NCBI GenBank assembly: GCA_902798365.1
Contig: CADBWP010000002.1
Span: 38,434-102,304, forward strand
Reading direction: 5' to 3'
Origin: an uncultured Ruminococcus sp.
Lineage (GTDB): Bacteria > Bacillota > Clostridia > Oscillospirales > Acutalibacteraceae
DNA length: 63,871 bases
This document shows, one piece after another, positions 1 to 63,871 of this stretch. Position numbers and translations under genes: made by a program. Every line of letters starts with the position of its first letter. Position 1 is the stretch's first letter. The notes under the pieces are model-generated. The model was not told the DNA's origin. It saw only the letters and a program-made list of their open reading frames with translations, and ran no database searches.

Positions 1-551
1 AAGAAAACGGTGTTGATCATCTTCTTGACATTCTGCGCGGCTTTGATTCTTCCTCTGCCGAAAGACTGGAAAAAGAAAAAAACCCAAAAAGAATAATAAG
101 GGCTATAGAGTTTTATAAAACCTCGGGAAAAACGATCACCGAGCAAAATGAACTTTCAAGGCTTGAGGAAAGCCCATACAGCGCCGTTAAAATCGGACTG
201 AACTATTCCGACCGCGAAAAGCTTTATGAAAGAATAAACCTTCGCGTCGATCTTATGCTTGAGCAGGGCCTGCTTAAAGAAGCCGCTCAGGTGCTTGACG
301 GTCCTCTCAGCTTTACGTCCGTTAAGGCGATAGGCTACAAGGAGCTTGCGCCTTATTTCAGCGGTGAATCAACGCTTGAGGAATGTGTGGAAAAGCTGAA
401 AAGAGAAACCAGGCGTTATGCAAAACGACAGCTTACCTGGTTTAAGCGCGACAAGGAAATCAATTGGCTGTATGTAGATAAATATTCTTCTTTTGAAGAA
501 TTATTCGATTCAGCCGTTCAAATCATAGACAAAGGATTAATATATGGATAA
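1..551 (+). CDS. miaA: tRNA dimethylallyltransferase, C-terminal part
   Basis: The gene is cut by the left window edge; the open frame runs from base 3 to the stop at 549-551. MiaA transfers a dimethylallyl group to the N6 of A37 in tRNAs that read UNN codons, in the cytoplasm. The visible part shows the family C-terminal segments: NYSDREKLYERINLRVDLM followed by GLL, and AIGYKEL. Only the C-terminal ~182 residues are present, so the P-loop lies outside the window. An internal ATG at 255 is not the start, because homology continues upstream of it. The stop overlaps the next gene by 8 bases, suggesting co-translation. Confidence 0.93.
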   Translation, partial: ENGVDHLLDILRGFDSSSAERLEKEKNPKRIIRAIEFYKTSGKTITEQNELSRLEESPYSAVKIGLNYSDREKLYERINLRVDLMLEQGLLKEAAQVLDGPLSFTSVKAIGYKELAPYFSGESTLEECVEKLKRETRRYAKRQLTWFKRDKEINWLYVDKYSSFEELFDSAVQIIDKGLIYG

Positions 552-1830
552 ACTTCTGTTTAAGCGAATACTGGTCGCGGCGCTGACTATTCTTGCGCTG
601 GTATATGTGACCTATCTGCTGATCAGCGCAAATTTTGACATGTATCCCACAGAGAACGCAGTTCAAACGACCGTTACCGATACCATATCCACAAACGGCT
701 TTATAATACGTGACGAAACCGTTATTTCAAATAACACAAACGGCGTGCTGTCATACTCCTGCGGAAACTGCGAAAATGTCAATGCAAATTCAAACATTGC
801 AAAGGTGTATTCAAGCGAGCAGGACGCAGTTGCGCAGACTCAGGCGGACAAGCTGCAGGCGAGGATCAATACACTCAAGGAAAACCAGACAAACAGCCTG
901 ACGGGCGCCGTAAGCATAGACCAGCTGAACAACAACATTCAAAACAGTCTGATAAGCTACATTTATGACGCCAATCAGTTTGACGTTGAATCCGTCAAGA
1001 CCGACGCCGACTCACTTTTGGCAGGAATAAACCAAAGGCAGCTTTTTACCGGCAAGGTAGATAACTACTCTGCGCAGCTCGCCGATTTGCAGGCTCAGGT
1101 CGATGCCCTCAGAGCCTCCGCAGGAAACAGCATCGGCACCATAACAACTCCCGTGGCAGGCTACTTTACGGAATTCTGCGACGGCTATGAAAACGCGGTC
1201 AAGGTATCCGATATAGACAGTCTTACCGCCGATTCTTTAAAAAGCATAGAGCCCCTGCCCGTTGCTGAAAATACCGCAGGCAAGGTAATCAGCAACGTGA
1301 ACTGGTATGTTGCGTGTTCCGTTTCCTCGGACGACGCTGCTACGCTGTCTATATGGGACGGCAGCGTGACCGTTAAGTTTTCAGAGGCGAGCACAGAGGC
1401 AATTCCGGCGTCGGTATATCGCATTCAGCGTTCGGCAGATGAAGACGGAGATGCTCTTGTCATCCTTCAATGTGATTACATGAACCGCGGCTTGCTTGAA
1501 GCCCGCCGTGAGCCTATAGAAATCGGCATGGGCACCTTCTCGGGCTACAGGGTGAGCAAGCGCGCGATACATGACGACTATGTTACAAAAGTAACCTACG
1601 ACGAAAACGACAAGCCGCACAAGGAAAAGAAAAAGGTTCAGGGCGTTTATGTGCTCTACGGCAGCGAAATTCAGTTCAAGCAAATCTCGATACTGTATGC
1701 CGACAGAGATTACGTTATCTGCGATCCGCATCCTGCCGATACCGTTCTTTTCAACGGAGAAACAATTTCCTTGTATGATAAAATAATTGTGAAGGGAGAC
1801 GACCTGTATGACGGAAAGGTCATTAAGTGA
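544..1830 (+). CDS. HlyD-like single-pass membrane protein (membrane-fusion type)
   Basis: A protein of 428 residues with a short cytoplasmic N terminus, one membrane segment at about residues 9-28, and a long external part. The external part resembles the membrane-fusion (HlyD/biotin-lipoyl) family: an early beta segment with GFIIRDETVI, a coiled-coil-like stretch at about 95-200 rich in Q, L and A, then a return beta region. Homologues are commonly found beside the yggS-sepF-divIVA cluster in Clostridia, but their role is not established. No ABC or other efflux partner is adjacent, so an export function should not be assumed. The gene overlaps miaA by 8 bases and yggS by 23 bases. Confidence 0.75.
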   Translation: MDKLLFKRILVAALTILALVYVTYLLISANFDMYPTENAVQTTVTDTISTNGFIIRDETVISNNTNGVLSYSCGNCENVNANSNIAKVYSSEQDAVAQTQADKLQARINTLKENQTNSLTGAVSIDQLNNNIQNSLISYIYDANQFDVESVKTDADSLLAGINQRQLFTGKVDNYSAQLADLQAQVDALRASAGNSIGTITTPVAGYFTEFCDGYENAVKVSDIDSLTADSLKSIEPLPVAENTAGKVISNVNWYVACSVSSDDAATLSIWDGSVTVKFSEASTEAIPASVYRIQRSADEDGDALVILQCDYMNRGLLEARREPIEIGMGTFSGYRVSKRAIHDDYVTKVTYDENDKPHKEKKKVQGVYVLYGSEIQFKQISILYADRDYVICDPHPADTVLFNGETISLYDKIIVKGDDLYDGKVIK

Positions 1831-2521
1831 CGTTGAATATAACTATAAGCTGATAAACGAAAGAATTGCCGACGCTGCGGAAAAGTCGGGCAGAAAAAGG
1901 GAGGATATAACCCTTCTTGCCGCAACCAAAACGGTTGACGCGCCCACGATAAATCACGCTATCTCGCTCGGGCTCGATCATATCGGAGAAAACCGCGTGC
2001 AGGAGCTTCTTTCAAAGTATGAGCTTTATAACCTTGTCAACTGTTCGTTGCAATTCATAGGTCATTTGCAGACCAACAAGGTCAGACAGATCGTCGATAA
2101 GGTCGATTTGATCCAGTCTGTCGATTCGTTGAGGCTTGCGCAGGAAATATCGCGTCAGTCTTTAAAGCACGGAAAAACCACCGACATACTTGTTGAGGTA
2201 AATATCGGCCGTGAAGAGAACAAATCGGGTGTTTTTGAGGAAAACCTTGAGGAATTGATATGCCAAATAGCCGAGCTTGAAGGCATTTCGGTAAAAGGAT
2301 TAATGACTATACCCCCGATTTGTGATAATAAACAGAAAATAATGAAATATTTTAATAATATGCACAAGTTATTTATTGACATTTCGCAAAAAAAATTAGA
2401 TAATGTAAGTATGACTATACTTTCTATGGGTATGTCCGATGATTACTGCGAGGCGATACTCGCGGGTGCAAACATGGTTAGAGTAGGCTCGGCGCTGTTC
2501 GGCGCGAGAAATTATTCATAA
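1808..2521 (+). CDS. ylmE: YggS family PLP homeostasis protein
   Basis: A cytosolic 237-residue protein of the YggS/PROSC family, which binds pyridoxal 5'-phosphate on a single-domain TIM barrel and helps keep PLP and amino acid pools balanced; no enzymatic activity is established for the family. Visible motifs are LLAATKTVDA (PLP lysine region), HIGENRVQEL, FIGHLQTNK, and near the C terminus LSMGMSDD with VRVGSALFG. The length is normal. The ATG at 1808 lies inside the end of the previous gene, so translation is probably coupled. It opens the conserved yggS-sepF-ylmH-divIVA-ileS order of Firmicutes. Confidence 0.93.
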   Translation: MTERSLSDVEYNYKLINERIADAAEKSGRKREDITLLAATKTVDAPTINHAISLGLDHIGENRVQELLSKYELYNLVNCSLQFIGHLQTNKVRQIVDKVDLIQSVDSLRLAQEISRQSLKHGKTTDILVEVNIGREENKSGVFEENLEELICQIAELEGISVKGLMTIPPICDNKQKIMKYFNNMHKLFIDISQKKLDNVSMTILSMGMSDDYCEAILAGANMVRVGSALFGARNYS

Positions 2522-2536
2522 TAGGAGGAAAATGAA

Positions 2537-3022
2537 ATGGCAGGAATAGTTGACAAGTTCAAACGTATGTGGGACGCTCCTGACGATGAATACGAGTACG
2601 ACGAGTACGGTTATTCCGACGAGGGCGACGACGAGTATGAGGCGATGGCTCCCAGAGAGCGCGAGAGGGACAGAGAGCCCGAGCGCGACAGACAGCCTGT
2701 TTCATCAACAAGAAACAAGGTGGTAAACATCAACGCTACCGCAAAGCTGCAGGTTGGAATCTTTAAGCCCGAGCGTTTTGGTGAGGAGACCCGTTCCATT
2801 GCGGACGAGCTTATGAAAACCCACACCGTAGTGCTCAACCTTGAGGATACAAACAAGGATATGGCGAGAAGGATCCTTGATTTTCTCAGCGGCGTGGCTT
2901 ATGCCAACAACGGTAAAATCAAGCGTGTTGCTACAAATACATATATAATAATTCCTTCTAACGTTGACCTTACCGGCGACGACCTTCTGGACGAGTTGGA
3001 AAACAGCGGTGTCTATTTCTAA
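2537..3022 (+). CDS. sepF: Cell division protein SepF
   Basis: SepF (161 residues) binds FtsZ and the membrane and helps tether and align the Z ring. The N-terminal ~20 residues are the amphipathic membrane-binding helix (AGIVDKFKRMWDAPDD). An acidic and Arg/Glu-rich linker follows at about 20-60, then the conserved C-terminal domain: VGIFKPERF, ADELMKTHTVVLNLE, RRILDFLSGVAYANNGKI and a YIIIPSNVDLTG end. An AGGAGG site lies 7 bases before the ATG. It sits between yggS and ylmH as in other Firmicutes, but the usual ylmG (YggT) gene is missing between sepF and ylmH. Confidence 0.95.
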   Translation: MAGIVDKFKRMWDAPDDEYEYDEYGYSDEGDDEYEAMAPRERERDREPERDRQPVSSTRNKVVNINATAKLQVGIFKPERFGEETRSIADELMKTHTVVLNLEDTNKDMARRILDFLSGVAYANNGKIKRVATNTYIIIPSNVDLTGDDLLDELENSGVYF

Positions 3023-3752
3023 CGACGACGCGCTGTTTCTGTCAAAGCTCGACGACGCTGTGTATCTGAGCCAAAAACGGGGAAAGGCATACTTTCTCTC
3101 TTTTTTAAGCGAGCGCAGGCAAGCGCTTGCGCAGGCTCATTTTAAAAGCGAGGGCTTTGAGGACTATGCATTTTTCGGAGGCTACGAAGGAGCCGAGCGA
3201 AAGGTGCTCGGAATCTTTCCTTACGAACCGGAAGAGTTTCCGGTTGATGCGCTTGAGTTTAAGTTCAGAAAAGTCGATAAGCTTACGCACCGAGACTTTC
3301 TCGGCGCACTTATGTCCCTTGGTATCGAGCGCGAGACCGTAGGGGATATTCTTGTTGAGGACGGCAGATGCGTTGTTTTCGTCAAAAGCGAAATCAGCGG
3401 CTATATAACCTCGCAGGTTTTTAAAATCGGCAATGCCGGAGTAACGGTCGGCACCGCAGACCCGCAAACCATTCCCAAAGGACGCGGCTTTGATGAGAAG
3501 GATTATACCGTTTCATCGCTTCGGCTCGATGCGGTAATCGCTGCGGTTACCGGTCTGTCGCGTGAAAAAACAAAAAGTCTGATACTATCGGGCAGCGTAA
3601 GCCGAAATTATGAATGCTGTCAGAATATCAGCAAAACATTGTCTGTACAAGATACATTTACCGTAAGGGGTAAAGGTAAATATATTTTAAGCGGTGTGAT
3701 CGGGGAAACTAAAAAGCACCGCCTGAGAATTTCTATTATCCACTTTAGATAA
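3009..3752 (+). CDS. ylmH: YlmH family S4-domain RNA-binding protein
   Basis: YlmH carries a C-terminal S4 RNA-binding domain; homologues have been linked to ribosome quality control and to division. The S4 domain is visible at about residues 165-235 (SSLRLDAVIAAVTGLSREK, then ILSGSVSRN and FTVRGKGKY). I place the start at the GTG at 3009 (first residues MSISNDDALFLSKLDD), giving 247 residues and a 14-base overlap with sepF. An in-frame ATG at 2964 would add residues lying entirely inside sepF that do not resemble the family. The overlap and rare start suggest coupling to sepF translation. Confidence 0.88.
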   Translation: MSISNDDALFLSKLDDAVYLSQKRGKAYFLSFLSERRQALAQAHFKSEGFEDYAFFGGYEGAERKVLGIFPYEPEEFPVDALEFKFRKVDKLTHRDFLGALMSLGIERETVGDILVEDGRCVVFVKSEISGYITSQVFKIGNAGVTVGTADPQTIPKGRGFDEKDYTVSSLRLDAVIAAVTGLSREKTKSLILSGSVSRNYECCQNISKTLSVQDTFTVRGKGKYILSGVIGETKKHRLRISIIHFR

Positions 3753-3765
3753 GGAGTGTTCAACC

Positions 3766-4461
3766 ATGCTTACAATTGATGAAATCAAAAACATCAGCTT
3801 CAGAAAAGCGACGCTCAGCGGCGGATACAGAGCCGAGGATGTTGACGCTTTCATCGACGAGGTGATCTCGTCCTTTGAACAGCTGAAAAAAGAAAAGACC
3901 AATCTTGTTCACAAAATCGACAGACTTGCAACCCGTCTTGAGGAGTACCGCGAGGATGAGGAGACCGTAAGAAACGCGCTTCTCACATCTCAGAAGATGT
4001 CCGACGCGTGCGTTAAAGAGGCGAGAGAAAAGGCTGCAAGAATAATAAGAGATGCAGAGGAAAAGGCTCAGGAGCTTGTTTCCGAGGCGAACAAGATGAC
4101 CGTATATGAAAAGGAGCATTATCTTCAGCTGCAAACCGATGCCGTTAACCTCAGAAATGAGCTTATCGAGCTTTACAGCAAGCATATTAAATCGATCGAC
4201 GATCTTCCCACCGCGGAGGACGTCAGCAACAGCCGTAAGCAGCTTGACGAACAGTATCCCACAGAGCCTGTCGCCGAGGAGCAGCAGGTTCAGCAGCAGC
4301 CCGCACGTGCGCCGCAGCCCCGTCAAAACTATGATGATGTGCAGCAGCAGGCTCCCGTAGCGCCAAAGGCTACAGAAGCTACCACCAGGGTTCCCATAAA
4401 GCGCCCCGGCAAGTTCAGCCATCTTAAGTTTGGCGACAATTATGATGTTTCCGACGAATAA
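3766..4461 (+). CDS. divIVA: DivIVA-domain cell division/polarity protein
   Basis: A coiled-coil protein of 231 residues that recognises curved membranes at poles and septa. The N-terminal DivIVA domain is clear: [20 protein letters not shown] then [11 protein letters not shown], followed by a long coiled coil to about residue 150. The C-terminal 70 residues are low-complexity and Gln/Pro/Ala-rich ([15 protein letters not shown]), probably disordered, and end with a basic patch. It has its own ribosome binding site (AAGGAG) 8 bases upstream and follows ylmH by 13 bases. Order and spacing fit the division cluster. Confidence 0.93.
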
Positions 4462-4505
4462 CGTCATTTGTTAATATAGTAATTAATTGGAGAGAGCAGA
4501 TAGAT

Positions 4506-7280
4506 ATGTGCAAAGATTGTAAGGATTACAACTCAACCCTTAATCTTCCCAAAACTGAATTTCCCATGCGTGCGGGTCTTCCCAAAAGCGAGCCCCTCAC
4601 CCTGAAAAATTGGGAGGATGAAAAAGTATATGAAAAGCTTATGGAGCTCAACGAGGGCAAGCCCCTTTTCGTGCTTCACGACGGACCTCCCTATGCAAAC
4701 GGCGATATCCACCTCGGACACGCGCTCAACAAGATATTGAAGGACATTATTGTTCGCCAAAAAAACATGGCGGGCTTCAAGTCTCCGTATGTTCCCGGCT
4801 GGGATACTCACGGTCTTCCCACCGAGCTTAAGGCAAGACAAAAGGCGGGCATTGGCAGTTCTGCGGATATTTCTACGGTAGAGCTTCGCAAGCTTTGCGA
4901 GGAGTTCGTTACGGGTTATATCAACGACCAGCGCGAGCAGTTTAAGCGCCTCGGATGCATAGGTGAATGGGACAATCCTTACATTACCTTAAAGCACGAG
5001 TTTGAGGCAGAGCAGATCAAGGTGTTTGCCGAAATGGCAGACAAGGGCTATATTTACCGCGGCTTAAAGCCCGTTTATTGGTGCCCCGAGTGCAAAACAG
5101 CGCTTGCAGAGGCGGAAATAGAGTACGCCGAGGATCCCTGCCACTCCATTTATGTTAAGTTCAACGTGACCGACGATCTCGGTAAGTTTGCGGCAATGGG
5201 CATAGACCCCTCAAAGGTGTATTTTGTCATTTGGACAACCACCACATGGACACTCCCCGCAAACGTTGCAATTTGCGTCGGCCCCCGTTACGAATATTCA
5301 ATAGTAAAAAGCGGCGACGAGTTTTACGTTATGGCAACAGATCTGTACAAGAATTGTATGGAGGAGGCGGGCATCACCGACTATGAGGTAGTTGCTACTA
5401 TCAAGGGCAGCGAGCTTGAATATATGAAGACTCAGCATCCGTTCCTTGACCGCGAATCACTTCTCATCGTAGGTGACCACGTAACCCTTGAAAGCGGTAC
5501 AGGCTGCGTCCACACCGCTCCCGGTCACGGTGTTGACGACTACAACGTATGCCGCAATTACCCAGAGATCCCCGTGATTTGCCCCGTTAACGGCGACGGT
5601 GTGCTCACCGAAGAAGCAGGTGAGTTTGCCGGACTTACTACCGACGAGGCAAACAAAAAAATAGCAATAAAGCTTGACGCTACGGGCGCTTTGTTCGCAC
5701 TTAAGAAAATCATCCACCAGTATCCCCATTGCTGGAGATGCAAGTCCCCGATCCTGTTCAGGGCTACCGATCAGTGGTTCTGCTCGGTTGACGACTTCAA
5801 GGACGAAGCTGTTGATGCTATCAACACCGTTCAATGGATTCCCGCATGGGGTAAGGATCGCATAACATCCATGGTGCGCGACAGAAAAGACTGGTGTATT
5901 TCCCGTCAGCGCAAATGGGGCGTTCCCATCCCGATCTTTTATTGCAGGGACTGCGGCGAGCCTTACATCAACAAGGAAGCGATGCTTGCCGTTGCCGAGC
6001 TGTTCGGCAAGGAGGGCTCCAACGCTTGGTTTGACCGCGACGCATGCGAGATTCTGCCCGAGGGAACAAAGTGTCCCAAGTGCGGCGGTCAGAGCTTTGA
6101 CAAGGAACAGGATATCATGGACGTTTGGTTTGACAGCGGTTCCTCTCACACCGCAGTCTGCAAGCGCCGCGGATACCTCGGTTATCCAGTAGATCTTTAT
6201 CTTGAGGGCAACGATCAGTACAGAGGATGGTTCCAGTCCTCGCTGCTTACAGCTGTTGCCACAACAGGCGTAGCTCCGTACAGAACCGTGCTTACCCACG
6301 GAATGATCCTCGATATGGAAAAGCGCAAAATGAGCAAGTCGCTCGGAAACGGCATCAGCCCGCAAGAGGTTATGAAGCAGTTTGGCGCCGACGTGCTCAG
6401 GCTTTGGGTCGCATCCTGTGATTATCAGTCCGACGTCAACATATCCTTTGATATCCTTAAGCAGCTTTCCGAGGCTTACAGAAAAATCAGAAATACCGCC
6501 AGATACATTCTCGGCAACCTTTCCGATTTTGACCCCAACACCGATATGGTTGAGCTTTCAAAGCTTATGCCTATTGATAAATGGGCTGTTCAAACCCTTA
6601 ATAACCTTATTGAAAAGGTTAAGGAATCTTACGATAAGTACGAATTCCACATTGTCTATCACAGCATCCACAACTTCTGCGTTGTAGATATGTCCAACTT
6701 CTATCTGGACGTGCTTAAGGACAGACTTTATACCGAGAAGGCTGACAGCGAATCGAGAAGAGCCGCTCAGACAGCTATCTATCTTATTCTTAACGCCATG
6801 ACAAGAATGGTAGCGCCTATCCTTGCATATACCTCCGACGAGATCTGGAGATTCATGCCCCATTCCGCAGACGAGCAGGCAGACCATGTTATCTTCAACT
6901 CCATGCCTGATACTCTCGATATTGAGATAGAAGACGGCTTTATGAGTTACTGGGAAGAGATCCACGCTCTGCGCGATGAGGTCAAGAAGAGCATAGAGCC
7001 GCTTGTAAAGGAAAAGACAGTTAAGAGCTCGCTCGAAACAAAGGTCATCCTTTCGGCTGGCGGCGAAAAGCTCGAGTTCCTTAAAAAGGCAGAGTCCGAG
7101 CTTGCGGCGGCATTCATTGTCAGCGAGGTTGAAATCATCGACAACGGCGGCGAGCTTGAAATAACAGTTGAAAAAGCAGAGGGCGAAAAATGCCTGCGCT
7201 GCTGGACCATCAGCAAAACAGTCGGTCAAAACAGCGAGCATCCTTCGCTGTGCGCACGCTGCTGTAAGATATTAGAATAA
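4506..7280 (+). CDS. ileS: Isoleucyl-tRNA synthetase
   Basis: A class I aminoacyl-tRNA synthetase of 924 residues that charges tRNA-Ile and edits misactivated valine. The HIGH-type motif is [11 protein letters not shown] near residue 72, the editing domain carries [10 protein letters not shown] and [11 protein letters not shown], and the KMSKS motif is seen as [11 protein letters not shown] near residue 610. A C-terminal zinc-binding end (CLRCW then CARCC) is present. This is the bacterial IleS1 type by length and zinc finger. Only 44 bases separate it from divIVA, so no T-box leader precedes it and it is probably transcribed with the division genes. Confidence 0.97.
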
Positions 7281-7290
7281 AATAATGATG

Positions 7291-7323
7291 ATAAATCGGT
7301 GTGAGTAAATTACACCGATTTAT
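7291..7323 (+). terminator. 12-bp perfect hairpin between ileS and lspA
   Basis: ATAAATCGGTGT at 7291-7302 pairs without mismatch with ACACCGATTTAT at 7312-7323 around a 9-base loop. It lies between the ileS stop and the lspA ribosome binding site. There is no clean T-run after it, so it may be an attenuator or RNA-processing site rather than a strong terminator. Confidence 0.5.
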
Positions 7324-7339
7324 TGGTATGGAGGAAACT

Positions 7340-7816
7340 ATGCCGTTTATTGCGATTGCAATCGGTGTTGCGATTGCAGCTGTAGATCAGATAATCAAGC
7401 TTCTTGTAATAAATAACCTGAAGCCTGTCGGCTCCGTAAATGTTGTCGGCGATGTGTTTAAGCTGACCTACGTTGAAAACAGGGGAGTGGCGTTCGGATT
7501 GTTCAAGGACATGCCGTGGGTATTCATTGTGTTGACGTCCGTTTTGATTGCTGCGATAGTCTTTTTTATGTTTAAGAAACGTCCGAAAAGCAAGTTTTTT
7601 TATGTCACAGTTGCGCTGATAATCGGCGGAGGACTGGGCAATCTCATCGACAGAGTTCTGTACGGCTTTGTTGTGGATTACCTCAGTCTGTCGTTTTTTC
7701 CGCCTGTGTGTAATTTTGCCGACTACTGCATAACGGTCGGAGTGATTATGCTTGCCGCCTACATTGTGTTTATGACCGATACCTTTGACAGCAAAAAGGA
7801 AAAACGCCATGACTGA
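7340..7816 (+). CDS. lspA: Lipoprotein signal peptidase (signal peptidase II)
   Basis: LspA is a membrane aspartyl protease that removes signal peptides from diacylglyceryl-modified prolipoproteins. About four membrane segments are visible in 158 residues. The catalytic Asp boxes are NLIDRVLYG and FVVDYLSL, preceded by ENRGVAFGL. I chose the ATG at 7340, which has a GGAGG site 5 bases upstream; the alternative GTG at 7301 lies inside the preceding hairpin and would add 13 unlikely residues. The substrates include the two lipoproteins near 59.3-60.8 kb. It overlaps rluD by 8 bases. Confidence 0.94.
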   Translation: MPFIAIAIGVAIAAVDQIIKLLVINNLKPVGSVNVVGDVFKLTYVENRGVAFGLFKDMPWVFIVLTSVLIAAIVFFMFKKRPKSKFFYVTVALIIGGGLGNLIDRVLYGFVVDYLSLSFFPPVCNFADYCITVGVIMLAAYIVFMTDTFDSKKEKRHD

Positions 7817-8726
7817 GCACCGCATCGTCTGCGACTGTGCAGATATTCGCCTCGACAAGTTTATATCGTCAGCGGAGATCGGTCTTTCACGCAGCATGGC
7901 TGCAAGCCTTATAGAAAACGGCTCGGTAACGGTAAACGGAAGCGCCTGCGATAAAAAGCAAAAGCTAAAAACAGGTGATGAAATCATTGTTAATGTGCCC
8001 GACCCCGTGCCGTATGAGGCTCAGGCAGAGAACATACCCATTGATATTGTGTATGAGGACGACGATTTGCTCATTGTAAATAAGCCCAAGGGCATGGTTG
8101 TTCATCCCGCTGCAGGCAATTATTCGGGCACCCTGGTCAACGCTCTTTTGTATCATTGCGGAGACAGCCTGTCCGGCATAAACGGCGTCATGCGGCCGGG
8201 AATAGTTCACCGCATAGACAAAGACACAAGCGGACTGCTTATTGTGGCAAAGAACGACAAAGCACATGCACATCTTGCCGCACAAATAAAGGAACATTCA
8301 TTTACGCGCGAGTATCAGGCGATAGTTTTCGGTTCTATTAAGGACGAGGAGGGCGTGGTTGACGCGCCCATAGGCAGGCACCCGGTTGACCGCAAAAAAA
8401 TGTGTGTTACACAAAAAAACAGTAAAAACGCAGTCACTCACTACAAGGTTCTCGGGCGTTACAGGGGCTACACTCATATCAGGTGTATCCTTGAAACGGG
8501 ACGCACGCACCAGATAAGAGTTCATATGGCATATCTGGGACATCCCGTGGCAGGCGATCCCGTATATGGTGTAAAAAATGAAAAGGTGAGCTTTACGGGT
8601 CAATGTCTTCACGCGGGTAAAATCGGCTTTATTCACCCCTCAACAGGAGAATATTTGGAGTTTTGCTCACCGCTTCCCGCGTATTTCGAGAATTTTTTAA
8701 CCAAATTGAAAAATATCGGTAAATAA
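7809..8726 (+). CDS. rluD: RluD-family 23S rRNA pseudouridine synthase
   Basis: A 305-residue RluA/RluD-family enzyme that isomerises uridine to pseudouridine in large-subunit rRNA. An N-terminal S4 RNA-binding domain covers about residues 12-60, and the catalytic domain follows with the Asp-containing motif HRIDKDTSGLL, then RTHQIRVHMAYLGHP. The ATG at 7809 gives the family-like start MTEHRIVCDCADIRLDKF and overlaps lspA in an ATGACTGA arrangement; the upstream TTG at 7785 is less likely. The lspA-rluD pair is common in Firmicutes. Exact target positions (the 1911-1917 loop in E. coli RluD) are inferred from family only. Confidence 0.92.
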   Translation: MTEHRIVCDCADIRLDKFISSAEIGLSRSMAASLIENGSVTVNGSACDKKQKLKTGDEIIVNVPDPVPYEAQAENIPIDIVYEDDDLLIVNKPKGMVVHPAAGNYSGTLVNALLYHCGDSLSGINGVMRPGIVHRIDKDTSGLLIVAKNDKAHAHLAAQIKEHSFTREYQAIVFGSIKDEEGVVDAPIGRHPVDRKKMCVTQKNSKNAVTHYKVLGRYRGYTHIRCILETGRTHQIRVHMAYLGHPVAGDPVYGVKNEKVSFTGQCLHAGKIGFIHPSTGEYLEFCSPLPAYFENFLTKLKNIGK

Positions 8727-8738
8727 TTAAAAAAAGAC

Positions 8739-8767
8739 TTGAATTATATTTCTTTTTATGATATTAT
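8739..8767 (+). promoter_or_regulatory. Probable sigma-A promoter of rplS
   Basis: TTGAAT (8739-8744) and TATTAT (8762-8767) are separated by 17 bases, just after the rluD stop and about 125 bases before the rplS start. The element also lies inside a CTTGAAT/ATTCAAG inverted repeat (8738-8774). Confidence 0.7.
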
Positions 8768-8773
8768 ATTCAA

Positions 8774-8890
8774 GTGTTTGAGACCGTCGTAACTCTCGAC
8801 GCGATTCAAATAACGGCAATGCCGTCATTATGAAAGCTGACAGTCCGCTGCCAAAGGGTATGAATGTCGGGAAAAAACAGGAGGATAAAT
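8774..8890 (+). promoter_or_regulatory. Structured 5' leader of rplS, possible L19 leader
   Basis: The ~115-base leader has short hairpins CGTCG/CGACG (8785-8801) and ACGGC/GCCGT (8813-8825), then GACAGTCCGCTGCC and an AGGAGG site at 8879. Ribosomal protein L19 genes in Firmicutes often carry an autoregulatory leader, so this is a candidate, but I cannot match it to the known consensus by eye. Confidence 0.35.
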
Positions 8891-9238
8891 ATGGACGCAT
8901 TAAAAACTATCGCTGCGGACTCGGTAAAAGAATCCACCCCCGAGTTTGGCATCGGTGATACCGTAAAGGTATCGGTAAAAATCCGCGAGGGTGAGAGAGA
9001 AAGAATCCAGATGTTCGAGGGCACCGTAATTGCCAAGAGAGGCAGCGGCGTCGCCGAGACCTTCACCGTTAGACGTGTTGCATACGGCGTAGGAGTAGAG
9101 AGAGTGTTCCCGCTTCACTCACCCAACGTTCAGGACGTTAAAGTTGTTCGTTACGGTAAGGTTCGCAGAAGCAAGCTCTACTATCTGCGTGACAGAGTAG
9201 GTAAGGCTGCTAAGGTTAAGGAACAGATTCGTAAGTAA
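8891..9238 (+). CDS. rplS: 50S ribosomal protein L19
   Basis: L19 (115 residues) lies at the interface of the 30S and 50S subunits. Family segments are [49 protein letters not shown] and [17 protein letters not shown], with a C-terminal [17 protein letters not shown]. The ATG at 8891 follows an AGGAGG at 8879-8884; an in-frame ATG at 8864 would contain that site and is rejected. It is a single-gene transcript with its own promoter and a strong terminator. The neighbouring order rplS-lepB-ylqF-rnhB is conserved in Firmicutes. Confidence 0.97.
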
Positions 9239-9250
9239 TTCTCGAATAGT

Positions 9251-9281
9251 AAAAAAGGGAACTGCTTAAGTTCCCTTTTTT
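9251..9281 (+). terminator. Rho-independent terminator of rplS
   Basis: AAAAAAGGGAACT and AGTTCCCTTTTTT form a stem with a 5-base loop, ending in a T6 run. It lies 12 bases after the rplS stop. Confidence 0.88.
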
Positions 9282-9286
9282 ACACT

Positions 9287-9460
9287 ATACGAAATAACAA
9301 TGTTTCGTATTATGGCAATGCTTCTTATACACAGACATATGGCAGCTGACAGAAAACTTATGACCCGCCGTTGCATAAACCTGTTGCTTATCAGCCGGGT
9401 TTCCAAAGGCGGAGAGAGCGACCACCGTCGCTTTTTATCTAAGCGGCTCGCGTTAAGCAG
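9287..9460 (+). promoter_or_regulatory. Structured leader upstream of lepB with terminator-like hairpin
   Basis: This stretch contains a perfect 8-bp hairpin ATACGAAA/TTTCGTAT (9287-9310). It then offers two mutually exclusive pairings: ACCCG (9363-9367) with CGGGT (9396-9400), or CCGCC (9365-9369) with GGCGG (9408-9412). It ends with AGCGAC/GTCGCT and a T5 run (9417-9436), which looks like an intrinsic terminator placed just before the lepB start. This architecture resembles an attenuator. No known riboswitch consensus was recognised. Confidence 0.4.
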
Positions 9461-10216
9461 GTGAAGATGTTGAGTAAAGAGAAACCCAATAATATAAATG
9501 AAGATATCGAAAACGACTTTTCCGACGTTGATCTTGCGCTGGATCTGAGCCCCGAGCTTTATCTTGAAAAGCAAAAGACAGGGGTCAGCAAGTTCAAGGA
9601 GAATTTTCAGGAAGAGTTTAAGGCTGTTTTTGAGGATAACGAAGACGACACCGACAAGAAAAAGTTTCAGACCGTAAAGAGCGACGGCATGACTGCGGGC
9701 ATTTACGACTGGATAAGGTGTGTGCTTTTCGCGGTTTCAATCGTCGTGCTTTGCCTTACCTTTGTTTTCAGACTTGTAGAGGTTGACGGCGCTTCCATGA
9801 ATGATACCCTTGCCAGCAAAGACAAGGTCATTGTTACAAACCTTTTCTATACGCCTCATAACAACGACATAGTTGTCATTGCGCACGGTTCAAACTATCA
9901 GAAGCCTATCATCAAGCGCGTTATCGCGGTTGAAGGACAGTCTATAAAGCTCGACTATGACAACGACAAGATTTATGTTGATGGCATTGAGCTCAACGAG
10001 CCCTATATAGACGGCTCTACCTTTGAAGACAACAGGGGAAACAATCAGATCCCCGACATCGTGCCCGAGGGTAAAATTTTTGTAATGGGCGACAACAGGC
10101 GTGTTTCTCTTGACAGCCGCAGCACCGAGATCGGTCTGATAGATGTCAACGACGTTATCGGCAAGGCGCAGCTTGTGGTTTTCCCGTTTGACCATTTTGG
10201 CTATTTATACGAATAA
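9461..10216 (+). CDS. lepB: Signal peptidase I
   Basis: LepB cleaves signal peptides of secreted proteins at the outer face of the membrane. The protein is 251 residues with an unusually long acidic cytoplasmic N terminus (~80 residues), one membrane segment at about 87-105, and the S26 catalytic domain. The serine motif is VDGASMNDTL, the lysine motif is IIKRVIAVEG, and the late box is VMGDNRRVSLDSRS. The start is uncertain among GTG 9461, ATG 9467 and TTG 9470, all next to an AGGTGA site. Secreted proteins in the cobalamin-type operon are expected clients. Confidence 0.92.
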   Translation: MKMLSKEKPNNINEDIENDFSDVDLALDLSPELYLEKQKTGVSKFKENFQEEFKAVFEDNEDDTDKKKFQTVKSDGMTAGIYDWIRCVLFAVSIVVLCLTFVFRLVEVDGASMNDTLASKDKVIVTNLFYTPHNNDIVVIAHGSNYQKPIIKRVIAVEGQSIKLDYDNDKIYVDGIELNEPYIDGSTFEDNRGNNQIPDIVPEGKIFVMGDNRRVSLDSRSTEIGLIDVNDVIGKAQLVVFPFDHFGYLYE

Positions 10217-10297
10217 GATGATTAAAAAGCTTATTTCTGTTGATACTTTTCGGTATAGATGGGAATGAGCTTTGTTTTTTAAAGCTGAGGAATAAAC

Positions 10298-11133
10298 ATG
10301 AGTGAATCGCAGAACATACAATGGTTTCCCGGTCATATGACCAAAACAAAAAGACAAATACAGGCAAGCCTGAAGCTTGTTGACGCTGTTGCGGAGATCA
10401 TTGACGCACGCATCCCCGTCAGCAGCCGCAACCCCGACCTTAACAGGCTGATACAAAACAAGCCGCGTGTGATCCTGCTCAACAAATGCGATATGGCGAA
10501 TGCTACCGCTACCAAAATGTGGATAGATCACTTTGCCAAGCAGGGAATAACGGCGATCGCTGTTGACTGTAAAAGCGGAAGAGGGCTCAATAAGTTTCCC
10601 TCTGCCGTTAATCAGGTGCTTAGTGAGAGAATAGAGCGCCTGAAAAGCAAGGGTATGGTCAACCCTGTTATGAGAATAATGATCGTGGGCATACCAAACG
10701 TCGGCAAGTCCTCTTTTATCAACCGCATTTCAAAGCAAAACAGGGCAAAGGTTGAGGACAGACCCGGTGTGACCCGCGGCAATCAATGGTTTACAATAAG
10801 CAAAAACCTTGAAATGCTCGACACTCCCGGCGTGCTTTGGCCTAAGTTTGACGATAAGCTCGTTGGCGAACATCTCGCCTTTACCGGCGCCGTCAAGGAT
10901 CAGGTCGTCGATATCGAGCTGCTGGCGGTGCGCCTGCTCGATTTTTTAAAAAAGTCGATCTGGATAATGCCGATTCTTATGAGCTGCTCGGAATAATCGC
11001 AAAAAAACGCGGTATGCTCGTTTCGGGCGGCGAGGTTAACACCGAGCGCGCCGCGATCATGCTGCTTGATGAATTCAGGGCTGCAAAGTCTGGTAGGATC
11101 ACCGTGGAGATGCCGAACGGAGAGATGAAATGA
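10298..11133 (+). CDS. ylqF: Ribosome biogenesis GTPase YlqF/RbgA, coded in two frames
   Basis: RbgA is a circularly permuted GTPase needed for late 50S assembly. The first frame (10298-10954) codes the start [11 protein letters not shown]4 LLNKCD, G1 GIPNVGKSS and [10 protein letters not shown], and on its own would stop at 10996 after 232 residues. The conserved C-terminal domain ([19 protein letters not shown]) continues in the -1 frame from 10954 to the TGA at 11131-11133. The join lies in T6A6G (10942-10954), read TTT TTA AAA AAG, which includes the heptamer A AAA AAG. A -1 shift there gives 278 residues, the normal family length. A hairpin followed by the T-run (10913-10947) lies just upstream. 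Programmed frameshifting, transcriptional slippage, a mutation and a sequence error are all possible. Confidence 0.82.
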
Positions 11134-11729
11134 ACTGGTTGGAGTACGAGACCGCCGCGGCGGAAAAAGGTTATAAAAACATATGCGGAATAGACGAAGC
11201 CGGCAGAGGTCCTTTGGCGGGTCCCGTGTGTGCAGCGGCGGTGATTTTGCCGCCCGGTAAAATAATTGAAGGAGTCAACGACTCAAAAAAGCTGAGTGAA
11301 AGAAAGCGCGAGGCGTTGTTTGAGGTAATAAAAGCCGAAGCGGTTTCATATTCTGTAGCGTATGCTGACGTTGAAGAAATTGAAAGCCTTAACATTCTCA
11401 ACGCCACAATGCTTGCTATGAAACGCGCAGCAGAGGGACTTTCGGTAAGGGCTGATTACGCCATGATAGACGGCAACAGGCTACCCGAGCTTTCCATCGA
11501 CTGCGAATGTATAGTAAAGGGCGACGCAAAATCCATGTCGATCGCCTGCGCCTCAATACTGGCAAAGGTATCGAGGGACAGGCTTTTGTACAGATATGCC
11601 GAAGAATACCCGATGTATGGTTTTGACAAGCATAAGGGATATGGTACAAAGGCTCATGTTGAAGCCTTGAAAGAATTCGGCCCGTGCCCCTACCACCGCA
11701 TGAGCTTTTTGGGAAAGATACTGAAATGA
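11130..11729 (+). CDS. rnhB: Ribonuclease HII
   Basis: RNase HII (199 residues) cuts RNA in RNA-DNA hybrids and removes misincorporated ribonucleotides from DNA. Catalytic motifs are [14 protein letters not shown] near residue 22, DSKKLSE, YAMIDGN and [14 protein letters not shown]. The ATG overlaps the end of the -1-frame ylqF in an ATGA arrangement, which supports the view that the second ylqF frame is still translated. Its own stop overlaps yraN the same way. The ylqF-rnhB-yraN order is conserved in Firmicutes. Confidence 0.96.
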
Positions 11730-12118
11730 CCGCAAATCCAAAAAGACTGACGGGAGATAAAGGCGAGAGCTTTACCGTAAGGTATTTAAAAAGGCGCGGC
11801 TGGAAAATACTTGAGCGAAACTACCGCAAGGTGTTCGGAGAAATAGACATAATTGCCCAAAAAGGCGATCTTATCGCTTTTGTAGAGGTAAAGACGCGCC
11901 GTGAAAACCCTCTTACTCAGCCTTACGAGGCTGTTGATTACCGCAAACGCCAAAGAATAATCAAAACTGCCGCCGCATATCTTGCGGAGAATGAAACCGA
12001 CTGCTTTTGCCGCTTTGACGTGAGCGAGGTTTTTATCAACAGTTCGACCCTTAAGCCCATAAAGCTTAATTACATTGAAAACGCCTTTGAAACGGAGAGT
12101 GGCAATGCGTATTATTGA
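11726..12118 (+). CDS. YraN family (UPF0102) nuclease-fold protein
   Basis: A small cytosolic protein of 130 residues with the restriction-endonuclease-like fold of the YraN family. The core motifs are [21 protein letters not shown], with the E, D and ExK residues of a PD-(D/E)xK site visible. No function is firmly established; a role in DNA processing is inferred from fold and its constant position after rnhB. I chose the ATG at 11726, which overlaps the rnhB stop by 4 bases and begins [14 protein letters not shown]; the GTG at 11684 would extend into rnhB. Confidence 0.9.
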
Positions 12119-13040
12119 CCTGCACTGCGATACCCTTTATAACGCGCTGACCCGCAACATTACCCTTGATGACAGACGTAACGAGGTTCTTTTTGAGCCG
12201 TCTCGTGCAGACTCAAAGCTCCAATGCTATGCTGTATGGATCCCGGACGGCGTTGACGGCAAAGCTGCCGAAAACATGGTGGTATCCGCGCACAAGCTTC
12301 TTTGCAGCGAGTGCGACAGGCTCGGTATAAAGCTTATAAAGCACGGCGAAAGAATAAGAACAGCTTTTACGAAAAACAAAAACTCGGCTTTGTTCACAAT
12401 AGAAAACGGTTCCGCGCTGAACGGCAGGCTTGATAATGTGGAACGCTTTGCAGGGCTCGGCGTTAAAATGATGACGCTTACATGGAATGCCCGAAACCAA
12501 ATCGGCGGCGGGGCAGAGGCTCAGGGCTGCGGCATCACACCGTTCGGAGAAGCGGTATTGAGCAAAATGGAGGAGCACGGCATTATAGTCGATGTTTCAC
12601 ATGCCTGCGAGCGGCTCTTTTATGATGTTGCAGAACGCACAAAGCTACCTTTTGCGGCGTCACACTCAAATGCTTTTTCCGTTACCCGTCACAAAAGAAA
12701 CCTGACCGATGATCAGATAAAAACCATTATTGAAAGAAAAGGTCTTATTGGACTTAACTTTCACAATGCCTTTTTAAACAACGATCCCGATAATGCGTGC
12801 ACCGCCGATATATTAAGACATACCGAGCATTTCTTGTCGCTCGGCGCCGACGATTGCCTTTGCTTCGGAAGCGATTTTGACGGCGGCTGTCTGCCATTTG
12901 ATATTGCCGACAGCCGGGTATATGAAAATATATGTGAAATGTATTTAAAACACGGCTATTCCGAGGCTTTGATTAAAAGGATTTTTTACGAAAACGCGCT
13001 TAATTTCCTTGAATACTTTGACAATCGACAAATTATGTAG
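12105..13040 (+). CDS. Membrane dipeptidase-type (M19) peptidase
   Basis: A 311-residue amidohydrolase-fold zinc dipeptidase of family M19 (renal dipeptidase-like). It has the N-terminal HxD motif in [10 protein letters not shown], a bridging glutamate in FTIENGSAL, histidines in DVSHACERL and AASHSNAFSVTRHKRN, and FGSDFDGG near the C terminus. No signal peptide is visible, so it is probably cytosolic and cleaves dipeptides, possibly with D-residues. The ATG at 12105 has a GGAG site upstream and overlaps yraN by 14 bases. It ends the ylqF-rnhB-yraN transcript. Confidence 0.9.
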   Translation: MRIIDLHCDTLYNALTRNITLDDRRNEVLFEPSRADSKLQCYAVWIPDGVDGKAAENMVVSAHKLLCSECDRLGIKLIKHGERIRTAFTKNKNSALFTIENGSALNGRLDNVERFAGLGVKMMTLTWNARNQIGGGAEAQGCGITPFGEAVLSKMEEHGIIVDVSHACERLFYDVAERTKLPFAASHSNAFSVTRHKRNLTDDQIKTIIERKGLIGLNFHNAFLNNDPDNACTADILRHTEHFLSLGADDCLCFGSDFDGGCLPFDIADSRVYENICEMYLKHGYSEALIKRIFYENALNFLEYFDNRQIM

Positions 13041-13046
13041 TAAAAT
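13018..13046 (+). promoter_or_regulatory. Promoter of thrC
   Basis: TTGACA (13018-13023) and TAAAAT (13041-13046) with a 17-base spacer. It lies over the last codons of the dipeptidase gene and 39 bases before the thrC start. Confidence 0.8.
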
Positions 13047-13084
13047 AAATTGTTGTTTAATCGCACAGCGAAAGGAAGATAAAA

Positions 13085-14593
13085 ATGTTATATAACAGCA
13101 CACAAAACGCATCCGAGGTCGTTTCGGCTGCTCAGGCTATAGCACAGGGCATTTCAAAGGACGGCGGCCTTTTTGTTCCGCAGGAATTTCCGAAATACGA
13201 TGAAGAAACACTTCGTTCCTTGCTTAAGAAGGATTACAAGGGCAGAGCCAAAAAAGTGTTCTCGGACTTCCTCTCGGATTTTACCGCAGAAGAGATCGAC
13301 GAGTGCGTAGAAAAGGCATATACCCCGGCAAAATTCGGCGGCGACAACCCTGCTCCGCTCGCTTACACAAGCCTTGAAGGTACCGCTTTGAATATTCTTG
13401 AGCTTTGGCACGGTCCCACCTGTGCCTTCAAGGATATGGCATTGCAGATTCTGCCGCATTTGCTGACAAAATCACTCAAAAAGACATATGACGGCAAGGA
13501 CGCTGTTATTCTTGTCGCTACCTCGGGCGACACGGGCAAGGCTGCTCTTGAGGGCTTTAAGGATGTTGACCACACGAGGATAATTGTGTTTTATCCCGTA
13601 AACGGTGTAAGCCCCATGCAAAAGCACCAGATGAACACTCAGGAGGGCGCAAACGTAAGGGTGTGCGCCATAAAGGGCAATTTTGACGACGCTCAGACAG
13701 GTGTTAAGAAGATATTTACAACACCCGAGATCGCCGAAAAGCTTGCAGAAAACAATATGCTGTTTTCTTCCGCCAACTCCATCAACTGGGGCAGGCTGCT
13801 TCCTCAGATAGTCTATTACATTTCGGCATACTGCGACATGGTCAACGACGGCAAAATAGCCTTTGGCGACAAAATAAACGTCGTTGTTCCCACGGGCAAC
13901 TTCGGTAACATTCTTGCTTCCTACTATGCGTGCCTGATGGGTCTGCCCGTTAATAAATTCATTTGCGCTTCAAACTCAAACAACGTGCTTACCGACTTTA
14001 TCAACACGGGAGTATATGACAAAAACAGACATTTCTATACCACGATGTCGCCTTCAATGGACATTCTTGTTTCGAGCAACCTTGAAAGACTTCTTTACAG
14101 GATTTCGGGTGACGATGCCGAGGTAACTCACGAGTGGATGACAGCGCTTAAGACAACGGGCAAGTATGAGGTTTCGGACAGCGTTAAAGCATTGATGAAG
14201 GAAAAATTCTTCGGCGGCTTCTGCGACGATAAAAAGACTCAGGATACCATAAGCAGGTTGTTTGCCGAAAACGGCTATCTGTGTGATACCCACACCGCCG
14301 TTGCCGTAAATGTTTATGAGCAGTACGTCGCTCAGACCGGAGATGACACACCGTCGGTAATTGCATCCACGGCAAGCCCCTATAAATTCTCAAAATCCGT
14401 TTTGGAAGCGGTTGCTCCTAACGATCAGCTTCCCGATACTGAATTTGATATGGTTGACAGGCTCAACGAAGTCACCGGTATGGCAGTTCCTGCTCCACTT
14501 GCGGGTCTTAAGGACAAGACCGCGCGTTTTTCGGATGTTACCGAGGTTGACGATATGCCGAAATACGTGCTGTCGGCGCTCGAAATCGGCTGA
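13085..14593 (+). CDS. thrC: Threonine synthase
   Basis: ThrC converts O-phosphohomoserine to threonine with PLP. The 502-residue length and start (MLYNSTQNASEVVSAAQAI) match the long fungal/clostridial-type family. The PLP lysine lies in GPTCAFKDMALQ; the phosphate-binding loops are VATSGDTGKAAL and PTGNFGNILASY, and SSANSINWGRLLPQ is also diagnostic. An AAAGGAAG site precedes the ATG. It has its own promoter and overlaps the next gene by one base (TGATG). No other threonine genes are in the window. Confidence 0.96.
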   Translation: MLYNSTQNASEVVSAAQAIAQGISKDGGLFVPQEFPKYDEETLRSLLKKDYKGRAKKVFSDFLSDFTAEEIDECVEKAYTPAKFGGDNPAPLAYTSLEGTALNILELWHGPTCAFKDMALQILPHLLTKSLKKTYDGKDAVILVATSGDTGKAALEGFKDVDHTRIIVFYPVNGVSPMQKHQMNTQEGANVRVCAIKGNFDDAQTGVKKIFTTPEIAEKLAENNMLFSSANSINWGRLLPQIVYYISAYCDMVNDGKIAFGDKINVVVPTGNFGNILASYYACLMGLPVNKFICASNSNNVLTDFINTGVYDKNRHFYTTMSPSMDILVSSNLERLLYRISGDDAEVTHEWMTALKTTGKYEVSDSVKALMKEKFFGGFCDDKKTQDTISRLFAENGYLCDTHTAVAVNVYEQYVAQTGDDTPSVIASTASPYKFSKSVLEAVAPNDQLPDTEFDMVDRLNEVTGMAVPAPLAGLKDKTARFSDVTEVDDMPKYVLSALEIG

Positions 14594-15282
14594 TGTCCCT
14601 TTATGTTCTGGGCGACCTTCACCTTTCCTTGGGTGAGGATAAGCCCATGGATGTTTTTGCAGGCTGGAACGACCACCTTGAGCGTCTTGAAAGCAACTGG
14701 AGAAGGCTGATAACCGATGACGATACCGTAGTGATTGCCGGAGATATTTCCTGGGCAATGAAGCTTGAGGATACCCTGACAGATTTCAGGTTTATCGACG
14801 GTCTCCCCGGAAAAAAGCTGTTTTTAAAGGGAAACCACGACTATTGGTGGAGCACCAAGCGAAAGATGGATATGTTCCTCGAGGAAAACGAACTCGGTAC
14901 TATATCTATACTTTTTAACAACGCGTACCGGGTTGACGGCTTTGCCGTTTGCGGAACACGCGGCTGGTTCTTGGAAAACGATACTCCCGAGGATGTAAAG
15001 GTGCTCAACCGCGAGGTGGGCAGGCTAACGACCTCTATAGAGGAGGCGTTGAAGCTCGGCGGCGAGCCTGTAGTGTTTTTGCACTATCCGCCGTACTACC
15101 GCGGTGTCGAATGTCCCGAGATCATGGATGTTCTGATTCGGTACAACATCAAAAAATGCTACTATGGACACATCCACGGCAAGAAGAATTTCAGGCTTGC
15201 CTTTGACGGAGAGTATAAAGGTGTCAATTTCAAATTGATATCTTGCGATAAGGCAGAGTTTATGCCTGTTTTGGTAAGATAA
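14593..15282 (+). CDS. Calcineurin-like metallophosphoesterase
   Basis: A cytosolic protein of 229 residues with the metal-binding motifs of the calcineurin-like superfamily: LGDLHLS, VIAGDISWAM, LKGNHDYWW, FLHYPPYY and YGHIHGK. The substrate is unknown; family members hydrolyse phosphomono- or diesters with two metal ions. It is coupled to thrC by a TGATG overlap, but this pairing does not suggest a clear role in threonine synthesis. It ends just before the promoter of tig. Confidence 0.88.
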   Translation: MSLYVLGDLHLSLGEDKPMDVFAGWNDHLERLESNWRRLITDDDTVVIAGDISWAMKLEDTLTDFRFIDGLPGKKLFLKGNHDYWWSTKRKMDMFLEENELGTISILFNNAYRVDGFAVCGTRGWFLENDTPEDVKVLNREVGRLTTSIEEALKLGGEPVVFLHYPPYYRGVECPEIMDVLIRYNIKKCYYGHIHGKKNFRLAFDGEYKGVNFKLISCDKAEFMPVLVR

Positions 15283-15284
15283 AC

Positions 15285-15313
15285 TTGATTTAGTAAAAGA
15301 TTTATGTTACAAT
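15285..15313 (+). promoter_or_regulatory. Promoter of the tig-clpP-clpX region
   Basis: TTGATT (15285-15290) and TACAAT (15308-15313) with a 17-base spacer. It starts 3 bases after the preceding stop codon and 32 bases before the tig start. No CtsR- or HrcA-like operator is evident nearby. Confidence 0.75.
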
Positions 15314-15344
15314 AAAGCGATATAATAAAATGGAGGAATCAAAA

Positions 15345-16625
15345 ATGGCACTGAAAGAATGCACAAAGAAAGAAGAAGCAAATTCATACGAGCTCGTTGT
15401 CGAGGTTGACGGCGAAACATTTGAAAAAGCAATTAACGCAGTATATAAAAAACAGGTAAAGAATATCAACATCCAGGGCTTCAGAAAGGGCAAGGCTCCC
15501 AGAAGGATTATAGAAAAGCTTTACGGAGCAGAGGTATTTTACGACGACGCTATTCAGGACTGCTATCCCGACGCTCTTTATGACGCCGCCAAGGAGGCAG
15601 ACATAAAGATAGTTGCCGTTGAATCGCTTGAAGCGGTCGAAGCGGGCAAGGACGGCTTCACCTTCAAGGCAGCCGTTATTGTTGAGCCCACAATGGAGAT
15701 CGACAACTACAAGGGCATTGAGGCGGAGAGAAAATCCACCGAGGTGACCGACGAGCTTATTGATAAGGAAATCGATCAGGTAAGAGAGCGCAACTCGCGT
15801 CTTGTTACCGTTGAGGACAGAGCCGTAGAAAACGGCGATACCGTTGTTATTGACTTTGAGGGTTTTGTTGACGGTGTCGCTTTCGAGGGCGGAAAGGCAG
15901 AGGGCTACAACCTCGCCATCGGTTCCGGCAACTTTATTCCCGGCTTTGAGGAGCAGATCGTAGGTCACTCCACCGGTGAAGAGTTCAGCATAAACGTAAA
16001 ATTCCCCGAAAATTATCAGGCGGAGGAGCTTAAGGACAAGGATGCCGAGTTTAAGATTAAGCTTCACGAGATTAAAACCAAGGAGTTGCCCGAGGTTGAC
16101 GACGAATTTGTAAAGGATGTTTCCGATAAGGACACTCTTGATGAGTACAAGGAAGAGCTTAAGGAAACTATAGCAAAGCGCCTTGTTGAGGAGTCCGACA
16201 AAGACTTTGATAATCAGATCTCAGAGAAGCTTATCGAGCTGGTCGAGGGCGAGATCCCCGAGGCGATGTATGAGAACCAGACCAACGATATGGTAAGAGA
16301 TTTTGAGATGCGCCTGCGTTCTCAGGGTCTTGACGTAGATACCTACATGCAGTACATGGGTATGGATAAAGATGCTCTTAAGGGTATGTACAGAGAAGAA
16401 GCCGAAAAGAGAGTAAAGCTTCGTCTTGCCCTTGAAACCATCGCAAGAAAAGAAAGCATTGAAGTATCCGAGGCTGAGCTTGAAGAGGAATACGGCAAGC
16501 TTGCCGAGAGCTACAGCATGGAAATCGACAGGGTGAAGGCAGCGATTCCCGCGGAATCACTTTCGGAGGACGTTAAAGTTCAGAAGGCTCTTGACCTTGT
16601 TAAGGACAGCGCGGTAATCAAATAA
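15345..16625 (+). CDS. tig: Trigger factor
   Basis: Trigger factor is the ribosome-bound chaperone and prolyl isomerase that meets nascent chains. The protein has 426 residues: an N-terminal ribosome-binding domain with NIQGFRKGKAPRRIIEK (the GFRxGxxP signature), a central FKBP-type domain (about 150-245: GDTVVIDFEGFVDG then GFEEQIVGHSTGEEF) and a C-terminal helical chaperone domain. The ATG at 15345 has a GGAGG site upstream; the ATG at 15330 contains that site and is rejected. tig-clpP-clpX-lon is a frequent order and groups folding and proteolysis. Confidence 0.96.
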   Translation: MALKECTKKEEANSYELVVEVDGETFEKAINAVYKKQVKNINIQGFRKGKAPRRIIEKLYGAEVFYDDAIQDCYPDALYDAAKEADIKIVAVESLEAVEAGKDGFTFKAAVIVEPTMEIDNYKGIEAERKSTEVTDELIDKEIDQVRERNSRLVTVEDRAVENGDTVVIDFEGFVDGVAFEGGKAEGYNLAIGSGNFIPGFEEQIVGHSTGEEFSINVKFPENYQAEELKDKDAEFKIKLHEIKTKELPEVDDEFVKDVSDKDTLDEYKEELKETIAKRLVEESDKDFDNQISEKLIELVEGEIPEAMYENQTNDMVRDFEMRLRSQGLDVDTYMQYMGMDKDALKGMYREEAEKRVKLRLALETIARKESIEVSEAELEEEYGKLAESYSMEIDRVKAAIPAESLSEDVKVQKALDLVKDSAVIK

Positions 16626-16680
16626 TCTGAATAATATTTGATTATCTGCCAACTATTAATTAAGAAAGGTCTTGATTATT

Positions 16681-17262
16681 ATGGCATTGATACCTTATGT
16701 AGTAGAGCAAACCAACCGCGGTGAGCGCTCCTATGATATTTATTCCCGGCTTTTAAACGACAGAATCGTCATGCTTAACGAGGAAGTAAACAGCGCAAGC
16801 GCAAGCGTTATCGTTGCTCAGCTGCTTTACCTTGAAAGCCAGGATCCCACAAAGGACATCAGTCTTTACATCAACAGCCCCGGCGGCAGCGTTACCGACG
16901 GCTTTGCCATCTATGACACAATGAAGTACATCAAGTGCGACGTATCCACAATTTGCATGGGTATGGCTGCAAGCATGGGCGCGTTTCTTCTGTCGGCGGG
17001 CACAAAGGGCAAAAGAATCGCCCTGCCTAACAGCACTATTATGATCCACCAGCCCCTGGGCGGCTATAAGGGTCAGGCGACCGATATGGAGATCCACACA
17101 AGATACATGCTTGACATAAAGGCGCGTTTGAATCAGATTTTGTCGGAGAATACCGGCAAGCCCCTTGATGTTATTAAAAACGACACCGAGCGCGACAACT
17201 TTATGACCGCACAGCAGGCGCTTGAATACGGACTGATAGATAAGGTTATTGATAAGAGATAA
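16681..17262 (+). CDS. clpP: ATP-dependent Clp protease proteolytic subunit
   Basis: ClpP forms the 14-mer proteolytic chamber that works with ClpX. The protein is 193 residues. The catalytic triad is visible: Ser98 in [10 protein letters not shown], His123 in MIHQPLGG and Asp172 in TERDNF. The substrate-binding loop [11 protein letters not shown] is present. The ATG at 16681 follows an AAAGG site; the TTG at 16672 is less likely. It is 14 bases upstream of clpX, so the two subunits are made together. Confidence 0.97.
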
Positions 17263-17276
17263 GGTGAGTAACGCTT

Positions 17277-18614
17277 ATGGCTAACAAGACGAACGACAAA
17301 GAGATTTACTGCTCTTTTTGCGGAAAACCGCAGGATATGGTTTTGCGCATGATTCAGGGAAACGGAGCGTACATCTGTGACCGCTGCGTAGATCTGTGCA
17401 TGAATATCCTTGAGCAGTCGGGTGAAATTGAGCGCGACAGAGGCTTTGAAGATAAGCGCCTTGCGCCCAAGGCTCCCGAGCCCTCGATTGCCGAGCTGTT
17501 AAAGCCAAAGGAAATAAAGGCTATCCTGGATGAATATGTTATCGGACAGGATATGGCTAAAATCACCCTGAGCGTGGCTGTGTATAACCACTATAAGCGC
17601 GCTTTTGCAAATGACGACTCGGTTGATTTTGCCAAGAGCAACGTGCTTTTGCTCGGTCCCACGGGCGTGGGCAAAACCCTGCTTGCACAAACGCTTGCAA
17701 AGGCTCTTGACGTTCCCTTTGCCATTGCGGATGCGACCACTCTTACCGAGGCGGGCTATGTGGGCGAGGATGTTGAAAACATTCTTCTCAAGCTTGTTCA
17801 GGCGGCAGATTATGATATTGAACGCGCCGAACGCGGAATAATATATATCGACGAGATCGACAAGATCGCGCGCAAGTCAGAGAATCCCTCCATCACACGC
17901 GACGTAAGCGGAGAGGGTGTTCAGCAGGCTCTGCTCAAAATCGTTGAGGGTACCGTGGCAAACGTTCCTCCGCAGGGCGGCAGAAAGCATCCTCAGCAGG
18001 AGTTTTTGCAGGTTGATACCAAAAACATACTGTTTATTTGCGGAGGCGCCTTTGACGGTCTTGAAAAGATTGTTGAAAAACGCCGCGGCAACTCGGTCAT
18101 CGGCTTTGAATCGCTTGTTCAGTCCAGAACAGAGCTTGACTCCACCGACTGGATGAAAGAGGTAACAGCCCACGATTTGGTAAAATACGGCATTATTCCC
18201 GAGCTTATCGGTCGTTTGCCCGTAATTACCGCTTTAAGCGGACTTGATACCGAGGCGTTGATCAGCATACTCACTGTTCCCAAAAACTCAATTGTTCAGC
18301 AGTACAAAAGGCTGTTCGAGCTTGACGACGTTGAGCTTTACTTTGAGGACGAAGCGCTTAAGGCGATAGCCGAAAAGGCGCAGGAGCAGAGGACGGGAGC
18401 CAGAGGCTTAAGAGGAATAATGGAAGGTATCCTTACAAGCCTTATGTTTGAAACCCCGTCCGACAACACCATCGAAAAAATCATCATCACAAAGGATGTG
18501 GTGACCGACGGCGCACAGCCTCAGATCACCAGAAGAAAAGAAAAGAAGTCCTTTCCGATGAATCTTGCAAAGAAGGAGCTTGGCAAGCGTTCAAAGCGAA
18601 GCTCGGCATCCTGA
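17277..18614 (+). CDS. clpX: ATP-dependent Clp protease ATP-binding subunit ClpX
   Basis: ClpX is the hexameric AAA+ unfoldase that feeds substrates into ClpP. The N-terminal zinc-binding domain carries Cys12, Cys15, Cys34 and Cys37 (CSFC and CDRC). Walker A is GPTGVGKT, Walker B is IIYIDEIDK, the pore loop region is in AGYVGEDVE and sensor 2 is in [10 protein letters not shown]. The 445-residue length is normal. The C terminus ends with a basic tail. A large hairpin after the stop may separate it from lon. Confidence 0.97.
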
Positions 18615-18649
18615 CGAAATTTTAAGCGGTAGTTTTGTACTGCTTTCCG

Positions 18650-18698
18650 GGCAATACCGCATACGGCTCAAGCCGCGGCGCGGTGTTGCCTTGTTTTA
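18650..18698 (+). terminator. Two-tier hairpin between clpX and lon
   Basis: GGCAATACCGC (18650-18660) pairs with GCGGTGTTGCC (18680-18690) with one G-U pair; an inner CGGC-TCAA-GCCG stem sits in the loop, and TTGTTTT follows. It resembles an intrinsic terminator with partial readthrough into lon. Confidence 0.6.
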
Positions 18699-18742
18699 TT
18701 CGGGTGCGTCATCCCAATATAACTGACGTGAAAGGAAAAATA

Positions 18743-21070
18743 ATGGAAATCAAAGAAAACGATACTATGCAGCTTCCCGTGCTTCCTTTACGAGGCATGG
18801 TTGTATTTCCAAAATCCGTAATACATTTTGACATCGGCAGAAAAAACAGCGTATCTGCCATTAATCAGGCGATGAAGGCAGACAGACTCATTTTTCTGTC
18901 GGCACAGATCGACCCGATGCTCAACGAGCCCAAGCTGTCTGATCTGTACAAAACCGGCGTTGTGGCAAAGGTCGTTCAGGTGCTCAGGCAACCCGATGAC
19001 ACCACGCGCGTTATTTTGGAGGGCAAGTTCAGAGCACATATGGTTGCGCCCGTTATTGACGAAAACCTTCTTTCGGCATACGTGGTTCCTCTGCCGGAGC
19101 AGACCTCAAGAATAACCTCTCACGACGAGGCTCTTATTCGTTCGGTCAAAAAGCAGTTTGAAAAGTACATAGAGGTAACTCCCAAAATGCCGTCCGACAT
19201 CATTTTCAAGGTGGCGCTTTGCGATTATCCCGGTGAGCTTGCCGATTACATAATAAATACGATATTGCTCGACTATCAGACCAAGCAGAGCGTGCTTGAA
19301 ATAATGAATCCCACCGTCCGTCTTGAAAACGTGCTCGATATTCTGGTCGATGAAACCTATATCACAAAGCTCGAACGCGACATAGAGATTCGTGCAAAAA
19401 ACAGGATAGACGAAAACCAGCACATCTATTTTTTGCGCGAGCAAAAGCGCGTTATAGAGGAGCAGCTTGGTGAGGAGGACGACCCTTCGGCAGAGGGCGA
19501 AGAATATATAGACAAGATAACCGAGCTTCATCTTGATGAAAAAATCGAGGAAACGCTGCTTAAAGAGTGTCACAAGTTTATGAAAATGCCCTTTGGCAGT
19601 CAGGAGGCAGCTGTAAGCCGCGCCTATCTCGACACCGTGCTCGACCTGCCGTGGAATCAATCCACAGAGGATAAGATCGTCCTCTCCAAAATCCGCAGGG
19701 AGCTTGACAAAAGCCACTACGGTCTTGAAAAGATAAAGGACAGGATAATTGAACAGCTTGCGGTAAGAAAGCTCAGCGATAAGCAAAAGGGACAGATAAT
19801 CTGCTTTGCGGGCCCTCCCGGCGTTGGAAAGACCTCTATCGCACAGTCCATAGCAAAGGCAATAGGCAGAAACAGCCGAAGAATAGCCTTGGGCGGCGTA
19901 AAGGACGAGGCGGAGATACGCGGTCACCGCAGAACATATATCGGTTCGATGCCCGGCAGGATAATCAAGGCGCTGATCGAGGCAAAGTCAAATAATCCGC
20001 TGCTTATTCTTGATGAGGTTGACAAGCTTTCAAATGACTACAAGGGCGACCCCACATCAGCCTTGCTCGAGGTGCTGGACAGCGAACAAAACAACAAGTT
20101 TGTCGATCACTATATCGACCTGCCGTTTGATTTGTCCAACGTTATGTTCATCACCACCGCAAATGAGCTTGAGTCGGTTCCTGCGCCTCTGCGCGACCGT
20201 ATGGAGATTATAGAGATTACAAGCTATACAAGGGAAGAGAAGCTGAATATCGCCAAAAAGCACCTTATTCCCAAGCAGCTTGATTTGTGTGGGTTTTCTT
20301 CAAAAGAAATAAAATTCACCACCAAAGGCATTTACACGCTTATTGACAACTACACGCGTGAGGCGGGCGTCAGAACACTTGAACGCACCATCGCCTCGCT
20401 GCTGAGAAAGTGCGCCGTAAAGAAGCTTGACGGTGAAGCAGATACCTTTAAAATTGATGAAAAAGAGATTGAAAACCTGTTGGGCAACAAAAAATATCTG
20501 CCCGAACAGGTTGCAAAAAAGGACGAGATCGGTTTGGTCAACGGTCTTGCATGGACTTCCGTAGGCGGAGAACTGCTTCCCATAGAGGTGGCAGTAATGG
20601 ACGGCACAGGCAAGCTTGAGCTTACGGGCTCTCTGGGCGACGTTATGCAGGAGAGCGCAAAGGCGGCGATAACCTGTATTCGCAGTCACGCAGGACAGCT
20701 TGGCATTGACCCGGATTTTTACAAGACCAAGGATATTCACATCCACGCCCCCGAGGGAGCTGTTCCGAAGGACGGTCCTTCCGCCGGCATAACCATGGCG
20801 ACCGCAATTTACTCAGCGCTTTCAAATCATCCGGTAAGGCACGACATAGCCATGACCGGCGAGATAACGCTCAGGGGAAAGGTGCTGCCCATAGGCGGTT
20901 TAAAGGAAAAAAGCATGGCTGCGTACAAGCACGGCATTGATACCGTGTTTATACCAAAGCTTAACGAGCGCGACATCGACGATTTTGACAGCGCGGTAAA
21001 GGAAAAGGTGCATTTTGTCAGCGTGGAGGATTTTTCGGAGGTCATCTCACGCGCTACCGTTCAACAATGA
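18743..21070 (+). CDS. lon: ATP-dependent protease Lon
   Basis: Lon (775 residues) degrades misfolded and regulatory proteins in the cytosol. The N-terminal substrate domain starts LPVLPLRGMVVFPKSVIHF; the AAA+ module has Walker A GPPGVGKTS and LLILDEVDKL; the protease domain holds the catalytic Ser in PKDGPSAGITMATA and Lys in the GGLKEKSMAA region. I placed the start at the ATG at 18743, after an AAAGGAAA site; an upstream in-frame ATG at 18635 would translate the intergenic hairpin. It is followed directly by engB, as in Bacillus. Confidence 0.96.
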   Translation: MEIKENDTMQLPVLPLRGMVVFPKSVIHFDIGRKNSVSAINQAMKADRLIFLSAQIDPMLNEPKLSDLYKTGVVAKVVQVLRQPDDTTRVILEGKFRAHMVAPVIDENLLSAYVVPLPEQTSRITSHDEALIRSVKKQFEKYIEVTPKMPSDIIFKVALCDYPGELADYIINTILLDYQTKQSVLEIMNPTVRLENVLDILVDETYITKLERDIEIRAKNRIDENQHIYFLREQKRVIEEQLGEEDDPSAEGEEYIDKITELHLDEKIEETLLKECHKFMKMPFGSQEAAVSRAYLDTVLDLPWNQSTEDKIVLSKIRRELDKSHYGLEKIKDRIIEQLAVRKLSDKQKGQIICFAGPPGVGKTSIAQSIAKAIGRNSRRIALGGVKDEAEIRGHRRTYIGSMPGRIIKALIEAKSNNPLLILDEVDKLSNDYKGDPTSALLEVLDSEQNNKFVDHYIDLPFDLSNVMFITTANELESVPAPLRDRMEIIEITSYTREEKLNIAKKHLIPKQLDLCGFSSKEIKFTTKGIYTLIDNYTREAGVRTLERTIASLLRKCAVKKLDGEADTFKIDEKEIENLLGNKKYLPEQVAKKDEIGLVNGLAWTSVGGELLPIEVAVMDGTGKLELTGSLGDVMQESAKAAITCIRSHAGQLGIDPDFYKTKDIHIHAPEGAVPKDGPSAGITMATAIYSALSNHPVRHDIAMTGEITLRGKVLPIGGLKEKSMAAYKHGIDTVFIPKLNERDIDDFDSAVKEKVHFVSVEDFSEVISRATVQQ

Positions 21071-21077
21071 GGTTACT

Positions 21078-21668
21078 ATGAATTTTAATGATGTTAATTT
21101 TGAGTTTGCCGCAGGAACCGTAAGCCAGCTTCCGCAGTCCGATATGCCCGAGGTAGTTTTTTCGGGACATTCCAACGTCGGCAAGTCGTCGCTTATCAAT
21201 AAGCTTGTGCAGCGCAAGGCGCTTGCCAGAGTGAGCGCTCAGCCGGGAAAAACCGCTACCATAAACTTTTACCGATTGCAGGAGTTCAGGATGGTTGACC
21301 TTCCGGGCTACGGCTATGCCAAGGTGTCCAAGGCTGAAAAACAGCGCTGGGCTGGTCTTGTAGAGGGCTATCTGTCATCCGAACGCGACATAAGGCTGAT
21401 AGTACAGATCATCGACATCCGTCACAAGCCAACCAAGGACGATTACGACATGCTGCGCTTTCTATACAACAGCAACGCGCCGTTTGTGATTGTGCTTACA
21501 AAAAAGGACAAGCTCAAAAAGACCGAATACGAAAAGCGGATCGAGGAAGTGCTTGATGAGCTTGAAGAATTTGAGGGTATTCAGCTTATTCCGTTCTCTG
21601 CCATAGACGGCAGCGGTCTTGACGATATTAAAGAGGCTATTGAGGAATATATAAATGAGGAGGAGTAA
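21078..21668 (+). CDS. engB: Ribosome biogenesis GTP-binding protein YsxC/EngB
   Basis: EngB/YsxC is a small TrmE-Era-type GTPase (196 residues) needed for 50S assembly. The G1 motif is GHSNVGKSSLIN, the G2 region is GKTATINFY, G3 is DLPGYGYAKV and G4 is LTKKDK. The ATG at 21078 has a GAGG site that overlaps the lon stop region; the upstream ATG at 21015 lies inside lon. Pairing with lon is conserved in Firmicutes. Together with YlqF at 10.3 kb it makes two 50S-assembly GTPases in the window. Confidence 0.95.
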   Translation: MNFNDVNFEFAAGTVSQLPQSDMPEVVFSGHSNVGKSSLINKLVQRKALARVSAQPGKTATINFYRLQEFRMVDLPGYGYAKVSKAEKQRWAGLVEGYLSSERDIRLIVQIIDIRHKPTKDDYDMLRFLYNSNAPFVIVLTKKDKLKKTEYEKRIEEVLDELEEFEGIQLIPFSAIDGSGLDDIKEAIEEYINEEE

Positions 21669-21671
21669 AAA

Positions 21672-22946
21672 ATGGAAAAGAAGCCGTTTATAACTCTTGA
21701 ACAGGCAAAAAGCATCATCAGGGAGGTTCCTACTCCGTTTCACATTTATGATGAAAAGGGGATAAGGGAAAATGCGCGTGCGCTGTATAAAGCGTTCGCA
21801 TGGAACAAGGGCTACAAGGAGTATTTTGCCGTAAAAGCCACGCCCAACCCGTTTTTGATGAAGATTTTGCAGGAAGAGGGCTGCGGTATGGACTGTTCCT
21901 CTTACACCGAGCTCATGCTTTGCGAATCCTGTGGAATTTCGGGCGACGATATAATGTTCAGCTCAAATGTTACGCCTGTTGAGGATATGCAAAAGGCATA
22001 TGACCTTGGAGCTAACATAAACCTTGACGATTACACGCATGTTGAGTTTATCAAAAAGGTTTGCGGCGTGCCCAAAACTATTTGCTGCCGTTACAATCCC
22101 GGCGGAGTATTTCAGCTTTCAACCACAGAGGACGGCGTTCAGGTAATGGACACACCGGGCGACTCAAAATACGGCATGACCGAGGAACAGATGGAAAAAG
22201 CTTTCATAGAGCTGAAGGAGGCAGGGGCAGAGGAGTTTGGAATCCACGCCTTTTTGGCTTCAAATACCGTTTCCAACGATTATTATCCCGAGCTTGCGTC
22301 CATACTTTTCAAGCTTGCCGTAAGGCTTCACAAAAAAACAGGCGTACACATCAAGTTTATCAATCTTTCGGGCGGCGTCGGCGTTGATTACAAGCCCGAG
22401 GACCCCAAAAACGACATTGCTGTTATAGGCGAGGGCGTTCACAAAAAGTTTGATGAAATACTTGTTCCCGAGGGCATGGGCGACGTAGAAATTTATACCG
22501 AGCTGGGCAGATATATGCTCGCACCGTTCGGCGCGCTTGTTGCTACGGCTATTCACGAAAAACATATTTACAAGGAATACATAGGTCTTGACGCGTGTGC
22601 GGCAAACCTTATGCGCCCAGCAATGTACGGTTCATATCACCACATCACCGTGCTCGGCAAAGAAACCGCACCGTGCGACCATAAATATGATGTAACGGGC
22701 GGCTTGTGCGAGAACAACGATAAATTTGCGATTGACAGAATGTTGCCTAAGATCGATATAGGCGATATTATCTATATCCACGACGCGGGTGCTCACGGTT
22801 TTTCAATGGGCTACAACTACAACGGAAAGCTCAGAAGCGCAGAGGTGCTTTGGTGCGAGGACGGTTCCTTCAAGCTTATAAGACGCGCCGAAACTCCGCA
22901 GGACTACTTTGCGACCTTTGATTTTTCCGGTTTTAAATTCAACTGA
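21672..22946 (+). CDS. lysA: Diaminopimelate decarboxylase
   Basis: LysA removes the D-carboxyl of meso-diaminopimelate to give lysine. It is a 424-residue fold-type III PLP enzyme: the PLP lysine lies in YFAVKATPNPFLMK, the glycine-rich loop is LSGGVGVDYKPED, and GRYMLAPFG and HDAGAHGFSMGYNYNGKLR mark the C-terminal barrel and dimer active site. It starts 3 bases after the engB stop. A second, more divergent fold-type III decarboxylase lies at 41.5-42.6 kb, so LysA duty is best assigned to this copy. Confidence 0.9.
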   Translation: MEKKPFITLEQAKSIIREVPTPFHIYDEKGIRENARALYKAFAWNKGYKEYFAVKATPNPFLMKILQEEGCGMDCSSYTELMLCESCGISGDDIMFSSNVTPVEDMQKAYDLGANINLDDYTHVEFIKKVCGVPKTICCRYNPGGVFQLSTTEDGVQVMDTPGDSKYGMTEEQMEKAFIELKEAGAEEFGIHAFLASNTVSNDYYPELASILFKLAVRLHKKTGVHIKFINLSGGVGVDYKPEDPKNDIAVIGEGVHKKFDEILVPEGMGDVEIYTELGRYMLAPFGALVATAIHEKHIYKEYIGLDACAANLMRPAMYGSYHHITVLGKETAPCDHKYDVTGGLCENNDKFAIDRMLPKIDIGDIIYIHDAGAHGFSMGYNYNGKLRSAEVLWCEDGSFKLIRRAETPQDYFATFDFSGFKFN

Positions 22947-22951
22947 TAAAC

Positions 22952-22983
22952 GCAAAACGACAGGTGTGCGCCTGTCGTTTGCT
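22952..22983. terminator. Bidirectional terminator between lysA and feoB
   Basis: AAACGACAGG (22955-22964) pairs with CCTGTCGTTT (22971-22980) around a 6-base loop. A and T runs flank the stem on both strands, and it lies between two convergent genes. Confidence 0.75.
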
Positions 22984-24837
22984 TTATGCAAAAATATTCA
23001 TAACATGCGATACCGCCGCGCAGGATATTATTCCGAATACTGTGGGCAGTACAAACGATAATGCCGTCCATTTCAGGCTTCCCGTTTCTTTTTTTACGGT
23101 CAGGCAAGTTGTAGCGCAGGGATAGTGCATCACAGTCATAAGCAGCATACAAACAGCCGTTGTCATCGTCCATCCGTTTTGTGTCAGAAGACACAATAAC
23201 TGAGCGCTGTCAGAAACCTCCTGCAAGGTACCGCACGACATATACGACATCAGCATTATCGGTATTACCGTTTCATTTGCGGGAAAACCGAGTATAAACG
23301 CCATTACTATTACTCCGTCGAGCCCCAAAAACCTGCCGAACGGGTCAAGAAAACTCGTGCAATGCAGCAAAACCGATGCTCCGCCTACGTTAATATTTGC
23401 GCATAGCCAAATAACCGCTCCTGCCGGAGCTGCCGCTGCCACCGCTCTGCCCAAAACAAACACGGCTCTGTCAAGAAAAGAGCGTACTATAGTCTTAATT
23501 ACCCTCGGCTTTCGGTATGGAGGAAGCTCAAGCGCAAAACCCGACGAGGAACCATTTAGCAGAGTTTTTGACAGCAAAAGCGACGCAAATAGTGTAACTG
23601 CCACACAAAAAGCAAGTACTGCGACCAATACGAGAGCCGCCTTTATTGATGAAAATGCTCCGCTGCCGGCAAAGAACATTGTAATAATCACAATCAGGAT
23701 CGGAAATTTACCGTTGCATGGCATAAACGTATTTGTCACCGTTGCAATAAGCCGCTCTTTTTTGTTTTCTATTATCCTGCATCCCGTAACTCCGCAGGCA
23801 TTACAGCCGAGCCCCATCATCATGCACAGGCTTTGCTTTCCGTGTGCGCCGCATTTGTGCATTAATTTGTCAAGATTAAAGGCGATTCGCGGCATGTATC
23901 CCGAATCCTCTATCAGCGAAAACAACGGAAAAAATATCGCCATGGGCGGAAGCATCACCGCAACGACCCAGCCGAGGGTTGTATATATGCCGTCTATCAA
24001 CAGCCCCGATACGAAGGGCGGTATATTAAGCAAAACAGCCGATTCCTTAAGCTCTGTTTTTACCGCATTAAACAGCGCACTCAGCCATTCGCTCGGATAG
24101 TTTGCGCCCACAGCCGTGATCCAGAAAAGCACTCCGCAAAGCAAAAGCATGATGGGTATTCCCGTCGCCCTTGATGTAAACAGACGGTCAAGTTTGCGGG
24201 TTCTTTGAGTTATTCTGTCGGTATCTGACTGTACAACACATTCCTCATAGATACGTTTAGCCGTTTCGCCGAGAGTACAGCCGCTGTTAAGCGTATCCAT
24301 AGAATCTATTCCGTGGTAAAACCTGTTATGATTTGCGTTATACGGCTTTTCGCATACGGACTTTACGGCAGCTTTTATTTCGTTTAGCCCGCGTTTTTTT
24401 ACCGCACAGCTTTCCGTTACGGGAACGCCGAGTTCTTTTTTCAGCTGCTCTGTATTTATAGTCAGACCGTTTTTCTTTGCTTCGTCAAAAAGATTCAGAC
24501 ATACCACAGCCCTGCGGCATACTGTCAACGCCTGAAGCGCAAAATAAAGATTGCGTCTCAGCGCGTTTGCATTCAGCACAATAACCGCGCAGTCAAAGCC
24601 GCCGACAATCGCTTCTCTTGTAACTGCCTCATCGCTTGAAAAAGAGGACAGGGAGTAGGCGCCCGGCAAATCCGTGACCGAAAAAACATGGTTTTTATAA
24701 CAAAATCGCCCCACAGCGCCCTCAACGGTTTTTCCTGTCCAGTTGCCTGTATGCTGCTTTAAGCCTGTAAGAGCGTTGAATAAAGTGCTTTTACCAACGT
24801 TCGGGTTACCGATCAAAGCTATTCTGTATTCGCTCAT
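22984..24837 (-). CDS. feoB: Ferrous iron transport protein B
   Basis: FeoB (617 residues) is a membrane Fe(II) permease with a cytoplasmic GTPase domain. The N-terminal G domain shows G1 GNPNVGKSTLFN, a G2 region in TGNWTGKTVEG, G3 DLPGAYSL and G4 NLFDEAKK. About eight to ten membrane segments follow from residue ~230, with conserved core segments such as MMGLGCNACGVTGC and the GFPANETVIPI stretch. It overlaps feoA by 4 bases on the minus strand. The length is somewhat short for the family. Iron starvation control is expected but I see no clear Fur box. Confidence 0.93.
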   Translation of the reverse strand: MSEYRIALIGNPNVGKSTLFNALTGLKQHTGNWTGKTVEGAVGRFCYKNHVFSVTDLPGAYSLSSFSSDEAVTREAIVGGFDCAVIVLNANALRRNLYFALQALTVCRRAVVCLNLFDEAKKNGLTINTEQLKKELGVPVTESCAVKKRGLNEIKAAVKSVCEKPYNANHNRFYHGIDSMDTLNSGCTLGETAKRIYEECVVQSDTDRITQRTRKLDRLFTSRATGIPIMLLLCGVLFWITAVGANYPSEWLSALFNAVKTELKESAVLLNIPPFVSGLLIDGIYTTLGWVVAVMLPPMAIFFPLFSLIEDSGYMPRIAFNLDKLMHKCGAHGKQSLCMMMGLGCNACGVTGCRIIENKKERLIATVTNTFMPCNGKFPILIVIITMFFAGSGAFSSIKAALVLVAVLAFCVAVTLFASLLLSKTLLNGSSSGFALELPPYRKPRVIKTIVRSFLDRAVFVLGRAVAAAAPAGAVIWLCANINVGGASVLLHCTSFLDPFGRFLGLDGVIVMAFILGFPANETVIPIMLMSYMSCGTLQEVSDSAQLLCLLTQNGWTMTTAVCMLLMTVMHYPCATTCLTVKKETGSLKWTALSFVLPTVFGIISCAAVSHVMNIFA

Positions 24838-25061
24838 AAAGCCTCCGCAACATGTATGCTTTCACAGTCTGTCTTTCTCAGGGCAATTACTGTTTCATTA
24901 ACGTAGTACGCCGTCGGATCTCCGAACGGACTTCTGAACAAGGCCGTCACCGTTGCTCCCTCCTCAAGCCCCAAGGCGGTGATCCTGCGGCTCAGGCTGT
25001 TGTTTGTGTCAAAACGTTGCACTATTGCCCGTGTATCAAGCGGCAAATCGCATAATCTCAT
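24834..25061 (-). CDS. feoA: Ferrous iron transport protein A
   Basis: FeoA is a small SH3-like cytosolic protein that acts with FeoB. The 75-residue sequence shows LCDLPLDTRAIV, RRITALGLEEGATVTALFRSP, and ALRKTDCESIHV, matching the family core (ITALGL then G). I prefer the ATG at 25061, preceded by GGTGAT; the in-frame ATG at 25079 would add six residues. The gene is transcribed away from the EamA transporter gene and overlaps feoB, so the pair forms a two-gene operon. Confidence 0.88.
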   Translation of the reverse strand: MRLCDLPLDTRAIVQRFDTNNSLSRRITALGLEEGATVTALFRSPFGDPTAYYVNETVIALRKTDCESIHVAEAL

Positions 25062-25123
25062 AGCATCACCAAAAATCATATTTATTACAGGCTATGCAAT
25101 AGGGGATTATGTGTGAATAACAC

Positions 25124-25152
25124 TTGCGTTTAGCGCGGTAACATGATAAAAT
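25124..25152 (+). promoter_or_regulatory. Promoter of the EamA transporter gene
   Basis: TTGCGT (25124-25129) and TAAAAT (25147-25152) with a 17-base spacer, 21 bases before the GTG start. Confidence 0.6.
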
Positions 25153-25173
25153 ATCGGTAAATGGGGTGAGATC

Positions 25174-26115
25174 GTGACAAAAACCAATAACCTGCGCAGC
25201 AGCATATACCTTTCGCTTACGGCGTTGATTTGGGGCGTAGCCTTTGTATTTCAGTCTATGGGTAACGACAGCATGGAGCCGTTCACCTTTACCGCGTCAC
25301 GTTATCTTTTGGGCGGTTTGGTGCTGCTTCCCGTAATTCTTATAAAATATAAGCATCCGCGTTTTCTTGCCGACAGCGATGAGATCCCCGTAAAAAAGGT
25401 TCCCGTAAAGGTTACCGCTATCGGAGGACTGCTCTGCGGATTGTTCCTCGGTACAGCTACCTTGCTGCAGCAGTTCGGAATGAAGCATACAACCGTCGGC
25501 AAGGCGGGCTTTATCACTACGCTTTACATTATCCTTACGCCGATTTTCGGACTTGTTCTCAAAAAAACCTGCCACTTTACCGTGTGGATAGGTGCGGCGG
25601 CAGCGGTTATCGGAATGTATCTGCTGTGCATAACAGAGGACTTTTCGCTTTCACCCGGCGATATTTTGGTTTTTCTTTGCGCTATTGTTTTTACCCTTCA
25701 CATAATGACGATAGATCATTTTGCACCAAAAACAAACGGCGTGCTGCTTTCGTGTATTCAGTTTTTTGTCAGCACAGTCCTTTGCGGTATTTTGGCATTT
25801 ATTTTTGAACAGCCATCCTTTGATCAAATACAAAACGGTCTTATTCCCATACTATACACGGGAATAATGTCGAGCGGAGTGGCATACACGCTTCAAATCC
25901 TCGGTCAGCGAGGTTTTAATCCCACAATTGCCGCAATGATAATGAGCTTTGAGTCCGTTGTGTCTGCCGTGGCAGGATACTTTGCCTATGAATGGGGATT
26001 TCTTACTCAAAACCAGAGCATGACTGCCTTGCAGATAATCGGCTGTGTAATAATGTTTTGTGCTGTCGTTTTTGTTCAGCTTCCGTTCGATAAATTATCG
26101 TCGCGCAAACATTGA
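25174..26115 (+). CDS. EamA/DMT family transporter
   Basis: A membrane protein of 313 residues with about ten helices and two EamA repeats. The first repeat is about residues 10-140 (LTALIWGVAFVFQSMG, then RYLLGGLVLLP) and the second about 160-300 (YTGIMSSGVAYTLQILGQR then SFESVVSAVAGY). Family members are drug/metabolite exporters of mostly unknown substrate. The start is a GTG after a GGGGTGAG site. Its stop codon overlaps the -35 box of the next promoter, so it is probably a single-gene unit unrelated to the following riboswitch operon, though readthrough is possible. Confidence 0.88.
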   Translation: MTKTNNLRSSIYLSLTALIWGVAFVFQSMGNDSMEPFTFTASRYLLGGLVLLPVILIKYKHPRFLADSDEIPVKKVPVKVTAIGGLLCGLFLGTATLLQQFGMKHTTVGKAGFITTLYIILTPIFGLVLKKTCHFTVWIGAAAAVIGMYLLCITEDFSLSPGDILVFLCAIVFTLHIMTIDHFAPKTNGVLLSCIQFFVSTVLCGILAFIFEQPSFDQIQNGLIPILYTGIMSSGVAYTLQILGQRGFNPTIAAMIMSFESVVSAVAGYFAYEWGFLTQNQSMTALQIIGCVIMFCAVVFVQLPFDKLSSRKH

Positions 26116-26140
26116 CTGATACCGAAAAATATGATATAAT
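26112..26140 (+). promoter_or_regulatory. Promoter of the cobalamin-type operon
   Basis: TTGACT (26112-26117) and TATAAT (26135-26140) with a 17-base spacer; the -35 box overlaps the EamA stop codon. Transcription would begin near 26147, giving a leader of about 250 bases. Confidence 0.88.
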
Positions 26141-26146
26141 CTGATA

Positions 26147-26352
26147 AAACAGAATAACAGCCTGCGTGTTTTACCTCTTGGGTAAGTAATAGAGAATACG
26201 GTGGAAACCCGTAACAACTGTCATTACCGTGTTTTGCGCTTTTGCAATCAGTCGGATCGCTTCCGCACAGGCTTGGATTTGTATTCTTGGACAAGAAGAA
26301 GCACAGCCAAAATCACCGCACTCTGCTGCGGTTTGTTGTGTTGTGCTTTTCT
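26147..26352 (+). promoter_or_regulatory. Probable cobalamin riboswitch with terminator
   Basis: A closing stem AGCCTG (26159-26164) pairs with CAGGCT (26268-26273). Inside are a TTACC-TCTTG-GGTAA hairpin (26171-26185) and the segments AATAGAGAAT, ACGGTGGAAACCCG and CAACTGTCA, which follow the cobalamin aptamer core (GGGAA, GGTGAAAATCC, CACTGT). CAGTCGGATCG lies before the closing strand. A downstream hairpin from 26301 to 26346 with an ACCGCA/TGCGGT tip and a TTTTCT tail fits a terminator. The aptamer is compact and diverges from the consensus. The downstream ECF and transcobalamin-like genes support the call. Confidence 0.7.
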
Positions 26353-26398
26353 ATAAAGAAAGGCGCTTTTTTATTTGCCGAAAACGGAGGAGATTTAT

Positions 26399-27397
26399 AT
26401 GAAAAAACTAACAAAAGCTGTTGTATCGGCGGCGCTCGCCGCATCGCTCGCGGTGTCAGCTGCGGTGTTCACCGTTAATGCCGAGAATACCGCATCAAAG
26501 GTAAGAGTAGTACTTAAAAATGAAAACTTTCCTGCAAGTCAGGGAGCAGCCTGGGACGGCGTGCTTGTTGATGAGTGGGTGACGATTTCAGACTCCGATT
26601 CTGCGGAATCCGTGCTTGAAAACACCTTTACTGCCAAGGGCTACAGCATCGAGATATCAAATTACGGATACATCAGCGAGGTTAACGGCTTGGGCGAGTA
26701 CGACAACAACGGCAACGGCGGCTGGATGATAAGCCTTAACGACTGGTTTACCACAGACAGCGCAAGCGCTTACACCGTTGCTTCCGGCACGCTTCAGGAC
26801 GGTGACGAGCTTGTTATGCAATACACAAACAGCTGGGGCGCCGACTGCGGAAGCCTGTACGGCGTACTCGATACATCCTTAAAAGGATTGTCCTTTGAAA
26901 ACGCCGCTCTTTCGGCTCCGTTCTCACAGCACAACACCAACTATGTTCTGTCTATCGACGACGAAACCGAAATAATCAAAGCTTTGCCCGAGGCATACAA
27001 CAAGAATTATCAGGTTAGAACCTATCTTAACGGTTATGATCCCGATGTTGCAGGTGCAGAGATAAAAAGAACAAGCAGCTTTACTGTTGCTGACGGCGAC
27101 GTTATCAGCATCGGCGTAGGCAATCCCACGTGGCCTTCCATGAATTCATGGGTCGGTACTGCGGATGAAACCGTATATACGGTAACGGTTGTTTGTGCGG
27201 CAAAGCATAACTTTGAGCAGGGCGACGTAGATCTTAACAGCCTGTTGAGCATTGACGACGCCACTATTGTTCAAAGATATCTTGCAGAATACGAAGACCT
27301 TGACCCAAACCGCTATTCCATTGCAGATTTTGACGGCGACGGAATAGTGACTATCTTTGACGTTACCGCGATCCAGGTCAAGCTCGCGGAAGCATAA
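26399..27397 (+). CDS. Secreted DUF4430 (transcobalamin-like beta) protein with dockerin
   Basis: A 332-residue secreted protein. The signal peptide covers about residues 1-28 (MKKLTKAVVSAALAASLAVS, ending VNA). The DUF4430 domain follows at about 35-150 with the family end GGWMISLNDWF and LQDGDELVMQYTNSWG. A middle beta domain spans ~155-265. A type I dockerin occupies ~275-332, with two calcium-loop repeats, DVDLNSLLSIDD and DFDGDGIVTIFD. DUF4430 corresponds to the C-terminal domain of animal transcobalamin and intrinsic factor, so corrinoid binding is inferred. The dockerin implies attachment to a cohesin protein outside this window. The ATG at 26399 has a GGAGG site; the TTG at 26375 is rejected. 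Confidence 0.85.
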   Translation: MKKLTKAVVSAALAASLAVSAAVFTVNAENTASKVRVVLKNENFPASQGAAWDGVLVDEWVTISDSDSAESVLENTFTAKGYSIEISNYGYISEVNGLGEYDNNGNGGWMISLNDWFTTDSASAYTVASGTLQDGDELVMQYTNSWGADCGSLYGVLDTSLKGLSFENAALSAPFSQHNTNYVLSIDDETEIIKALPEAYNKNYQVRTYLNGYDPDVAGAEIKRTSSFTVADGDVISIGVGNPTWPSMNSWVGTADETVYTVTVVCAAKHNFEQGDVDLNSLLSIDDATIVQRYLAEYEDLDPNRYSIADFDGDGIVTIFDVTAIQVKLAEA

Positions 27398-27585
27398 TGA
27401 ATATAAAAACCGAAAACGCGCTCCTACTCTTACAGAAAAAACATCAAGAGCTGGGGCGCGTTCCTCAAAAATCAGATTTTACGGGTGAAGAGGTTTGCTT
27501 TATTAAGCAAAAGCTCGGGCCTTGGCCGCGCGCACTTGAAAAAGCAGGGTTAAAGTCAGTACATCCGACAAAGAACAACAGATGA
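27397..27585 (+). CDS. Small protein resembling a homing-endonuclease-associated repeat
   Basis: A 62-residue basic protein with no signal peptide. Its sequence has the pattern ELGRVPQKSDF, then IKQKLGPWPRALEKAGL, which resembles the short helical repeat (HNR) found beside homing and HNH endonucleases and thought to bind DNA. No nuclease domain is present. It overlaps the previous stop by one base (TAATG) and the next start by four (ATGA), so it is translated as part of the operon. A regulatory or DNA-binding role is only a guess; an evolutionary remnant is possible. Confidence 0.65.
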   Translation: MNIKTENALLLLQKKHQELGRVPQKSDFTGEEVCFIKQKLGPWPRALEKAGLKSVHPTKNNR

Positions 27586-28751
27586 ACAGTACCATGAAAA
27601 CAATCATAACTAAAACAACAGCCATACTGTTGTTTGCAGTCTTGCTGTCGCTTTCCTGTATTATGCCGAGTGCAGTCTCCGAAGACGACCTTATGCGTCA
27701 CTATAATGCAACGGCAGAAAAGCTTTTGTCAGACCCCGTTCCACAGGTCGGCTCCATGGGCGGAGAATGGGAGATAATAGGTCTTGCACGGTCGGGCAGG
27801 TTATCTGCGGAAGCGGCGGAGGCTTACTATCAAAACGTTGCAGGCTTTGTTGCCGATAAAAACAGCGCCGTGCTTAACAAGCGCAAGTCAACCGACAATT
27901 CGCGTGTTATTTTAGCGTTGTCGGCAATCAACAGGGACGCAAGAGATGTATCCGGCTTTGACTTGCTTTCTCCGCTGTCGGATTTTGACTATGTAAAACG
28001 GCAGGGTATAAACGGCGTTATTTGGGCGCTTATTGCGCTCGATTCAAAAAACTATCCGGTGGCTTCGGGCTCCGATCCTTCAATAAGAGAACGGCTTGTT
28101 GAACACATTCTTTCCGCTCAGCTGCCCGACGGAGGCTGGACGGGAAGCGGCGATATATCCGACCCGGACATAACCGCCATGGCGTTGCAGGCGCTCGCGC
28201 CGTATTGTCGTTATGATAACAGCGTACAAGCTGCTGTTGACAAGGCTGTTGAACTGCTGTCGTCATTGGTGTTGTCTGACAACGCGCATTTGTTCACCCC
28301 CGAAACCGACGCGCAAATAATAACCGCGCTTGCATCCCTCGGCATCGACCCGACCCGTGACGAAAGGTTTTGCAAGAATGGGTCAGACCTTACCGATTAT
28401 ATTATGCAGTACGCCGTTGACGGTGGCTTTGAGCATGAAAAAAACGGCGGCTTCAACCAAATGAGCACCGAGCAGGCTTTTTACTCACTAACAGCTTACT
28501 ATCGACTTTTAAACGGGAACACCACTCTCTATGACATGACCGACACGGGGATGATTTCCGGTTTTATGTATGATTTTAACCGCGACGGCATTGAGGATAT
28601 CAACGATGTCACAACGCTTCAAGCCGTACTTGCCGAGTATGAGGAGCTGCCTGCGTTTGAAAAAAGGATAGCCGACAAAAACAAAAACGGCGTTATCGAT
28701 ATTACCGACGCCGCTGCTTTGCAATACCGTTTGGCATTTGAAAAGGATTAA
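27582..28751 (+). CDS. Secreted alpha/alpha-toroid (transcobalamin alpha-like) protein with dockerin
   Basis: A 389-residue secreted protein. The signal peptide covers about residues 1-33. The body (about 50-325) consists of helical repeats like those of prenyltransferase/squalene-cyclase toroids, with GEWEIIGLARSGRL, WALIALDSKNY, SAQLPDGGWTGSGDISDPDI and ITALASLGIDP. The N-terminal half of animal intrinsic factor and transcobalamin has the same fold. A type I dockerin ends the protein (about 331-389; DFNRDGIEDIND and DKNKNGVIDITD). Terpene cyclase activity is unlikely because the protein is exported and lies beside DUF4430 and ECF genes. A corrinoid-binding role is inferred. Confidence 0.82.
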   Translation: MNSTMKTIITKTTAILLFAVLLSLSCIMPSAVSEDDLMRHYNATAEKLLSDPVPQVGSMGGEWEIIGLARSGRLSAEAAEAYYQNVAGFVADKNSAVLNKRKSTDNSRVILALSAINRDARDVSGFDLLSPLSDFDYVKRQGINGVIWALIALDSKNYPVASGSDPSIRERLVEHILSAQLPDGGWTGSGDISDPDITAMALQALAPYCRYDNSVQAAVDKAVELLSSLVLSDNAHLFTPETDAQIITALASLGIDPTRDERFCKNGSDLTDYIMQYAVDGGFEHEKNGGFNQMSTEQAFYSLTAYYRLLNGNTTLYDMTDTGMISGFMYDFNRDGIEDINDVTTLQAVLAEYEELPAFEKRIADKNKNGVIDITDAAALQYRLAFEKD

Positions 28752-28754
28752 GCT

Positions 28755-29594
28755 ATGACAGCTTTTTTAAAAAAATATAAATTCTATATAATAGCTGCCG
28801 CTGTGGCTGTTGTTGTTCTGATAATCGCGTTTGTTAGCGGCGGAAGCGTTTCGCCGCAGCAAATCCCGGCTCCTGCAAAAGCGACCGCAGACAGCGCGGA
28901 AACAACAGTCGTGCCGCAAAGCTCAGATGCTGCCGTAGCTGTGACAGAGGCTGCAACAGAGAACACTTCCACCGAGCCTTCGACCGCAAAGCTTGTCGAG
29001 ACATCCGCGTCTGCCGCTGTTGCTTCAACAGGTGCAGAACCTACACAGGCTCAAACGGAAAACGATACTAAAGAAGAACCTCATACTCAGCCTGCCGAGA
29101 CGCGCACCGAAGCAGCGGAAACACACAAAACCGACCCCGTTCCCGCTCAAAAACCTGCGCCTGTTGAGCCGCAGGAACAAACCACCGAGGACAAAAAATC
29201 GGTTTGCACCTTTTCGATTTCCTGCACAGCGATACTAAATCATAAGGATGAAATAGATGATGCCGTTCTTGAGCTTGTGCCGGACGACGGCTGGCTGCTA
29301 AAGCCCGTTACGGTGGAAATAGCAGAGGGCGAAAGCGTTTTTGAAGTGACAAAGCGCATATGCCGCGACAACGGTATTCATTTTGAATTCAGCTTTAATC
29401 CCGCATTTAATTCGGCATATATTGAAGGAATAGGAAACATCTATGAGTTTGACTGCGGTGACAGCTCGGGCTGGTTGTATCAGGTCAACGACTGGTTTCC
29501 CAACTACGGCTGTTCACGCTATGTTCTGCATGACGGAGATACCGTAAGCTGGCATTATTCCTGCGTTAACGGCGATTTTGCAGCGATTGATTAA
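28755..29594 (+). CDS. Membrane-anchored DUF4430 (transcobalamin-like beta) protein
   Basis: A 279-residue protein with an uncleaved-type N-terminal membrane segment at about residues 8-27, a long low-complexity Thr/Glu/Ala/Pro linker (~35-155), and a C-terminal DUF4430 domain at about 180-275. The domain shows VFEVTKRICRDNGIHFEF, SSGWLYQVNDWFP and LHDGDTVSWHYSC. Unlike the first DUF4430 protein it has no dockerin and seems tethered to the membrane through a wall-spanning linker. This placement would suit handover of a ligand to the ECF transporter encoded next. The start lies 3 bases after the previous stop. Confidence 0.82.
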   Translation: MTAFLKKYKFYIIAAAVAVVVLIIAFVSGGSVSPQQIPAPAKATADSAETTVVPQSSDAAVAVTEAATENTSTEPSTAKLVETSASAAVASTGAEPTQAQTENDTKEEPHTQPAETRTEAAETHKTDPVPAQKPAPVEPQEQTTEDKKSVCTFSISCTAILNHKDEIDDAVLELVPDDGWLLKPVTVEIAEGESVFEVTKRICRDNGIHFEFSFNPAFNSAYIEGIGNIYEFDCGDSSGWLYQVNDWFPNYGCSRYVLHDGDTVSWHYSCVNGDFAAID

Positions 29595-29602
29595 GATTGA
29601 CC

Positions 29603-30490
29603 ATGAAAGATTCATTTTCGGGTATGCACCCTATAACAAACCTCGTGTTTTTTGCGGCGGCATTGGGCTTTTCAATGTTTGTAATGCAGCCTGTTTGCGC
29701 TGCGCTTTCACTTACATGCGCTCTTGCAAACGCGCTGTATCTCGGAGGAAAAAAGACCGCTCTGTTCAGCCTGCGGTTTTTGCTGCCTGCCGTCATACTT
29801 ATTACAATAATCAATCCGCTAATAAATCACAGGGGAGCAACAATAATAGAATATCTGCCGTGGGGAAATCCGCTCACCTTAGAGTCGGTCGTGTTCGGCA
29901 TAATAAGCGCTGTGGTGCTGTGTTCGGCAGCACTGTGGTTTTCGTGCGTCAACAGAGTTATGACCTCGGACAAGCTTGTGTATCTTTTCGGCAAAACGGC
30001 TCCGTCGCTCGGGCTTTTGCTCTCTGTTTCGCTAAGATTTGTGCCGCACTTTGCGGCGGAGCTTAAGCAGACGGCAAAGGCACAAAAGCAGCTGTACAAC
30101 ACAGACGGCGCATCATTTGTAAAACGTCTGAAATTTAGCCTGCGGGTGCTGTCGGTTATGATAACCAAATCGCTTGAGGAAGCGGTTGATACGTCGGACT
30201 CAATGAAAAGCAGAGGCTACGGATTAAAAGGCCGCACAGCGTACTCGATTTATTCGTTCACAACATCCGATAAGGCTTTGACTGCTGTGATGATAGCAGA
30301 AATACTGATATTGTTAACAATTATAATCTTCGGCGGACTTGGATTCAGATACTTTCCGTCAATTAAAGGAAATCCTGCAAGCGCAGGCTCAATTGCTTTT
30401 TATACTGTTTATACGGCGTTTCTGCTCACACCGCTGATCATTAATGTGGGGGAGGGATTTAGATGGAAGCGCTCAAGGTCGAAAATCTGA
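29603..30490 (+). CDS. ECF transporter T component
   Basis: EcfT is the membrane scaffold that couples the ATPases to the S component. The 295-residue protein has about six membrane segments and the cytoplasmic coupling helices with EEAVDTSDSMKSRGYG, which includes the family Arg-Gly pair. The ATG at 29603 is preferred over the TTG at 29597; the ribosome binding site is weak, suggesting coupling to the previous gene, which ends 8 bases upstream. It overlaps the next gene by 28 bases. Its position in a riboswitch operon suggests a dedicated (group I-like) vitamin transporter rather than a shared module. Confidence 0.87.
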   Translation: MKDSFSGMHPITNLVFFAAALGFSMFVMQPVCAALSLTCALANALYLGGKKTALFSLRFLLPAVILITIINPLINHRGATIIEYLPWGNPLTLESVVFGIISAVVLCSAALWFSCVNRVMTSDKLVYLFGKTAPSLGLLLSVSLRFVPHFAAELKQTAKAQKQLYNTDGASFVKRLKFSLRVLSVMITKSLEEAVDTSDSMKSRGYGLKGRTAYSIYSFTTSDKALTAVMIAEILILLTIIIFGGLGFRYFPSIKGNPASAGSIAFYTVYTAFLLTPLIINVGEGFRWKRSRSKI

Positions 30491-33081
30491 GCTTTTGTTA
30501 CCCTAATACAAAGAAGCATGCCATAAAAGACATCAGCTTTTCGGTAGCTCACGGCGAATTTGTAACCCTTTGCGGTAAGTCTGCAAGCGGAAAAACAACT
30601 CTGCTGCGCCTTCTAAAGCCTACCGTTGCTCCGCACGGAAACAAAGAGGGAACAGTTGCTCTCGGCGGAAAGGAGCTTTATTCTCTGCCCATGCGCGAGC
30701 AGGCAGAAAAAATCGGCTTTGTCTGGCAATCGCCCGACAGTCGGCTTGTCACAGACAAGGTGTGGCATGAGCTTGCATTCGGGCTTGAAAACCTTGGCGA
30801 GTCAAACGATGTTATCAGACGCAGAGTTGCCGAAACCGCGTCTTTTTTTGGTATTCAGGAGTTTTTTGATAAAAGCGTTAACGAGCTTTCGGGCGGTCAA
30901 AAGCAGCTGTTGAGCCTTGCGTCCGTAATGGTTATGCAGCCCGAGATTTTGATACTTGATGAACCGACAGCCCAGCTTGACCCGATTGCGGCAGCGGATT
31001 TTTTAGCGTGCCTTTCAAGAATAAACCGTGAGCTCGGAACAACCGTTATCATTTCCGAGCACAGACTCGATGATGTCCTGCCCTTAAGCGACAGGGTATT
31101 GGCACTTGAGGGCGGAGAGCTTATCTGTAACTGTCCTCCCCGTGAAGCAGGAGTTGAGCTAAAGGAGCGTAACAACGCCTATTTTTCCTCTTTGCCGTCG
31201 CCCATGAGGATATGGAGCGCTGTTGAAACGGGTGGCGCCCCCTGTCCCGTTACGGTGACACAGGGCAGGGAATGGCTAAGCGGTTTTGCGGCGGAAAACA
31301 AGTTTTACGAATTGTATGAAGAAGATATTCCCGCCCCGGGAGATGTGGCGGTCTCACTTAAGAATATTTGGTTCCGTTACGAAAAAAACTCGCCCGATGT
31401 TATAAAAAACCTTTCGGCAGAGTTTCGACGCGGAGAGATCGTTTCCGTGTTGGGCGGCAACGGCGCAGGAAAATCAACCCTGCTCTCTATAATAAACGGC
31501 TCCAATAAACCGTACAGGAGAAAGGTTATTTCTAATAACGAATTATGCTTGACGTTACCGCAAAATCCCCAATTGCTGCTCGACGGGAAAACGGTTAAGG
31601 AAAGCCTTGAAAACGTTCTTAAAGACAGGGCTTTATCGGAAAACGAAATAACTAAAAGACTTTCCTATGTTACTTCGCTGTGTGGTTTGCAGGAATTGTC
31701 GGATCGCCATCCGTTTGATTTATCGGGCGGCGAAACACAGCGCGCAGCCCTCGCAAAGCTTTTGCTGCTAAAGCCCGGAATATTGCTGCTCGACGAGCCT
31801 ACAAAGGGACTTGACGCGCAGTTTAAGGCGGTGTTGGCAAATATACTGAAAACTCTTGCAGAACAGGGCGTTGCGGTTATTATGGTAAGCCACGACGTGG
31901 AATTTTGTGCTTCATGCAGCCACAGGTGCGCAATGCTATTCAACGGCGAGTTAACGGCGCAGGGCACGCCGCGAGAGTTTTTCGGCAGCAATATGTTTTA
32001 TGTCACCTCTGCACGCCGCATGTCAAAGGGAATCATACCGGACGCTGTAACTGCTGACGAAGTGATATATTGCTGCACGGGAAAAAGAACAGTTTCGGAT
32101 GTCAATACCGACATTGGGCTGTATGACGATGATACAAGCGATGATCAAAACTCATCCGATACAAAGCCTACGATGTCGCTTTGGCAAAGGATCATCTGCC
32201 TGTCGGGCGCTATACTTCTGCTTTTCGGAATAGCAGTAAATCTCGATTATCTTCCGTTTATTGCTTCATCAGCTCTTCCTCTGTGGCTTAACGCATTGTT
32301 TATTGCCGTTCCGTCGGTTATGCTGCTTATAACCTTAAATACGGGAGAGGGGGAGAACAAACAGACTATACGGAAACAAAAGCTGCCTAAACGCACAAAA
32401 GCGGCTGCGGCAATGGTACTGTTTGCCGTGCCCGTTACGATTTTTGCAGGCTCCTTTTATTTGTCCGATCAAAAATACCTGTTCATTTCATTATTGGTGC
32501 TTTTTGAGTGTATGCTTCCGTTTTTCCTGATTTTTGAGGGCAGAAAGCCGCAGGCGCGCGAGCTTGTAATTATCGCCGTGCTATGCGCGATCACCGTTGC
32601 AGGGCGAACCGCGTTTTTGGCGCTGCCGCAGGTAAAGCCGGTCATAGCCCTGGTAATCATTTCGGGCATAGCGCTGGGCGGAGAGTCCGGGTTTATGGTG
32701 GGTGCAGTCGGTATGCTTCTTTCAAACATATACTTCGGGCAGGGCGCATGGACGCCGTGGCAGATGTTTGCGGCAGGCATAATCGGATTCATATCGGGAG
32801 TGCTGATAAAGAAGAACCTGCTGGGCAAAAGCAGGCTGTTTTTAAGTATCTACGGCTTTATCGTAACGGTGGCTGTATATGGTCTTATAATGAACTTTTC
32901 TTCATTGGTGCTTTCTCATGCACCCCTTACCCGTGAATCACTTATTGCGTATTATGCGCAGGGGCTGCCGTTCGACATTGTTCACGGAATATCTACGGCT
33001 TTGGTGCTGTTCTTTTTTTCAAAACCTATGCTCGAAAAGCTTGATCGGATAAAAACAAAATACGGATTATACCGATCTTGA
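30463..33081 (+). CDS. Fused ECF ATPase-ATPase-S component
   Basis: An 872-residue polypeptide. ABC domain 1 (about 1-245) has Walker A GKSASGKTT (38-46), signature LSGGQKQLL and Walker B ILILDEPTAQLDP. ABC domain 2 (about 290-525) has GGNGAGKST, LSGGETQRAAL and LLLDEPTKGLD. After a linker (~540-570) comes a membrane region with about eight helices in which ARELVIIAVLCAITVAGR, GGESGFMVGA and GQGAWTPWQMFAAG follow the ECF S-component pattern of the CbrT-type proteins. All parts except EcfT are thus in one chain. Cobalamin or a related corrinoid is the inferred substrate, from the riboswitch and neighbours. Confidence 0.85.
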   Translation: MEALKVENLSFCYPNTKKHAIKDISFSVAHGEFVTLCGKSASGKTTLLRLLKPTVAPHGNKEGTVALGGKELYSLPMREQAEKIGFVWQSPDSRLVTDKVWHELAFGLENLGESNDVIRRRVAETASFFGIQEFFDKSVNELSGGQKQLLSLASVMVMQPEILILDEPTAQLDPIAAADFLACLSRINRELGTTVIISEHRLDDVLPLSDRVLALEGGELICNCPPREAGVELKERNNAYFSSLPSPMRIWSAVETGGAPCPVTVTQGREWLSGFAAENKFYELYEEDIPAPGDVAVSLKNIWFRYEKNSPDVIKNLSAEFRRGEIVSVLGGNGAGKSTLLSIINGSNKPYRRKVISNNELCLTLPQNPQLLLDGKTVKESLENVLKDRALSENEITKRLSYVTSLCGLQELSDRHPFDLSGGETQRAALAKLLLLKPGILLLDEPTKGLDAQFKAVLANILKTLAEQGVAVIMVSHDVEFCASCSHRCAMLFNGELTAQGTPREFFGSNMFYVTSARRMSKGIIPDAVTADEVIYCCTGKRTVSDVNTDIGLYDDDTSDDQNSSDTKPTMSLWQRIICLSGAILLLFGIAVNLDYLPFIASSALPLWLNALFIAVPSVMLLITLNTGEGENKQTIRKQKLPKRTKAAAAMVLFAVPVTIFAGSFYLSDQKYLFISLLVLFECMLPFFLIFEGRKPQARELVIIAVLCAITVAGRTAFLALPQVKPVIALVIISGIALGGESGFMVGAVGMLLSNIYFGQGAWTPWQMFAAGIIGFISGVLIKKNLLGKSRLFLSIYGFIVTVAVYGLIMNFSSLVLSHAPLTRESLIAYYAQGLPFDIVHGISTALVLFFFSKPMLEKLDRIKTKYGLYRS

Positions 33082-33093
33082 ATTATTTATAAA

Positions 33094-33134
33094 AACAGCG
33101 TCAAAAAGGCATCCTGTGTCTTTTTGACGCTGTT
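33094..33134. terminator. Bidirectional terminator after the ECF operon
   Basis: A perfect 15-bp stem: AACAGCGTCAAAAAG (33094-33108) with CTTTTTGACGCTGTT (33120-33134), loop of 11 bases. It lies between the convergent ECF and map genes. Confidence 0.85.
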
Positions 33135-33151
33135 GTAGTTATCGATGTCGG

Positions 33152-34024
33152 TCAGTAGCTGATTATCTCGTATCCGTCATCCGTGACAAGCACCTGAATC
33201 TCCCATTGAGCGGAGGGGAGACCGTCGCGGGTGTAAATTGTCCAGCCGTTTTCTTCGTCAGTAAAAACCTCGGGTCTTCCCATGTTTATCATGGGCTCTA
33301 TAGTGAAGCAGAAGCCCGGCACCATAAGCATTTCGGTGCCATTCTCGGCAACATAGCTTACCCAAGGCTCCTCGTGAAACTCAAGTCCTATGCCGTGTCC
33401 GCCAATTTCCCTAACAACCGAATACCCGTTGCTTTTTACATAATCATTTATCGCCTGTGCCATATCGCCGAGAAAGCCCCACGGCTTTACTGCCTTTAAA
33501 CCCTCTTCAAGAGCTTGTTTTGCAACTTCTACAAGGCGTTTTTTATCTTCGCTTACTTCGCCTATGCAAAACATTCTTGAAGAATCCGAATAATAGCCGT
33601 TCAGATTTGTTGAAACGTCAACATTTACAATATCGCCGTCCTTCAGAATAATATCGTCGGAGGGAATACCGTGGCAAACCTCGTCGTTGACAGAGGTGCA
33701 AACGCTTTTGGGAAAGCCGTTGTAGTTTAGCGGCGCGGGAATACCGCCCATTTTTTGGGTCTGCTCGCTGACCCATCGGTCGATTTCGGCGGTAGAAACA
33801 CCTGCCTTGATGTGCTCTGCAACATAATCGAGCACCGCAATGTTTATTTTTGCGCTTTCTTTTATTTTTTCTATCTGCGCAGGTGTTTTTATTATGTCGT
33901 GGTCGGGAACGATATGACCTTCGCCCTCAATCTCCTCAATGCGCTCGTCAAAGTCGATGTGGCATTTTTTATACTTTTTGCCGCTGCCGCACCAGCAAGC
34001 GTCATTTCTTCCGGGTTTCTTCAT
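33152..34024 (-). CDS. map: Methionine aminopeptidase with N-terminal SEC-C zinc motif
   Basis: MAP removes the initiator methionine from nascent proteins. The 290-residue protein starts with a SEC-C type zinc motif, GRNDACWCGSGKKYKKCH, typical of the MAP1c-like clostridial form, and continues with the pita-bread catalytic domain. Metal ligands are visible in VNVDVSTNLNGYYSDSS, GHGIGLEFHEEP and FTIEPMINMG. The ATG at 34024 has a GGAGG site; an upstream ATG at 34081 would overlap the promoter and is rejected. The SEC-C motif probably helps docking to the ribosome or other proteins. Confidence 0.93.
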   Translation of the reverse strand: MKKPGRNDACWCGSGKKYKKCHIDFDERIEEIEGEGHIVPDHDIIKTPAQIEKIKESAKINIAVLDYVAEHIKAGVSTAEIDRWVSEQTQKMGGIPAPLNYNGFPKSVCTSVNDEVCHGIPSDDIILKDGDIVNVDVSTNLNGYYSDSSRMFCIGEVSEDKKRLVEVAKQALEEGLKAVKPWGFLGDMAQAINDYVKSNGYSVVREIGGHGIGLEFHEEPWVSYVAENGTEMLMVPGFCFTIEPMINMGRPEVFTDEENGWTIYTRDGLPSAQWEIQVLVTDDGYEIISY

Positions 34025-34058
34025 GTAATGCGCCTCCAAAATATCCTTATCGGCACTA

Positions 34059-34087
34059 ATTATACCACTTTGCCGCATCAACTACAA
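34059..34087 (-). promoter_or_regulatory. Promoter of map
   Basis: On the minus strand, TTGTAG (34087-34082) and TATAAT (34064-34059) with a 17-base spacer. It points away from the cwlD promoter; the two -35 boxes are 17 bases apart. Confidence 0.75.
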
Positions 34088-34104
34088 GATATATTTCATT
34101 TTTG

Positions 34105-34133
34105 TTGCCATAATAAACGAAATGATGTATAAT
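34105..34133 (+). promoter_or_regulatory. Promoter of cwlD-radA
   Basis: TTGCCA (34105-34110) and TATAAT (34128-34133) with a 17-base spacer. The -10 box lies inside an ACGAAA/TTTCGT inverted repeat (34117-34141), which could be an operator. Confidence 0.7.
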
Positions 34134-34174
34134 TGTTTCGTGCCTTTGCATAAGACTATTGCAGAGGTGCTTCC

Positions 34175-34882
34175 ATGAAACCGAAAAAGATCATATGGCT
34201 GTCTGTGATAACACTCAGCCTTGCGATGTTTATATATCTTATGCTGTGTTCGGCAAAAAAGGTGAGCGTTAGCGTCGATGCACAGCCTAAAAGACCGCTG
34301 CCCTGTATCGTGATAGACCCGGGTCACGGCGGAGAGGACGGCGGCGCCGTGTGCGGAGATGTGCTTGAAAAGGATATAAACCTGTTAATATCGCGCGATA
34401 CGGCAGACCTTTTTACACTTTTCGGTTTTCCCGTGACAATGACTCGCACCTCGGACGATGCGCTGACCGAGGAAGGGGAGAGCGTAAAGGAACGAAAGTA
34501 TAACGATATGCGGCTTCGGCTGGATATTTACAATTCCTCGCCCGATAATGTTATTATAAGTATTCATCAAAACAAGTTTTCAAACGCTCAGTCGCACGGA
34601 GCCCAGATTTTTTATTCACCTAACGATCCCGGAAGCGCGCTGCTTGCGGAAAGCATAAGGTTTTCCGTATGCTCGTCCCTGCAACCGGAAAACGACCGTG
34701 AATGTAAGGCAGCCGGCAAGGAAATATATCTTTTGAAAAACACCGAAAACACAGCTGTTTTGGTTGAGTGCGGATTCCTTTCAAACAAAAACGAGCGGCA
34801 AAAGCTCTTGACCGACGATTATCAAAAGGATATGTCGCTTGCCATAACAACAGGTTTTTTGGACTATTACAATTCAAACTGA
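34175..34882 (+). CDS. cwlD: CwlD-like N-acetylmuramoyl-L-alanine amidase
   Basis: A 235-residue amidase_3 family enzyme with an N-terminal membrane or signal segment at about residues 6-24. It cleaves the bond between muramic acid and L-alanine in peptidoglycan. Zinc ligands lie in VIDPGHGGEDGG, VLEKDINL and SIHQNKF, and the catalytic Glu in AVLVECGFLSN. Length and architecture match CwlD, which makes muramic-delta-lactam precursors in the spore cortex; whether this organism sporulates is not shown here, so a general wall role remains possible. It precedes radA by 15 bases. Confidence 0.85.
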   Translation: MKPKKIIWLSVITLSLAMFIYLMLCSAKKVSVSVDAQPKRPLPCIVIDPGHGGEDGGAVCGDVLEKDINLLISRDTADLFTLFGFPVTMTRTSDDALTEEGESVKERKYNDMRLRLDIYNSSPDNVIISIHQNKFSNAQSHGAQIFYSPNDPGSALLAESIRFSVCSSLQPENDRECKAAGKEIYLLKNTENTAVLVECGFLSNKNERQKLLTDDYQKDMSLAITTGFLDYYNSN

Positions 34883-34897
34883 CGGAAGTGATAAGCA

Positions 34898-36259
34898 ATG
34901 GCAAAAATAAAAAGTGTGTATATCTGCTCGGAATGTGGTTATGAATCTCCGAAATGGTACGGAAAATGCCCGTCCTGCGGAGAATGGAACACTATGAACG
35001 AGGAAATTAAGGACACGGCAAAAACAGCTCCGGCTGCCAAGAGCAGGTCGTTTTCAGCGTATTCAAGACCGTTTTCAATAGATGAGATCACCACCGACGA
35101 CGAGCACCGTTACGACACGGGCAGCAAGGAGCTTAACCGCGTTTTGGGCGGCGGAATAGTTAAGGGCAGCCTTATTCTTTTGGGCGGCGATCCCGGAATA
35201 GGCAAGTCAACCGTGCTTATGCAGATCTGTCAGTATCTCGGCGATACGCTTAAGATACTTTACGTTTCGGGAGAGGAATCAAAGCGTCAGCTAAAGCTGC
35301 GTGCAATTCGTCTCGGTGTAAGCTCACCGAACCTGTTTGTAATGACCGAAACCGACGTTGAGGCGGTGTGCGAGCAAATAAAAAGCCTCAAGCCGGATTT
35401 AGTGATGATAGATTCAATTCAGACCATGAACCTTACAGAGCTCAACTCGTCGCCCGGAAGCGTAACTCAGGTCAGGGAGTGCACCAACTGTCTTATGCGC
35501 ACGGCAAAGGGGCTTGACATTCCCATGTTCGTTGTCGGTCACGTCAACAAGGAAGGCTCTATCGCGGGACCAAAGGTGCTTGAGCATATTGTAGATACTG
35601 TTTTGCATTTTGAGGGCGACAAGCAGATGAGCTGCCGCATTTTGCGCGCTGTAAAAAACCGCTACGGCTCCACCAACGAAATAGGTGTGTTTGAAATGAC
35701 CGACAAGGGCTTGCAGGAGGTTGAAAATCCCTCTGTTATGCTGCTTTCGGGCAGACCTACAAATGTTTCGGGAACCTGCGTGACCTGTACTGTTGAAGGC
35801 TCGCGTCCGATACTTGCCGAAACCCAGGGACTCGCCACTCAGTCGGGCTACGGAAATGCTCGCCGCATGGCAACGGGCTATGACTATAACCGCCTGTCCA
35901 TGCTGCTTGCGGTGCTTGAAAAGCGCGCAGGCTATTACTTTTCCAACAACGACGCATATATAAATATCGTGGGCGGTCTTCGTGTTGATGAACCTGCGGT
36001 TGACCTTTCCATAGCAATGGCTCTTATCAGCAGCCTAAAGGATACTCCCATTGATGAAAATGCAGTTGTTTTCGGAGAAATCGGACTTGCAGGCGAAATA
36101 CGCTCTGTTTCTCAGGCGCAAATGCGCGTCAATGAGGCTGTCAGATTGGGGTTTGAAAAGATTGTTATGCCGTATCACAATCTGAAAGGCGTAACCTGTG
36201 ACAACGCGCTGCTTATCGGTGTAAAAAACATCCGAGAGGCATTTGAGGCGATAAGCTGA
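34898..36259 (+). CDS. radA: DNA repair protein RadA (Sms)
   Basis: RadA is a RecA-like ATPase and helicase that processes recombination intermediates. The 453-residue protein has an N-terminal zinc finger (CSECGYESPKWYGKCPSCGEW), Walker A GGDPGIGKST, the RadA-specific KNRYGSTNEIG motif, and a C-terminal Lon-protease-like domain of ring-forming type (VGGLRVDEPAVDLSIAMALIS). It starts 15 bases after cwlD and its stop overlaps the next start by one base, forming a three-gene operon. Confidence 0.96.
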   Translation: MAKIKSVYICSECGYESPKWYGKCPSCGEWNTMNEEIKDTAKTAPAAKSRSFSAYSRPFSIDEITTDDEHRYDTGSKELNRVLGGGIVKGSLILLGGDPGIGKSTVLMQICQYLGDTLKILYVSGEESKRQLKLRAIRLGVSSPNLFVMTETDVEAVCEQIKSLKPDLVMIDSIQTMNLTELNSSPGSVTQVRECTNCLMRTAKGLDIPMFVVGHVNKEGSIAGPKVLEHIVDTVLHFEGDKQMSCRILRAVKNRYGSTNEIGVFEMTDKGLQEVENPSVMLLSGRPTNVSGTCVTCTVEGSRPILAETQGLATQSGYGNARRMATGYDYNRLSMLLAVLEKRAGYYFSNNDAYINIVGGLRVDEPAVDLSIAMALISSLKDTPIDENAVVFGEIGLAGEIRSVSQAQMRVNEAVRLGFEKIVMPYHNLKGVTCDNALLIGVKNIREAFEAIS

Positions 36260-36906
36260 TGAAAAGGTTGTTTATAAGCGACGAATACCCTTGCTTTTGC
36301 GATGAGCTTAAAAATCGGGGTTATGAAATAATTCCTACAAAGAAAATAGATGTCTTTCATAAGCCCGAACAGCGCCATGCGGATATGCAGCTGTTAAAAA
36401 TTGAGGACAGTTTTTTTACTCTTGATGATTGTATTGCTACACCGGGAAAAAGCTACCCCGAAAACATACTTTTAAACTGCCTTTATTTCGGCGGCAAACT
36501 ATATTGCAAGTTAATCGCCGTAGATGTCTCTGTAACGGATTTTTGCCGCGAAAGAGGGATAGATGTCATCAACGTCAATCAGGGCTATACGCGTTGTTCT
36601 GCGCTGATTGTGAGTGACAGCGCTGTTGTTACAGCCGACAAATCAATTTATAAGGCGCTGAAAACCAGCGGGGCAGAGGCGTTGTTGATAAATCCCGGAA
36701 ATATCCGTTTAGAGGGCTTTGAATACGGGTTTATAGGCGGTGCCGGATTTTATGACGACAGTACCGTGTATATTTTCGGAAATATAAAAGAACACCCTGA
36801 TTACGATAGCATCAGGATGTTTTGCAGTAATTATAATTCTAAATTAGAAATAATATGTCCGTCCGAACCGCTTACAGACATTGGCGGTGCGGTGGTTTTG
36901 GATTAG
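36259..36906 (+). CDS. Conserved protein, probably DUF6873 (GME-fold)
   Basis: A 215-residue cytosolic protein without known activity. Conserved-looking stretches are VNQGYTRCSALIVSDSAVVTADKS, LLINPGNIRLEGFEYGFIGGAG and CPSEPLTDIGGAVV. These resemble a clostridial family related to guanidino-group-modifying enzymes (GME fold), but the assignment is from memory of the family pattern. It overlaps radA by one base (TGATG) and converges with the recombinase gene, overlapping its 3' end by 4 bases. Proximity to radA and xer may be of no functional meaning. Confidence 0.6.
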   Translation: MKRLFISDEYPCFCDELKNRGYEIIPTKKIDVFHKPEQRHADMQLLKIEDSFFTLDDCIATPGKSYPENILLNCLYFGGKLYCKLIAVDVSVTDFCRERGIDVINVNQGYTRCSALIVSDSAVVTADKSIYKALKTSGAEALLINPGNIRLEGFEYGFIGGAGFYDDSTVYIFGNIKEHPDYDSIRMFCSNYNSKLEIICPSEPLTDIGGAVVLD

Positions 36907-37877
36907 TTCTTTTTTATGTTTGACAACGGGTTTGCTTCCGCTGCGTTTTTCATTTGCTCGGAGCTTAAATGGGTATAAATTTCCGTGGTACCTAAGTTTT
37001 CGTGCCCGAGCACGTCCTTTAGCACCCTGATATCAACTCCGCCGTGCTGATACATAAGAGTGGCGGCGGTGTGTCTGAGCTTGTGACACGAATACCCTTG
37101 TGCGCTCAAACCGATTTTTTCCAGATACTTATACACCATCGCCTGAATAGTCTTTACTGACATTCTGCGGTGATTTCGGCTGATAAACAACGCATTTTTG
37201 TCCTTGACCTCATCAACGGGGCGAACTCGCATATAATCGTTGACGGCATTGATACATGCTGAGTTTAGATAAATAATCCGCTCCTTATTGCCCTTGCCCA
37301 AAACGCGAATGGTGTTATCGCTGCGAATATCGGTGTAATTCAGTCCTGCCATCTCGGACACACGCAGTCCGCAGTTTAAAAACAGAGTGATTATCGCGTA
37401 ATCGCGCTCACGGTTATCGCCCTCGACAGCGTTCAAAAGTTCGATGCTTTGTTCTAAGGTTAAATACTTAGGCAAGGCTTTTTTTAATTTGGGCATTTCA
37501 AGCTCTTCAACAGGGTCAAGGTCAAGATAATGCTTTTTGTTTGTTATATATTTAAAAAATCCCTTTAAGCTTGAACATTTGCGCGCTCGGGAAGAGGCGC
37601 TGTTGCCGCGTTCGCGCTGCAAATAATTCATATACTCATAAGCGTCATTCAGATCAATTGATTTTAACAGCTCTAAATCAATATCCTTGATATCAATAGA
37701 CTCAAGCTCGGTATCAGCCGGAACCAAACGTCTGTTAAGCTTTATAAACCGAAAAAAAGTGCGCAGATCCAAAAAGTATTCATCAACGGTCTTGGGAGAT
37801 TTTTGCTTGATAGTCTGCTGATAGTAAAGGAATTCCTTTAATATGGGAAAAGACTCATCCTGAAAACGTACAGCCAT
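36903..37877 (-). CDS. XerC/XerD-type tyrosine recombinase
   Basis: A 324-residue site-specific recombinase. The N-terminal SAM-like DNA-binding domain spans about 10-125 and the catalytic domain 140-310. Catalytic residues are visible: Arg in NCGLRVSEMAGL, the HxxR in SCHKLRHTAAT, His in LGHENLGTTEIYTH and the nucleophilic Tyr in IYTHLS. It may resolve chromosome dimers at dif, or act alone at a nearby site; a 30-base palindrome lies 74 bases upstream of its start. No prophage or integron genes surround it, so a housekeeping role is favoured. Confidence 0.88.
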   Translation of the reverse strand: MAVRFQDESFPILKEFLYYQQTIKQKSPKTVDEYFLDLRTFFRFIKLNRRLVPADTELESIDIKDIDLELLKSIDLNDAYEYMNYLQRERGNSASSRARKCSSLKGFFKYITNKKHYLDLDPVEELEMPKLKKALPKYLTLEQSIELLNAVEGDNRERDYAIITLFLNCGLRVSEMAGLNYTDIRSDNTIRVLGKGNKERIIYLNSACINAVNDYMRVRPVDEVKDKNALFISRNHRRMSVKTIQAMVYKYLEKIGLSAQGYSCHKLRHTAATLMYQHGGVDIRVLKDVLGHENLGTTEIYTHLSSEQMKNAAEANPLSNIKKN

Positions 37878-37930
37878 AATACAACCTCATTAATTGATTA
37901 TAGACATATTATAACACATAAAAGAGAGGG

Positions 37931-37980
37931 TATAATTCCGTATCGGAATAATTATACAAAATGGATATTTTGTATAATTG
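37931..37980. repeat. Paired palindromes upstream of the recombinase
   Basis: AATTATACAAAAT (37951-37963) and ATTTTGTATAATT (37968-37980) form a perfect 13-bp inverted repeat with a 4-base centre. Immediately beside it GTATAATTCCG (37931-37941) and CGGAATAATTATAC (37945-37958) form a second, imperfect one. They share TATAATT. Possible roles are an operator for the recombinase gene or a recombination site. Confidence 0.6.
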
Positions 37981-37989
37981 AGGGGAGGG

Positions 37990-38037
37990 CAAACACGGAA
38001 ACACCGCTTTTAGACGCTTTTAACCGGTATTTCCGTT
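37990..38037 (-). terminator. Terminator of the GNAT gene remnant
   Basis: On the minus strand ACGGAAATACCG (38037-38026) pairs with CGGTGTTTCCGT (38007-37996) through one U-G pair, and a short GTTTG follows. It overlaps the last codons of the GNAT frame. Confidence 0.5.
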
Positions 38038-38600
38038 GCTTTTTTTTTATAGTAATCTTCTTTAAGTATTGCGTATATAGCTATATCGCAAATGCCCTGC
38101 AGGTTTTTGCCGCCTTGTCGTAATGTTCCTTCGTAGCTCAGTCCGCATTTTTTCATAACGTCGCCCGAGTGCGGATTGTTCGGATCGTGCTTCGCCATGA
38201 TCCTGTTAACTCCGACTTTTTCAAACATGTATTCAATTACTGCCGTAAACGCTTCGGTCATAATTCCCATGTGCCACCATTTGTAACCCAAGCAATATCC
38301 GATTTCAACTTCCTCAATATCCTCGCGCAGCCTTACAACTCCTATTGAGCCAATCGGCTCATTTGTATCCTTAAGCGCTATCTTCCAGTCGTAAAAATCG
38401 CTGTTATTCTGTGACTCCATAAGATACTTGTGATATGTGTTTCTCAGCTGCCATGCGTTCTCATAAGGCTGTCATGTTAAGTATTCTGTCACTCTCCCAT
38501 CGTTCGCCCAGTTTTCGAACATAGGTTCAACGTCGCTGTCTATTGTTTTTCTTAAGAATAAACGTTCGGTTATTATTGCTTTTGTGCCTAAATGCTTCAT
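38010..38600 (-). pseudogene. GNAT (RimJ/RimL-type) acetyltransferase with in-frame TGA
   Basis: The full frame begins at an ATG at 38600 with a GAGGG site and reads MKHLGTKAIITERLFLRK, typical of RimJ/RimL acetyltransferases. At codon 43 (38474-38472) a TGA stands in VTEYLT-stop-QPYEN, where this family usually has Trp (TGG). The frame then continues without a break for the acetyl-CoA domain (IGYCLGYKWWHMGIMTEA, NPHSGDVMKKCG) to 38010. Complete length would be 196 residues. A single G-to-A change explains it. A restart at the ATG at 38420 would lack the N-terminal strand and is unlikely to be active. Confidence 0.8.
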
Positions 38601-38617
38601 TATGATTCCCTCTATAT

Positions 38618-38651
38618 ATCAAAGGGAACAGCGTCTGCCGTTCCCTTTGAT
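38618..38651 (-). terminator. Terminator of the dlt-like operon
   Basis: A perfect 12-bp stem, ATCAAAGGGAAC (38618-38629) with GTTCCCTTTGAT (38640-38651), directly after the stop of the last dlt-like gene (minus strand). The T-run on the minus strand is weak. Confidence 0.6.
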
Positions 38652-38653
38652 TA

Positions 38654-39784
38654 TCAGTATTGTTCAATGATTTGCATTGTACTGTATTCCTCTGCTATCT
38701 CTCTTGATTTTTTGTTTTTCATCAGATAATCGCAGTAGTTATACATTTTGTGATAATACTCAACCGCCAGATCCCATTCTTCGCTGTGCCTACTGTCGAG
38801 CTCTTCGCCCTTAACGCCGTATTTGTCGGCTATAATACCGCCCAGATACTCGGTATATTTCTCTGCTCCATACACATTCATATGGTCATAGTTGTAATAG
38901 TATTCGGGACCGTATGCTGCGGTAACGGGATCGCGCTCAAAGTTTATAAAATCCATGCCATAGCTTGTAATAATATCGCCGATCGTGTTGACGCGCCATG
39001 CACGGGCATGTGTATCTCCGATTATCGTATGCGGATTTCGGATGAACAAAACCTTGCAGGGACATTCGTTCTTGCAGAATTCAAGCAATTCGCGCAGCTT
39101 CTTTTCGAGCTCCTCGTGCATCGGAGTACGCTTTTCCTCATGGAGCACATCATTGTTATAAACTGTTATTGAAGGATTGAAGGGATCGGTTCTTGACTTA
39201 AAGCCTTTTAACAGACTGTAGCCCCTCAGCCTCTGGCGAATAAACTCAAACATGAACTTATATCCGCCCGGGTATTCGCTCCAGGTATTATGATACTTTG
39301 CAAACGGTATATAATACTCAAGCTGATCCGAGGTCACGTTCTTTTGAATATAATCTATTTTGTTTCCGTTGAGAGGAACATTATCGATGTAGTTCTTTAT
39401 GCTCGACTCTTTTTCCTCATTAAACAGGTTGCTCTGGGTAAAGCAGTTGACCTCAAAAACAATAAGCTTTGGGGTCTGAGTCCTGAGCACTTCCTTCATC
39501 TGAGTTAATGCTGCGCCGGCAGTATTTGAGGACGTGGTGTAAAGATAGCTTGTGTAGCCGAACTTTTCATAAGCAAGTCCGGGAGAAAAGCCCGAGTAAA
39601 TGTCGCTTGCGCCTATAAACACAACGTCGAGCGAGCCTTTGTCCTCAAGGTAGTAACCGTCAATCCTCAGTCTGTTAAGGTCGTAATGACAAAGCACATA
39701 GGTTTGAAGCAGCTGAACGGAAAAAACGATCGCCAACGCAAAAGAAATGATCTTTAATGATCTTGTTATGATTTTTTTCTTCAT
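38654..39784 (-). CDS. DltD-like SGNH-fold membrane-anchored protein
   Basis: A 376-residue protein with one N-terminal membrane segment (about residues 10-30) and an external SGNH/GDSL-type domain. The serine block is VVFIGASDIYSGFSP and the C-terminal block is YYNYDHMNVYGAEKY, with the Asp and His expected of the triad. It follows the MBOAT gene by 17 bases in the same operon. The arrangement mimics DltB-DltD and alginate-type AlgI-AlgX/J pairs, where the SGNH protein completes acyl transfer to a polymer outside the membrane. The acceptor polymer is unknown. Confidence 0.78.
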   Translation of the reverse strand: MKKKIITRSLKIISFALAIVFSVQLLQTYVLCHYDLNRLRIDGYYLEDKGSLDVVFIGASDIYSGFSPGLAYEKFGYTSYLYTTSSNTAGAALTQMKEVLRTQTPKLIVFEVNCFTQSNLFNEEKESSIKNYIDNVPLNGNKIDYIQKNVTSDQLEYYIPFAKYHNTWSEYPGGYKFMFEFIRQRLRGYSLLKGFKSRTDPFNPSITVYNNDVLHEEKRTPMHEELEKKLRELLEFCKNECPCKVLFIRNPHTIIGDTHARAWRVNTIGDIITSYGMDFINFERDPVTAAYGPEYYYNYDHMNVYGAEKYTEYLGGIIADKYGVKGEELDSRHSEEWDLAVEYYHKMYNYCDYLMKNKKSREIAEEYSTMQIIEQY

Positions 39785-39801
39785 ATAATGCCTTTACCTT
39801 C

Positions 39802-41427
39802 TTAAAACTGCATATACACAAAGTCGGCGGCGTTATAGCCCGAGCCGTAAATGCCGAAAATGAGAACCGCCATCACGCCGAGATACAAAAGAACAAATCT
39901 GAGTATAAACGGTTTTCTGTCCATCATTTCGCGGATCGTGGTGGTGCTGTGTCTCTCCTGAATGATGCTTGCAACAAACATTACCAGTACGGCAGCAATA
40001 AGCACGATATAATCCTTTTTGCCGAGTCCGAGGGCGCCTATCTGCTCTCTTCCGACAGCAAGGCTCTGGTTTGTAAAGAACAGCCAGAACGTGCGCATAG
40101 CCTGATGGAAGCTCGGCGCAACGTCAAACACATAACCCACCAAAACAATAAGGAAGGTACGCAGCATTTGGAAAAGGATGAACAGCGGATTTGCGTCGCG
40201 GATGTGAAGCTTCTTTTTAGCGCCGTCAAACAAAGGCTGCAACAGGATGCTTACCATTATAATAAGTCCGTTCCACGCACCGAATGCAACATACTTCCAG
40301 CTTGCGCCGTGCCATACGCCCACAACCAAAAATACGATAAGACTTGCAACGCTTGTGGGAAGAACCTTGGCTATATGAGCGCCGGCGGCAGTTTTGCCAA
40401 ACCTTGTGCCCTTCATCTTTTTGCTGGCGTTAATAAACAGGTTGGACATGGCTACCGGATAGAACAGGTAGTTTTTGAGCCATGCGCCCAGCGAAATATG
40501 CCATCTGCGCCAATATTCGTTGATAGACCTTGAAAAATAAGGGCGCTTAAAGTTGTCTATCAGATCTATGCCGAGTATCTGTGCAACACCGCGCGAAATG
40601 TCGATGCCGCCCGAGAAATCGGCGTAAAGCTGAATTGCATACAGCAGAATGGTAAACGTAAGCGTCGTGCCGCCGTAGCTGTCATAAGAGGCGGTAACAG
40701 CCGTTATTGCGGTTACTGCCCTGTCTGCTATAACAAGCTTTTTGAACAGACCCCACAAGATAAGCTCCATACCGTGCTTGACTCTGGTAAAGTCAAAGTC
40801 GTGCGGCTCATAAAGCTGTTTTGCAAGCTGATCGTAAATGCTTATCGGTCCCTGAATGATCTGAGGGAAGAATGACACAAACAGCAAAAGTTTGAAGGGG
40901 TTCCTTTCCGCTTCGGTTTTCTCACGATAAACGTCGATTATGTAGCCCATCGACTGGAAGGTGTAAAACGAAATACCGAGCGGCAGAAGCAGACTGAACG
41001 TGGGAACGGAAAGATTTAAGCCAAAGCCTGCGAACAAGTCGGTGAGGCTGCCTGCAAAGAAGTTGTAATACTTTAAAAACGCAAGTATGCCAAAGTTTAT
41101 TACCAGGCACAGCGTCATAACAAGGCGCTTTTGCACCTTTATTTTATTTTTATACTTCTTCTTCTCTTCCCTGTCCCACTCTTTTTTCTTTTCTTTAAGC
41201 AGAGCCTTTGACTTTTGTGTGATCCTGTCAAGCCACAGCGCTATAAAGAAAGTAGTTAATGTGGTAAAAAGAATAAAATACGCGTAACGCCAGCTGTTGA
41301 TAGCGTAAAAAACCATGCCGGCAACCAGCAGAACAGTCCATTTATATTTCTTAACAGGAAATAAAAAATAGACTAAGGCTGTGATTACAACAAAAGGCAA
41401 AAAAAGCAGCGAGGTGTAAGTCAACAT
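39802..41427 (-). CDS. MBOAT family O-acyltransferase (DltB/AlgI-like)
   Basis: A polytopic membrane protein of 541 residues with about 11-13 segments. The MBOAT features are visible: YWRRWHISLGAWLKNYLFYP and the invariant-His region VVGVWHGASWKYVAFG. In DltB- and AlgI-type systems such a protein moves an acyl or aminoacyl group from a cytoplasmic carrier across the membrane. Here the likely donor is the carrier protein encoded at 42.6-42.9 kb. A basic Lys-rich cytoplasmic loop lies at about 75-110. The gene is 23 bases after the PLP decarboxylase gene. Confidence 0.9.
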   Translation of the reverse strand: MLTYTSLLFLPFVVITALVYFLFPVKKYKWTVLLVAGMVFYAINSWRYAYFILFTTLTTFFIALWLDRITQKSKALLKEKKKEWDREEKKKYKNKIKVQKRLVMTLCLVINFGILAFLKYYNFFAGSLTDLFAGFGLNLSVPTFSLLLPLGISFYTFQSMGYIIDVYREKTEAERNPFKLLLFVSFFPQIIQGPISIYDQLAKQLYEPHDFDFTRVKHGMELILWGLFKKLVIADRAVTAITAVTASYDSYGGTTLTFTILLYAIQLYADFSGGIDISRGVAQILGIDLIDNFKRPYFSRSINEYWRRWHISLGAWLKNYLFYPVAMSNLFINASKKMKGTRFGKTAAGAHIAKVLPTSVASLIVFLVVGVWHGASWKYVAFGAWNGLIIMVSILLQPLFDGAKKKLHIRDANPLFILFQMLRTFLIVLVGYVFDVAPSFHQAMRTFWLFFTNQSLAVGREQIGALGLGKKDYIVLIAAVLVMFVASIIQERHSTTTIREMMDRKPFILRFVLLYLGVMAVLIFGIYGSGYNAADFVYMQF

Positions 41428-41450
41428 CTCTCAATAACATCTCCAAATAA

Positions 41451-42629
41451 TTACGGGGTATTAAACACGTCTGTAAGCAGCAGGTCGCGCAGAACAACCA
41501 AGCCGTTCTTTTCGGAATAGACCGACACAACGGGCATTTCTCTGCTGAGAAATACCGCCATGCCCTCCATTACCGAGTATGCGCCTGTGCGGCAGAACAC
41601 CAGAGTGTCGCCTGCCTTCAGCGCGTCAAATTCCGCGTTGCGCGCAAGAATGTCGGCGGTGGTGCACAGGCTTCCGCAAAGCGTCCATGGTTCGACGCCG
41701 GTCTCTTCATGCTCCTTAAGGTGGATGATTTTCGGTATCTGCATACCCTGAAGCTGACCGTCGTACTTAAGCTGGTTCATGCCGCCGTCAACGATAGCGT
41801 AGTTGATTCCGCAGTTTGTCTTAACGTCCATTACTTTTGTAAGGTAATAACCGCAGGGCGCAGCAAAGAACCTGCCCATCTCAACGGTAAGCTCGGCTTT
41901 TTCACCAAGCTCACGAATGGCAGGCGCTATTTCGCCCAGGCGTTCCGCCTCAAGCTCGTCGGCGTTATCTGCAAAATAATCCACGGCAAGACCCGTACCG
42001 TATTCAACGCGTTCTATCTCAAAACCGAGCTCTGACTTTATTCTGTCTATCAGCTCGGAAATATAAGCAAGCTCTTTTTGAATAGGCTTTGCCTTGCGTT
42101 TTTGGGTGCCTGTAAAGTAGTGGATGCCGACTATTCTGATACCCGGATAATCGGCTCTGTTCTTAATAACGCTCAGCGCGTCCGCTTCATCCATGCCAAA
42201 CTGGCTTCCGCCCTTGATGTCGGTAAAGCGAACCAACACGGGAAATACCTTTCCGCGCTTAAGAGCCGCCTTGTTTATCAGGTCAAGGTGCAGAAAGCTT
42301 TCGGCTGTGAAGGTGCCTACGTTGTCGTCGGCAGCGCGTTCAACGTCCTGCTCTGTCTTGTTTACACCCGAAAAGATAACCATGTCCATGTCGGAGCCGG
42401 TTTTTTCGCAGATGGTAAGCTCGCCGGGGCTGCAAACCTCGATCTTATCAAAGCAGTCGGGCAGCCTGCCCAGCATAAAGGGGTTTGCTTTTATGGAAAA
42501 ACACAGACCGACCTTATCGCCGAATTGCTCCCTCACCAAACGCGCGCGGGCTTCAAACTCGTCCAAATCGAACACATAAGAGGGAGTTCCGATTTGTGAC
42601 AAAATTTTTCTTAATGTGTTTTCGTTCAT
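41451..42629 (-). CDS. Fold-type III PLP-dependent decarboxylase in a dlt-like operon
   Basis: A cytosolic enzyme of 392 residues related to diaminopimelate and ornithine decarboxylases. The PLP lysine lies in CFSIKANPFML, phosphate and substrate contacts in GIHYFTGTQ and TVEMGRFFAAPCGYYL, and the dimer-interface Cys in LCGSLCTTADIL. The usual EPGR is EMGR here, so the substrate may differ from DAP. It lies 2 bases after the carrier protein gene. A similar trio (AMP ligase, carrier, PLP decarboxylase) is known in exosortase-associated gene sets. It may act on the amino acid before loading or on the carrier-bound form; a racemase-like role is also possible. Confidence 0.82.
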   Translation of the reverse strand: MNENTLRKILSQIGTPSYVFDLDEFEARARLVREQFGDKVGLCFSIKANPFMLGRLPDCFDKIEVCSPGELTICEKTGSDMDMVIFSGVNKTEQDVERAADDNVGTFTAESFLHLDLINKAALKRGKVFPVLVRFTDIKGGSQFGMDEADALSVIKNRADYPGIRIVGIHYFTGTQKRKAKPIQKELAYISELIDRIKSELGFEIERVEYGTGLAVDYFADNADELEAERLGEIAPAIRELGEKAELTVEMGRFFAAPCGYYLTKVMDVKTNCGINYAIVDGGMNQLKYDGQLQGMQIPKIIHLKEHEETGVEPWTLCGSLCTTADILARNAEFDALKAGDTLVFCRTGAYSVMEGMAVFLSREMPVVSVYSEKNGLVVLRDLLLTDVFNTP

Positions 42630-42631
42630 GA

Positions 42632-42862
42632 TTATTCGTCCTGAAGCTCTTCGATCAGTTCGAGCATAGCCTTTGCCGAGTTGAAGTTATCGGGCACAAG
42701 GTTGTTGGGCTTGATTTCAATGTCAAAAGCGTCGTTAAGCTCACCGACAAGCGCAACAATGTCAAAGGAATCGAGAATACCGTCTGTTATAAGCGCGGTT
42801 TCGTTCTCAAAATCAACGTCGGGTCTGAGTTCTTCCAGAATTTCCATTAATTCTTCCATCAT
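42632..42862 (-). CDS. Acyl/aminoacyl carrier protein (DltC-like)
   Basis: A 76-residue acidic carrier protein. The phosphopantetheine attachment serine lies in the motif GILDSFDIVALVGELND, which fits ACP/PCP/DltC proteins. It should be modified by a phosphopantetheinyl transferase encoded elsewhere and loaded by the adenylation enzyme of the neighbouring gene. A GAGGAAAC site precedes the ATG. It lies 25 bases after the ligase gene and 2 bases before the decarboxylase gene, so the three are produced together. Confidence 0.92.
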   Translation of the reverse strand: MMEELMEILEELRPDVDFENETALITDGILDSFDIVALVGELNDAFDIEIKPNNLVPDNFNSAKAMLELIEELQDE

Positions 42863-42887
42863 AGTCGTTTCCTCTTTTCTAAAATAA

Positions 42888-44393
42888 TTATTTAAAATAT
42901 GTTTTTAATGTCTGCATATCGGTTTTGCCGTTCGGCAGCGTCGGAAGCTGTTCCAAATTGATCAGCTTGCGCGGAACCATAAATGCAGGCATATTTTGTC
43001 TGAAATAAAGCACAATCTCCTTTGAGGTAGCATCACCCGTATAGAACAGGTAAAGCTGCTCCTTGGGCTTGTTATAGAGAGAGCAGCAGTCTGTTACACC
43101 GCTGAGCTTCTTGGCGGTTTCTTCTATTTCGCCAAGCTCTATCCTGTGACCGAGGTGCTTGATCTGTCTGTCCTTCCTGCCGTGGAACTCTAAGATACCG
43201 TCGGCGTTGAAGCTGCCCAGATCTCCTGTTTTATATATCAATTCACGATAGTTGGGATTGAGGGGATTCTGAATAAAGGACTTTTCGGTAACCTCTTTGT
43301 TGCCGTAATAGCCCAATGCCAACACGGGGCCGCTTACGCAAATCTCGCCCACGGCGCCGTTTTCGGTGGCGGTGTTGTCCTCGTTAAGAAGCAGTATCCT
43401 ATAATTATCGTACGGCTTTCCTATGGGAAGCACGGTATCGTCGTCAACCTTTTCATTAACGACGTAATATGTGCAGGAGGCGGTTGCCTCGGTGGGGCCG
43501 TACTGATTTACATAAAGCACGTCGGGCAGGTTTTCCTGCCAAATCTTAAGGTATTTGCAAGGCATTACCGAACCCGAGAAGCAAAGCTTTTTAAGATATT
43601 CCGGTTTGCTCATGTCAAATGCGCCAAGCTTTGCGGGAAGCTCAACGCCTGCCACGCTCCAGCAAAGTGCCGTTATCTTTTCACGGTTCAACGTATCGAA
43701 AAGCATTGCGGGAACGGCAAACTCGTTTTTGGGAATAATGAACGTTGATGCACCGCGGCTGATCGGAAAATAAATATCACGAACAGCTGCGATATAATCG
43801 AGCGGAGACTGGTTTCCCATAATGTCGGTATCGTTGATGTCGAGAACCTTACACACAGAGTCGATATAGCACATAAGCGACTGGTGTGATGTAATAACGC
43901 CCTTGGGGACGCCCGTTGAGCCCGAGGTGAAGATAACATACAGCGGCGATGTGCACACAAGGGTGCTCTCACGCGCACTCAGAAGCTTTTCGTCGGCGGG
44001 GGTGTCGAGGATGTCCTCCATGACTATGATCTCGCCGTCAAAATCAAGGGTTTCTGCGGTGGCAAGATGCGCCCTGTCAACAAGCATAAACTGCGATTTT
44101 ATAACGCCGATTATCTGGTTGAGTCTTGTAACCGGCATGTCGCCGTCCATGGGGGCGTAAAAGCAACCGGCTCTCACTACGCCTAAAAAACACGCCGGCG
44201 TTAGTGTGTGCCTGCCTGACATAACAATAACAGGGCTTCCTGCCGGAACCTTGCCTGACAGATATGTGCCAATTGACCTTGTGTAAGCGTCAAATTCCGC
44301 AAAGGTCAGGGCGCGGTCGTTGTCCTTGAACATCACCTTGTCGGCATAAGTCCGTGCGGTACGGTTTAATCTGCATAATACTGAAGTTTCCAT
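42888..44393 (-). CDS. Amino acid adenylation enzyme (DltA-like)
   Basis: A 501-residue ANL-superfamily ligase that should activate an amino acid as its adenylate and load it on the carrier protein. Core motifs: FTSGSTGVPKG (A3), NQYGPTEAT (A5), YKTGDLG (A7), GRKDRQIKHLGHRIELGEIE (A8) and LPNGKTD (A10). The A4 region reads GNQSPLDYIAAVRD and keeps an Asp that could bind an alpha-amino group. I place the start at the ATG at 44393, which has GGAG upstream and suits the promoter; the longer frame from 44432 starts about at the transcription start. The substrate is unknown; D-Ala is only one option. Confidence 0.87.
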   Translation of the reverse strand: METSVLCRLNRTARTYADKVMFKDNDRALTFAEFDAYTRSIGTYLSGKVPAGSPVIVMSGRHTLTPACFLGVVRAGCFYAPMDGDMPVTRLNQIIGVIKSQFMLVDRAHLATAETLDFDGEIIVMEDILDTPADEKLLSARESTLVCTSPLYVIFTSGSTGVPKGVITSHQSLMCYIDSVCKVLDINDTDIMGNQSPLDYIAAVRDIYFPISRGASTFIIPKNEFAVPAMLFDTLNREKITALCWSVAGVELPAKLGAFDMSKPEYLKKLCFSGSVMPCKYLKIWQENLPDVLYVNQYGPTEATASCTYYVVNEKVDDDTVLPIGKPYDNYRILLLNEDNTATENGAVGEICVSGPVLALGYYGNKEVTEKSFIQNPLNPNYRELIYKTGDLGSFNADGILEFHGRKDRQIKHLGHRIELGEIEETAKKLSGVTDCCSLYNKPKEQLYLFYTGDATSKEIVLYFRQNMPAFMVPRKLINLEQLPTLPNGKTDMQTLKTYFK

Positions 44394-44447
44394 ATAATTC
44401 TCCATGATAAATAGTATGAGAAAAGACTGCATTTATACACATAACTA

Positions 44448-44475
44448 ATTATATCTATAATTCAAAAAAAGTCAA
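44448..44475 (-). promoter_or_regulatory. Promoter of the dlt-like operon
   Basis: On the minus strand TTGACT (44475-44470) and TATAAT (44453-44448) with a 16-base spacer, giving a start near 44441 and a ~48-base leader. Confidence 0.82.
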
Positions 44476-44514
44476 TGGAAATACGATAAAACGGCATTTT
44501 ACCCAAAATAAAAG

Positions 44515-44542
44515 GCAACGTAAGCATATATACTCACGTTGC
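44515..44542 (-). terminator. Terminator-like hairpin upstream of the dlt-like promoter
   Basis: GCAACGT (44515-44521) pairs with ACGTTGC (44536-44542). On the minus strand the stem is followed by CTTTTATTTT, so it could stop transcription coming from the right, shielding the dlt-like promoter. I see no convincing gene between 44543 and 44784; that stretch is AT-rich and otherwise unexplained. Confidence 0.5.
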
Positions 44543-44755
44543 AATATAAGGAAAAGATACCTTGCAGTAAAAACATCAACTTCCCTTTTGAAGATTCCGA
44601 CCACGACAGCCTCCGACTCGGCATAAATATATACCCAAAAGATATAATGCTCTCGCTTTTCAACGCGGGTTTTGCAGGCTTATACATCTATCTGTATTCA
44701 CGACGGCAAGGCTTTCAACATTAGAAAAATATTTTGTATGATTCAAATTCTTTGT

Positions 44756-44810
44756 TTTAACATAAGCTTTAACATAAGTTTTAGTTGCAAATGGACATAT
44801 TAACATGTTA
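44756..44810 (+). promoter_or_regulatory. Repeat motifs, possible operator of the XRE gene
   Basis: TTTAACATAAG occurs twice (44756-44766 and 44768-44778), and the palindrome TAACATGTTA (44801-44810) overlaps the start of the -10 box. All three share TAACAT, as expected for binding sites of a small helix-turn-helix autoregulator. Confidence 0.45.
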
Positions 44811-44814
44811 TAAT
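44785..44814 (+). promoter_or_regulatory. Promoter of the XRE regulator gene
   Basis: TTGCAA (44785-44790) and TATAAT (44809-44814) with an 18-base spacer, about 49 bases before the start codon. Confidence 0.75.
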
Positions 44815-44862
44815 GATGTTGAAGATAAAAATATACAAACTGTAATATAAGGAGTGGTGAAA

Positions 44863-45072
44863 ATGGACTATTGCAAAAGACTGAAAAAGCTGAGGCTCGA
44901 AAACGGTTACACACAGGAACAGATCGCTTTTATCCTGCATACGCGGCAGGAGCAGTACAGCAAATACGAAAGCGGAAAAAGAGAGCTGCCTGTAAAGCAC
45001 CTTATAGCTCTGTGCTGTTTGTATCGCGTTTCCGCCGATTACGTGCTTGGTATAGAGAAATTCGTCAGATGA
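44863..45072 (+). CDS. Small XRE-family transcriptional regulator
   Basis: A 69-residue protein consisting almost entirely of one helix-turn-helix domain: RLKKLRLENGYTQEQIAFIL (helices 1-2), RQEQYSKYESGKREL (recognition region) and a C-terminal helix ending DYVLGIEKF. The ATG at 44863 has an AAGGAGTGG site; the GTG at 44854 lies within it. It is divergent from the dlt-like operon and convergent with the SCIFF maturase gene. Control of itself and of one of these neighbours is inferred from position and from the repeats around its promoter. Confidence 0.9.
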   Translation: MDYCKRLKKLRLENGYTQEQIAFILHTRQEQYSKYESGKRELPVKHLIALCCLYRVSADYVLGIEKFVR

Positions 45073-45087
45073 CCTTTTCCCCATTCA

Positions 45088-45117
45088 ATAACAAAAGCGA
45101 CGGCAAAAGCCATCGCT
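45088..45117 (-). terminator. Terminator of the SCIFF maturase gene
   Basis: AGCGACGGC (45096-45104) pairs with GCCATCGCT (45109-45117) around AAAA. On the minus strand TTTTGTTATTG follows, so it ends the leftward maturase transcript; it may also serve the XRE gene. Confidence 0.65.
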
Positions 45118-45149
45118 CTGTTTGCGGTATTTGATTATATAGGGTGCCC

Positions 45150-46526
45150 TTAAGCTTCCTCAGCCTGTGCTACCTTCATCATTATGGCACATTCCATGCG
45201 TTTTCTGAACAACTCGCAGCCGTACTCATATATACCGCTTATCGAGCCTGTGGCGTGATATGCGTTGGCAGCGCATCCGCCGCTGCAATAAAGCCTTGCC
45301 CAGCAGTCACGGCAGTCGGGGCGTGCATAAGCGTTGCAAAGCTTGAATTCGTTTTGAACCTCGGTGTTGTTCACTCCGTTCCAAATATCGCCGAGCTTGT
45401 ATTTGTCGTCGCCGACAAACTGGTGACATGGATACAGATCTCCCCAAGGGGTGACGGCCATATATTCCGTGCCCGAACCGCAGCCTGAGATGCGCTTGTA
45501 TATGCACGGACCTCCCGTCAGGTCTATCATGTAGTGATAGAAGGTTATAGGTCTGCCCTCTTGTTCACGCTTTAGCATTTCCTTTGCCAGTATTTCGTAC
45601 TGCTCAAACAGCACGGGCAAATCGTCATAGGTCAGGGCATACGGATCATCCGGTGCGCAGACCACCGGCTCCATCGAAAGCTCTGTAAAGCCCAAGTCCG
45701 CCATGTGGAAAATATCTTTTGTAAAGTCGGTGTTGTTGTGTGTATAGGTTCCCCTAACGTAATAGCCCTTGCCGCCTCTGCGCTTTACAAACTCCTGAAA
45801 CGTGGGGACTATAATGTCATAGCTGCCCTTGCCGCCTACGGTCTTGCGAAGATTGTCGTGAACTTCCTTGCGTCCGTCAAGGCTTAACACGACGTTGTGA
45901 CATTCGCGGTTTGCAAACTCTATAACATCGTCGTCGATAAGCATTCCGTTTGTGGTAAGAGTAAAGCGGAAGTTTTTGTTGTGCTGTTTTTCTATGCTGC
46001 GGGCATAAGCTACGATTTCTTTTACAACATCAAAGTTCATAAGAGGCTCGCCGCCGAAAAAGTCAACCTCAAGGTTAACGCGGTCTCCCGAGTTTTCTAT
46101 AAGGTAATCTATAGCTCTTTTGCCCACCTCAAGGCTCATAAGCGCCCTTTCGCCATGGTATTTGCCCTGACTTGCAAAACAATACTCGCAGTTGAGGTTG
46201 CATGTGTGGGCGATGTGCAGGCACAGCGCCTTAACGATCGTATTGCGTTTTTTAAAGTCAAATGCGAGGTTTTCGTATCTGTCGGGTGTAAAGAGCTTTC
46301 CGTTGTTTTTAAGCTCTTCCACATCGTCTATGCAGTCCGAGATTTCCTTGCGGTCGATCTCGGGATCGTCGCGGTATTTTTCGCTCAGGGCAGATATTAT
46401 CTCCTCTTTTTCGCTGTTTTCGTACATTTCAATAACGTCGTATGCAAGGTCATCAACGCTGTGCACGCTGCCGCTATATACATCGAGCACTATATTGTAT
46501 CCGTTTAACTTGTATTGATGTATCAT
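45150..46526 (-). CDS. Radical SAM/SPASM SCIFF peptide maturase
   Basis: A 458-residue radical SAM enzyme that installs Cys thioether cross-links in the SCIFF precursor. An N-terminal peptide-recognition domain (~1-90, RRE-like) is followed by the SAM cluster motif CNLNCEYC and by FFGGEPLMNF. The SPASM region is visible as CGSGTEYMAVTPWGDLYPCHQF and CRDCWARLYCSGGCAANAYHATG, holding auxiliary clusters. The ATG at 46526 is preferred over the GTG at 46538. Its precursor lies 75 bases upstream. SCIFF and maturase are near universal in Clostridia; the product's role is unknown. Confidence 0.93.
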   Translation of the reverse strand: MIHQYKLNGYNIVLDVYSGSVHSVDDLAYDVIEMYENSEKEEIISALSEKYRDDPEIDRKEISDCIDDVEELKNNGKLFTPDRYENLAFDFKKRNTIVKALCLHIAHTCNLNCEYCFASQGKYHGERALMSLEVGKRAIDYLIENSGDRVNLEVDFFGGEPLMNFDVVKEIVAYARSIEKQHNKNFRFTLTTNGMLIDDDVIEFANRECHNVVLSLDGRKEVHDNLRKTVGGKGSYDIIVPTFQEFVKRRGGKGYYVRGTYTHNNTDFTKDIFHMADLGFTELSMEPVVCAPDDPYALTYDDLPVLFEQYEILAKEMLKREQEGRPITFYHYMIDLTGGPCIYKRISGCGSGTEYMAVTPWGDLYPCHQFVGDDKYKLGDIWNGVNNTEVQNEFKLCNAYARPDCRDCWARLYCSGGCAANAYHATGSISGIYEYGCELFRKRMECAIMMKVAQAEEA

Positions 46527-46554
46527 TCCCAAATCCACTCCGTTACATAAGGAA

Positions 46555-46581
46555 AGCCGTTAGCCCTGTGGGATAACGGCT
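46555..46581 (-). terminator. Attenuator hairpin between SCIFF and its maturase
   Basis: AGCCGTTA (46555-46562) pairs with TAACGGCT (46574-46581). On the minus strand TTTCC follows. It would lower maturase expression relative to the precursor peptide. Confidence 0.55.
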
Positions 46582-46600
46582 GAAATTCCTTTTTGAGTAA

Positions 46601-46750
46601 TTATTTTTCGAGGCACTTTTCGCATTGCTGATTTGCAACGCCGCAGGAGGTCTTGCAGGCAGACTGGCAAGAGGTCTGGCACTCGCCGCAGCCGCCGTTC
46701 TTTACGCTCTTTTTAAGGTCGCGTGTCTCGATAGTCTTAATTCTCTTCAT
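46601..46750 (-). CDS. SCIFF ranthipeptide precursor
   Basis: A 49-residue peptide beginning MKRIKTIETRDLKKSV and containing the Cys-rich core CGECQTSCQSACKTSCGVAN, then CEKC near the end. It matches the 'six cysteines in forty-five residues' family, whose Cys are linked to acceptor residues by the adjacent radical SAM enzyme. Here there are seven cysteines (21, 24, 28, 32, 36, 43, 46), one more than the name implies. An AAGGAGT site and a strong promoter precede it. It is too short to be found by length-limited gene calling. Confidence 0.95.
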   Translation of the reverse strand: MKRIKTIETRDLKKSVKNGGCGECQTSCQSACKTSCGVANQQCEKCLEK

Positions 46751-46783
46751 AGGTATCATACTCCTTTTGGAATCGTTATAATA

Positions 46784-46812
46784 ATACTATCACAGTCCGC
46801 GGAATTTGTCAA
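46784..46812 (-). promoter_or_regulatory. Promoter of the SCIFF gene
   Basis: On the minus strand TTGACA (46812-46807) and TAGTAT (46789-46784) with a 17-base spacer, just beyond the stop codon of the upstream decarboxylase gene. Confidence 0.82.
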
Positions 46813-48222
46813 TTATAATTTGGCGACAGCAATGCCTGTGGGCATATTATTTCCGCTTGATACCACCTCTACCCCGTTTTGCCGCATATCATGCACCGAG
46901 GCTGTAAGCTCGCGCGATATGCGTTCTCCCGGAACCGCCAGCGGGATCCCGGGCGGATAAGCGAAAACGTATTCCGCAGCAATTTTTCCCGACGCCTCGC
47001 TTAAATCAACAATAGCCGTTTCGTATTTGTATATATCATACGGCTTGAATACCTTTTCGGGAAGCTTCGGCACGGCGTTTGTTAATTCCTTATCGGAATA
47101 ATCGGCAAGGCGGTCGATTTGTTTCAGCGCCTTGTACAGTCTGTCAAAGCCTTCGGCGGTATCGCAGACCGAGGTCATGGCGATAACGTAATCAGCCGCG
47201 GACATTTCGGTTTCTATACCGCGTTCTCTAAGCATTTCGGCAAGAGCGTTTCCCGTAAGGCTTGTGGCTGAGGTTGAAATAACAAGCTTGCCTATGTCAT
47301 AGTCAAAAGCGTTACCCTGACTGTCTGTATCTGAAAACAAAAGCTTTAGCTTTTTTAATTCTTTACATTTTTCTCTGAAAGAATCAATATTTGATATGTA
47401 TTCCGAAAAGGTGTTGTTGTTCAAATAATTAAAGCAGACTTCCATGCTGCTCATCAGCACATAAGACGGGCTTGAGGTTTCAAAAACCGCCAAAGCGCCT
47501 TGCAGCTTATTTTTCAAATCACGGCTGTTTGTAAGCAGCAAAGCGGTTTGAGTGAGCGACGGCAGCGTTTTGTGAAGACTCACAACCGAAGCATCTGCAC
47601 CCTGTTTTAATGCAGTTGACGGAAACCGCTTGTCAAAGGCAAAGTGAGCGCCGTGCGCCTCATCAACAAATAGCAATGCACCGTGTCTGTGACATATTTC
47701 CGCAATTGAGCGGATATCTGACGATACCCCATCGTATGTGGGCGAAGTGACAATAACAAGCCGCGTGCCGGGGTTGCCGGACAAAAGCCTTTCAACCTCG
47801 CTCGGGCTGACCGAGCCGTATATTCCGCTGTATTCGCGTTTGCTTGAAACAGGCTTCGGCAGGCAATACATGGGCTCAAGCGCACAAAGCTGTACGGCGT
47901 TATATACCGAGCGGTGGCAGTTTCGCGCCATTATTACCGTATCATTTGGTTTTGTAAGGGCGCTCACGGCAGCAAGAATACCGCCGGTTGCGCCGTTTAC
48001 AAGCATAAAAGCGCGTTCGGCATTAAACAGTTGTTCGGCTTCATGCTCAATTTCTCTTATGCAGCCGCGAGGATTATGAAGATAGTCAAAGTCTTTTATT
48101 TCCGTCAGGTCAATAGCGTACGGCAGAACACCGTTGCCCGTTACATCCCGACGCTTGTGACCGGGCATATGAAAGGGATAAACACCCGATTGGGAATAAT
48201 CCTTTAGCTTGTCAAACAGCAT
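46813..48222 (-). CDS. Orn/Lys/Arg decarboxylase family protein
   Basis: A 469-residue fold-type I PLP enzyme of the Orn/Lys/Arg decarboxylase major group, of the shorter Gram-positive (SpeA/YaaO-like) type. The N terminus shows YPFHMPGHKRR; the PLP lysine lies in VVSLHKTLPSLTQ and FVDEAHGAHFAF holds the cofactor Asp. The C-terminal domain includes FAYPPGIPLAVPGE. The product would be a polyamine or cadaverine/agmatine, but the substrate cannot be told by eye. The ATG at 48222 shares a base with the prfC stop (TGATG), so the two genes are co-translated. Confidence 0.88.
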   Translation of the reverse strand: MLFDKLKDYSQSGVYPFHMPGHKRRDVTGNGVLPYAIDLTEIKDFDYLHNPRGCIREIEHEAEQLFNAERAFMLVNGATGGILAAVSALTKPNDTVIMARNCHRSVYNAVQLCALEPMYCLPKPVSSKREYSGIYGSVSPSEVERLLSGNPGTRLVIVTSPTYDGVSSDIRSIAEICHRHGALLFVDEAHGAHFAFDKRFPSTALKQGADASVVSLHKTLPSLTQTALLLTNSRDLKNKLQGALAVFETSSPSYVLMSSMEVCFNYLNNNTFSEYISNIDSFREKCKELKKLKLLFSDTDSQGNAFDYDIGKLVISTSATSLTGNALAEMLRERGIETEMSAADYVIAMTSVCDTAEGFDRLYKALKQIDRLADYSDKELTNAVPKLPEKVFKPYDIYKYETAIVDLSEASGKIAAEYVFAYPPGIPLAVPGERISRELTASVHDMRQNGVEVVSSGNNMPTGIAVAKL

Positions 48223-49808
48223 CAGTTGGTACCAAATTCTCTCAGCTCGAGTCCCTTGTTGTGGTCGAGCGCCCAGTCTATGCTCCAATAGCTTGTGAAG
48301 AGCAGCAGATAGTTGCCCTTCAAGTCTTGGATTCTCTTGGTGTCCGAGGCTAAATCGAGCGTTTTGGGGTCGATATCCTCGTTAACTATCCAGCGGATAT
48401 ACTCATAAGGAAGGTTTTCCATTATAATATCCACATTGTACTCATTTTCGAGGCGATACTTAAGCACGTCAAATTGCAGCACGCCCACAACGCCCACGAT
48501 TACTTCTTCCATACCGGCGTCAAGCTCCTGAAAGATCTGTATGGCGCCTTCCTGGGCGATCTGGTTTGTGCCCTTAATAAACTGCTTGCGTTTCATCGTG
48601 TCCTTTTGGCGGACTCGCGCAAAGTGCTCGGGCGCAAATGTGGGTATTCCCTTGAACTGAACCTTATGGTTTGCAGAGCAAATGGTGTCGCCTATTGAGA
48701 ATATGCCCGGGTCAAATACACCAATTATATCGCCTGCGTATGCCTCGTCAACTATTTCTCTCTCCTGTGCCATTATCTGCTGAGGCTGAGATAGACGCAT
48801 TTTTTTATTGCCCTGAACATGGAACACTTCCATGTTTTTTTCAAACCTTCCGCTGCATATGCGCATAAACGCAACACGGTCGCGGTGAGCCTTGTTCATA
48901 TTCGCCTGGATTTTGAATACGAAGGCAGAAAAGTCGTCTGACATGGGATCGACCTGCTCGCTTACGGTTTCTCTTGCCAGGGGCGAGGTCGTAAGCTGCA
49001 AAAACTGCTCCAAAAACGGCTCTACGCCGAAGTTTGTAAGAGCCGATCCGAAAAATACCGGTGTCAGCCTGCCCTGACGTACCGCGTCAAGGTCAAATTC
49101 ATCGCCTGCGCCGTCAAGCAGTTCTATCTCATCCATAAAATCTGCCTTAAGATATTGTCCCAAAACCTCGTCGAGGGCGGGGTCGTCAAGAGCGTATTCC
49201 CTCTTTTCGACCTCCTTCTGACCGTTGTTTGCGGTAAAGGCGAGTATCTTTTCGGTGTTGCGGTCAAAAACGCCTTTGAACTCCTTGCCGGAGCCTATGG
49301 GCCAGTTAACTGGATATGTGTTTATTCCAAGCACATTTTCTATGTCTTCAAGCAGGTCAAACGGACTTTTGGCGTCTCTGTCCATCTTGTTTATAAAGGT
49401 AATAATGGGAATGTTTCGCATTACACAAACCTTGAACAGCTTGATGGTCTGTTTTTCAACGCCCTTAGAGCCGTCAATGACCATTACCGCAGAGTCTGCC
49501 GCCATAAGCGTGCGGTAGGTATCCTCCGAGAAGTCCTCGTGACCCGGTGTGTCAAGAATATTGATGCAATAGCCGCCGTACTTGAATTGCAATACGGACG
49601 AGGTAACCGAAATACCTCTCTGCTTTTCTATCTCCATCCAGTCCGATACGGCATGGCGTGCGGTGCGTTTTCCCTTTACGGAGCCTGCAAGGTTTATAGC
49701 TCCGCCGTAAAGCAGCAGCTTTTCGGTCAGAGTGGTTTTGCCTGCGTCCGGGTGAGAGATTATGGCAAAGGTTCGGCGTTTTGTAATTTCTTCCTGCAAT
49801 GAACTCAT
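48222..49808 (-). CDS. prfC: Peptide chain release factor 3
   Basis: RF3 is the translational GTPase that recycles RF1 and RF2. The 528-residue protein has G1 SHPDAGKTTLTEK, G2 RGISVTSSVLQF, G3 DTPGHEDFSEDTYR and G4 TFINKMDRD, followed by the RF3-specific domains II and III (GNKKMRLSQPQQIMAQ and VGVLQFDVLKYRL). Length is normal for the family. It is the first gene of a two-gene unit with the decarboxylase; this pairing has no obvious functional logic. Confidence 0.95.
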   Translation of the reverse strand: MSSLQEEITKRRTFAIISHPDAGKTTLTEKLLLYGGAINLAGSVKGKRTARHAVSDWMEIEKQRGISVTSSVLQFKYGGYCINILDTPGHEDFSEDTYRTLMAADSAVMVIDGSKGVEKQTIKLFKVCVMRNIPIITFINKMDRDAKSPFDLLEDIENVLGINTYPVNWPIGSGKEFKGVFDRNTEKILAFTANNGQKEVEKREYALDDPALDEVLGQYLKADFMDEIELLDGAGDEFDLDAVRQGRLTPVFFGSALTNFGVEPFLEQFLQLTTSPLARETVSEQVDPMSDDFSAFVFKIQANMNKAHRDRVAFMRICSGRFEKNMEVFHVQGNKKMRLSQPQQIMAQEREIVDEAYAGDIIGVFDPGIFSIGDTICSANHKVQFKGIPTFAPEHFARVRQKDTMKRKQFIKGTNQIAQEGAIQIFQELDAGMEEVIVGVVGVLQFDVLKYRLENEYNVDIIMENLPYEYIRWIVNEDIDPKTLDLASDTKRIQDLKGNYLLLFTSYWSIDWALDHNKGLELREFGTN

Positions 49809-49844
49809 ATTTACAGTCCTTTATTATGTTTATTTCAGTTTATT

Positions 49845-49874
49845 ATAATACAATTTTTTTACCTGAGATGTCAA
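49845..49874 (-). promoter_or_regulatory. Promoter of prfC
   Basis: On the minus strand TTGACA (49874-49869) and TATTAT (49850-49845) with an 18-base spacer. The -35 region is duplicated: GAGATGTCAA occurs at 49865-49874 and 49879-49888. Confidence 0.65.
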
Positions 49875-49931
49875 TACGGAGATGTCAAAATATGTAAAAA
49901 TAAAAAATTTTAATAAATTTAATACAAAAGC

Positions 49932-49960
49932 TTGACAAAAGTGTTAAAATACTGTAATAT
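49932..49960 (+). promoter_or_regulatory. Promoter of hemW
   Basis: TTGACA (49932-49937) and TAATAT (49955-49960) with a 17-base spacer, giving a start near 49967 and a leader of about 140 bases. Confidence 0.78.
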
Positions 49961-49966
49961 AATATT

Positions 49967-50106
49967 GTCAGCTAAAGATTATTCCTATCTTTTCATATAC
50001 CTTCCAACTTTGAGGCAGAAACCTTCGGGTTTCTGCCTCAAATCATTGCGCCGTTGCCGTGTGCCGGTGGGCGCCTACTAAACTTTACTGTAAAAGAAGG
50101 CTTATT
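49967..50106 (+). promoter_or_regulatory. Structured leader of hemW, or small RNA
   Basis: The leader holds a perfect 13-bp stem closed by a TTCG tetraloop (TGAGGCAGAAACC 50011-50023 with GGTTTCTGCCTCA 50028-50040). A GCGCC/GGCGC pairing follows, then GCCTACT/AGAAGGC whose 3' arm contains the ribosome binding site. No T-run follows the first stem. It could control hemW translation or be an independent small RNA; I recognise no known class. Confidence 0.4.
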
Positions 50107-51207
50107 ATGGCAAATAAAATCGGAATCTACATCCACGTCCCGTTTTGCTGCAGCAAGTGCGCATACTGTGATTTTTATAGCGGCAAGGGCAGCGAGAGTG
50201 ATTTTGAACAATACACCTTAATGCTTAAAAAGAGAATACAAAGCCTCGGCAGCAGGGTTACCGAGGAAGTTTCAAGTGTATATTTCGGCGGCGGAACCCC
50301 GAGCATACTCGGAAGTGACCGACTTGCTTCGATTCTGTCTGCCGTGAAGAAAGGATTTAAGGTATGTGATGACGCCGAAATAACCGTTGAGGTCAATCCG
50401 GACAGCGGCAGAAATCTTGATTTTAGCTTGATGAAAAGCGCAGGCTTCAACCGTCTTTCAATTGGTATGCAAAGCTGTGTTGAGGATGAACTGAAAAAGC
50501 TCGGCAGGATACACACGACCGACGATGTGACAGCGACGGTAAATCGGGCGCAATCGGCAGGATTTGATAATATATCGCTCGACCTGATGATGGGGATTCC
50601 CATGCAAACCCGTGATACTCTTAAAAAATCAATCGACTTCTGTGCTGCGCTTAAGGTAAAACACATTTCATCTTATCTTCTTAAAATAGAAAAAAACACG
50701 CCGTTCTATGCTCAAAAGGATCTTCTTAACCTGCCGGACGAGGATGCGCAAGCTGATCTGTATCTGTTTGCCGTTGATTATCTTGATAAGCTGGTGTATA
50801 AACAATACGAAATATCAAATTTTTCCATGCCGGGTTTTGAAAGCCGCCACAACACCCTTTATTGGACATGCCGCGAATACATTGGCATAGGACCCTCGGC
50901 TCACTCGTTCTATCACGGCGAAAGATATTTCTGCAACAGAAATATAAATGACTTTTACGAGGATAAAACCGTAAGCGACGGTGCAGGCGGCGATCCGTCC
51001 GAATATATTATGCTTGCTTTAAGGCTTAAGCGAGGACTTGTTTTTGAGGAGTATCAGAACCGTTTCGGCACTCCCCTACCTGCGCAAACGGTAAATAAAC
51101 TAAAGCTTTTCGCCGACGCCGGTTACATGGAGCTTGACGGACAGCACGCTTGTTTTACACCAAAAGGCTTTTTGCTGTCAAATTCAATAATTAGTGAAAT
51201 ATTATAA
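50107..51207 (+). CDS. hemW: Radical SAM heme chaperone HemW-type protein
   Basis: A 366-residue radical SAM protein of the coproporphyrinogen III oxidase-like family, now mostly regarded as heme chaperones. The cluster motif is FCCSKCAYCDFYSG, preceded by GIYIHVPF; YFGGGTPSILG, NPDSGRNLDF and SIGMQSC follow, and a C-terminal HemN-like domain is present (YEISNFSMPGFESRHNTLYW). HemW lacks the extra Cys needed for oxidase activity in HemN. The ATG at 50107 has AGAAGG upstream and starts MANKIGIYIHV; an ATG at 50059 lies inside the structured leader. Confidence 0.93.
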   Translation: MANKIGIYIHVPFCCSKCAYCDFYSGKGSESDFEQYTLMLKKRIQSLGSRVTEEVSSVYFGGGTPSILGSDRLASILSAVKKGFKVCDDAEITVEVNPDSGRNLDFSLMKSAGFNRLSIGMQSCVEDELKKLGRIHTTDDVTATVNRAQSAGFDNISLDLMMGIPMQTRDTLKKSIDFCAALKVKHISSYLLKIEKNTPFYAQKDLLNLPDEDAQADLYLFAVDYLDKLVYKQYEISNFSMPGFESRHNTLYWTCREYIGIGPSAHSFYHGERYFCNRNINDFYEDKTVSDGAGGDPSEYIMLALRLKRGLVFEEYQNRFGTPLPAQTVNKLKLFADAGYMELDGQHACFTPKGFLLSNSIISEIL

Positions 51208-51208
51208 T

Positions 51209-51263
51209 GCGGTCGGGATCAACCTGCTTGCTTAAGCAGGCTGTCTTCCCGACCGCTGTTATT
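51209..51263. terminator. Two-tier terminator hairpin between hemW and the DUF6935-type gene
   Basis: GCGGTCGGGA (51209-51218) pairs with TCCCGACCGC (51247-51256); an inner CCTGCTT/AAGCAGG stem (51223-51240) sits inside. TGTTATTATT follows on the plus strand. It lies between convergent genes. Confidence 0.75.
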
Positions 51264-51275
51264 ATTCGTTGTTTT

Positions 51276-51875
51276 TTATGCCCATGGGTTGGCGCTTTCG
51301 GGGCGGCGTATGTCCGAGAGGATGAATTGCTCCCAAAGGTACCACTTTCCGTCTTTGGCAAGCCTCATAAGCAGCTCGCGGGGACTGTCGGCTCCGCCGG
51401 AGTGCACAAAGAGCTTAGCGTAGTTTTCATTTTGATATGAATACGGGTTTTCGCTCACTCTTACGGTATATGGCTGTGAAGGCATGTAGTCGTTCTGAGG
51501 TGTAGCGCCGTTAAAGTAAGAGCGCGGCACATAGTCCTTGTCTCTGAACCTGTCCTTGATAAACTGCTTGTCGTATTCGCTTAAAGGACGCGGTCCCCTC
51601 AGATAGTTTACCATATCAAGGCACAGCGCGCTGTTTTGGGGATAAAAGCAAAACGCAAGCACAGCCATGGCGGCGGTGTCAAACGGATTTGCCAATGCCG
51701 CCTGCGGCAGCGACGTAAACTCAGCCAGAGATTGCGGCAAGCGTGCAAAGGTTACGTCAACCGACTTATTGCCGAAGCCGCCCGAACCGCTCATGTTGTT
51801 TATGCCGCGCTGAACGGAGTTTGAAAAATTACCGAACTGATTTGCGGTGTTTTTAATGCTGTCAAACAAACCCAT
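51276..51875 (-). CDS. Conserved protein, probably DUF6935 family
   Basis: A 199-residue protein without signal peptide or membrane segment. An N-terminal Ser/Gly/Asn-rich tail (about 1-38) precedes a conserved body with LPQSLAEFTSLPQAALANPFD, RGPRPLSEYDKQF, DYVPRSYFNGATPQNDY and a C-terminal KDGKWYLWEQFILSDIRRP. This pattern fits a clostridial family of unknown function that I recall as DUF6935; the ending KDGKWYLW suggests a small beta domain. It stands alone between hemW and the fructose operon. No function is proposed. Confidence 0.7.
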   Translation of the reverse strand: MGLFDSIKNTANQFGNFSNSVQRGINNMSGSGGFGNKSVDVTFARLPQSLAEFTSLPQAALANPFDTAAMAVLAFCFYPQNSALCLDMVNYLRGPRPLSEYDKQFIKDRFRDKDYVPRSYFNGATPQNDYMPSQPYTVRVSENPYSYQNENYAKLFVHSGGADSPRELLMRLAKDGKWYLWEQFILSDIRRPESANPWA

Positions 51876-52185
51876 AGTGTTTCCTCCCTTAGAAAAAACA
51901 ATGTAATATCATTATAATTTTAGATGCAGACGGCGAATAAGCCTTGCTTTAGCCGTCAAATTTTTTCCGTTGATTACCATATATCCATATTTTATCATAA
52001 AATATGTTGCAATGCAATATATTTTTCAAAAAAAGCTTTATATTATTGTGTGTATTCACGGCATAACAATGACTTAATTTAGGGTTACATATTTGTCATT
52101 TGGCTTTTTGAAAAAGCAAATAGTTGTAAGCACATTAAACAAAAAATTGTCCGTTAATTTTATATGTGGAAATGAATGAGTTTGC
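51876..52185. other. AT-rich intergenic region between divergent genes
   Basis: About 310 bases without a gene. It contains a GACGGC/GCCGTC hairpin (51929-51957) followed by AAATTTTTT on the plus strand, and a GCTTTTT/AAAAAGC palindrome (52103-52117). A TATAAT on the minus strand (51916-51911) may be the -10 box of the DUF6935-type gene, but I find no good -35 box. Confidence 0.5.
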
Positions 52186-52213
52186 TTGACTTTGATTGAA
52201 TTGGTGGTATAAT
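52186..52213 (+). promoter_or_regulatory. Promoter of the fructose PTS operon
   Basis: TTGACT (52186-52191) and TATAAT (52208-52213) with a 16-base spacer, 21 bases before the TTG start of the regulator. I see no clear cre site near it. Confidence 0.82.
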
Positions 52214-52234
52214 TTGATTAAGAGGTGATTGACT

Positions 52235-52984
52235 TTGCTCACTCAGGAAAGATTTCAGTCAATATTGAACTTAATCAATGATAAAGGAGCTGTTACCGTC
52301 GCAGAGCTTTCGGAGCTTCTGGACACCTCGGAATCGACAGTAAGGCGCGACCTCACCACGCTGGACAAGCTGGGCAAGCTTAAGAAGGTTTTCGGCGGCG
52401 CTACCTCTATCCGTCAAACCCCCGGCAACATTGAGGATGACGTGAGATTGCGCATGTCACAGATGATGGAGGAAAAAACTGCTATCGGCATGTACAGCGC
52501 AACGCTTATCAACAACACCGATTTCGTTTTTATCGACTCGGGCACAACAACCCTCAGGCTTATTGATTTTATTGAAAACGCGCGGGCGACATACATTACA
52601 AACGGTATAGACCATGCGCGAAAGCTGATAAACAAGGGACTTAACGCCTATATAATAGGCGGAAAGGTAAAGCCTATGACAGAGGCTGTTGTGGGCACCG
52701 AGGCGATAAACAACCTTAAAAGCTTTAATTTTTCAAAGGCTTTTATGGGCAGCAATGGCATCGATGTTGAGGCAGGCTACACCACTCCCGATATTGAGGA
52801 GGCGCGAATAAAAGAGACTGCCGTAAACACAAGCTACATGGCGTTTGTTCTTGCGGATCACACAAAATTCAGGCGCGTGTTCCCTGTTACATTTTCACCC
52901 ATTCAAAAGTGCTGTATCATTACCGATAAGCTCAGAGATAACAGCTTTGCCAACGAAACAGTAATTAAGGAGGTTCTAAAGTGA
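52235..52984 (+). CDS. fruR: DeoR-family regulator of the fructose operon
   Basis: A 249-residue DeoR-type repressor. The N-terminal winged helix shows RFQSILNLINDKGAVTVAELSELLD and ESTVRRDLTTLDKLG; the C-terminal sugar-phosphate sensor domain has FIDSGTTTLRLIDFI and GAEA-like GTEAINNL segments. Fructose 1-phosphate is the usual effector in the fruR-fruK-fruA arrangement. I chose the TTG at 52235, spaced 7 bases from AGAGGTGA; the TTG at 52229 is too close to that site. It overlaps fruK by 4 bases (GTGA) and probably represses its own operon. Confidence 0.9.
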   Translation: MLTQERFQSILNLINDKGAVTVAELSELLDTSESTVRRDLTTLDKLGKLKKVFGGATSIRQTPGNIEDDVRLRMSQMMEEKTAIGMYSATLINNTDFVFIDSGTTTLRLIDFIENARATYITNGIDHARKLINKGLNAYIIGGKVKPMTEAVVGTEAINNLKSFNFSKAFMGSNGIDVEAGYTTPDIEEARIKETAVNTSYMAFVLADHTKFRRVFPVTFSPIQKCCIITDKLRDNSFANETVIKEVLK

Positions 52985-53883
52985 TTTACACAGTAACCCT
53001 AAACCCGTCTATAGATTATATCGTTCATCTTGATAAGTTTGTTGACGGCATTACCAACCGAACCACAGGCGAGGAATACTACTACGGAGGCAAAGGAATC
53101 AATGTATCCTGCGTGTTGGCTGAGCTTGACATGGTGAGCACGGCTTACGGTTTTGTTGCCGGATTTACGGGCGCCGCAATAGAAAACGGCATCAGAAACG
53201 ACAAGATCGTCACAGACTTTATAAAGCTTAAGCACGGCATTTCAAGAATAAACGTAAAAATCAAGGCGGGTGAAGAAACCGAAATAAATGCACAGGGTCC
53301 CCACATTTCGGAGTCCGAGCTTGAGCGTCTGCTGCAAAAAATCGACCGCATTCAAAACGGTGACACGCTTGTGGTCGCAGGCAGCGTCCCCAACACCCTG
53401 CCGGATGATGTTTATGAGAATATGCTCGAACGCATAAAGTATAAAGATGTTCGCATTGTTGTTGACGCTACAAAAAAGCTGCTTGTCAATTCGCTCAAAT
53501 ACAAGCCCTTCCTTATAAAGCCCAACAGACAGGAGATTTCAGAGATCTTCGGTGTTGAGGTAAAAACAGAGGAAGACACCGAAAAGTACGCCAAAAAGCT
53601 CCAGGAAATGGGTGCAAAAAACGTGCTTGTATCTCTCGGCGGCGAGGGCGCCATGCTTATCGACGAGTTCGGCAAAAAGCATAAGGCGGGCGTGTTAAAA
53701 GAAAAGGTCATAAACACCGTCGGCTCGGGCGACTCTATGGTAGCAGGCTTTGTAGCGGGCTACGAAATGCAAAAGGACTATGAATACGCACTAAAATTGG
53801 GAAGCGTCTGCGGAAATGCCACGGCATTTTTGAGCGGACTTGCTACCAAAGAAAAAATAAACGAACTGCTGGAGAAGTTCTGA
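52981..53883 (+). CDS. fruK: 1-phosphofructokinase
   Basis: FruK phosphorylates fructose 1-phosphate to fructose 1,6-bisphosphate. The 300-residue PfkB-family protein begins IYTVTLNPSIDYIVHLD, has YYGGKGINVSCVLAEL, and ends with the ATP and catalytic block VGSGDSMVAGFVAGY, including the catalytic Asp. The GTG start is preceded by AAGGAGG and overlaps the fruR stop. Its position directly before the fructose PTS gene supports fructose 1-phosphate rather than tagatose 6-phosphate as substrate. Confidence 0.93.
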   Translation: MIYTVTLNPSIDYIVHLDKFVDGITNRTTGEEYYYGGKGINVSCVLAELDMVSTAYGFVAGFTGAAIENGIRNDKIVTDFIKLKHGISRINVKIKAGEETEINAQGPHISESELERLLQKIDRIQNGDTLVVAGSVPNTLPDDVYENMLERIKYKDVRIVVDATKKLLVNSLKYKPFLIKPNRQEISEIFGVEVKTEEDTEKYAKKLQEMGAKNVLVSLGGEGAMLIDEFGKKHKAGVLKEKVINTVGSGDSMVAGFVAGYEMQKDYEYALKLGSVCGNATAFLSGLATKEKINELLEKF

Positions 53884-53914
53884 CATTCAAAAAATCCAAA
53901 AGGAGGAATTATTA

Positions 53915-55897
53915 ATGCGAATTACCGATCTGCTGAAAAAGCAAGGTATCTCTCTTGGAATATCGGCAAAAGACAAGAGAGATGCAATTAACAAGCTCGT
54001 TTCCCTGCATGAAAAATGCGGCAACCTAAAGGATGTTTCCGCGTACAGGGATGGTATTCTTGCCCGCGAGGAAATGGGTACCACCGCAATAGGCATGGAG
54101 GTAGCTATTCCCCACGCCAAAAGCGAGGCTGTCAGGGCTCCGGCTCTTACCGCAATTACTGTTCCGAACGGCGTTGACTACGGCTCACCCGACGGCGCTC
54201 CCTGCAAACTCATATTTATGATAGCCGCCACCACCGACGGCGACGTTCATCTTGAGGTTCTTGCAAGGCTTATGCAAATGCTTATGCACGAGGACTTTAC
54301 CGCTAAGCTTAAGGCGGCAAAAACACCCGACGAGTTCCTGAAAATTATAGACGATCAGGAAACCAAGCAGTTCCCCGAGGAGGCTGCCGCTCCCGCCGCC
54401 AAGAAGGACGGTTACAGAGTGCTGGCGGTAACAGCCTGCCCCACGGGTATAGCTCACACCTACATGGCTGCCGAGGCTCTTGCCAAGGCAGGCGACAAGC
54501 TGGGCATAACCATTAAGGTTGAAACAAACGGCTCGGGCGGCGCAAAGAACGTGCTGACAGCCGAAGAGATCGCAAACTGCGACGGCATTATTATAGCCGC
54601 AGACAAAAACGTTGAAACTGCACGCTTTGACGGCAAGCCTGTGCTCACCACCAAGGTTGCCGACGGTATTCACAAGCCCGAAGAGCTTATCAACAAGATA
54701 GTCAACGGCGAAGTAGGAATCTTCCATTCCGATAAAAAAGCCTCCGCATCCGCTGCTTCGGCAGATGATGAGAGCTTTGGCAGAAAGCTTTACAAGCACC
54801 TGATGAACGGCGTATCGCATATGCTTCCGTTCGTTGTGGCAGGCGGTATCTTTATAGCGATAGCGTTCCTTATTGACTCGTTCGCGGGAGTTCCGCAGGA
54901 CAGCGGATTCGGCTCCGGTACACCCGTTTCGTTGTGGTTTATGAAGATAGGAAACGCGGCGTTCGGCTTCATGCTTCCTATTCTTGCAGGCTTTATAGCA
55001 ATGTCGATCGCAGACAGACCCGGTCTGTTGGTCGGTATCGTGGGCGGCGCTCTTGCCGCTTCGGGCGCGACCTTTGCAAACCCCGCTGCTCTTACCGGTG
55101 AAGAAGCCGCTAAAGCAGGCGTTGCGGCCGCTATCCCCTCAGGCTTCCTCGGAGCTTTGCTTGCAGGCTTTGTAGCCGGCTGGTTGCTTAAGATGTTTGA
55201 AAAGCTGTGTGAAAAGCTTCCTCAGGCGCTTGAAGGCATTAAACCCATATTGCTGTATCCTCTTGTCGGTCTCGGCATAGTCGGCGTTATGATGTGCGCC
55301 GTAAACCCGTTCATGGGAATCATCAACGACGGACTTAAGAACGGTATCAACGCAATGGCGTCTCAGCCCGCGCTCCTCATTCCGGTTTGCGCATTGCTCG
55401 CGGGCATGATGGCAATAGACATGGGCGGCCCGTTCAACAAGGCTGCTTATGTAACAGCTACCGCGCTTCTTACAGAGGCTCTTAAGAGTCAGAATCCTGA
55501 CGACCCGGCGTTCAAAATCATGGCTGCTGTAATGATAGGCGGTATGGTTCCCCCCATCGCTATCGCACTCTCTACAACAATCTTTAGGAATCGCTGGAGC
55601 AACGAAGAAAGAAAGAGCGGTCCCGTAAACTACATCATGGGACTTTCGTTCGTAACAGAAGGCGCTATCCCCTACGCCGCAGGTCATCCGCTGCAGGTTA
55701 TTCCCAGCTGCTTGGTCGGCTCCGCATGCGCAGGCGCTCTGTCCGCTCTGTTTGGCTGTACTCTTAAGGCTCCTCACGGCGGTATCTTCGTACTTCCCAC
55801 CATTGGCAATCCCTTCATGTATTTCCTGGCTTTGATTATCGGCGCAGTCGTAGGCATGCTTATGCTCGCCGTTCTTAAGAAGCCCATCAAGGAATAA
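53915..55897 (+). CDS. fruA: PTS fructose transporter subunit IIABC
   Basis: A 660-residue fused PTS permease that imports and phosphorylates fructose to fructose 1-phosphate. Domain order is IIA (1-150, phospho-His67 in VAIPHAKS), IIB (about 165-265, phospho-Cys175 in VTACPTGIAHTYMAAEAL) and IIC (about 288-655, eight to ten membrane segments). IIC shows SHMLPFVVAGGIFIAIAF and MGGPFNKAAY. Short Ala/Glu-rich linkers join the domains. It lies between fruK and HPr, so the phosphate relay proteins are encoded beside their target. Confidence 0.95.
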   Translation: MRITDLLKKQGISLGISAKDKRDAINKLVSLHEKCGNLKDVSAYRDGILAREEMGTTAIGMEVAIPHAKSEAVRAPALTAITVPNGVDYGSPDGAPCKLIFMIAATTDGDVHLEVLARLMQMLMHEDFTAKLKAAKTPDEFLKIIDDQETKQFPEEAAAPAAKKDGYRVLAVTACPTGIAHTYMAAEALAKAGDKLGITIKVETNGSGGAKNVLTAEEIANCDGIIIAADKNVETARFDGKPVLTTKVADGIHKPEELINKIVNGEVGIFHSDKKASASAASADDESFGRKLYKHLMNGVSHMLPFVVAGGIFIAIAFLIDSFAGVPQDSGFGSGTPVSLWFMKIGNAAFGFMLPILAGFIAMSIADRPGLLVGIVGGALAASGATFANPAALTGEEAAKAGVAAAIPSGFLGALLAGFVAGWLLKMFEKLCEKLPQALEGIKPILLYPLVGLGIVGVMMCAVNPFMGIINDGLKNGINAMASQPALLIPVCALLAGMMAIDMGGPFNKAAYVTATALLTEALKSQNPDDPAFKIMAAVMIGGMVPPIAIALSTTIFRNRWSNEERKSGPVNYIMGLSFVTEGAIPYAAGHPLQVIPSCLVGSACAGALSALFGCTLKAPHGGIFVLPTIGNPFMYFLALIIGAVVGMLMLAVLKKPIKE

Positions 55898-55929
55898 TCA
55901 AATAATCAAATAAACCGACTGAATAATAA

Positions 55930-55967
55930 GGGCGGGTGAAGAACCCGCCCACAGGCAAAATTTTTTA
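55930..55967 (+). terminator. GC-rich hairpin between fruA and ptsH
   Basis: GGGCGGGT (55930-55937) pairs with ACCCGCCC (55943-55950). The T6 run comes 11 bases later, so it is probably a partial terminator or an mRNA-stabilising element within the operon. Confidence 0.55.
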
Positions 55968-55981
55968 AAGGAGTTTTAATT

Positions 55982-56245
55982 ATGGTATCAAAAAAAGTTA
56001 CACTCGTAAACGCACAGGGCTTTCATATGCGTCCGGCTTCGGTATTTGCCACCGCTATGGGCAAATACGCCTGCGACGTTACCATTAAGTTCAACGGCAA
56101 CAACTACAACGCGAAGAGCCTGCTCAACATTATAGCCGCATGCATCAAATGCGGAAGCGAAATAGAGCTTGTTTGTGACGGCGCAGACGAAAACGAAGCA
56201 CTCGCGGAAGCTGCCGGCATGATAGAGAGCGGTCTGGGCGAATAA
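55982..56245 (+). CDS. ptsH: Phosphocarrier protein HPr
   Basis: HPr (87 residues) passes phosphate from Enzyme I to PTS permeases. His15 lies in AQGFHMRPAS, where the usual GxHARP reads GFHMRP, and the regulatory Ser46 position is kept in NAKSLLNIIA. The helix-2 region (IIAACIKCGSEI) is more divergent than in Bacillus HPr and Cys-rich. It might be a fructose-dedicated HPr (FPr-like) or the main HPr. An AAAGGAG site precedes the ATG, and ptsI follows 36 bases downstream. Confidence 0.93.
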   Translation: MVSKKVTLVNAQGFHMRPASVFATAMGKYACDVTIKFNGNNYNAKSLLNIIAACIKCGSEIELVCDGADENEALAEAAGMIESGLGE

Positions 56246-56281
56246 CACCTACAAACACACCAATCACAAGGAGTGATTTAT

Positions 56282-57982
56282 ATGCTTAAAGGTATAGGCG
56301 CATCCGACGGTATCGGAATCGGCAGAGTAATGCTTATTCTGGAACAGTCGCTCGAATATACCCCAAAAGAGATTACCGATATAGACGCAGAGCTTGAACG
56401 CTACCGCAATGCCGTAGAGGTTTTTTGCGACAACACAATGAAGCAGGCAGATGCCCTTCGTTCGTCAGCAGGTGACAAGGAAGCCGAAATAATGGAGGGT
56501 CACATCGCCATTATCCGCGATCCCTTTATGGGCGGTGAGATAGAAAACCTCATCAAGGCACATCAATGTGCAGAAGCTGCCGTTGAGCAGATTTGCAAGA
56601 TGTTTATTGACATGTTCTCGGCAACGGGCGATGACCTTACGATGCAGAGAGCTACCGACGTAAAGGACATACGCGACGGACTTTTGGCTGTTCTGCTGGG
56701 CGTAAATGAAGTCAAAATAAGCGACGCTCCGGCGGGCACCGTGCTCGTGACCAAGGAGCTTACGCCGTCGATGACCGCAGGCATCAACAAAGAGAATATC
56801 GTCGGAATAATCACCGAAACCGGAAGTCAGACCTCCCACTCGGCTATTCTGGCAAGGGCGCTTGAAATACCTGCTGCTCTCAGCGTTCCGGGCGCCGTAT
56901 CACAGCTATCAAGCGGCGAACAGGTTATTGTTGACGGCTTTAAGGGAGAGGTTATCACAGCTCCCGACGAAGCGGCAATTGACGAATACAACGCAAAGCG
57001 CGACGCTTATATCAGAGAAAAACGCGAGCTTGAAAACCTGCGCGGCAAAAATACGCTTTCTGCCGACGGTATAGAGTACGAACTGTTCTGTAACATAGGC
57101 ACCCCCAAGGATGCCGTTAAAGCCGTTGAAGCGGACGGCGAGGGCGTAGGTCTGTTCAGAACCGAGTTCCTGTTTATGGACAGAAACACCCTTCCCACCG
57201 AGGACGAGCAGTTTGACGCATACAAGCAGGCGTCGCTCATCTTAAAGGGCAAGCCGCTCATTATCCGCACACTTGACATAGGCGGCGACAAGGAGATCCC
57301 CTACCTTGGACTTGCCAAGGAAGAAAACCCGTTCATGGGCTTCCGCGCCATCCGTTATTGCTTGAAGAACCGCGAAATGTTCAAGTCGCAGATAAAAGCT
57401 ATTCTGAGAGCCAGCGCGTTTGGAGACATTAGAATAATGTTCCCGCTTATTACAGCCGTTGAAGAGCTCAGGCAAGGCAAGGAGCTGGTTGAGGAGGCAA
57501 AATCCGACCTCAGAGCCTCGGGCATAGACTTTGACGAGAACATTCAGGTAGGCGTTATGACCGAAACCGCAGCGTCCGGCGTTATAGCCGACCTGCTTGC
57601 CGAGGAAGCCGACTTCTTCAGTATTGGCACAAACGACCTTACGGGCTACACTATGGCGGCAGACAGAGGCAACAGCGATGTTTCTTACCTCTACTCCCCC
57701 ATGCAGCCAAGCGTATTGCGCATGATCCGCCGAATTATAAAGTGCGGCACGGAAAAGGGTATTCCCGTTGGCATGTGCGGTGAGGCGGCTGCAAATCCCA
57801 AGATGATTCCTTTGCTTATGTCCTTCGGACTGACCGAGTTCAGCGTATCTGCTCCGTCGGTGCTCAAGGTAAGAAACACCATCGCAAAATGGACAAAGGA
57901 AGAGGCGGACAAGGTTGCCGAAAAGGTAATGTCAATGACAACCGAAGCGGAAATAACGGCTTATCTTGATTCTATAATCTGA
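56282..57982 (+). CDS. ptsI: PTS Enzyme I (phosphoenolpyruvate-protein phosphotransferase)
   Basis: Enzyme I (566 residues) takes phosphate from PEP and gives it to HPr. The phospho-His is His186 in TETGSQTSHSAILARAL. The C-terminal PEP-binding barrel shows GVGLFRTEFLFMDR, GGDKEIPYLGL and NIQVGVMTETAASG, and the catalytic Cys lies in VGMCGEAAANP. The ATG at 56282 follows AAGGAG; the GTG at 56273 overlaps that site. It is the last gene of the fructose operon, which thus encodes every step from PEP to fructose 1,6-bisphosphate. Confidence 0.95.
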   Translation: MLKGIGASDGIGIGRVMLILEQSLEYTPKEITDIDAELERYRNAVEVFCDNTMKQADALRSSAGDKEAEIMEGHIAIIRDPFMGGEIENLIKAHQCAEAAVEQICKMFIDMFSATGDDLTMQRATDVKDIRDGLLAVLLGVNEVKISDAPAGTVLVTKELTPSMTAGINKENIVGIITETGSQTSHSAILARALEIPAALSVPGAVSQLSSGEQVIVDGFKGEVITAPDEAAIDEYNAKRDAYIREKRELENLRGKNTLSADGIEYELFCNIGTPKDAVKAVEADGEGVGLFRTEFLFMDRNTLPTEDEQFDAYKQASLILKGKPLIIRTLDIGGDKEIPYLGLAKEENPFMGFRAIRYCLKNREMFKSQIKAILRASAFGDIRIMFPLITAVEELRQGKELVEEAKSDLRASGIDFDENIQVGVMTETAASGVIADLLAEEADFFSIGTNDLTGYTMAADRGNSDVSYLYSPMQPSVLRMIRRIIKCGTEKGIPVGMCGEAAANPKMIPLLMSFGLTEFSVSAPSVLKVRNTIAKWTKEEADKVAEKVMSMTTEAEITAYLDSII

Positions 57983-57995
57983 TTCTAAAAAATGA

Positions 57996-58034
57996 CGCAC
58001 AGGCAGCAAAAACTGTCTGTGCGATAATTGTTTA
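57996..58034. terminator. Terminator after ptsI
   Basis: CGCACAG (57996-58002) pairs with CTGTGCG (58017-58023), extended inward by CAG/CTG. A moderately T-rich stretch (ATAATTGTTT) follows. It lies between convergent genes. Confidence 0.6.
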
Positions 58035-58049
58035 AAGAAAAATGGTATT

Positions 58050-58331
58050 TCAGCGTACCCTAAAGCTGCGCTCATCCTCTTCATATGGCAGGTCGCAGGA
58101 TTCTGTGCGGTCTATTCTTATGTATCTTCCGTTGGAAAGTGAACAAACAACCTGATCGACCTGAGCCGGTGTACCTTGTATTTCAAGCATTACAGAGCCG
58201 TCATACTCGTTTCGCACCCAGCCTGTGGCGCCTGCCGACATAGCAGCGTGATATGCTACATATCTAAAGCCAACTCCCTGCACTCTGCCGTAAAAGCAGT
58301 ATCTTTTTCTGATTCTTGTCCTGTTTTCCAC
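58050..58331 (-). CDS. acyP: Acylphosphatase
   Basis: A small enzyme of 93 residues that hydrolyses acyl phosphates such as acetyl phosphate or 1,3-bisphosphoglycerate. The active-site block is YGRVQGVGFRYVAYHAA, with the phosphate-binding Arg, and GWVRNEYDGSVMLEIQG carries the catalytic Asn. It has a basic N-terminal tail of about 9 residues. It stands alone on the minus strand between the PTS operon and the MBL gene. Confidence 0.93.
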   Translation of the reverse strand: MENRTRIRKRYCFYGRVQGVGFRYVAYHAAMSAGATGWVRNEYDGSVMLEIQGTPAQVDQVVCSLSNGRYIRIDRTESCDLPYEEDERSFRVR

Positions 58332-58447
58332 TTCGGCTCACCCTTTACTGTCTTTCTAAAACTATTGTAGCACATAATTTGCAAATTGTCACGCAAAAAA
58401 TACATATTATTTTAGATTTTTACATTTATTACAAAAATATCCTTACA

Positions 58448-58476
58448 TTGACATATTACTGCAAAAAAAGTATAAT
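58448..58476 (+). promoter_or_regulatory. Promoter of the MBL-lipoprotein unit
   Basis: A perfect consensus: TTGACA (58448-58453) and TATAAT (58471-58476) with a 17-base spacer, 32 bases before the GTG start. Confidence 0.88.
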
Positions 58477-58508
58477 TATTACGATTACTGAGCACGGGGT
58501 GATTTACG

Positions 58509-59285
58509 GTGAGGATAACCGCTTTGGCAGAAAACACCTCTTTTACGGACTCTTTTGCTTGTGAGCACGGGCTTTCGCTTTACATTGAAACAGGTTCACA
58601 CAAGATACTGTTTGATATGGGGCAAACAAACCTTTTTGCAGAAAACGCACAAAAGCTCGGTTTGGATTTGTCGCAGGTCGATATTGCGGTTCTTTCTCAC
58701 GGGCATTATGACCACGGCGGAGGTCTGCGCAGATTTTTGCAGCTTAACTCAAAAGCGCCTGTGTTTGTCAGCCGCTATGCCTTTGAACCGCATTTTAACG
58801 GAACGGAAAAGTACATAGGACTTGATACCGAGCTGAAAAACAGCGACAGGCTTATATTTACGGACGACGAGTGTAGAATTGCCGACAGGCTGACGCTGTT
58901 ATCCTGCAACAAACGCAAGAAACTTATCGACTTTGGCAGCGCAAATCTTAATGTTTTTGAAAACGGTGTATTTTGTCCCGAGGATTTTCGTCACGAACAA
59001 TACTTGCTTATTGAAGAAGGCGGAAAAAGAGTGCTTGTGAGCGGCTGTTCTCACAAGGGCATTGTAAACATTGCAGAATGGTTCAAGCCCGACGTGCTTT
59101 TGGGCGGTTTTCATTTGATGAAGCTTGCGCCCGGTGAATTATTGAAGGAAAATGCGCAGCGGCTTAACACGCTTGACACAGATTATTACACCTTCCATTG
59201 TACGGGAACGGAACAATATGAGTATATGAAACAGTTTATGCAAAGGCTAAACCGCATTCGCTGCGGTCAGACTGTCTGCATATAA
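58509..59285 (+). CDS. MBL-fold metallo-hydrolase
   Basis: A 258-residue cytosolic metallo-beta-lactamase-fold protein. The metal motif is VLSHGHYDHGGGL, preceded by LFDMGQTNLFAENAQKLG, and later VLVSGCSHKGIVN supplies further ligands. This subtype is related to archaeal-type MBL hydrolases such as the tetrahydromethanopterin/pterin-linked or phosphoribosyl cyclic phosphate groups, but the substrate is not known. It begins with GTG after a GGGGTGAT site. Two lipoprotein genes follow on the same strand and may be cotranscribed. Confidence 0.88.
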   Translation: MRITALAENTSFTDSFACEHGLSLYIETGSHKILFDMGQTNLFAENAQKLGLDLSQVDIAVLSHGHYDHGGGLRRFLQLNSKAPVFVSRYAFEPHFNGTEKYIGLDTELKNSDRLIFTDDECRIADRLTLLSCNKRKKLIDFGSANLNVFENGVFCPEDFRHEQYLLIEEGGKRVLVSGCSHKGIVNIAEWFKPDVLLGGFHLMKLAPGELLKENAQRLNTLDTDYYTFHCTGTEQYEYMKQFMQRLNRIRCGQTVCI

Positions 59286-59302
59286 CATACATTAAAATAA
59301 GA

Positions 59303-60088
59303 ATGAATAAGATACTGAGGATCAAAACAATAGCTTTGGCGCTTGCCGTGACGGCGCTTGTGTTTTCAGGCTGCTCTTCGGGTTTGTTACAGGTAAAGCC
59401 TGTTTTTGATTACACAAAGGCGCCCGACGGAAGCGTGAAAAACGGTTTTGTAGTTTCAGACGGCGTCACGTATTATTATAATAACGGTGAATTGCAAAAA
59501 AACACCGTGGTAAGCGGCGATGACGGCAAGCTGTATTATGCAAACGGCGACGGAGTAATAGATTACGGCTACTGTGACGGAGTGATAATTAACGGCGAGG
59601 ACTGGAATGTGATAAACGGGGCTGCCGAAAAAGCCGAAACCGAAGCTGAGCTTACGCTTAACAAGGCGTTGAAAGCAGTCGCCGAATGTACCGACAGCTC
59701 AATGACAAAGGAAGAAAAGCTGAGAGCTGCCTTTGTTTATATAAAAACCAATTATCTTGAGGGCGTGCGTCACAACCCTCCCTATCGTGAGCTTGACTGG
59801 CCCGTTGTTTATGCGAACGACCTGTTTGAATACGGCAAGGGCGACTGCTACAGCTACGGCGCGGCGTTTGCGTATATGGGCAAGGCAATAGGCTGCAGCG
59901 ACACCTACGCATGCAACAGCGGCGGTCACGGCTGGGCAGAAATCGAGGGCTTGGTATATGACCCCGAATGGGATTTGCACCACCCCGAATACGACCACTT
60001 TGCAGTTGACTATGACAACAATCACACCGACGTAAACTACAAAAAAGGACTCTCTCCGGGCGAACCCTATATGCGCGTTGAAGTATGA
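59303..60088 (+). CDS. Lipoprotein with wall-binding-like repeats and transglutaminase-like domain
   Basis: A 261-residue exported lipoprotein. The signal ends in LVFSGCSSG, with the lipid-modified Cys at about 24. Residues ~35-85 contain repeats like those of choline/cell-wall-binding domains (DGVTYYYNNGELQKN, DGKLYYANGDG). The C-terminal transglutaminase-like domain has Cys in GKGDCYSYGAAFAYMG, His in GGHGWAEI and Asp in VYDPEWD, so the papain-like triad is complete. It may act on peptide stems or surface proteins. Its stop overlaps the frame of the next lipoprotein gene region. Confidence 0.82.
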   Translation: MNKILRIKTIALALAVTALVFSGCSSGLLQVKPVFDYTKAPDGSVKNGFVVSDGVTYYYNNGELQKNTVVSGDDGKLYYANGDGVIDYGYCDGVIINGEDWNVINGAAEKAETEAELTLNKALKAVAECTDSSMTKEEKLRAAFVYIKTNYLEGVRHNPPYRELDWPVVYANDLFEYGKGDCYSYGAAFAYMGKAIGCSDTYACNSGGHGWAEIEGLVYDPEWDLHHPEYDHFAVDYDNNHTDVNYKKGLSPGEPYMRVEV

Positions 60089-60096
60089 GGAAAAAC

Positions 60097-60849
60097 ATGA
60101 AAAGAGTTATTGCTTTTGCCATAACAGCGGCAATACTGTCGGTTGTGTGCATATCTGCCGCCGGCTGTAACAGGGATCCGGAAGAACTGGTTACGTCTGT
60201 GTACGAAGAATCAATGCTGCCCGAAAGCTATCAGATAAAAAACGTAACCCCAATTTATCAGGATGAGCTTAAGGCGGGCTGCGAAACCTATGCCGCAACC
60301 ATGCTGCTGCAAGTATTGGGCTTTGACGTTGATGAATTTACCATAGCTGACAATTACCTTGACTGTCACTATATAACCTACGGCGAGGACGACACAAAAT
60401 ACGGACCCGACATGCACAGCGGTTTTGCAGGCACCGCCTATGCCGGTTGGGGCGTATATGCGCCTTCTATGGCGAAGAGCATGAACCTGTATCTCGACGA
60501 CCAAAATTCGGAGCTTAACGCCTATTCGCTGAAAAATGTTCCCCTTGACGATTTGGTTGAGGATTACGTGATAAACGGCGTACCCGTTATGATTTGGGCT
60601 ACGACCGACATGGAAGAACCCTATGTGTTTGACACATGGATAGTCGATTACGTTGACGAAAACGCCGAAGCCGAGATCGGAGATACCGTAAATTGGTACA
60701 TGCACGAGCATTGCCTTGTACTTATCGGTTATGACAACAAGAATTATTACTTTGCAGATTCCACCCACGGCAACATATCGGTTTTTGAAAAATCATTGGT
60801 TAAGCATCGTTATGACCAAATGGGTACACAGGCGATCGTTGTAAAGTGA
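60097..60849 (+). CDS. Lipoprotein with C39-like papain-fold domain
   Basis: A 250-residue lipoprotein. The signal ends in ISAAGCNRD. The mature part resembles peptidase C39-like (C39_2) domains: the Cys motif is AGCETYAATMLLQVLGF, and a late His-containing block is MHEHCLVLIGYDNKNYYFADS. It is thus the second papain-fold lipoprotein in a row. I chose the ATG at 60097, which has GAGG upstream; an ATG at 60085 overlaps the previous stop and is possible. Together with the transglutaminase-like protein it may trim or cross-link surface peptides, which is inference. Confidence 0.8.
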   Translation: MKRVIAFAITAAILSVVCISAAGCNRDPEELVTSVYEESMLPESYQIKNVTPIYQDELKAGCETYAATMLLQVLGFDVDEFTIADNYLDCHYITYGEDDTKYGPDMHSGFAGTAYAGWGVYAPSMAKSMNLYLDDQNSELNAYSLKNVPLDDLVEDYVINGVPVMIWATTDMEEPYVFDTWIVDYVDENAEAEIGDTVNWYMHEHCLVLIGYDNKNYYFADSTHGNISVFEKSLVKHRYDQMGTQAIVVK

Positions 60850-60860
60850 AAGAATACATA

Positions 60861-60899
60861 CATAACAAAAAGCACCGCAGCGGGTGCTTTTTTGTTATG
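60861..60899 (+). terminator. Terminator after the lipoprotein genes
   Basis: ATAACAAAAAGCACC pairs with GGTGCTTTTTTGTTAT around GCAGC, with one extra T; the stem is flanked by A and T runs, so it may serve both strands. Confidence 0.82.
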
Positions 60900-60906
60900 T
60901 TACTGT

Positions 60907-61857
60907 TTATTTGTTTTTGGTATCGTTTTTCCATCTTCTGTAAACGCCTGATAACAGCGCACCCGAAATATTATGCCAAACGGAAAAAATTGCGCCGGGT
61001 ACGGTAGCCATGGATAGATCGGGAAACGCCGTTCCTGCAAGGCTTGTGGCAAGACCGGAGTTCTGCATACCGATCTCGATTGAGAGAGCCTTGGTTTTTG
61101 CGGGAGGCAGCCTGAGCAGCTTGCCGAGTCCGAAGCCGCACGCGTAGCCGAGCAGATTATGAAGGATAACAACGCAAAGCACAATCGCGCCGCATGTATA
61201 AATCTTTTCGGCATTGTGTGAAACAACGGCGGCTACGATAAGGCAAATAGCCACAGTAGAAACCATTGGAAGTACGCCGACCGCCTTTTCCGTTATTCTT
61301 CCGAAAAAGTGATTGATAATAAAACCAAAAGCGATAGGAATAATGATTACCTGAATAATGCTCCAAAACATAGACCAAACATCAACGCTGACGGTCGTTT
61401 GCAGCAACAGATATGTGATCGCAGGTGTAAGAAGCGGAGCGAGAAGAGTGTTGACGCTCGTCATTCCTACGGACAGCGCAACGTCACCCTTTGACAGATA
61501 AGTGATCACGTTGCTCGCTGTTCCGCCGGGACAGGTTCCGACAAGCACCACTCCTGCGGTCAACGCGGCGTCAAGCCCAAACAGCCTGCTTAAACCGAAT
61601 GCAAGCGCAGGCATGATTATAAACTGTGCCGCGCAACCGATCAAAATATCCTTTGGCCTTTTGAAAATGAGAGCGAAATCCTTCGGCTTCATGGTAAGTC
61701 CCATGCCGAACATAACAACCATCAAAAGATAATTGACCCAGGAGGTTTGAATCCACAGCGATGATTGCGGTACAAACAGCGCGAGCGCCGCTACTGCCAA
61801 AACTATCAACGCCATATATTTGCCGATTATTTCGCTTATTTTTGTTACCGTTTTCAT
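60907..61857 (-). CDS. Bile acid:sodium symporter (BASS) family transporter
   Basis: A 316-residue membrane protein with about nine to ten segments. Family segments are NYLLMVVMFGMGLTMKPKDF, LVGTCPGGTASNVITYLSKGDVALSVGMTSVNTL and EIGMQNSGLATSLA. These match BASS transporters, which move organic anions with sodium; bacterial members often carry pantoate, keto acids or other carboxylates rather than bile acids. It stands alone on the minus strand, with a hairpin-forming repeat upstream and no linked pathway genes, so the substrate stays open. Confidence 0.88.
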   Translation of the reverse strand: MKTVTKISEIIGKYMALIVLAVAALALFVPQSSLWIQTSWVNYLLMVVMFGMGLTMKPKDFALIFKRPKDILIGCAAQFIIMPALAFGLSRLFGLDAALTAGVVLVGTCPGGTASNVITYLSKGDVALSVGMTSVNTLLAPLLTPAITYLLLQTTVSVDVWSMFWSIIQVIIIPIAFGFIINHFFGRITEKAVGVLPMVSTVAICLIVAAVVSHNAEKIYTCGAIVLCVVILHNLLGYACGFGLGKLLRLPPAKTKALSIEIGMQNSGLATSLAGTAFPDLSMATVPGAIFSVWHNISGALLSGVYRRWKNDTKNK

Positions 61858-61914
61858 AAGTCACCACCATTCCAAGGTAAATCAGTATGATTAACCATGT
61901 TATTGAAAAAGAAA

Positions 61915-61999
61915 GAATAGTGAATAATGAATAACGAACATACAGAAACGCCGCAACGGCATTTATTCTAAAATATTCACCATTCATTATTCACTATTC
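61915..61999. repeat. MITE-like element with 18-bp inverted ends
   Basis: GAATAGTGAATAATGAAT (61915-61932) and ATTCATTATTCACTATTC (61982-61999) are perfect inverted repeats at the ends of an 85-base AT-rich element without coding capacity. It lies between the BASS gene and tRNA-Gln. Similar short AT-rich palindromic repeats are often dispersed in clostridial genomes. No target-site duplication is obvious. Confidence 0.6.
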
Positions 62000-62026
62000 A
62001 TTGACCCTGCGTCAGCAAGTCGATTT

Positions 62027-62101
62027 TGGCTGGGTCGGCGGGATTCGAACCCACGGATGACGGAGTCAAAGTCCGTTGCCTTACCGCTTGGCGACGACCC
62101 A
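62027..62101 (-). tRNA. tRNA-Gln (TTG)
   Basis: Acceptor arms TGGGTCG and CGACCCA pair over 7 bases. The anticodon loop CTTTGAC within ACGGA/TCCGT gives anticodon TTG. The T loop GGTTCGAATCC is typical. The discriminator is G and CCA is encoded. It is 36 bases downstream of tRNA-Lys. Confidence 0.96.
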
Positions 62102-62102
62102 A

Positions 62103-62135
62103 TGTAAAAACAAAGCCGCACAAATGCTGTGCGGC
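62103..62135 (-). terminator. Terminator between tRNA-Lys and tRNA-Gln
   Basis: GCCGCACA (62115-62122) pairs with TGTGCGGC (62128-62135); on the minus strand TTTGTTTTTA follows. It would end many transcripts after tRNA-Lys, before tRNA-Gln. Confidence 0.75.
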
Positions 62136-62137
62136 CA

Positions 62138-62213
62138 TGGTGACCCATCGGAGATTCGAACTCCGGACACCTTGATTAAAAGTCAAGTGCTCTGCCAACT
62201 GAGCTAATGAGTC
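62138..62213 (-). tRNA. tRNA-Lys (TTT)
   Basis: Acceptor arms GACTCAT and ATGGGTC pair with one T-G pair. The anticodon loop CTTTTAA within CTTGA/TCAAG gives anticodon TTT. The D arm GCTCAGTTGGCAGAGC and T loop GTTCGAATC are typical. Discriminator A and an encoded CCA are present. Confidence 0.97.
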
Positions 62214-62241
62214 AAGTGGGGTGGAATGACGGATTCTTTAT

Positions 62242-62270
62242 ATTATATCCGTTTTGCCCCGTATTGTCAA
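62242..62270 (-). promoter_or_regulatory. Promoter of the tRNA-Lys/tRNA-Gln unit
   Basis: On the minus strand a perfect consensus: TTGACA (62270-62265) and TATAAT (62247-62242) with a 17-base spacer, 28 bases before the tRNA-Lys gene. Confidence 0.9.
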
Positions 62271-62293
62271 TAGTTTTTCAAAAAAATGTGCGG

Positions 62294-63397
62294 TTACAGG
62301 GTGAAGAATTTTCCGTATTTTGCCGCAAGCTGCTTGTTGCGGTATTTCTTTTCAAAAGACACGTCCCTTATCAGTTTTACAAAATCCGGTATTTCATACT
62401 CCTGTTCCTCATGCAGCAGCTCTATTTCAAGTGTAGCCCTGTCTGTCCAGAAGGGATAAACGTCAAGCTCATAATACCTTGAGTGCCATACAATACAATA
62501 CCTGTCCTTTGAAATAACGCCCTTTATGCAGCTGCGCATTGACAGATAGTTTAAATATTCTTCTTCAGAAATATAATCCTCGATTTCTATACGCTTAAGG
62601 TCGTTGATCTTGTATTTTGCGGTTTTTATATAAACAGCGCCGATTCCCTCTCCCCTTTTTCTTACACGAAAAATACCTTCCTCGGGTGTTTCCATATAAG
62701 CCTGAGTAATCGGAATGCGCCTGCATACCCTTAACGCTTTCAGCTTTTCCGGGTCGGGATACTCGATCAGCAGCTTGCGTTCTATCTCAAAAGGCTCGGG
62801 AATACCGAGAACCGCGAGAGTTTCCTCGAGCAGTTTTTCAAGCTTTTGCTCAAAGCCTGTGCTGTTGTCGATAACTCTAAGATGAGCTGTGCCTGTCCAC
62901 AGCGCCAGAAGCCTTTCGTCAAGCTCTCTCGCCTGCTCGATGCTTTCGCTTCTGTATGTTCCCTCGGGACATTCATAGTGTTCCTCTGCCCCGTCGGCAG
63001 CCGTAACAAGGTGAAACACCGCGTCATAGCGATTGCGAATAATGTCCTCGTTCATGCTGTGCATAGCCGAATAACTTTCAAACTCCTGAGATGATACATA
63101 GGCGCGGCTGTCAAGCAAGCCTCTGTCGCATACGATAAGCACAGTCGATGCCTTGCTCTCCTGCGCTGTCTCCTCTGCCTTGGCTTCCTCTTTAAGCTGA
63201 TTTGAAAACAGCAGGCTGTGAAAGGCATAGCTGCCCATGCCCTCCGGTGTTTTTCCGTCAGCCATAAGCGACGACGCCTGTTCCTTAACGGTTATCACTT
63301 CAACGCCGAAGGTAGCAAGCTTATCGGTCAAATATTGAAGCGCGGCGGTTTTTCCCGCGCAGGGGCCGCCGGTAAGAGCTATTTTTTTAATCCGCAC
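62294..63397 (-). CDS. AAA_28/NadR-like ATPase fused to a CYTH domain
   Basis: A 367-residue cytosolic protein with two domains. The N-terminal P-loop domain (~1-190) has GGPCAGKTAAL and resembles the NadR/Ttd14-type AAA_28 group. The C-terminal CYTH domain (~205-365) begins FEIERKLLIEYP, the ExExK signature of triphosphate-tunnel enzymes, and continues with FRVRKRGEG, KRIEIEDYISEEEY and DRYCIVWHSRYYELD. The substrate is unknown; nucleotide or polyphosphate chemistry is inferred. The GTG at 63397 is preferred, with GAGGTGA upstream; a TTG at 63400 is an alternative. ilvE lies upstream. Confidence 0.85.
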   Translation of the reverse strand: MRIKKIALTGGPCAGKTAALQYLTDKLATFGVEVITVKEQASSLMADGKTPEGMGSYAFHSLLFSNQLKEEAKAEETAQESKASTVLIVCDRGLLDSRAYVSSQEFESYSAMHSMNEDIIRNRYDAVFHLVTAADGAEEHYECPEGTYRSESIEQARELDERLLALWTGTAHLRVIDNSTGFEQKLEKLLEETLAVLGIPEPFEIERKLLIEYPDPEKLKALRVCRRIPITQAYMETPEEGIFRVRKRGEGIGAVYIKTAKYKINDLKRIEIEDYISEEEYLNYLSMRSCIKGVISKDRYCIVWHSRYYELDVYPFWTDRATLEIELLHEEQEYEIPDFVKLIRDVSFEKKYRNKQLAAKYGKFFTL

Positions 63398-63414
63398 CAA
63401 ACTCACCTCAAGAG

Positions 63415-63440
63415 GAAGGCTGACCCAAGAGCCAGCCTTC
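63415..63440 (-). terminator. Hairpin between ilvE and the AAA/CYTH gene
   Basis: GAAGGCTG (63415-63422) pairs with CAGCCTTC (63433-63440). On the minus strand only a short C/T stretch follows, and the next ribosome binding site comes 6 bases later, so it is a weak terminator or attenuator. Confidence 0.5.
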
Positions 63441-63456
63441 ACGATTAAACATATTA

Positions 63457-63871
63457 TTATTCGCAGATAACCTTGATCCAGCCCTCGGGAGCTTCGATCT
63501 GACCCATCTGAATACCTGTAAGCGTCTCGTACAGCTTGCGGGTGATCGGACCCATCTCCTCCATGCCGCTGGGGAAGCAGATTTCTGTGCCGTGATCATA
63601 GATCTTGCCGACGGGCGAAATAACAGCTGCCGTGCCGCACAGACCGCACTCTGCAAAGTCCTTGACCTCGTCAAAATAAACCTCGCGCTGTTCAACCTCA
63701 AGACCGAGATAGTGCTCGGCAACATACATAAGCGAACGGCGGGTTATTGACGGAAGGATACTGTCGGACTTGGGAGTGACGATCTTGCCGTCCTTGGTTA
63801 CGAACAGGAAGTTTGCGCCGCCTGTCTCCTCTACCTTTGTTCTGGTAGCGGCGTCGAGGTACATGTTTTCG
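63457..63871 (-). CDS. ilvE: Branched-chain amino acid aminotransferase, C-terminal part
   Basis: The gene continues past the right window edge; 137 C-terminal residues are present. IlvE exchanges amino groups between branched-chain amino acids and 2-oxoglutarate with PLP. Visible segments are VEETGGANFLFVTKDGKIVTP, SDSILPSITRRSLMYVAEH and ECGLCGTAAVISPVGKI, which match the fold-type IV family (long, 340-360 residue type). The PLP lysine is outside the window. The ATG at 63864 is internal, not the start. Confidence 0.94.
   Translation of the reverse strand, partial: ENMYLDAATRTKVEETGGANFLFVTKDGKIVTPKSDSILPSITRRSLMYVAEHYLGLEVEQREVYFDEVKDFAECGLCGTAAVISPVGKIYDHGTEICFPSGMEEMGPITRKLYETLTGIQMGQIEAPEGWIKVICE

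Follow-up and report, generated by a model that had tools for sequence, protein, structure and literature searches.

The operon described here is probably a corrinoid (vitamin B12) uptake operon in which a split transcobalamin-like catcher on cohesin scaffolds feeds an ECF transporter of the CbrT type. It extends from 26112 to 33081 of the window (the whole analysed stretch of 63,871 nucleotides, which stems from the 86% complete genome of a gut or rumen Ruminococcus-type bacterium) and consists of a leader RNA followed by six tightly packed genes on the plus strand (Table 1). The gene ends overlap or almost touch throughout 26399-33081, which confirms the tight packing observed in an earlier note on this DNA; the interpretation given there is supported.

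In the proposed mechanism a cobalamin riboswitch would switch the operon, and the secreted DUF4430 protein (beta half) and the toroid protein (alpha half) would together make up one transcobalamin-like binder. Since each half carries a dockerin, cohesins on the cell surface could hold both in place, and the docked halves would close around one corrinoid outside the cell. The corrinoid would then be handed to the membrane-anchored DUF4430 protein, which would act as tethered substrate-binding protein of the ECF transporter, and from there on to the CbrT-type S domain, which would import it. We infer the corrinoid as ligand, the docking of both halves to cohesins, their joint closure and the order of the hand-over.

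The tallies given below are based on 20 loci plus 79 loci plus the window, together 100 loci, which are not 100 independent cases because L035 and L115 represent one locus taken from two sources, and L036 resembles L131. Proteins of L049 and of other loci are truncated at contig ends, and in L100 the toroid ORF was not called.

Table 1. Features of the leader and the six genes (positions in the window)
Feature	Position	Strand	Remarks
Promoter-like TTGACT-17-TATAAT	26112..26140	+	At stop codon of upstream EamA gene; 11/12 consensus bases
Cobalamin-riboswitch-type leader (predicted): aptamer core and next conserved hairpin	26156..26308	+	R1 151.4 bits, E 6.8e-39
Terminator-like hairpin of leader with T run	26343..26366	+	
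DUF4430 + cadherin-like + dockerin protein, putative beta half	26399..27397	+	332 aa; secreted (signal peptide by eye)
HNH_repeat small protein	27397..27585	+	62 aa; PF18780 2.4e-10
Alpha/alpha toroid (predicted) + dockerin protein, putative alpha half	27582..28751	+	389 aa; secreted (signal peptide by eye)
DUF4430 protein, membrane-anchored via long linker	28755..29594	+	279 aa; DUF4430 7.5e-16
EcfT transmembrane subunit	29603..30490	+	CbiQ/EcfT 1.7e-6
EcfA-EcfA'-S fusion (two ABC ATPases and ECF S domain)	30463..33081	+	S within 32143-33081, CbrT-like

The leader RNA

The earlier note took the leader for a probable cobalamin riboswitch, an assignment that is supported by homology and not by a direct match. 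RF00174, the check named in that note, remains below its gathering cut-off on the window leader (17.3 bits in sensitive mode versus 31.5), and across the window's own genome it yields no match at E ≤ 1e-3. A model trained on the leaders of 16 relatives from which the window was excluded (R1), on the other hand, matches the window leader with 151.4 bits, and this leader keeps 58 of the 59 invariant columns. Leaders of this family include some that pass RF00174: when 14 of the 16 training leaders were scanned, seven passed (L062, L064, L065, L067, L073, L075 and L083) and seven failed, and in the scans, which covered 37 of the 99 related loci, RF00174 was found above cut-off upstream of the toroid operon in 18 (9/18, 5/10 and 4/9). 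R1 itself matches 53 of the 99 loci, 16 of these being its training set, when counted per locus irrespective of the position of the match relative to the genes. Of 20 base pairs in the leader, eight are changed on both sides. The failure of RF00174 on the window and on the seven training leaders speaks against our reading; the leader is nevertheless predicted to be a cobalamin riboswitch that switches a corrinoid uptake operon, which we hold to be probable jointly with the explanation as a whole.

By eye, GAAGAAGCAC (26295-26304) could pair as an antiterminator with the 5' arm of the terminator-like hairpin. This pairing is absent from the minimum-energy fold of 26290-26376, in which GAAGAAGCAC pairs with the 3' GC and the T run. 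The promoter-like site is weak evidence when taken alone, since one such site was found versus 0.9 expected in shuffled sequences. A PyrR element in the leader was considered and rejected (21.8 bits versus a cut-off of 54); the match coincides with the terminator hairpin and hairpin structure preceding it.

The transporter, the DUF4430 proteins and the toroid protein

The ECF transporter that the earlier note had placed at the end of the operon was recovered with all its parts: EcfT, two EcfA ATPases of the ABC type and an S component homologous to CbrT, the S domain matching CbrT of 6FNP, the solved ECF-CbrT B12 transporter, with E = 4.4e-13. By these matches the transporter is of the CbrT type and a predicted cobalamin importer. 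In 70 of 99 loci with a toroid ORF, S, EcfT and DUF4430b are present as well. There are, however, five long stretches (L037, L091, L096, L113 and L132) in which the toroid is present and the S gene absent, which speaks against the proposed mechanism. B12 as the predicted ligand is strongly supported, namely by the CbrT-type S domain, by RF00174 upstream in related loci and by neighbouring genes: a metH-type gene adjoins the toroid operon in L047 and a BtuR gene in L039. The window's own genome encodes a B12-binding-domain protein and BtuR, and CbiC was not found in it; as the genome is only 86% complete, the absence of CbiC is no proof of auxotrophy.

The product of 28755-29594 begins with a membrane helix followed by a linker of approximately 120 residues rich in A, P, T and E (both by eye), which agrees with its description as a membrane-anchored protein with a long linker. 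A predicted model of its DUF4430 domain alone (pLDDT 89.6) was compared with known structures by Foldseek. At E ≤ 1e-3, 17 of the 18 matches belong to chains of transcobalamin, intrinsic factor or haptocorrin (e.g., 5no0, E = 8.5e-6, TM 0.72 by target length) and the eighteenth is 3u7z, a protein from R. gnavus. The equation of DUF4430 with the transcobalamin beta fold was thereby borne out for this domain. In the secreted protein encoded by 26399-27397, DUF4430 is over cut-off (7.7e-7), and the cadherin-like domain and Dockerin_1 are under it.

For the toroid protein the picture is more generic. In the window's own protein (27582-28751) the Prenyltrans profile gives 0.0053, which is under cut-off; the fold was predicted from a relative in R. 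bromii, whose model is an alpha/alpha toroid. Among the 42 structural matches of this model at E ≤ 1e-3, transcobalamin holds ranks 8, 9, 19, 31 and 36, and terpene cyclases, farnesyltransferases and complement-type proteins match about equally well. In this model the fold does not single out B12 carriers, which weakens our reading; the resemblance to the N-terminal half of transcobalamin claimed in the earlier note is one among those to generic alpha/alpha toroids. The top PDB match of the toroid sequence profile is a squalene-hopene cyclase, and one could think of an enzyme of the terpene cyclase or prenyltransferase type in an operon that imports something else. Yet DxDD, the class II cyclase motif, occurs in 1 of the 105 toroid domains compared across the loci, and GCGEQ, the thioester motif, in none of the 105. 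The signal peptides (by eye), the CbrT-type S domain and the cobalamin riboswitches also speak against this reading, and because of the motif count and the operon context a terpene cyclase or prenyltransferase was rejected; the enzyme reading is highly improbable.

That toroid and DUF4430 belong together, as had been proposed, is supported by relatives such as Ruminococcus bromii, in which DUF4430-cadherin and toroid form one chain (24 single-chain ORFs, 13 of them with a dockerin). Animal B12 carriers have the alpha (toroid) domain before the beta domain. In the fused relatives with the cadherin-like domain, DUF4430 comes first and the toroid second, and this reversed order counts against our reading, as does the fact that the sequence profiles of toroid and DUF4430 recovered no transcobalamin or intrinsic factor chain from the PDB (at E ≤ 1 for profile A1 and E ≤ 10 for profiles A2 and A4).

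Uptake of B12 does not have to mean that the two halves clamp one molecule. Each half could bind independently of the other, or B12 binding could be confined to the anchored DUF4430 protein and the toroid protein could adhere elsewhere, e.g., to the cell wall, a glycan or a B12 carrier. From human transcobalamin, the beta domain by itself has been crystallised with cyanocobalamin (5np4), in L039 and L042 only an anchored-type DUF4430 gene was found beside the toroid gene, and toroids are, as mentioned, a generic fold. Against this, 11 residues (W35, T76, Q113, G114, L122, G156, T170, L177, Y180, F255 and Q270) are invariant across 22 toroids, and the single-chain DUF4430-cadherin-toroid ORFs, together with the dockerin that each half carries in all 17 split loci, argue for joint action. 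We consider separate action of the halves rather unlikely and retain a joint clamp as the preferred reading.

Dockerins, cohesins and membrane anchors

Two type I dockerins had been claimed for the operon. Searched by hmmscan, Dockerin_1 (PF00404) stays below the cut-off of 22.9 in both proteins (21.0 bits for 26399-27397 and 20.1 bits for 27582-28751), and searched in the whole genome both are above cut-off with 25.4 and 23.0 bits, at ranks 47 and 51 of 51. Where the halves are separate neighbours, both carry a dockerin in all split loci (17/17). L066, a split locus outside the distance filter of the single-chain/split tally, has both dockerins; in L082, where the DUF4430 half is spread over two ORFs, the dockerin sits on the second. 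A separate DUF4430 gene without the cadherin-like domain is found besides the anchored type in L038, L051, L097 and L103, there without a dockerin by the profile used, and in L105 both the cadherin-less DUF4430 protein and the toroid protein have one. The single-chain form and the paired dockerins are, as read from the sequences, new observations.

Only 41 of the 103 toroid ORFs have a dockerin, which is another point against our reading. Of eight dockerin-free toroid chains inspected by eye, five have a clear C-terminal membrane helix (L035, L038, L039, L047 and L051), L042 and L103 have no clear terminal one, and L043 ends hydrophobic. Cohesins are available: the window's own genome has seven matches, six of them over cut-off, and among its cohesin proteins are some with a C-terminal membrane helix (anchored cohesins L142 and L145). 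In L044 and L045 the gene for a membrane-anchored cohesin even lies inside the operon and is paired with a dockerin.

The low ranks of both dockerins in the genome could mean that they are relics, or that the proteins are only loosely cellulosomal, being shed or fibre-bound with the enzyme complex and gathering B12 away from the cell. The retention of the dockerin by both halves of all split loci, the membrane anchor that replaces it in five of the eight inspected dockerin-free relatives, the anchored cohesin in the operons of L044 and L045 and the anchored cohesins of the own genome all speak against this, and we regard it as distinctly unlikely. Docking at the cell surface remains our preferred interpretation. 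That cellulosome-forming gut and rumen bacteria assemble a transcobalamin-like B12 carrier on their surface from two separate halves by cohesin-dockerin docking, and with it feed an ECF transporter that has its own tethered binder, is a proposal for which we see the balance as even.

Comparison with known systems

In animal transcobalamin, intrinsic factor and haptocorrin, as here, a DUF4430/beta fold goes together with an alpha/alpha toroid, a fold that here was modelled for the R. bromii relative. The animal carriers, however, are one chain with alpha followed by beta, whereas the bacterial domains are encoded by separate genes or, when fused with the cadherin-like domain, follow in the order beta, alpha; in the window there are two separate proteins with a cadherin-like domain between, and no sequence-profile match to the animal carriers. 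Among gut bacteria, Bacteroides captures extracellular B12 with the surface binders BtuG and BtuH, whose folds differ and which belong to an outer-membrane TonB system.

The ECF-CbrT of Lactobacillus delbrueckii has, like the window, a CbrT-type S component, EcfT and two EcfA ATPases (PMC5997447). A further resemblance is that its cbrT lies near B12 genes (nrdJ-cbrS-cbrT-pduO, cbrS being named without a function; PMC5997447). The S domain of the window differs in being fused to both ATPases. In the window three transcobalamin-like exported proteins, two of them with dockerins, precede the transporter; for L. delbrueckii the accessible parts of the paper describe no extracellular binder, and for known ECF transporters the S component itself is described there as the substrate-binding protein (PMC5997447). 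A surface protein of Lacticaseibacillus rhamnosus is already annotated as "Additional lipoprotein component of putative cobalamin ECF transporter", which is an annotation only, with no toroid, dockerin or cohesin in the accessible text (PMC9963975). The amylosome of R. bromii and ruminococcal cellulosomes resemble the window in that dockerin proteins are plugged into cohesin scaffoldins, some of which are cell-anchored; the cargo named for the amylosome consists of starch enzymes, unlike in the window, and the words B12 and cobalamin do not occur in the main text as available (PMC5814915). In the accessible open-access PMC literature we found no description of a bacterial transcobalamin-like, dockerin-tagged B12 binder.

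If the proposed mechanism is true, it would account for the way in which Gram-positive gut bacteria that need B12 compete for corrinoids; one species with the single-chain form, R. bromii, is reported to be unable to make B12 (PMC6231298, as far as its accessible text goes). It would also give cellulosome and amylosome scaffolds a non-enzymatic use, the capture of a vitamin, provide a dedicated extracellular binding protein for an ECF transporter, and assign a function to DUF4430, a name that occurs in only 6 of the open-access papers searched. And it would have a bearing on the origin of the animal B12 carriers, their two-domain principle then being present in bacteria in a split, modular form.

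The small HNH_repeat protein is encoded between the two putative halves, its gene overlapping the stop of the preceding gene and the start of the following one. It is found in 26 of the 100 loci (the window and 25 of the 99 others). This sixth gene and the anchored cohesin within the operon of two relatives are, at the level of predicted genes, new observations.

Operon layout and leader RNA

Between 26112 and 33081 (+), a promoter-like site and a leader are followed by six genes whose ends overlap or almost touch, which agrees with the tight packing described in the earlier note. That note had also placed dockerins on two of the proteins: both are weak and stay below the Pfam cut-off of 22.9 bits in hmmscan (21.0 and 20.1 bits), but a genome-wide search brings them over it (25.4 and 23.0 bits; ranks 47 and 51 of 51). 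The cadherin-like and toroid domains of the window are below their Pfam cut-offs, which are reached in some related loci (cadherin-like in L035, with L047 at the cut-off; toroid models in L046) and, as in the window, not in others.

Features of the operon, its surroundings and selected related loci
Feature	Position	Content
feoB + feoA	22984-25079 (-)	upstream of operon
R1 match	26156-26308	leader
GAAGAAGCAC	26295-26304	leader
Terminator-like hairpin + T run	26343-26366	3' of R1 match
Protein 1 (beta half)	26399-27397	DUF4430 + cadherin-like + dockerin (Pfam)
Protein 2	27397-27585	62 aa; HNH_repeat (Pfam)
Protein 3 (alpha half)	27582-28751	toroid + dockerin (Pfam)
Protein 4 (anchored DUF4430)	28755-29594	DUF4430 (Pfam); membrane helix + linker by eye
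Protein 5	29603-30490	CbiQ/EcfT (Pfam)
Protein 6	30463-33081	two ABC ATPases + ECF S domain, the latter within 32143-33081 (Pfam)
In-operon cohesin-type gene	L044:8145-8777	Cohesin 1.3e-8, over cut-off
In-operon cohesin-type gene	L045:6998-7687	Cohesin 0.009, below Pfam cut-off
Candidate scaffold, window's genome	L142:2312-4423	703 aa
Tandem toroid protein	L046:8991-11036	two toroid domains + dockerin
Further dockerin protein	L046:15816-17624	3' of transporter genes; FIVAR match below cut-off

The cobalamin riboswitch proposed for the leader is not recovered by the Rfam model RF00174, which scores 17.3 bits at a cut-off of 31.5; support for it comes from relatives. R1, a covariance model built from the leaders of 16 relatives with the window left out of training, matches the window with 151.4 bits and every modelled pair preserved. 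The window keeps 58 of 59 invariant leader columns, the sole exception being in the P5 loop. Among 20 base pairs, 8 vary at both positions. R1 matches are present in 53 of 99 loci (16 of the 53 being the training set). When 14 of the training leaders were scanned with RF00174, 7 passed and 7 failed. Upstream of the toroid operon and on the same strand, RF00174 reaches its gathering cut-off in 18 of 37 loci scanned (three batches: 9/18, 5/10 and 4/9) and not in the remaining 19; in L038 and L050 its match is farther upstream, with other genes or ORFs intervening. We take the leader to be a putative, diverged cobalamin riboswitch, probably working through transcription termination. By eye, GAAGAAGCAC could pair with the 5' arm of the terminator-like hairpin; in the minimum-energy fold of 26290-26376, however, its partner is the 3' GC and T run, and its role as antiterminator is therefore a mere suggestion.

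The mini-gene placed between the two halves encodes a homing-endonuclease-associated repeat. Relatives were found by tblastn (E ≤ 1e-3) in 25 of the 99 other loci. Most of these sit a short way 5' of the gene for the toroid protein or between the two half genes. In the window's genome PF18780 occurs at one further site only (two repeats in one frame). The product of the mini-gene may bind nucleic acids and regulate this operon.

Folds and probable ligand

That DUF4430 has the fold of the transcobalamin beta domain is borne out for the anchored protein. A Foldseek search of the PDB with its predicted domain model (pLDDT 89.6) gave 18 matches at E ≤ 1e-3, 17 of them chains of transcobalamin, intrinsic factor or haptocorrin and one an R. 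gnavus protein (3u7z); the top match is the isolated human transcobalamin beta domain (5no0, E 8.5e-6). The fold of the pair was modelled on a natural single-chain relative, L074 of R. bromii ATCC 27255 (633 aa; pLDDT 92.5, pTM 0.74). In the PDB this model resembles generic alpha/alpha toroids most closely; transcobalamin, one of them, stands at ranks 8, 9, 19, 31 and 36 of 42 matches (E ≤ 1e-3), the others including alpha-2-macroglobulin, complement, terpene cyclases and farnesyltransferases. Sequence profiles of the toroid, DUF4430 and fused proteins found neither transcobalamin nor intrinsic factor. Judged from the models, the kinship of DUF4430 with the transcobalamin beta domain is therefore specific, and the toroid is assigned by predicted fold and context.

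Evidence for a corrinoid as ligand comes from the S domain, which matches 6fnp_A with E 4.4e-13 (runner-up 4hzu_S, E 0.052); 6FNP is the entry deposited for ECF-CbrT, through which L. delbrueckii takes up cobalamin (PMC5997447). Operon neighbours in relatives include genes for a MetH-type protein (L047), BtuR (L039) and, nearby, a HemD-methylase (L035). The window's genome (86% complete) encodes a protein with a B12-binding domain (816-aa frame) and BtuR; CbiC had no match in it at E ≤ 1e-3.

Split, fused and dockerin-bearing forms

One hundred loci were compared, namely two sets of related loci (20 + 79) and the window. A toroid ORF was called in 99, of which 73 have a CbrT-like S gene and 70 have S, EcfT and anchored-type DUF4430 together; of the 29 that remain, some run into the end of a contig or stretch (e.g., L049, L078, L083), and the long stretches of L037, L091, L096, L113 and L132 contain the toroid and no S gene. 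A crude rule finds a membrane helix or a motif resembling a lipobox within the first 110 residues of 74 of the 75 DUF4430 proteins of the anchored type.

DUF4430-cadherin and toroid form a single chain in 24 ORFs, of which 13 include a dockerin (R. bromii YE282, ATCC 27255 and 5AMG are examples). They are separate adjacent genes in 17 loci, including L066, missed by a distance filter listing 16, and L082, whose first half is broken; both halves carry a dockerin in all 17. Mapped onto a quickly made ATPase-S protein tree (46 rows; short search, 12 of 42 inner branches open), the split and fused states require at least four changes. Only 41 of 103 toroid ORFs bear a dockerin, and L038, L051, L097 and L103 have an additional separate DUF4430 gene without one; both findings speak against a universal docking role. 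In L105 such a DUF4430/toroid pair has dockerins on both.

Of eight dockerin-free toroid proteins inspected by eye, five end in a clear membrane helix and basic tail (L035, L038, L039, L047, L051) and one in a hydrophobic stretch (L043); L042 and L103 show no clear C-terminal membrane helix. In L044 and L045 a cohesin-type gene, with an N-terminal membrane helix by eye, lies between the toroid and anchored DUF4430 genes, and their toroid dockerins score 19.2 and 19.6 bits with Pfam (below cut-off) and 2e-11 and 8e-11 with our own dockerin profile. The window's genome has seven cohesin matches, six over cut-off. Pfam cohesins with C-terminal membrane helices (by eye) occur in two adjacent proteins of L142 (308 and 703 aa) and in a 294-aa protein of L145; L143 is a cohesin-dockerin adaptor. 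The larger L142 protein has, by eye, a second cohesin-like stretch not called by Pfam; as a candidate scaffold it might hold two dockerin proteins next to each other.

Proposed mechanism, novelty and distribution

When corrinoid is scarce, the leader would permit transcription readthrough. Both secreted halves would dock on surface cohesins, meet there and shut around a corrinoid like the two domains of transcobalamin. The anchored DUF4430 protein would receive the corrinoid or present it to the CbrT-type S domain, a hand-over proposed because the protein is conserved and a beta domain has been solved in complex with cobalamin (5np4), and the ECF module would then import it. The boldest step of the proposal is that the two dockerins, kept upon the gene split, would reunite the halves on one scaffold.

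CbrT-type ECF transport of B12 is already known, and in PMC9963975 a lipoprotein is annotated as an extra part of a B12 ECF transporter. Searches of open-access PMC papers turned up none that describes a toroid partner, dockerins, split and fused forms or a cohesin within the operon, and we therefore regard these parts of the B12 ECF system as probably new.

Toroid matches, the window's own genome counted, were obtained in 52 of 200 family genomes (E ≤ 1e-5) and, from a phylum sample, in 60 of 299 (E ≤ 1e-10). The query of the family search included the dockerin, and some of its matching rows show nothing but dockerin; the weaker matches of the phylum sample may belong to different proteins with a toroid. 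Those nearest loci that carry a name come mainly from Ruminococcus-type genomes of rumen or gut, and the window probably stems from a bacterium of this kind. The operon and ECF genes are also present in L130, a record titled Bacteroidales bacterium, reflecting either transfer or a misbinned contig.
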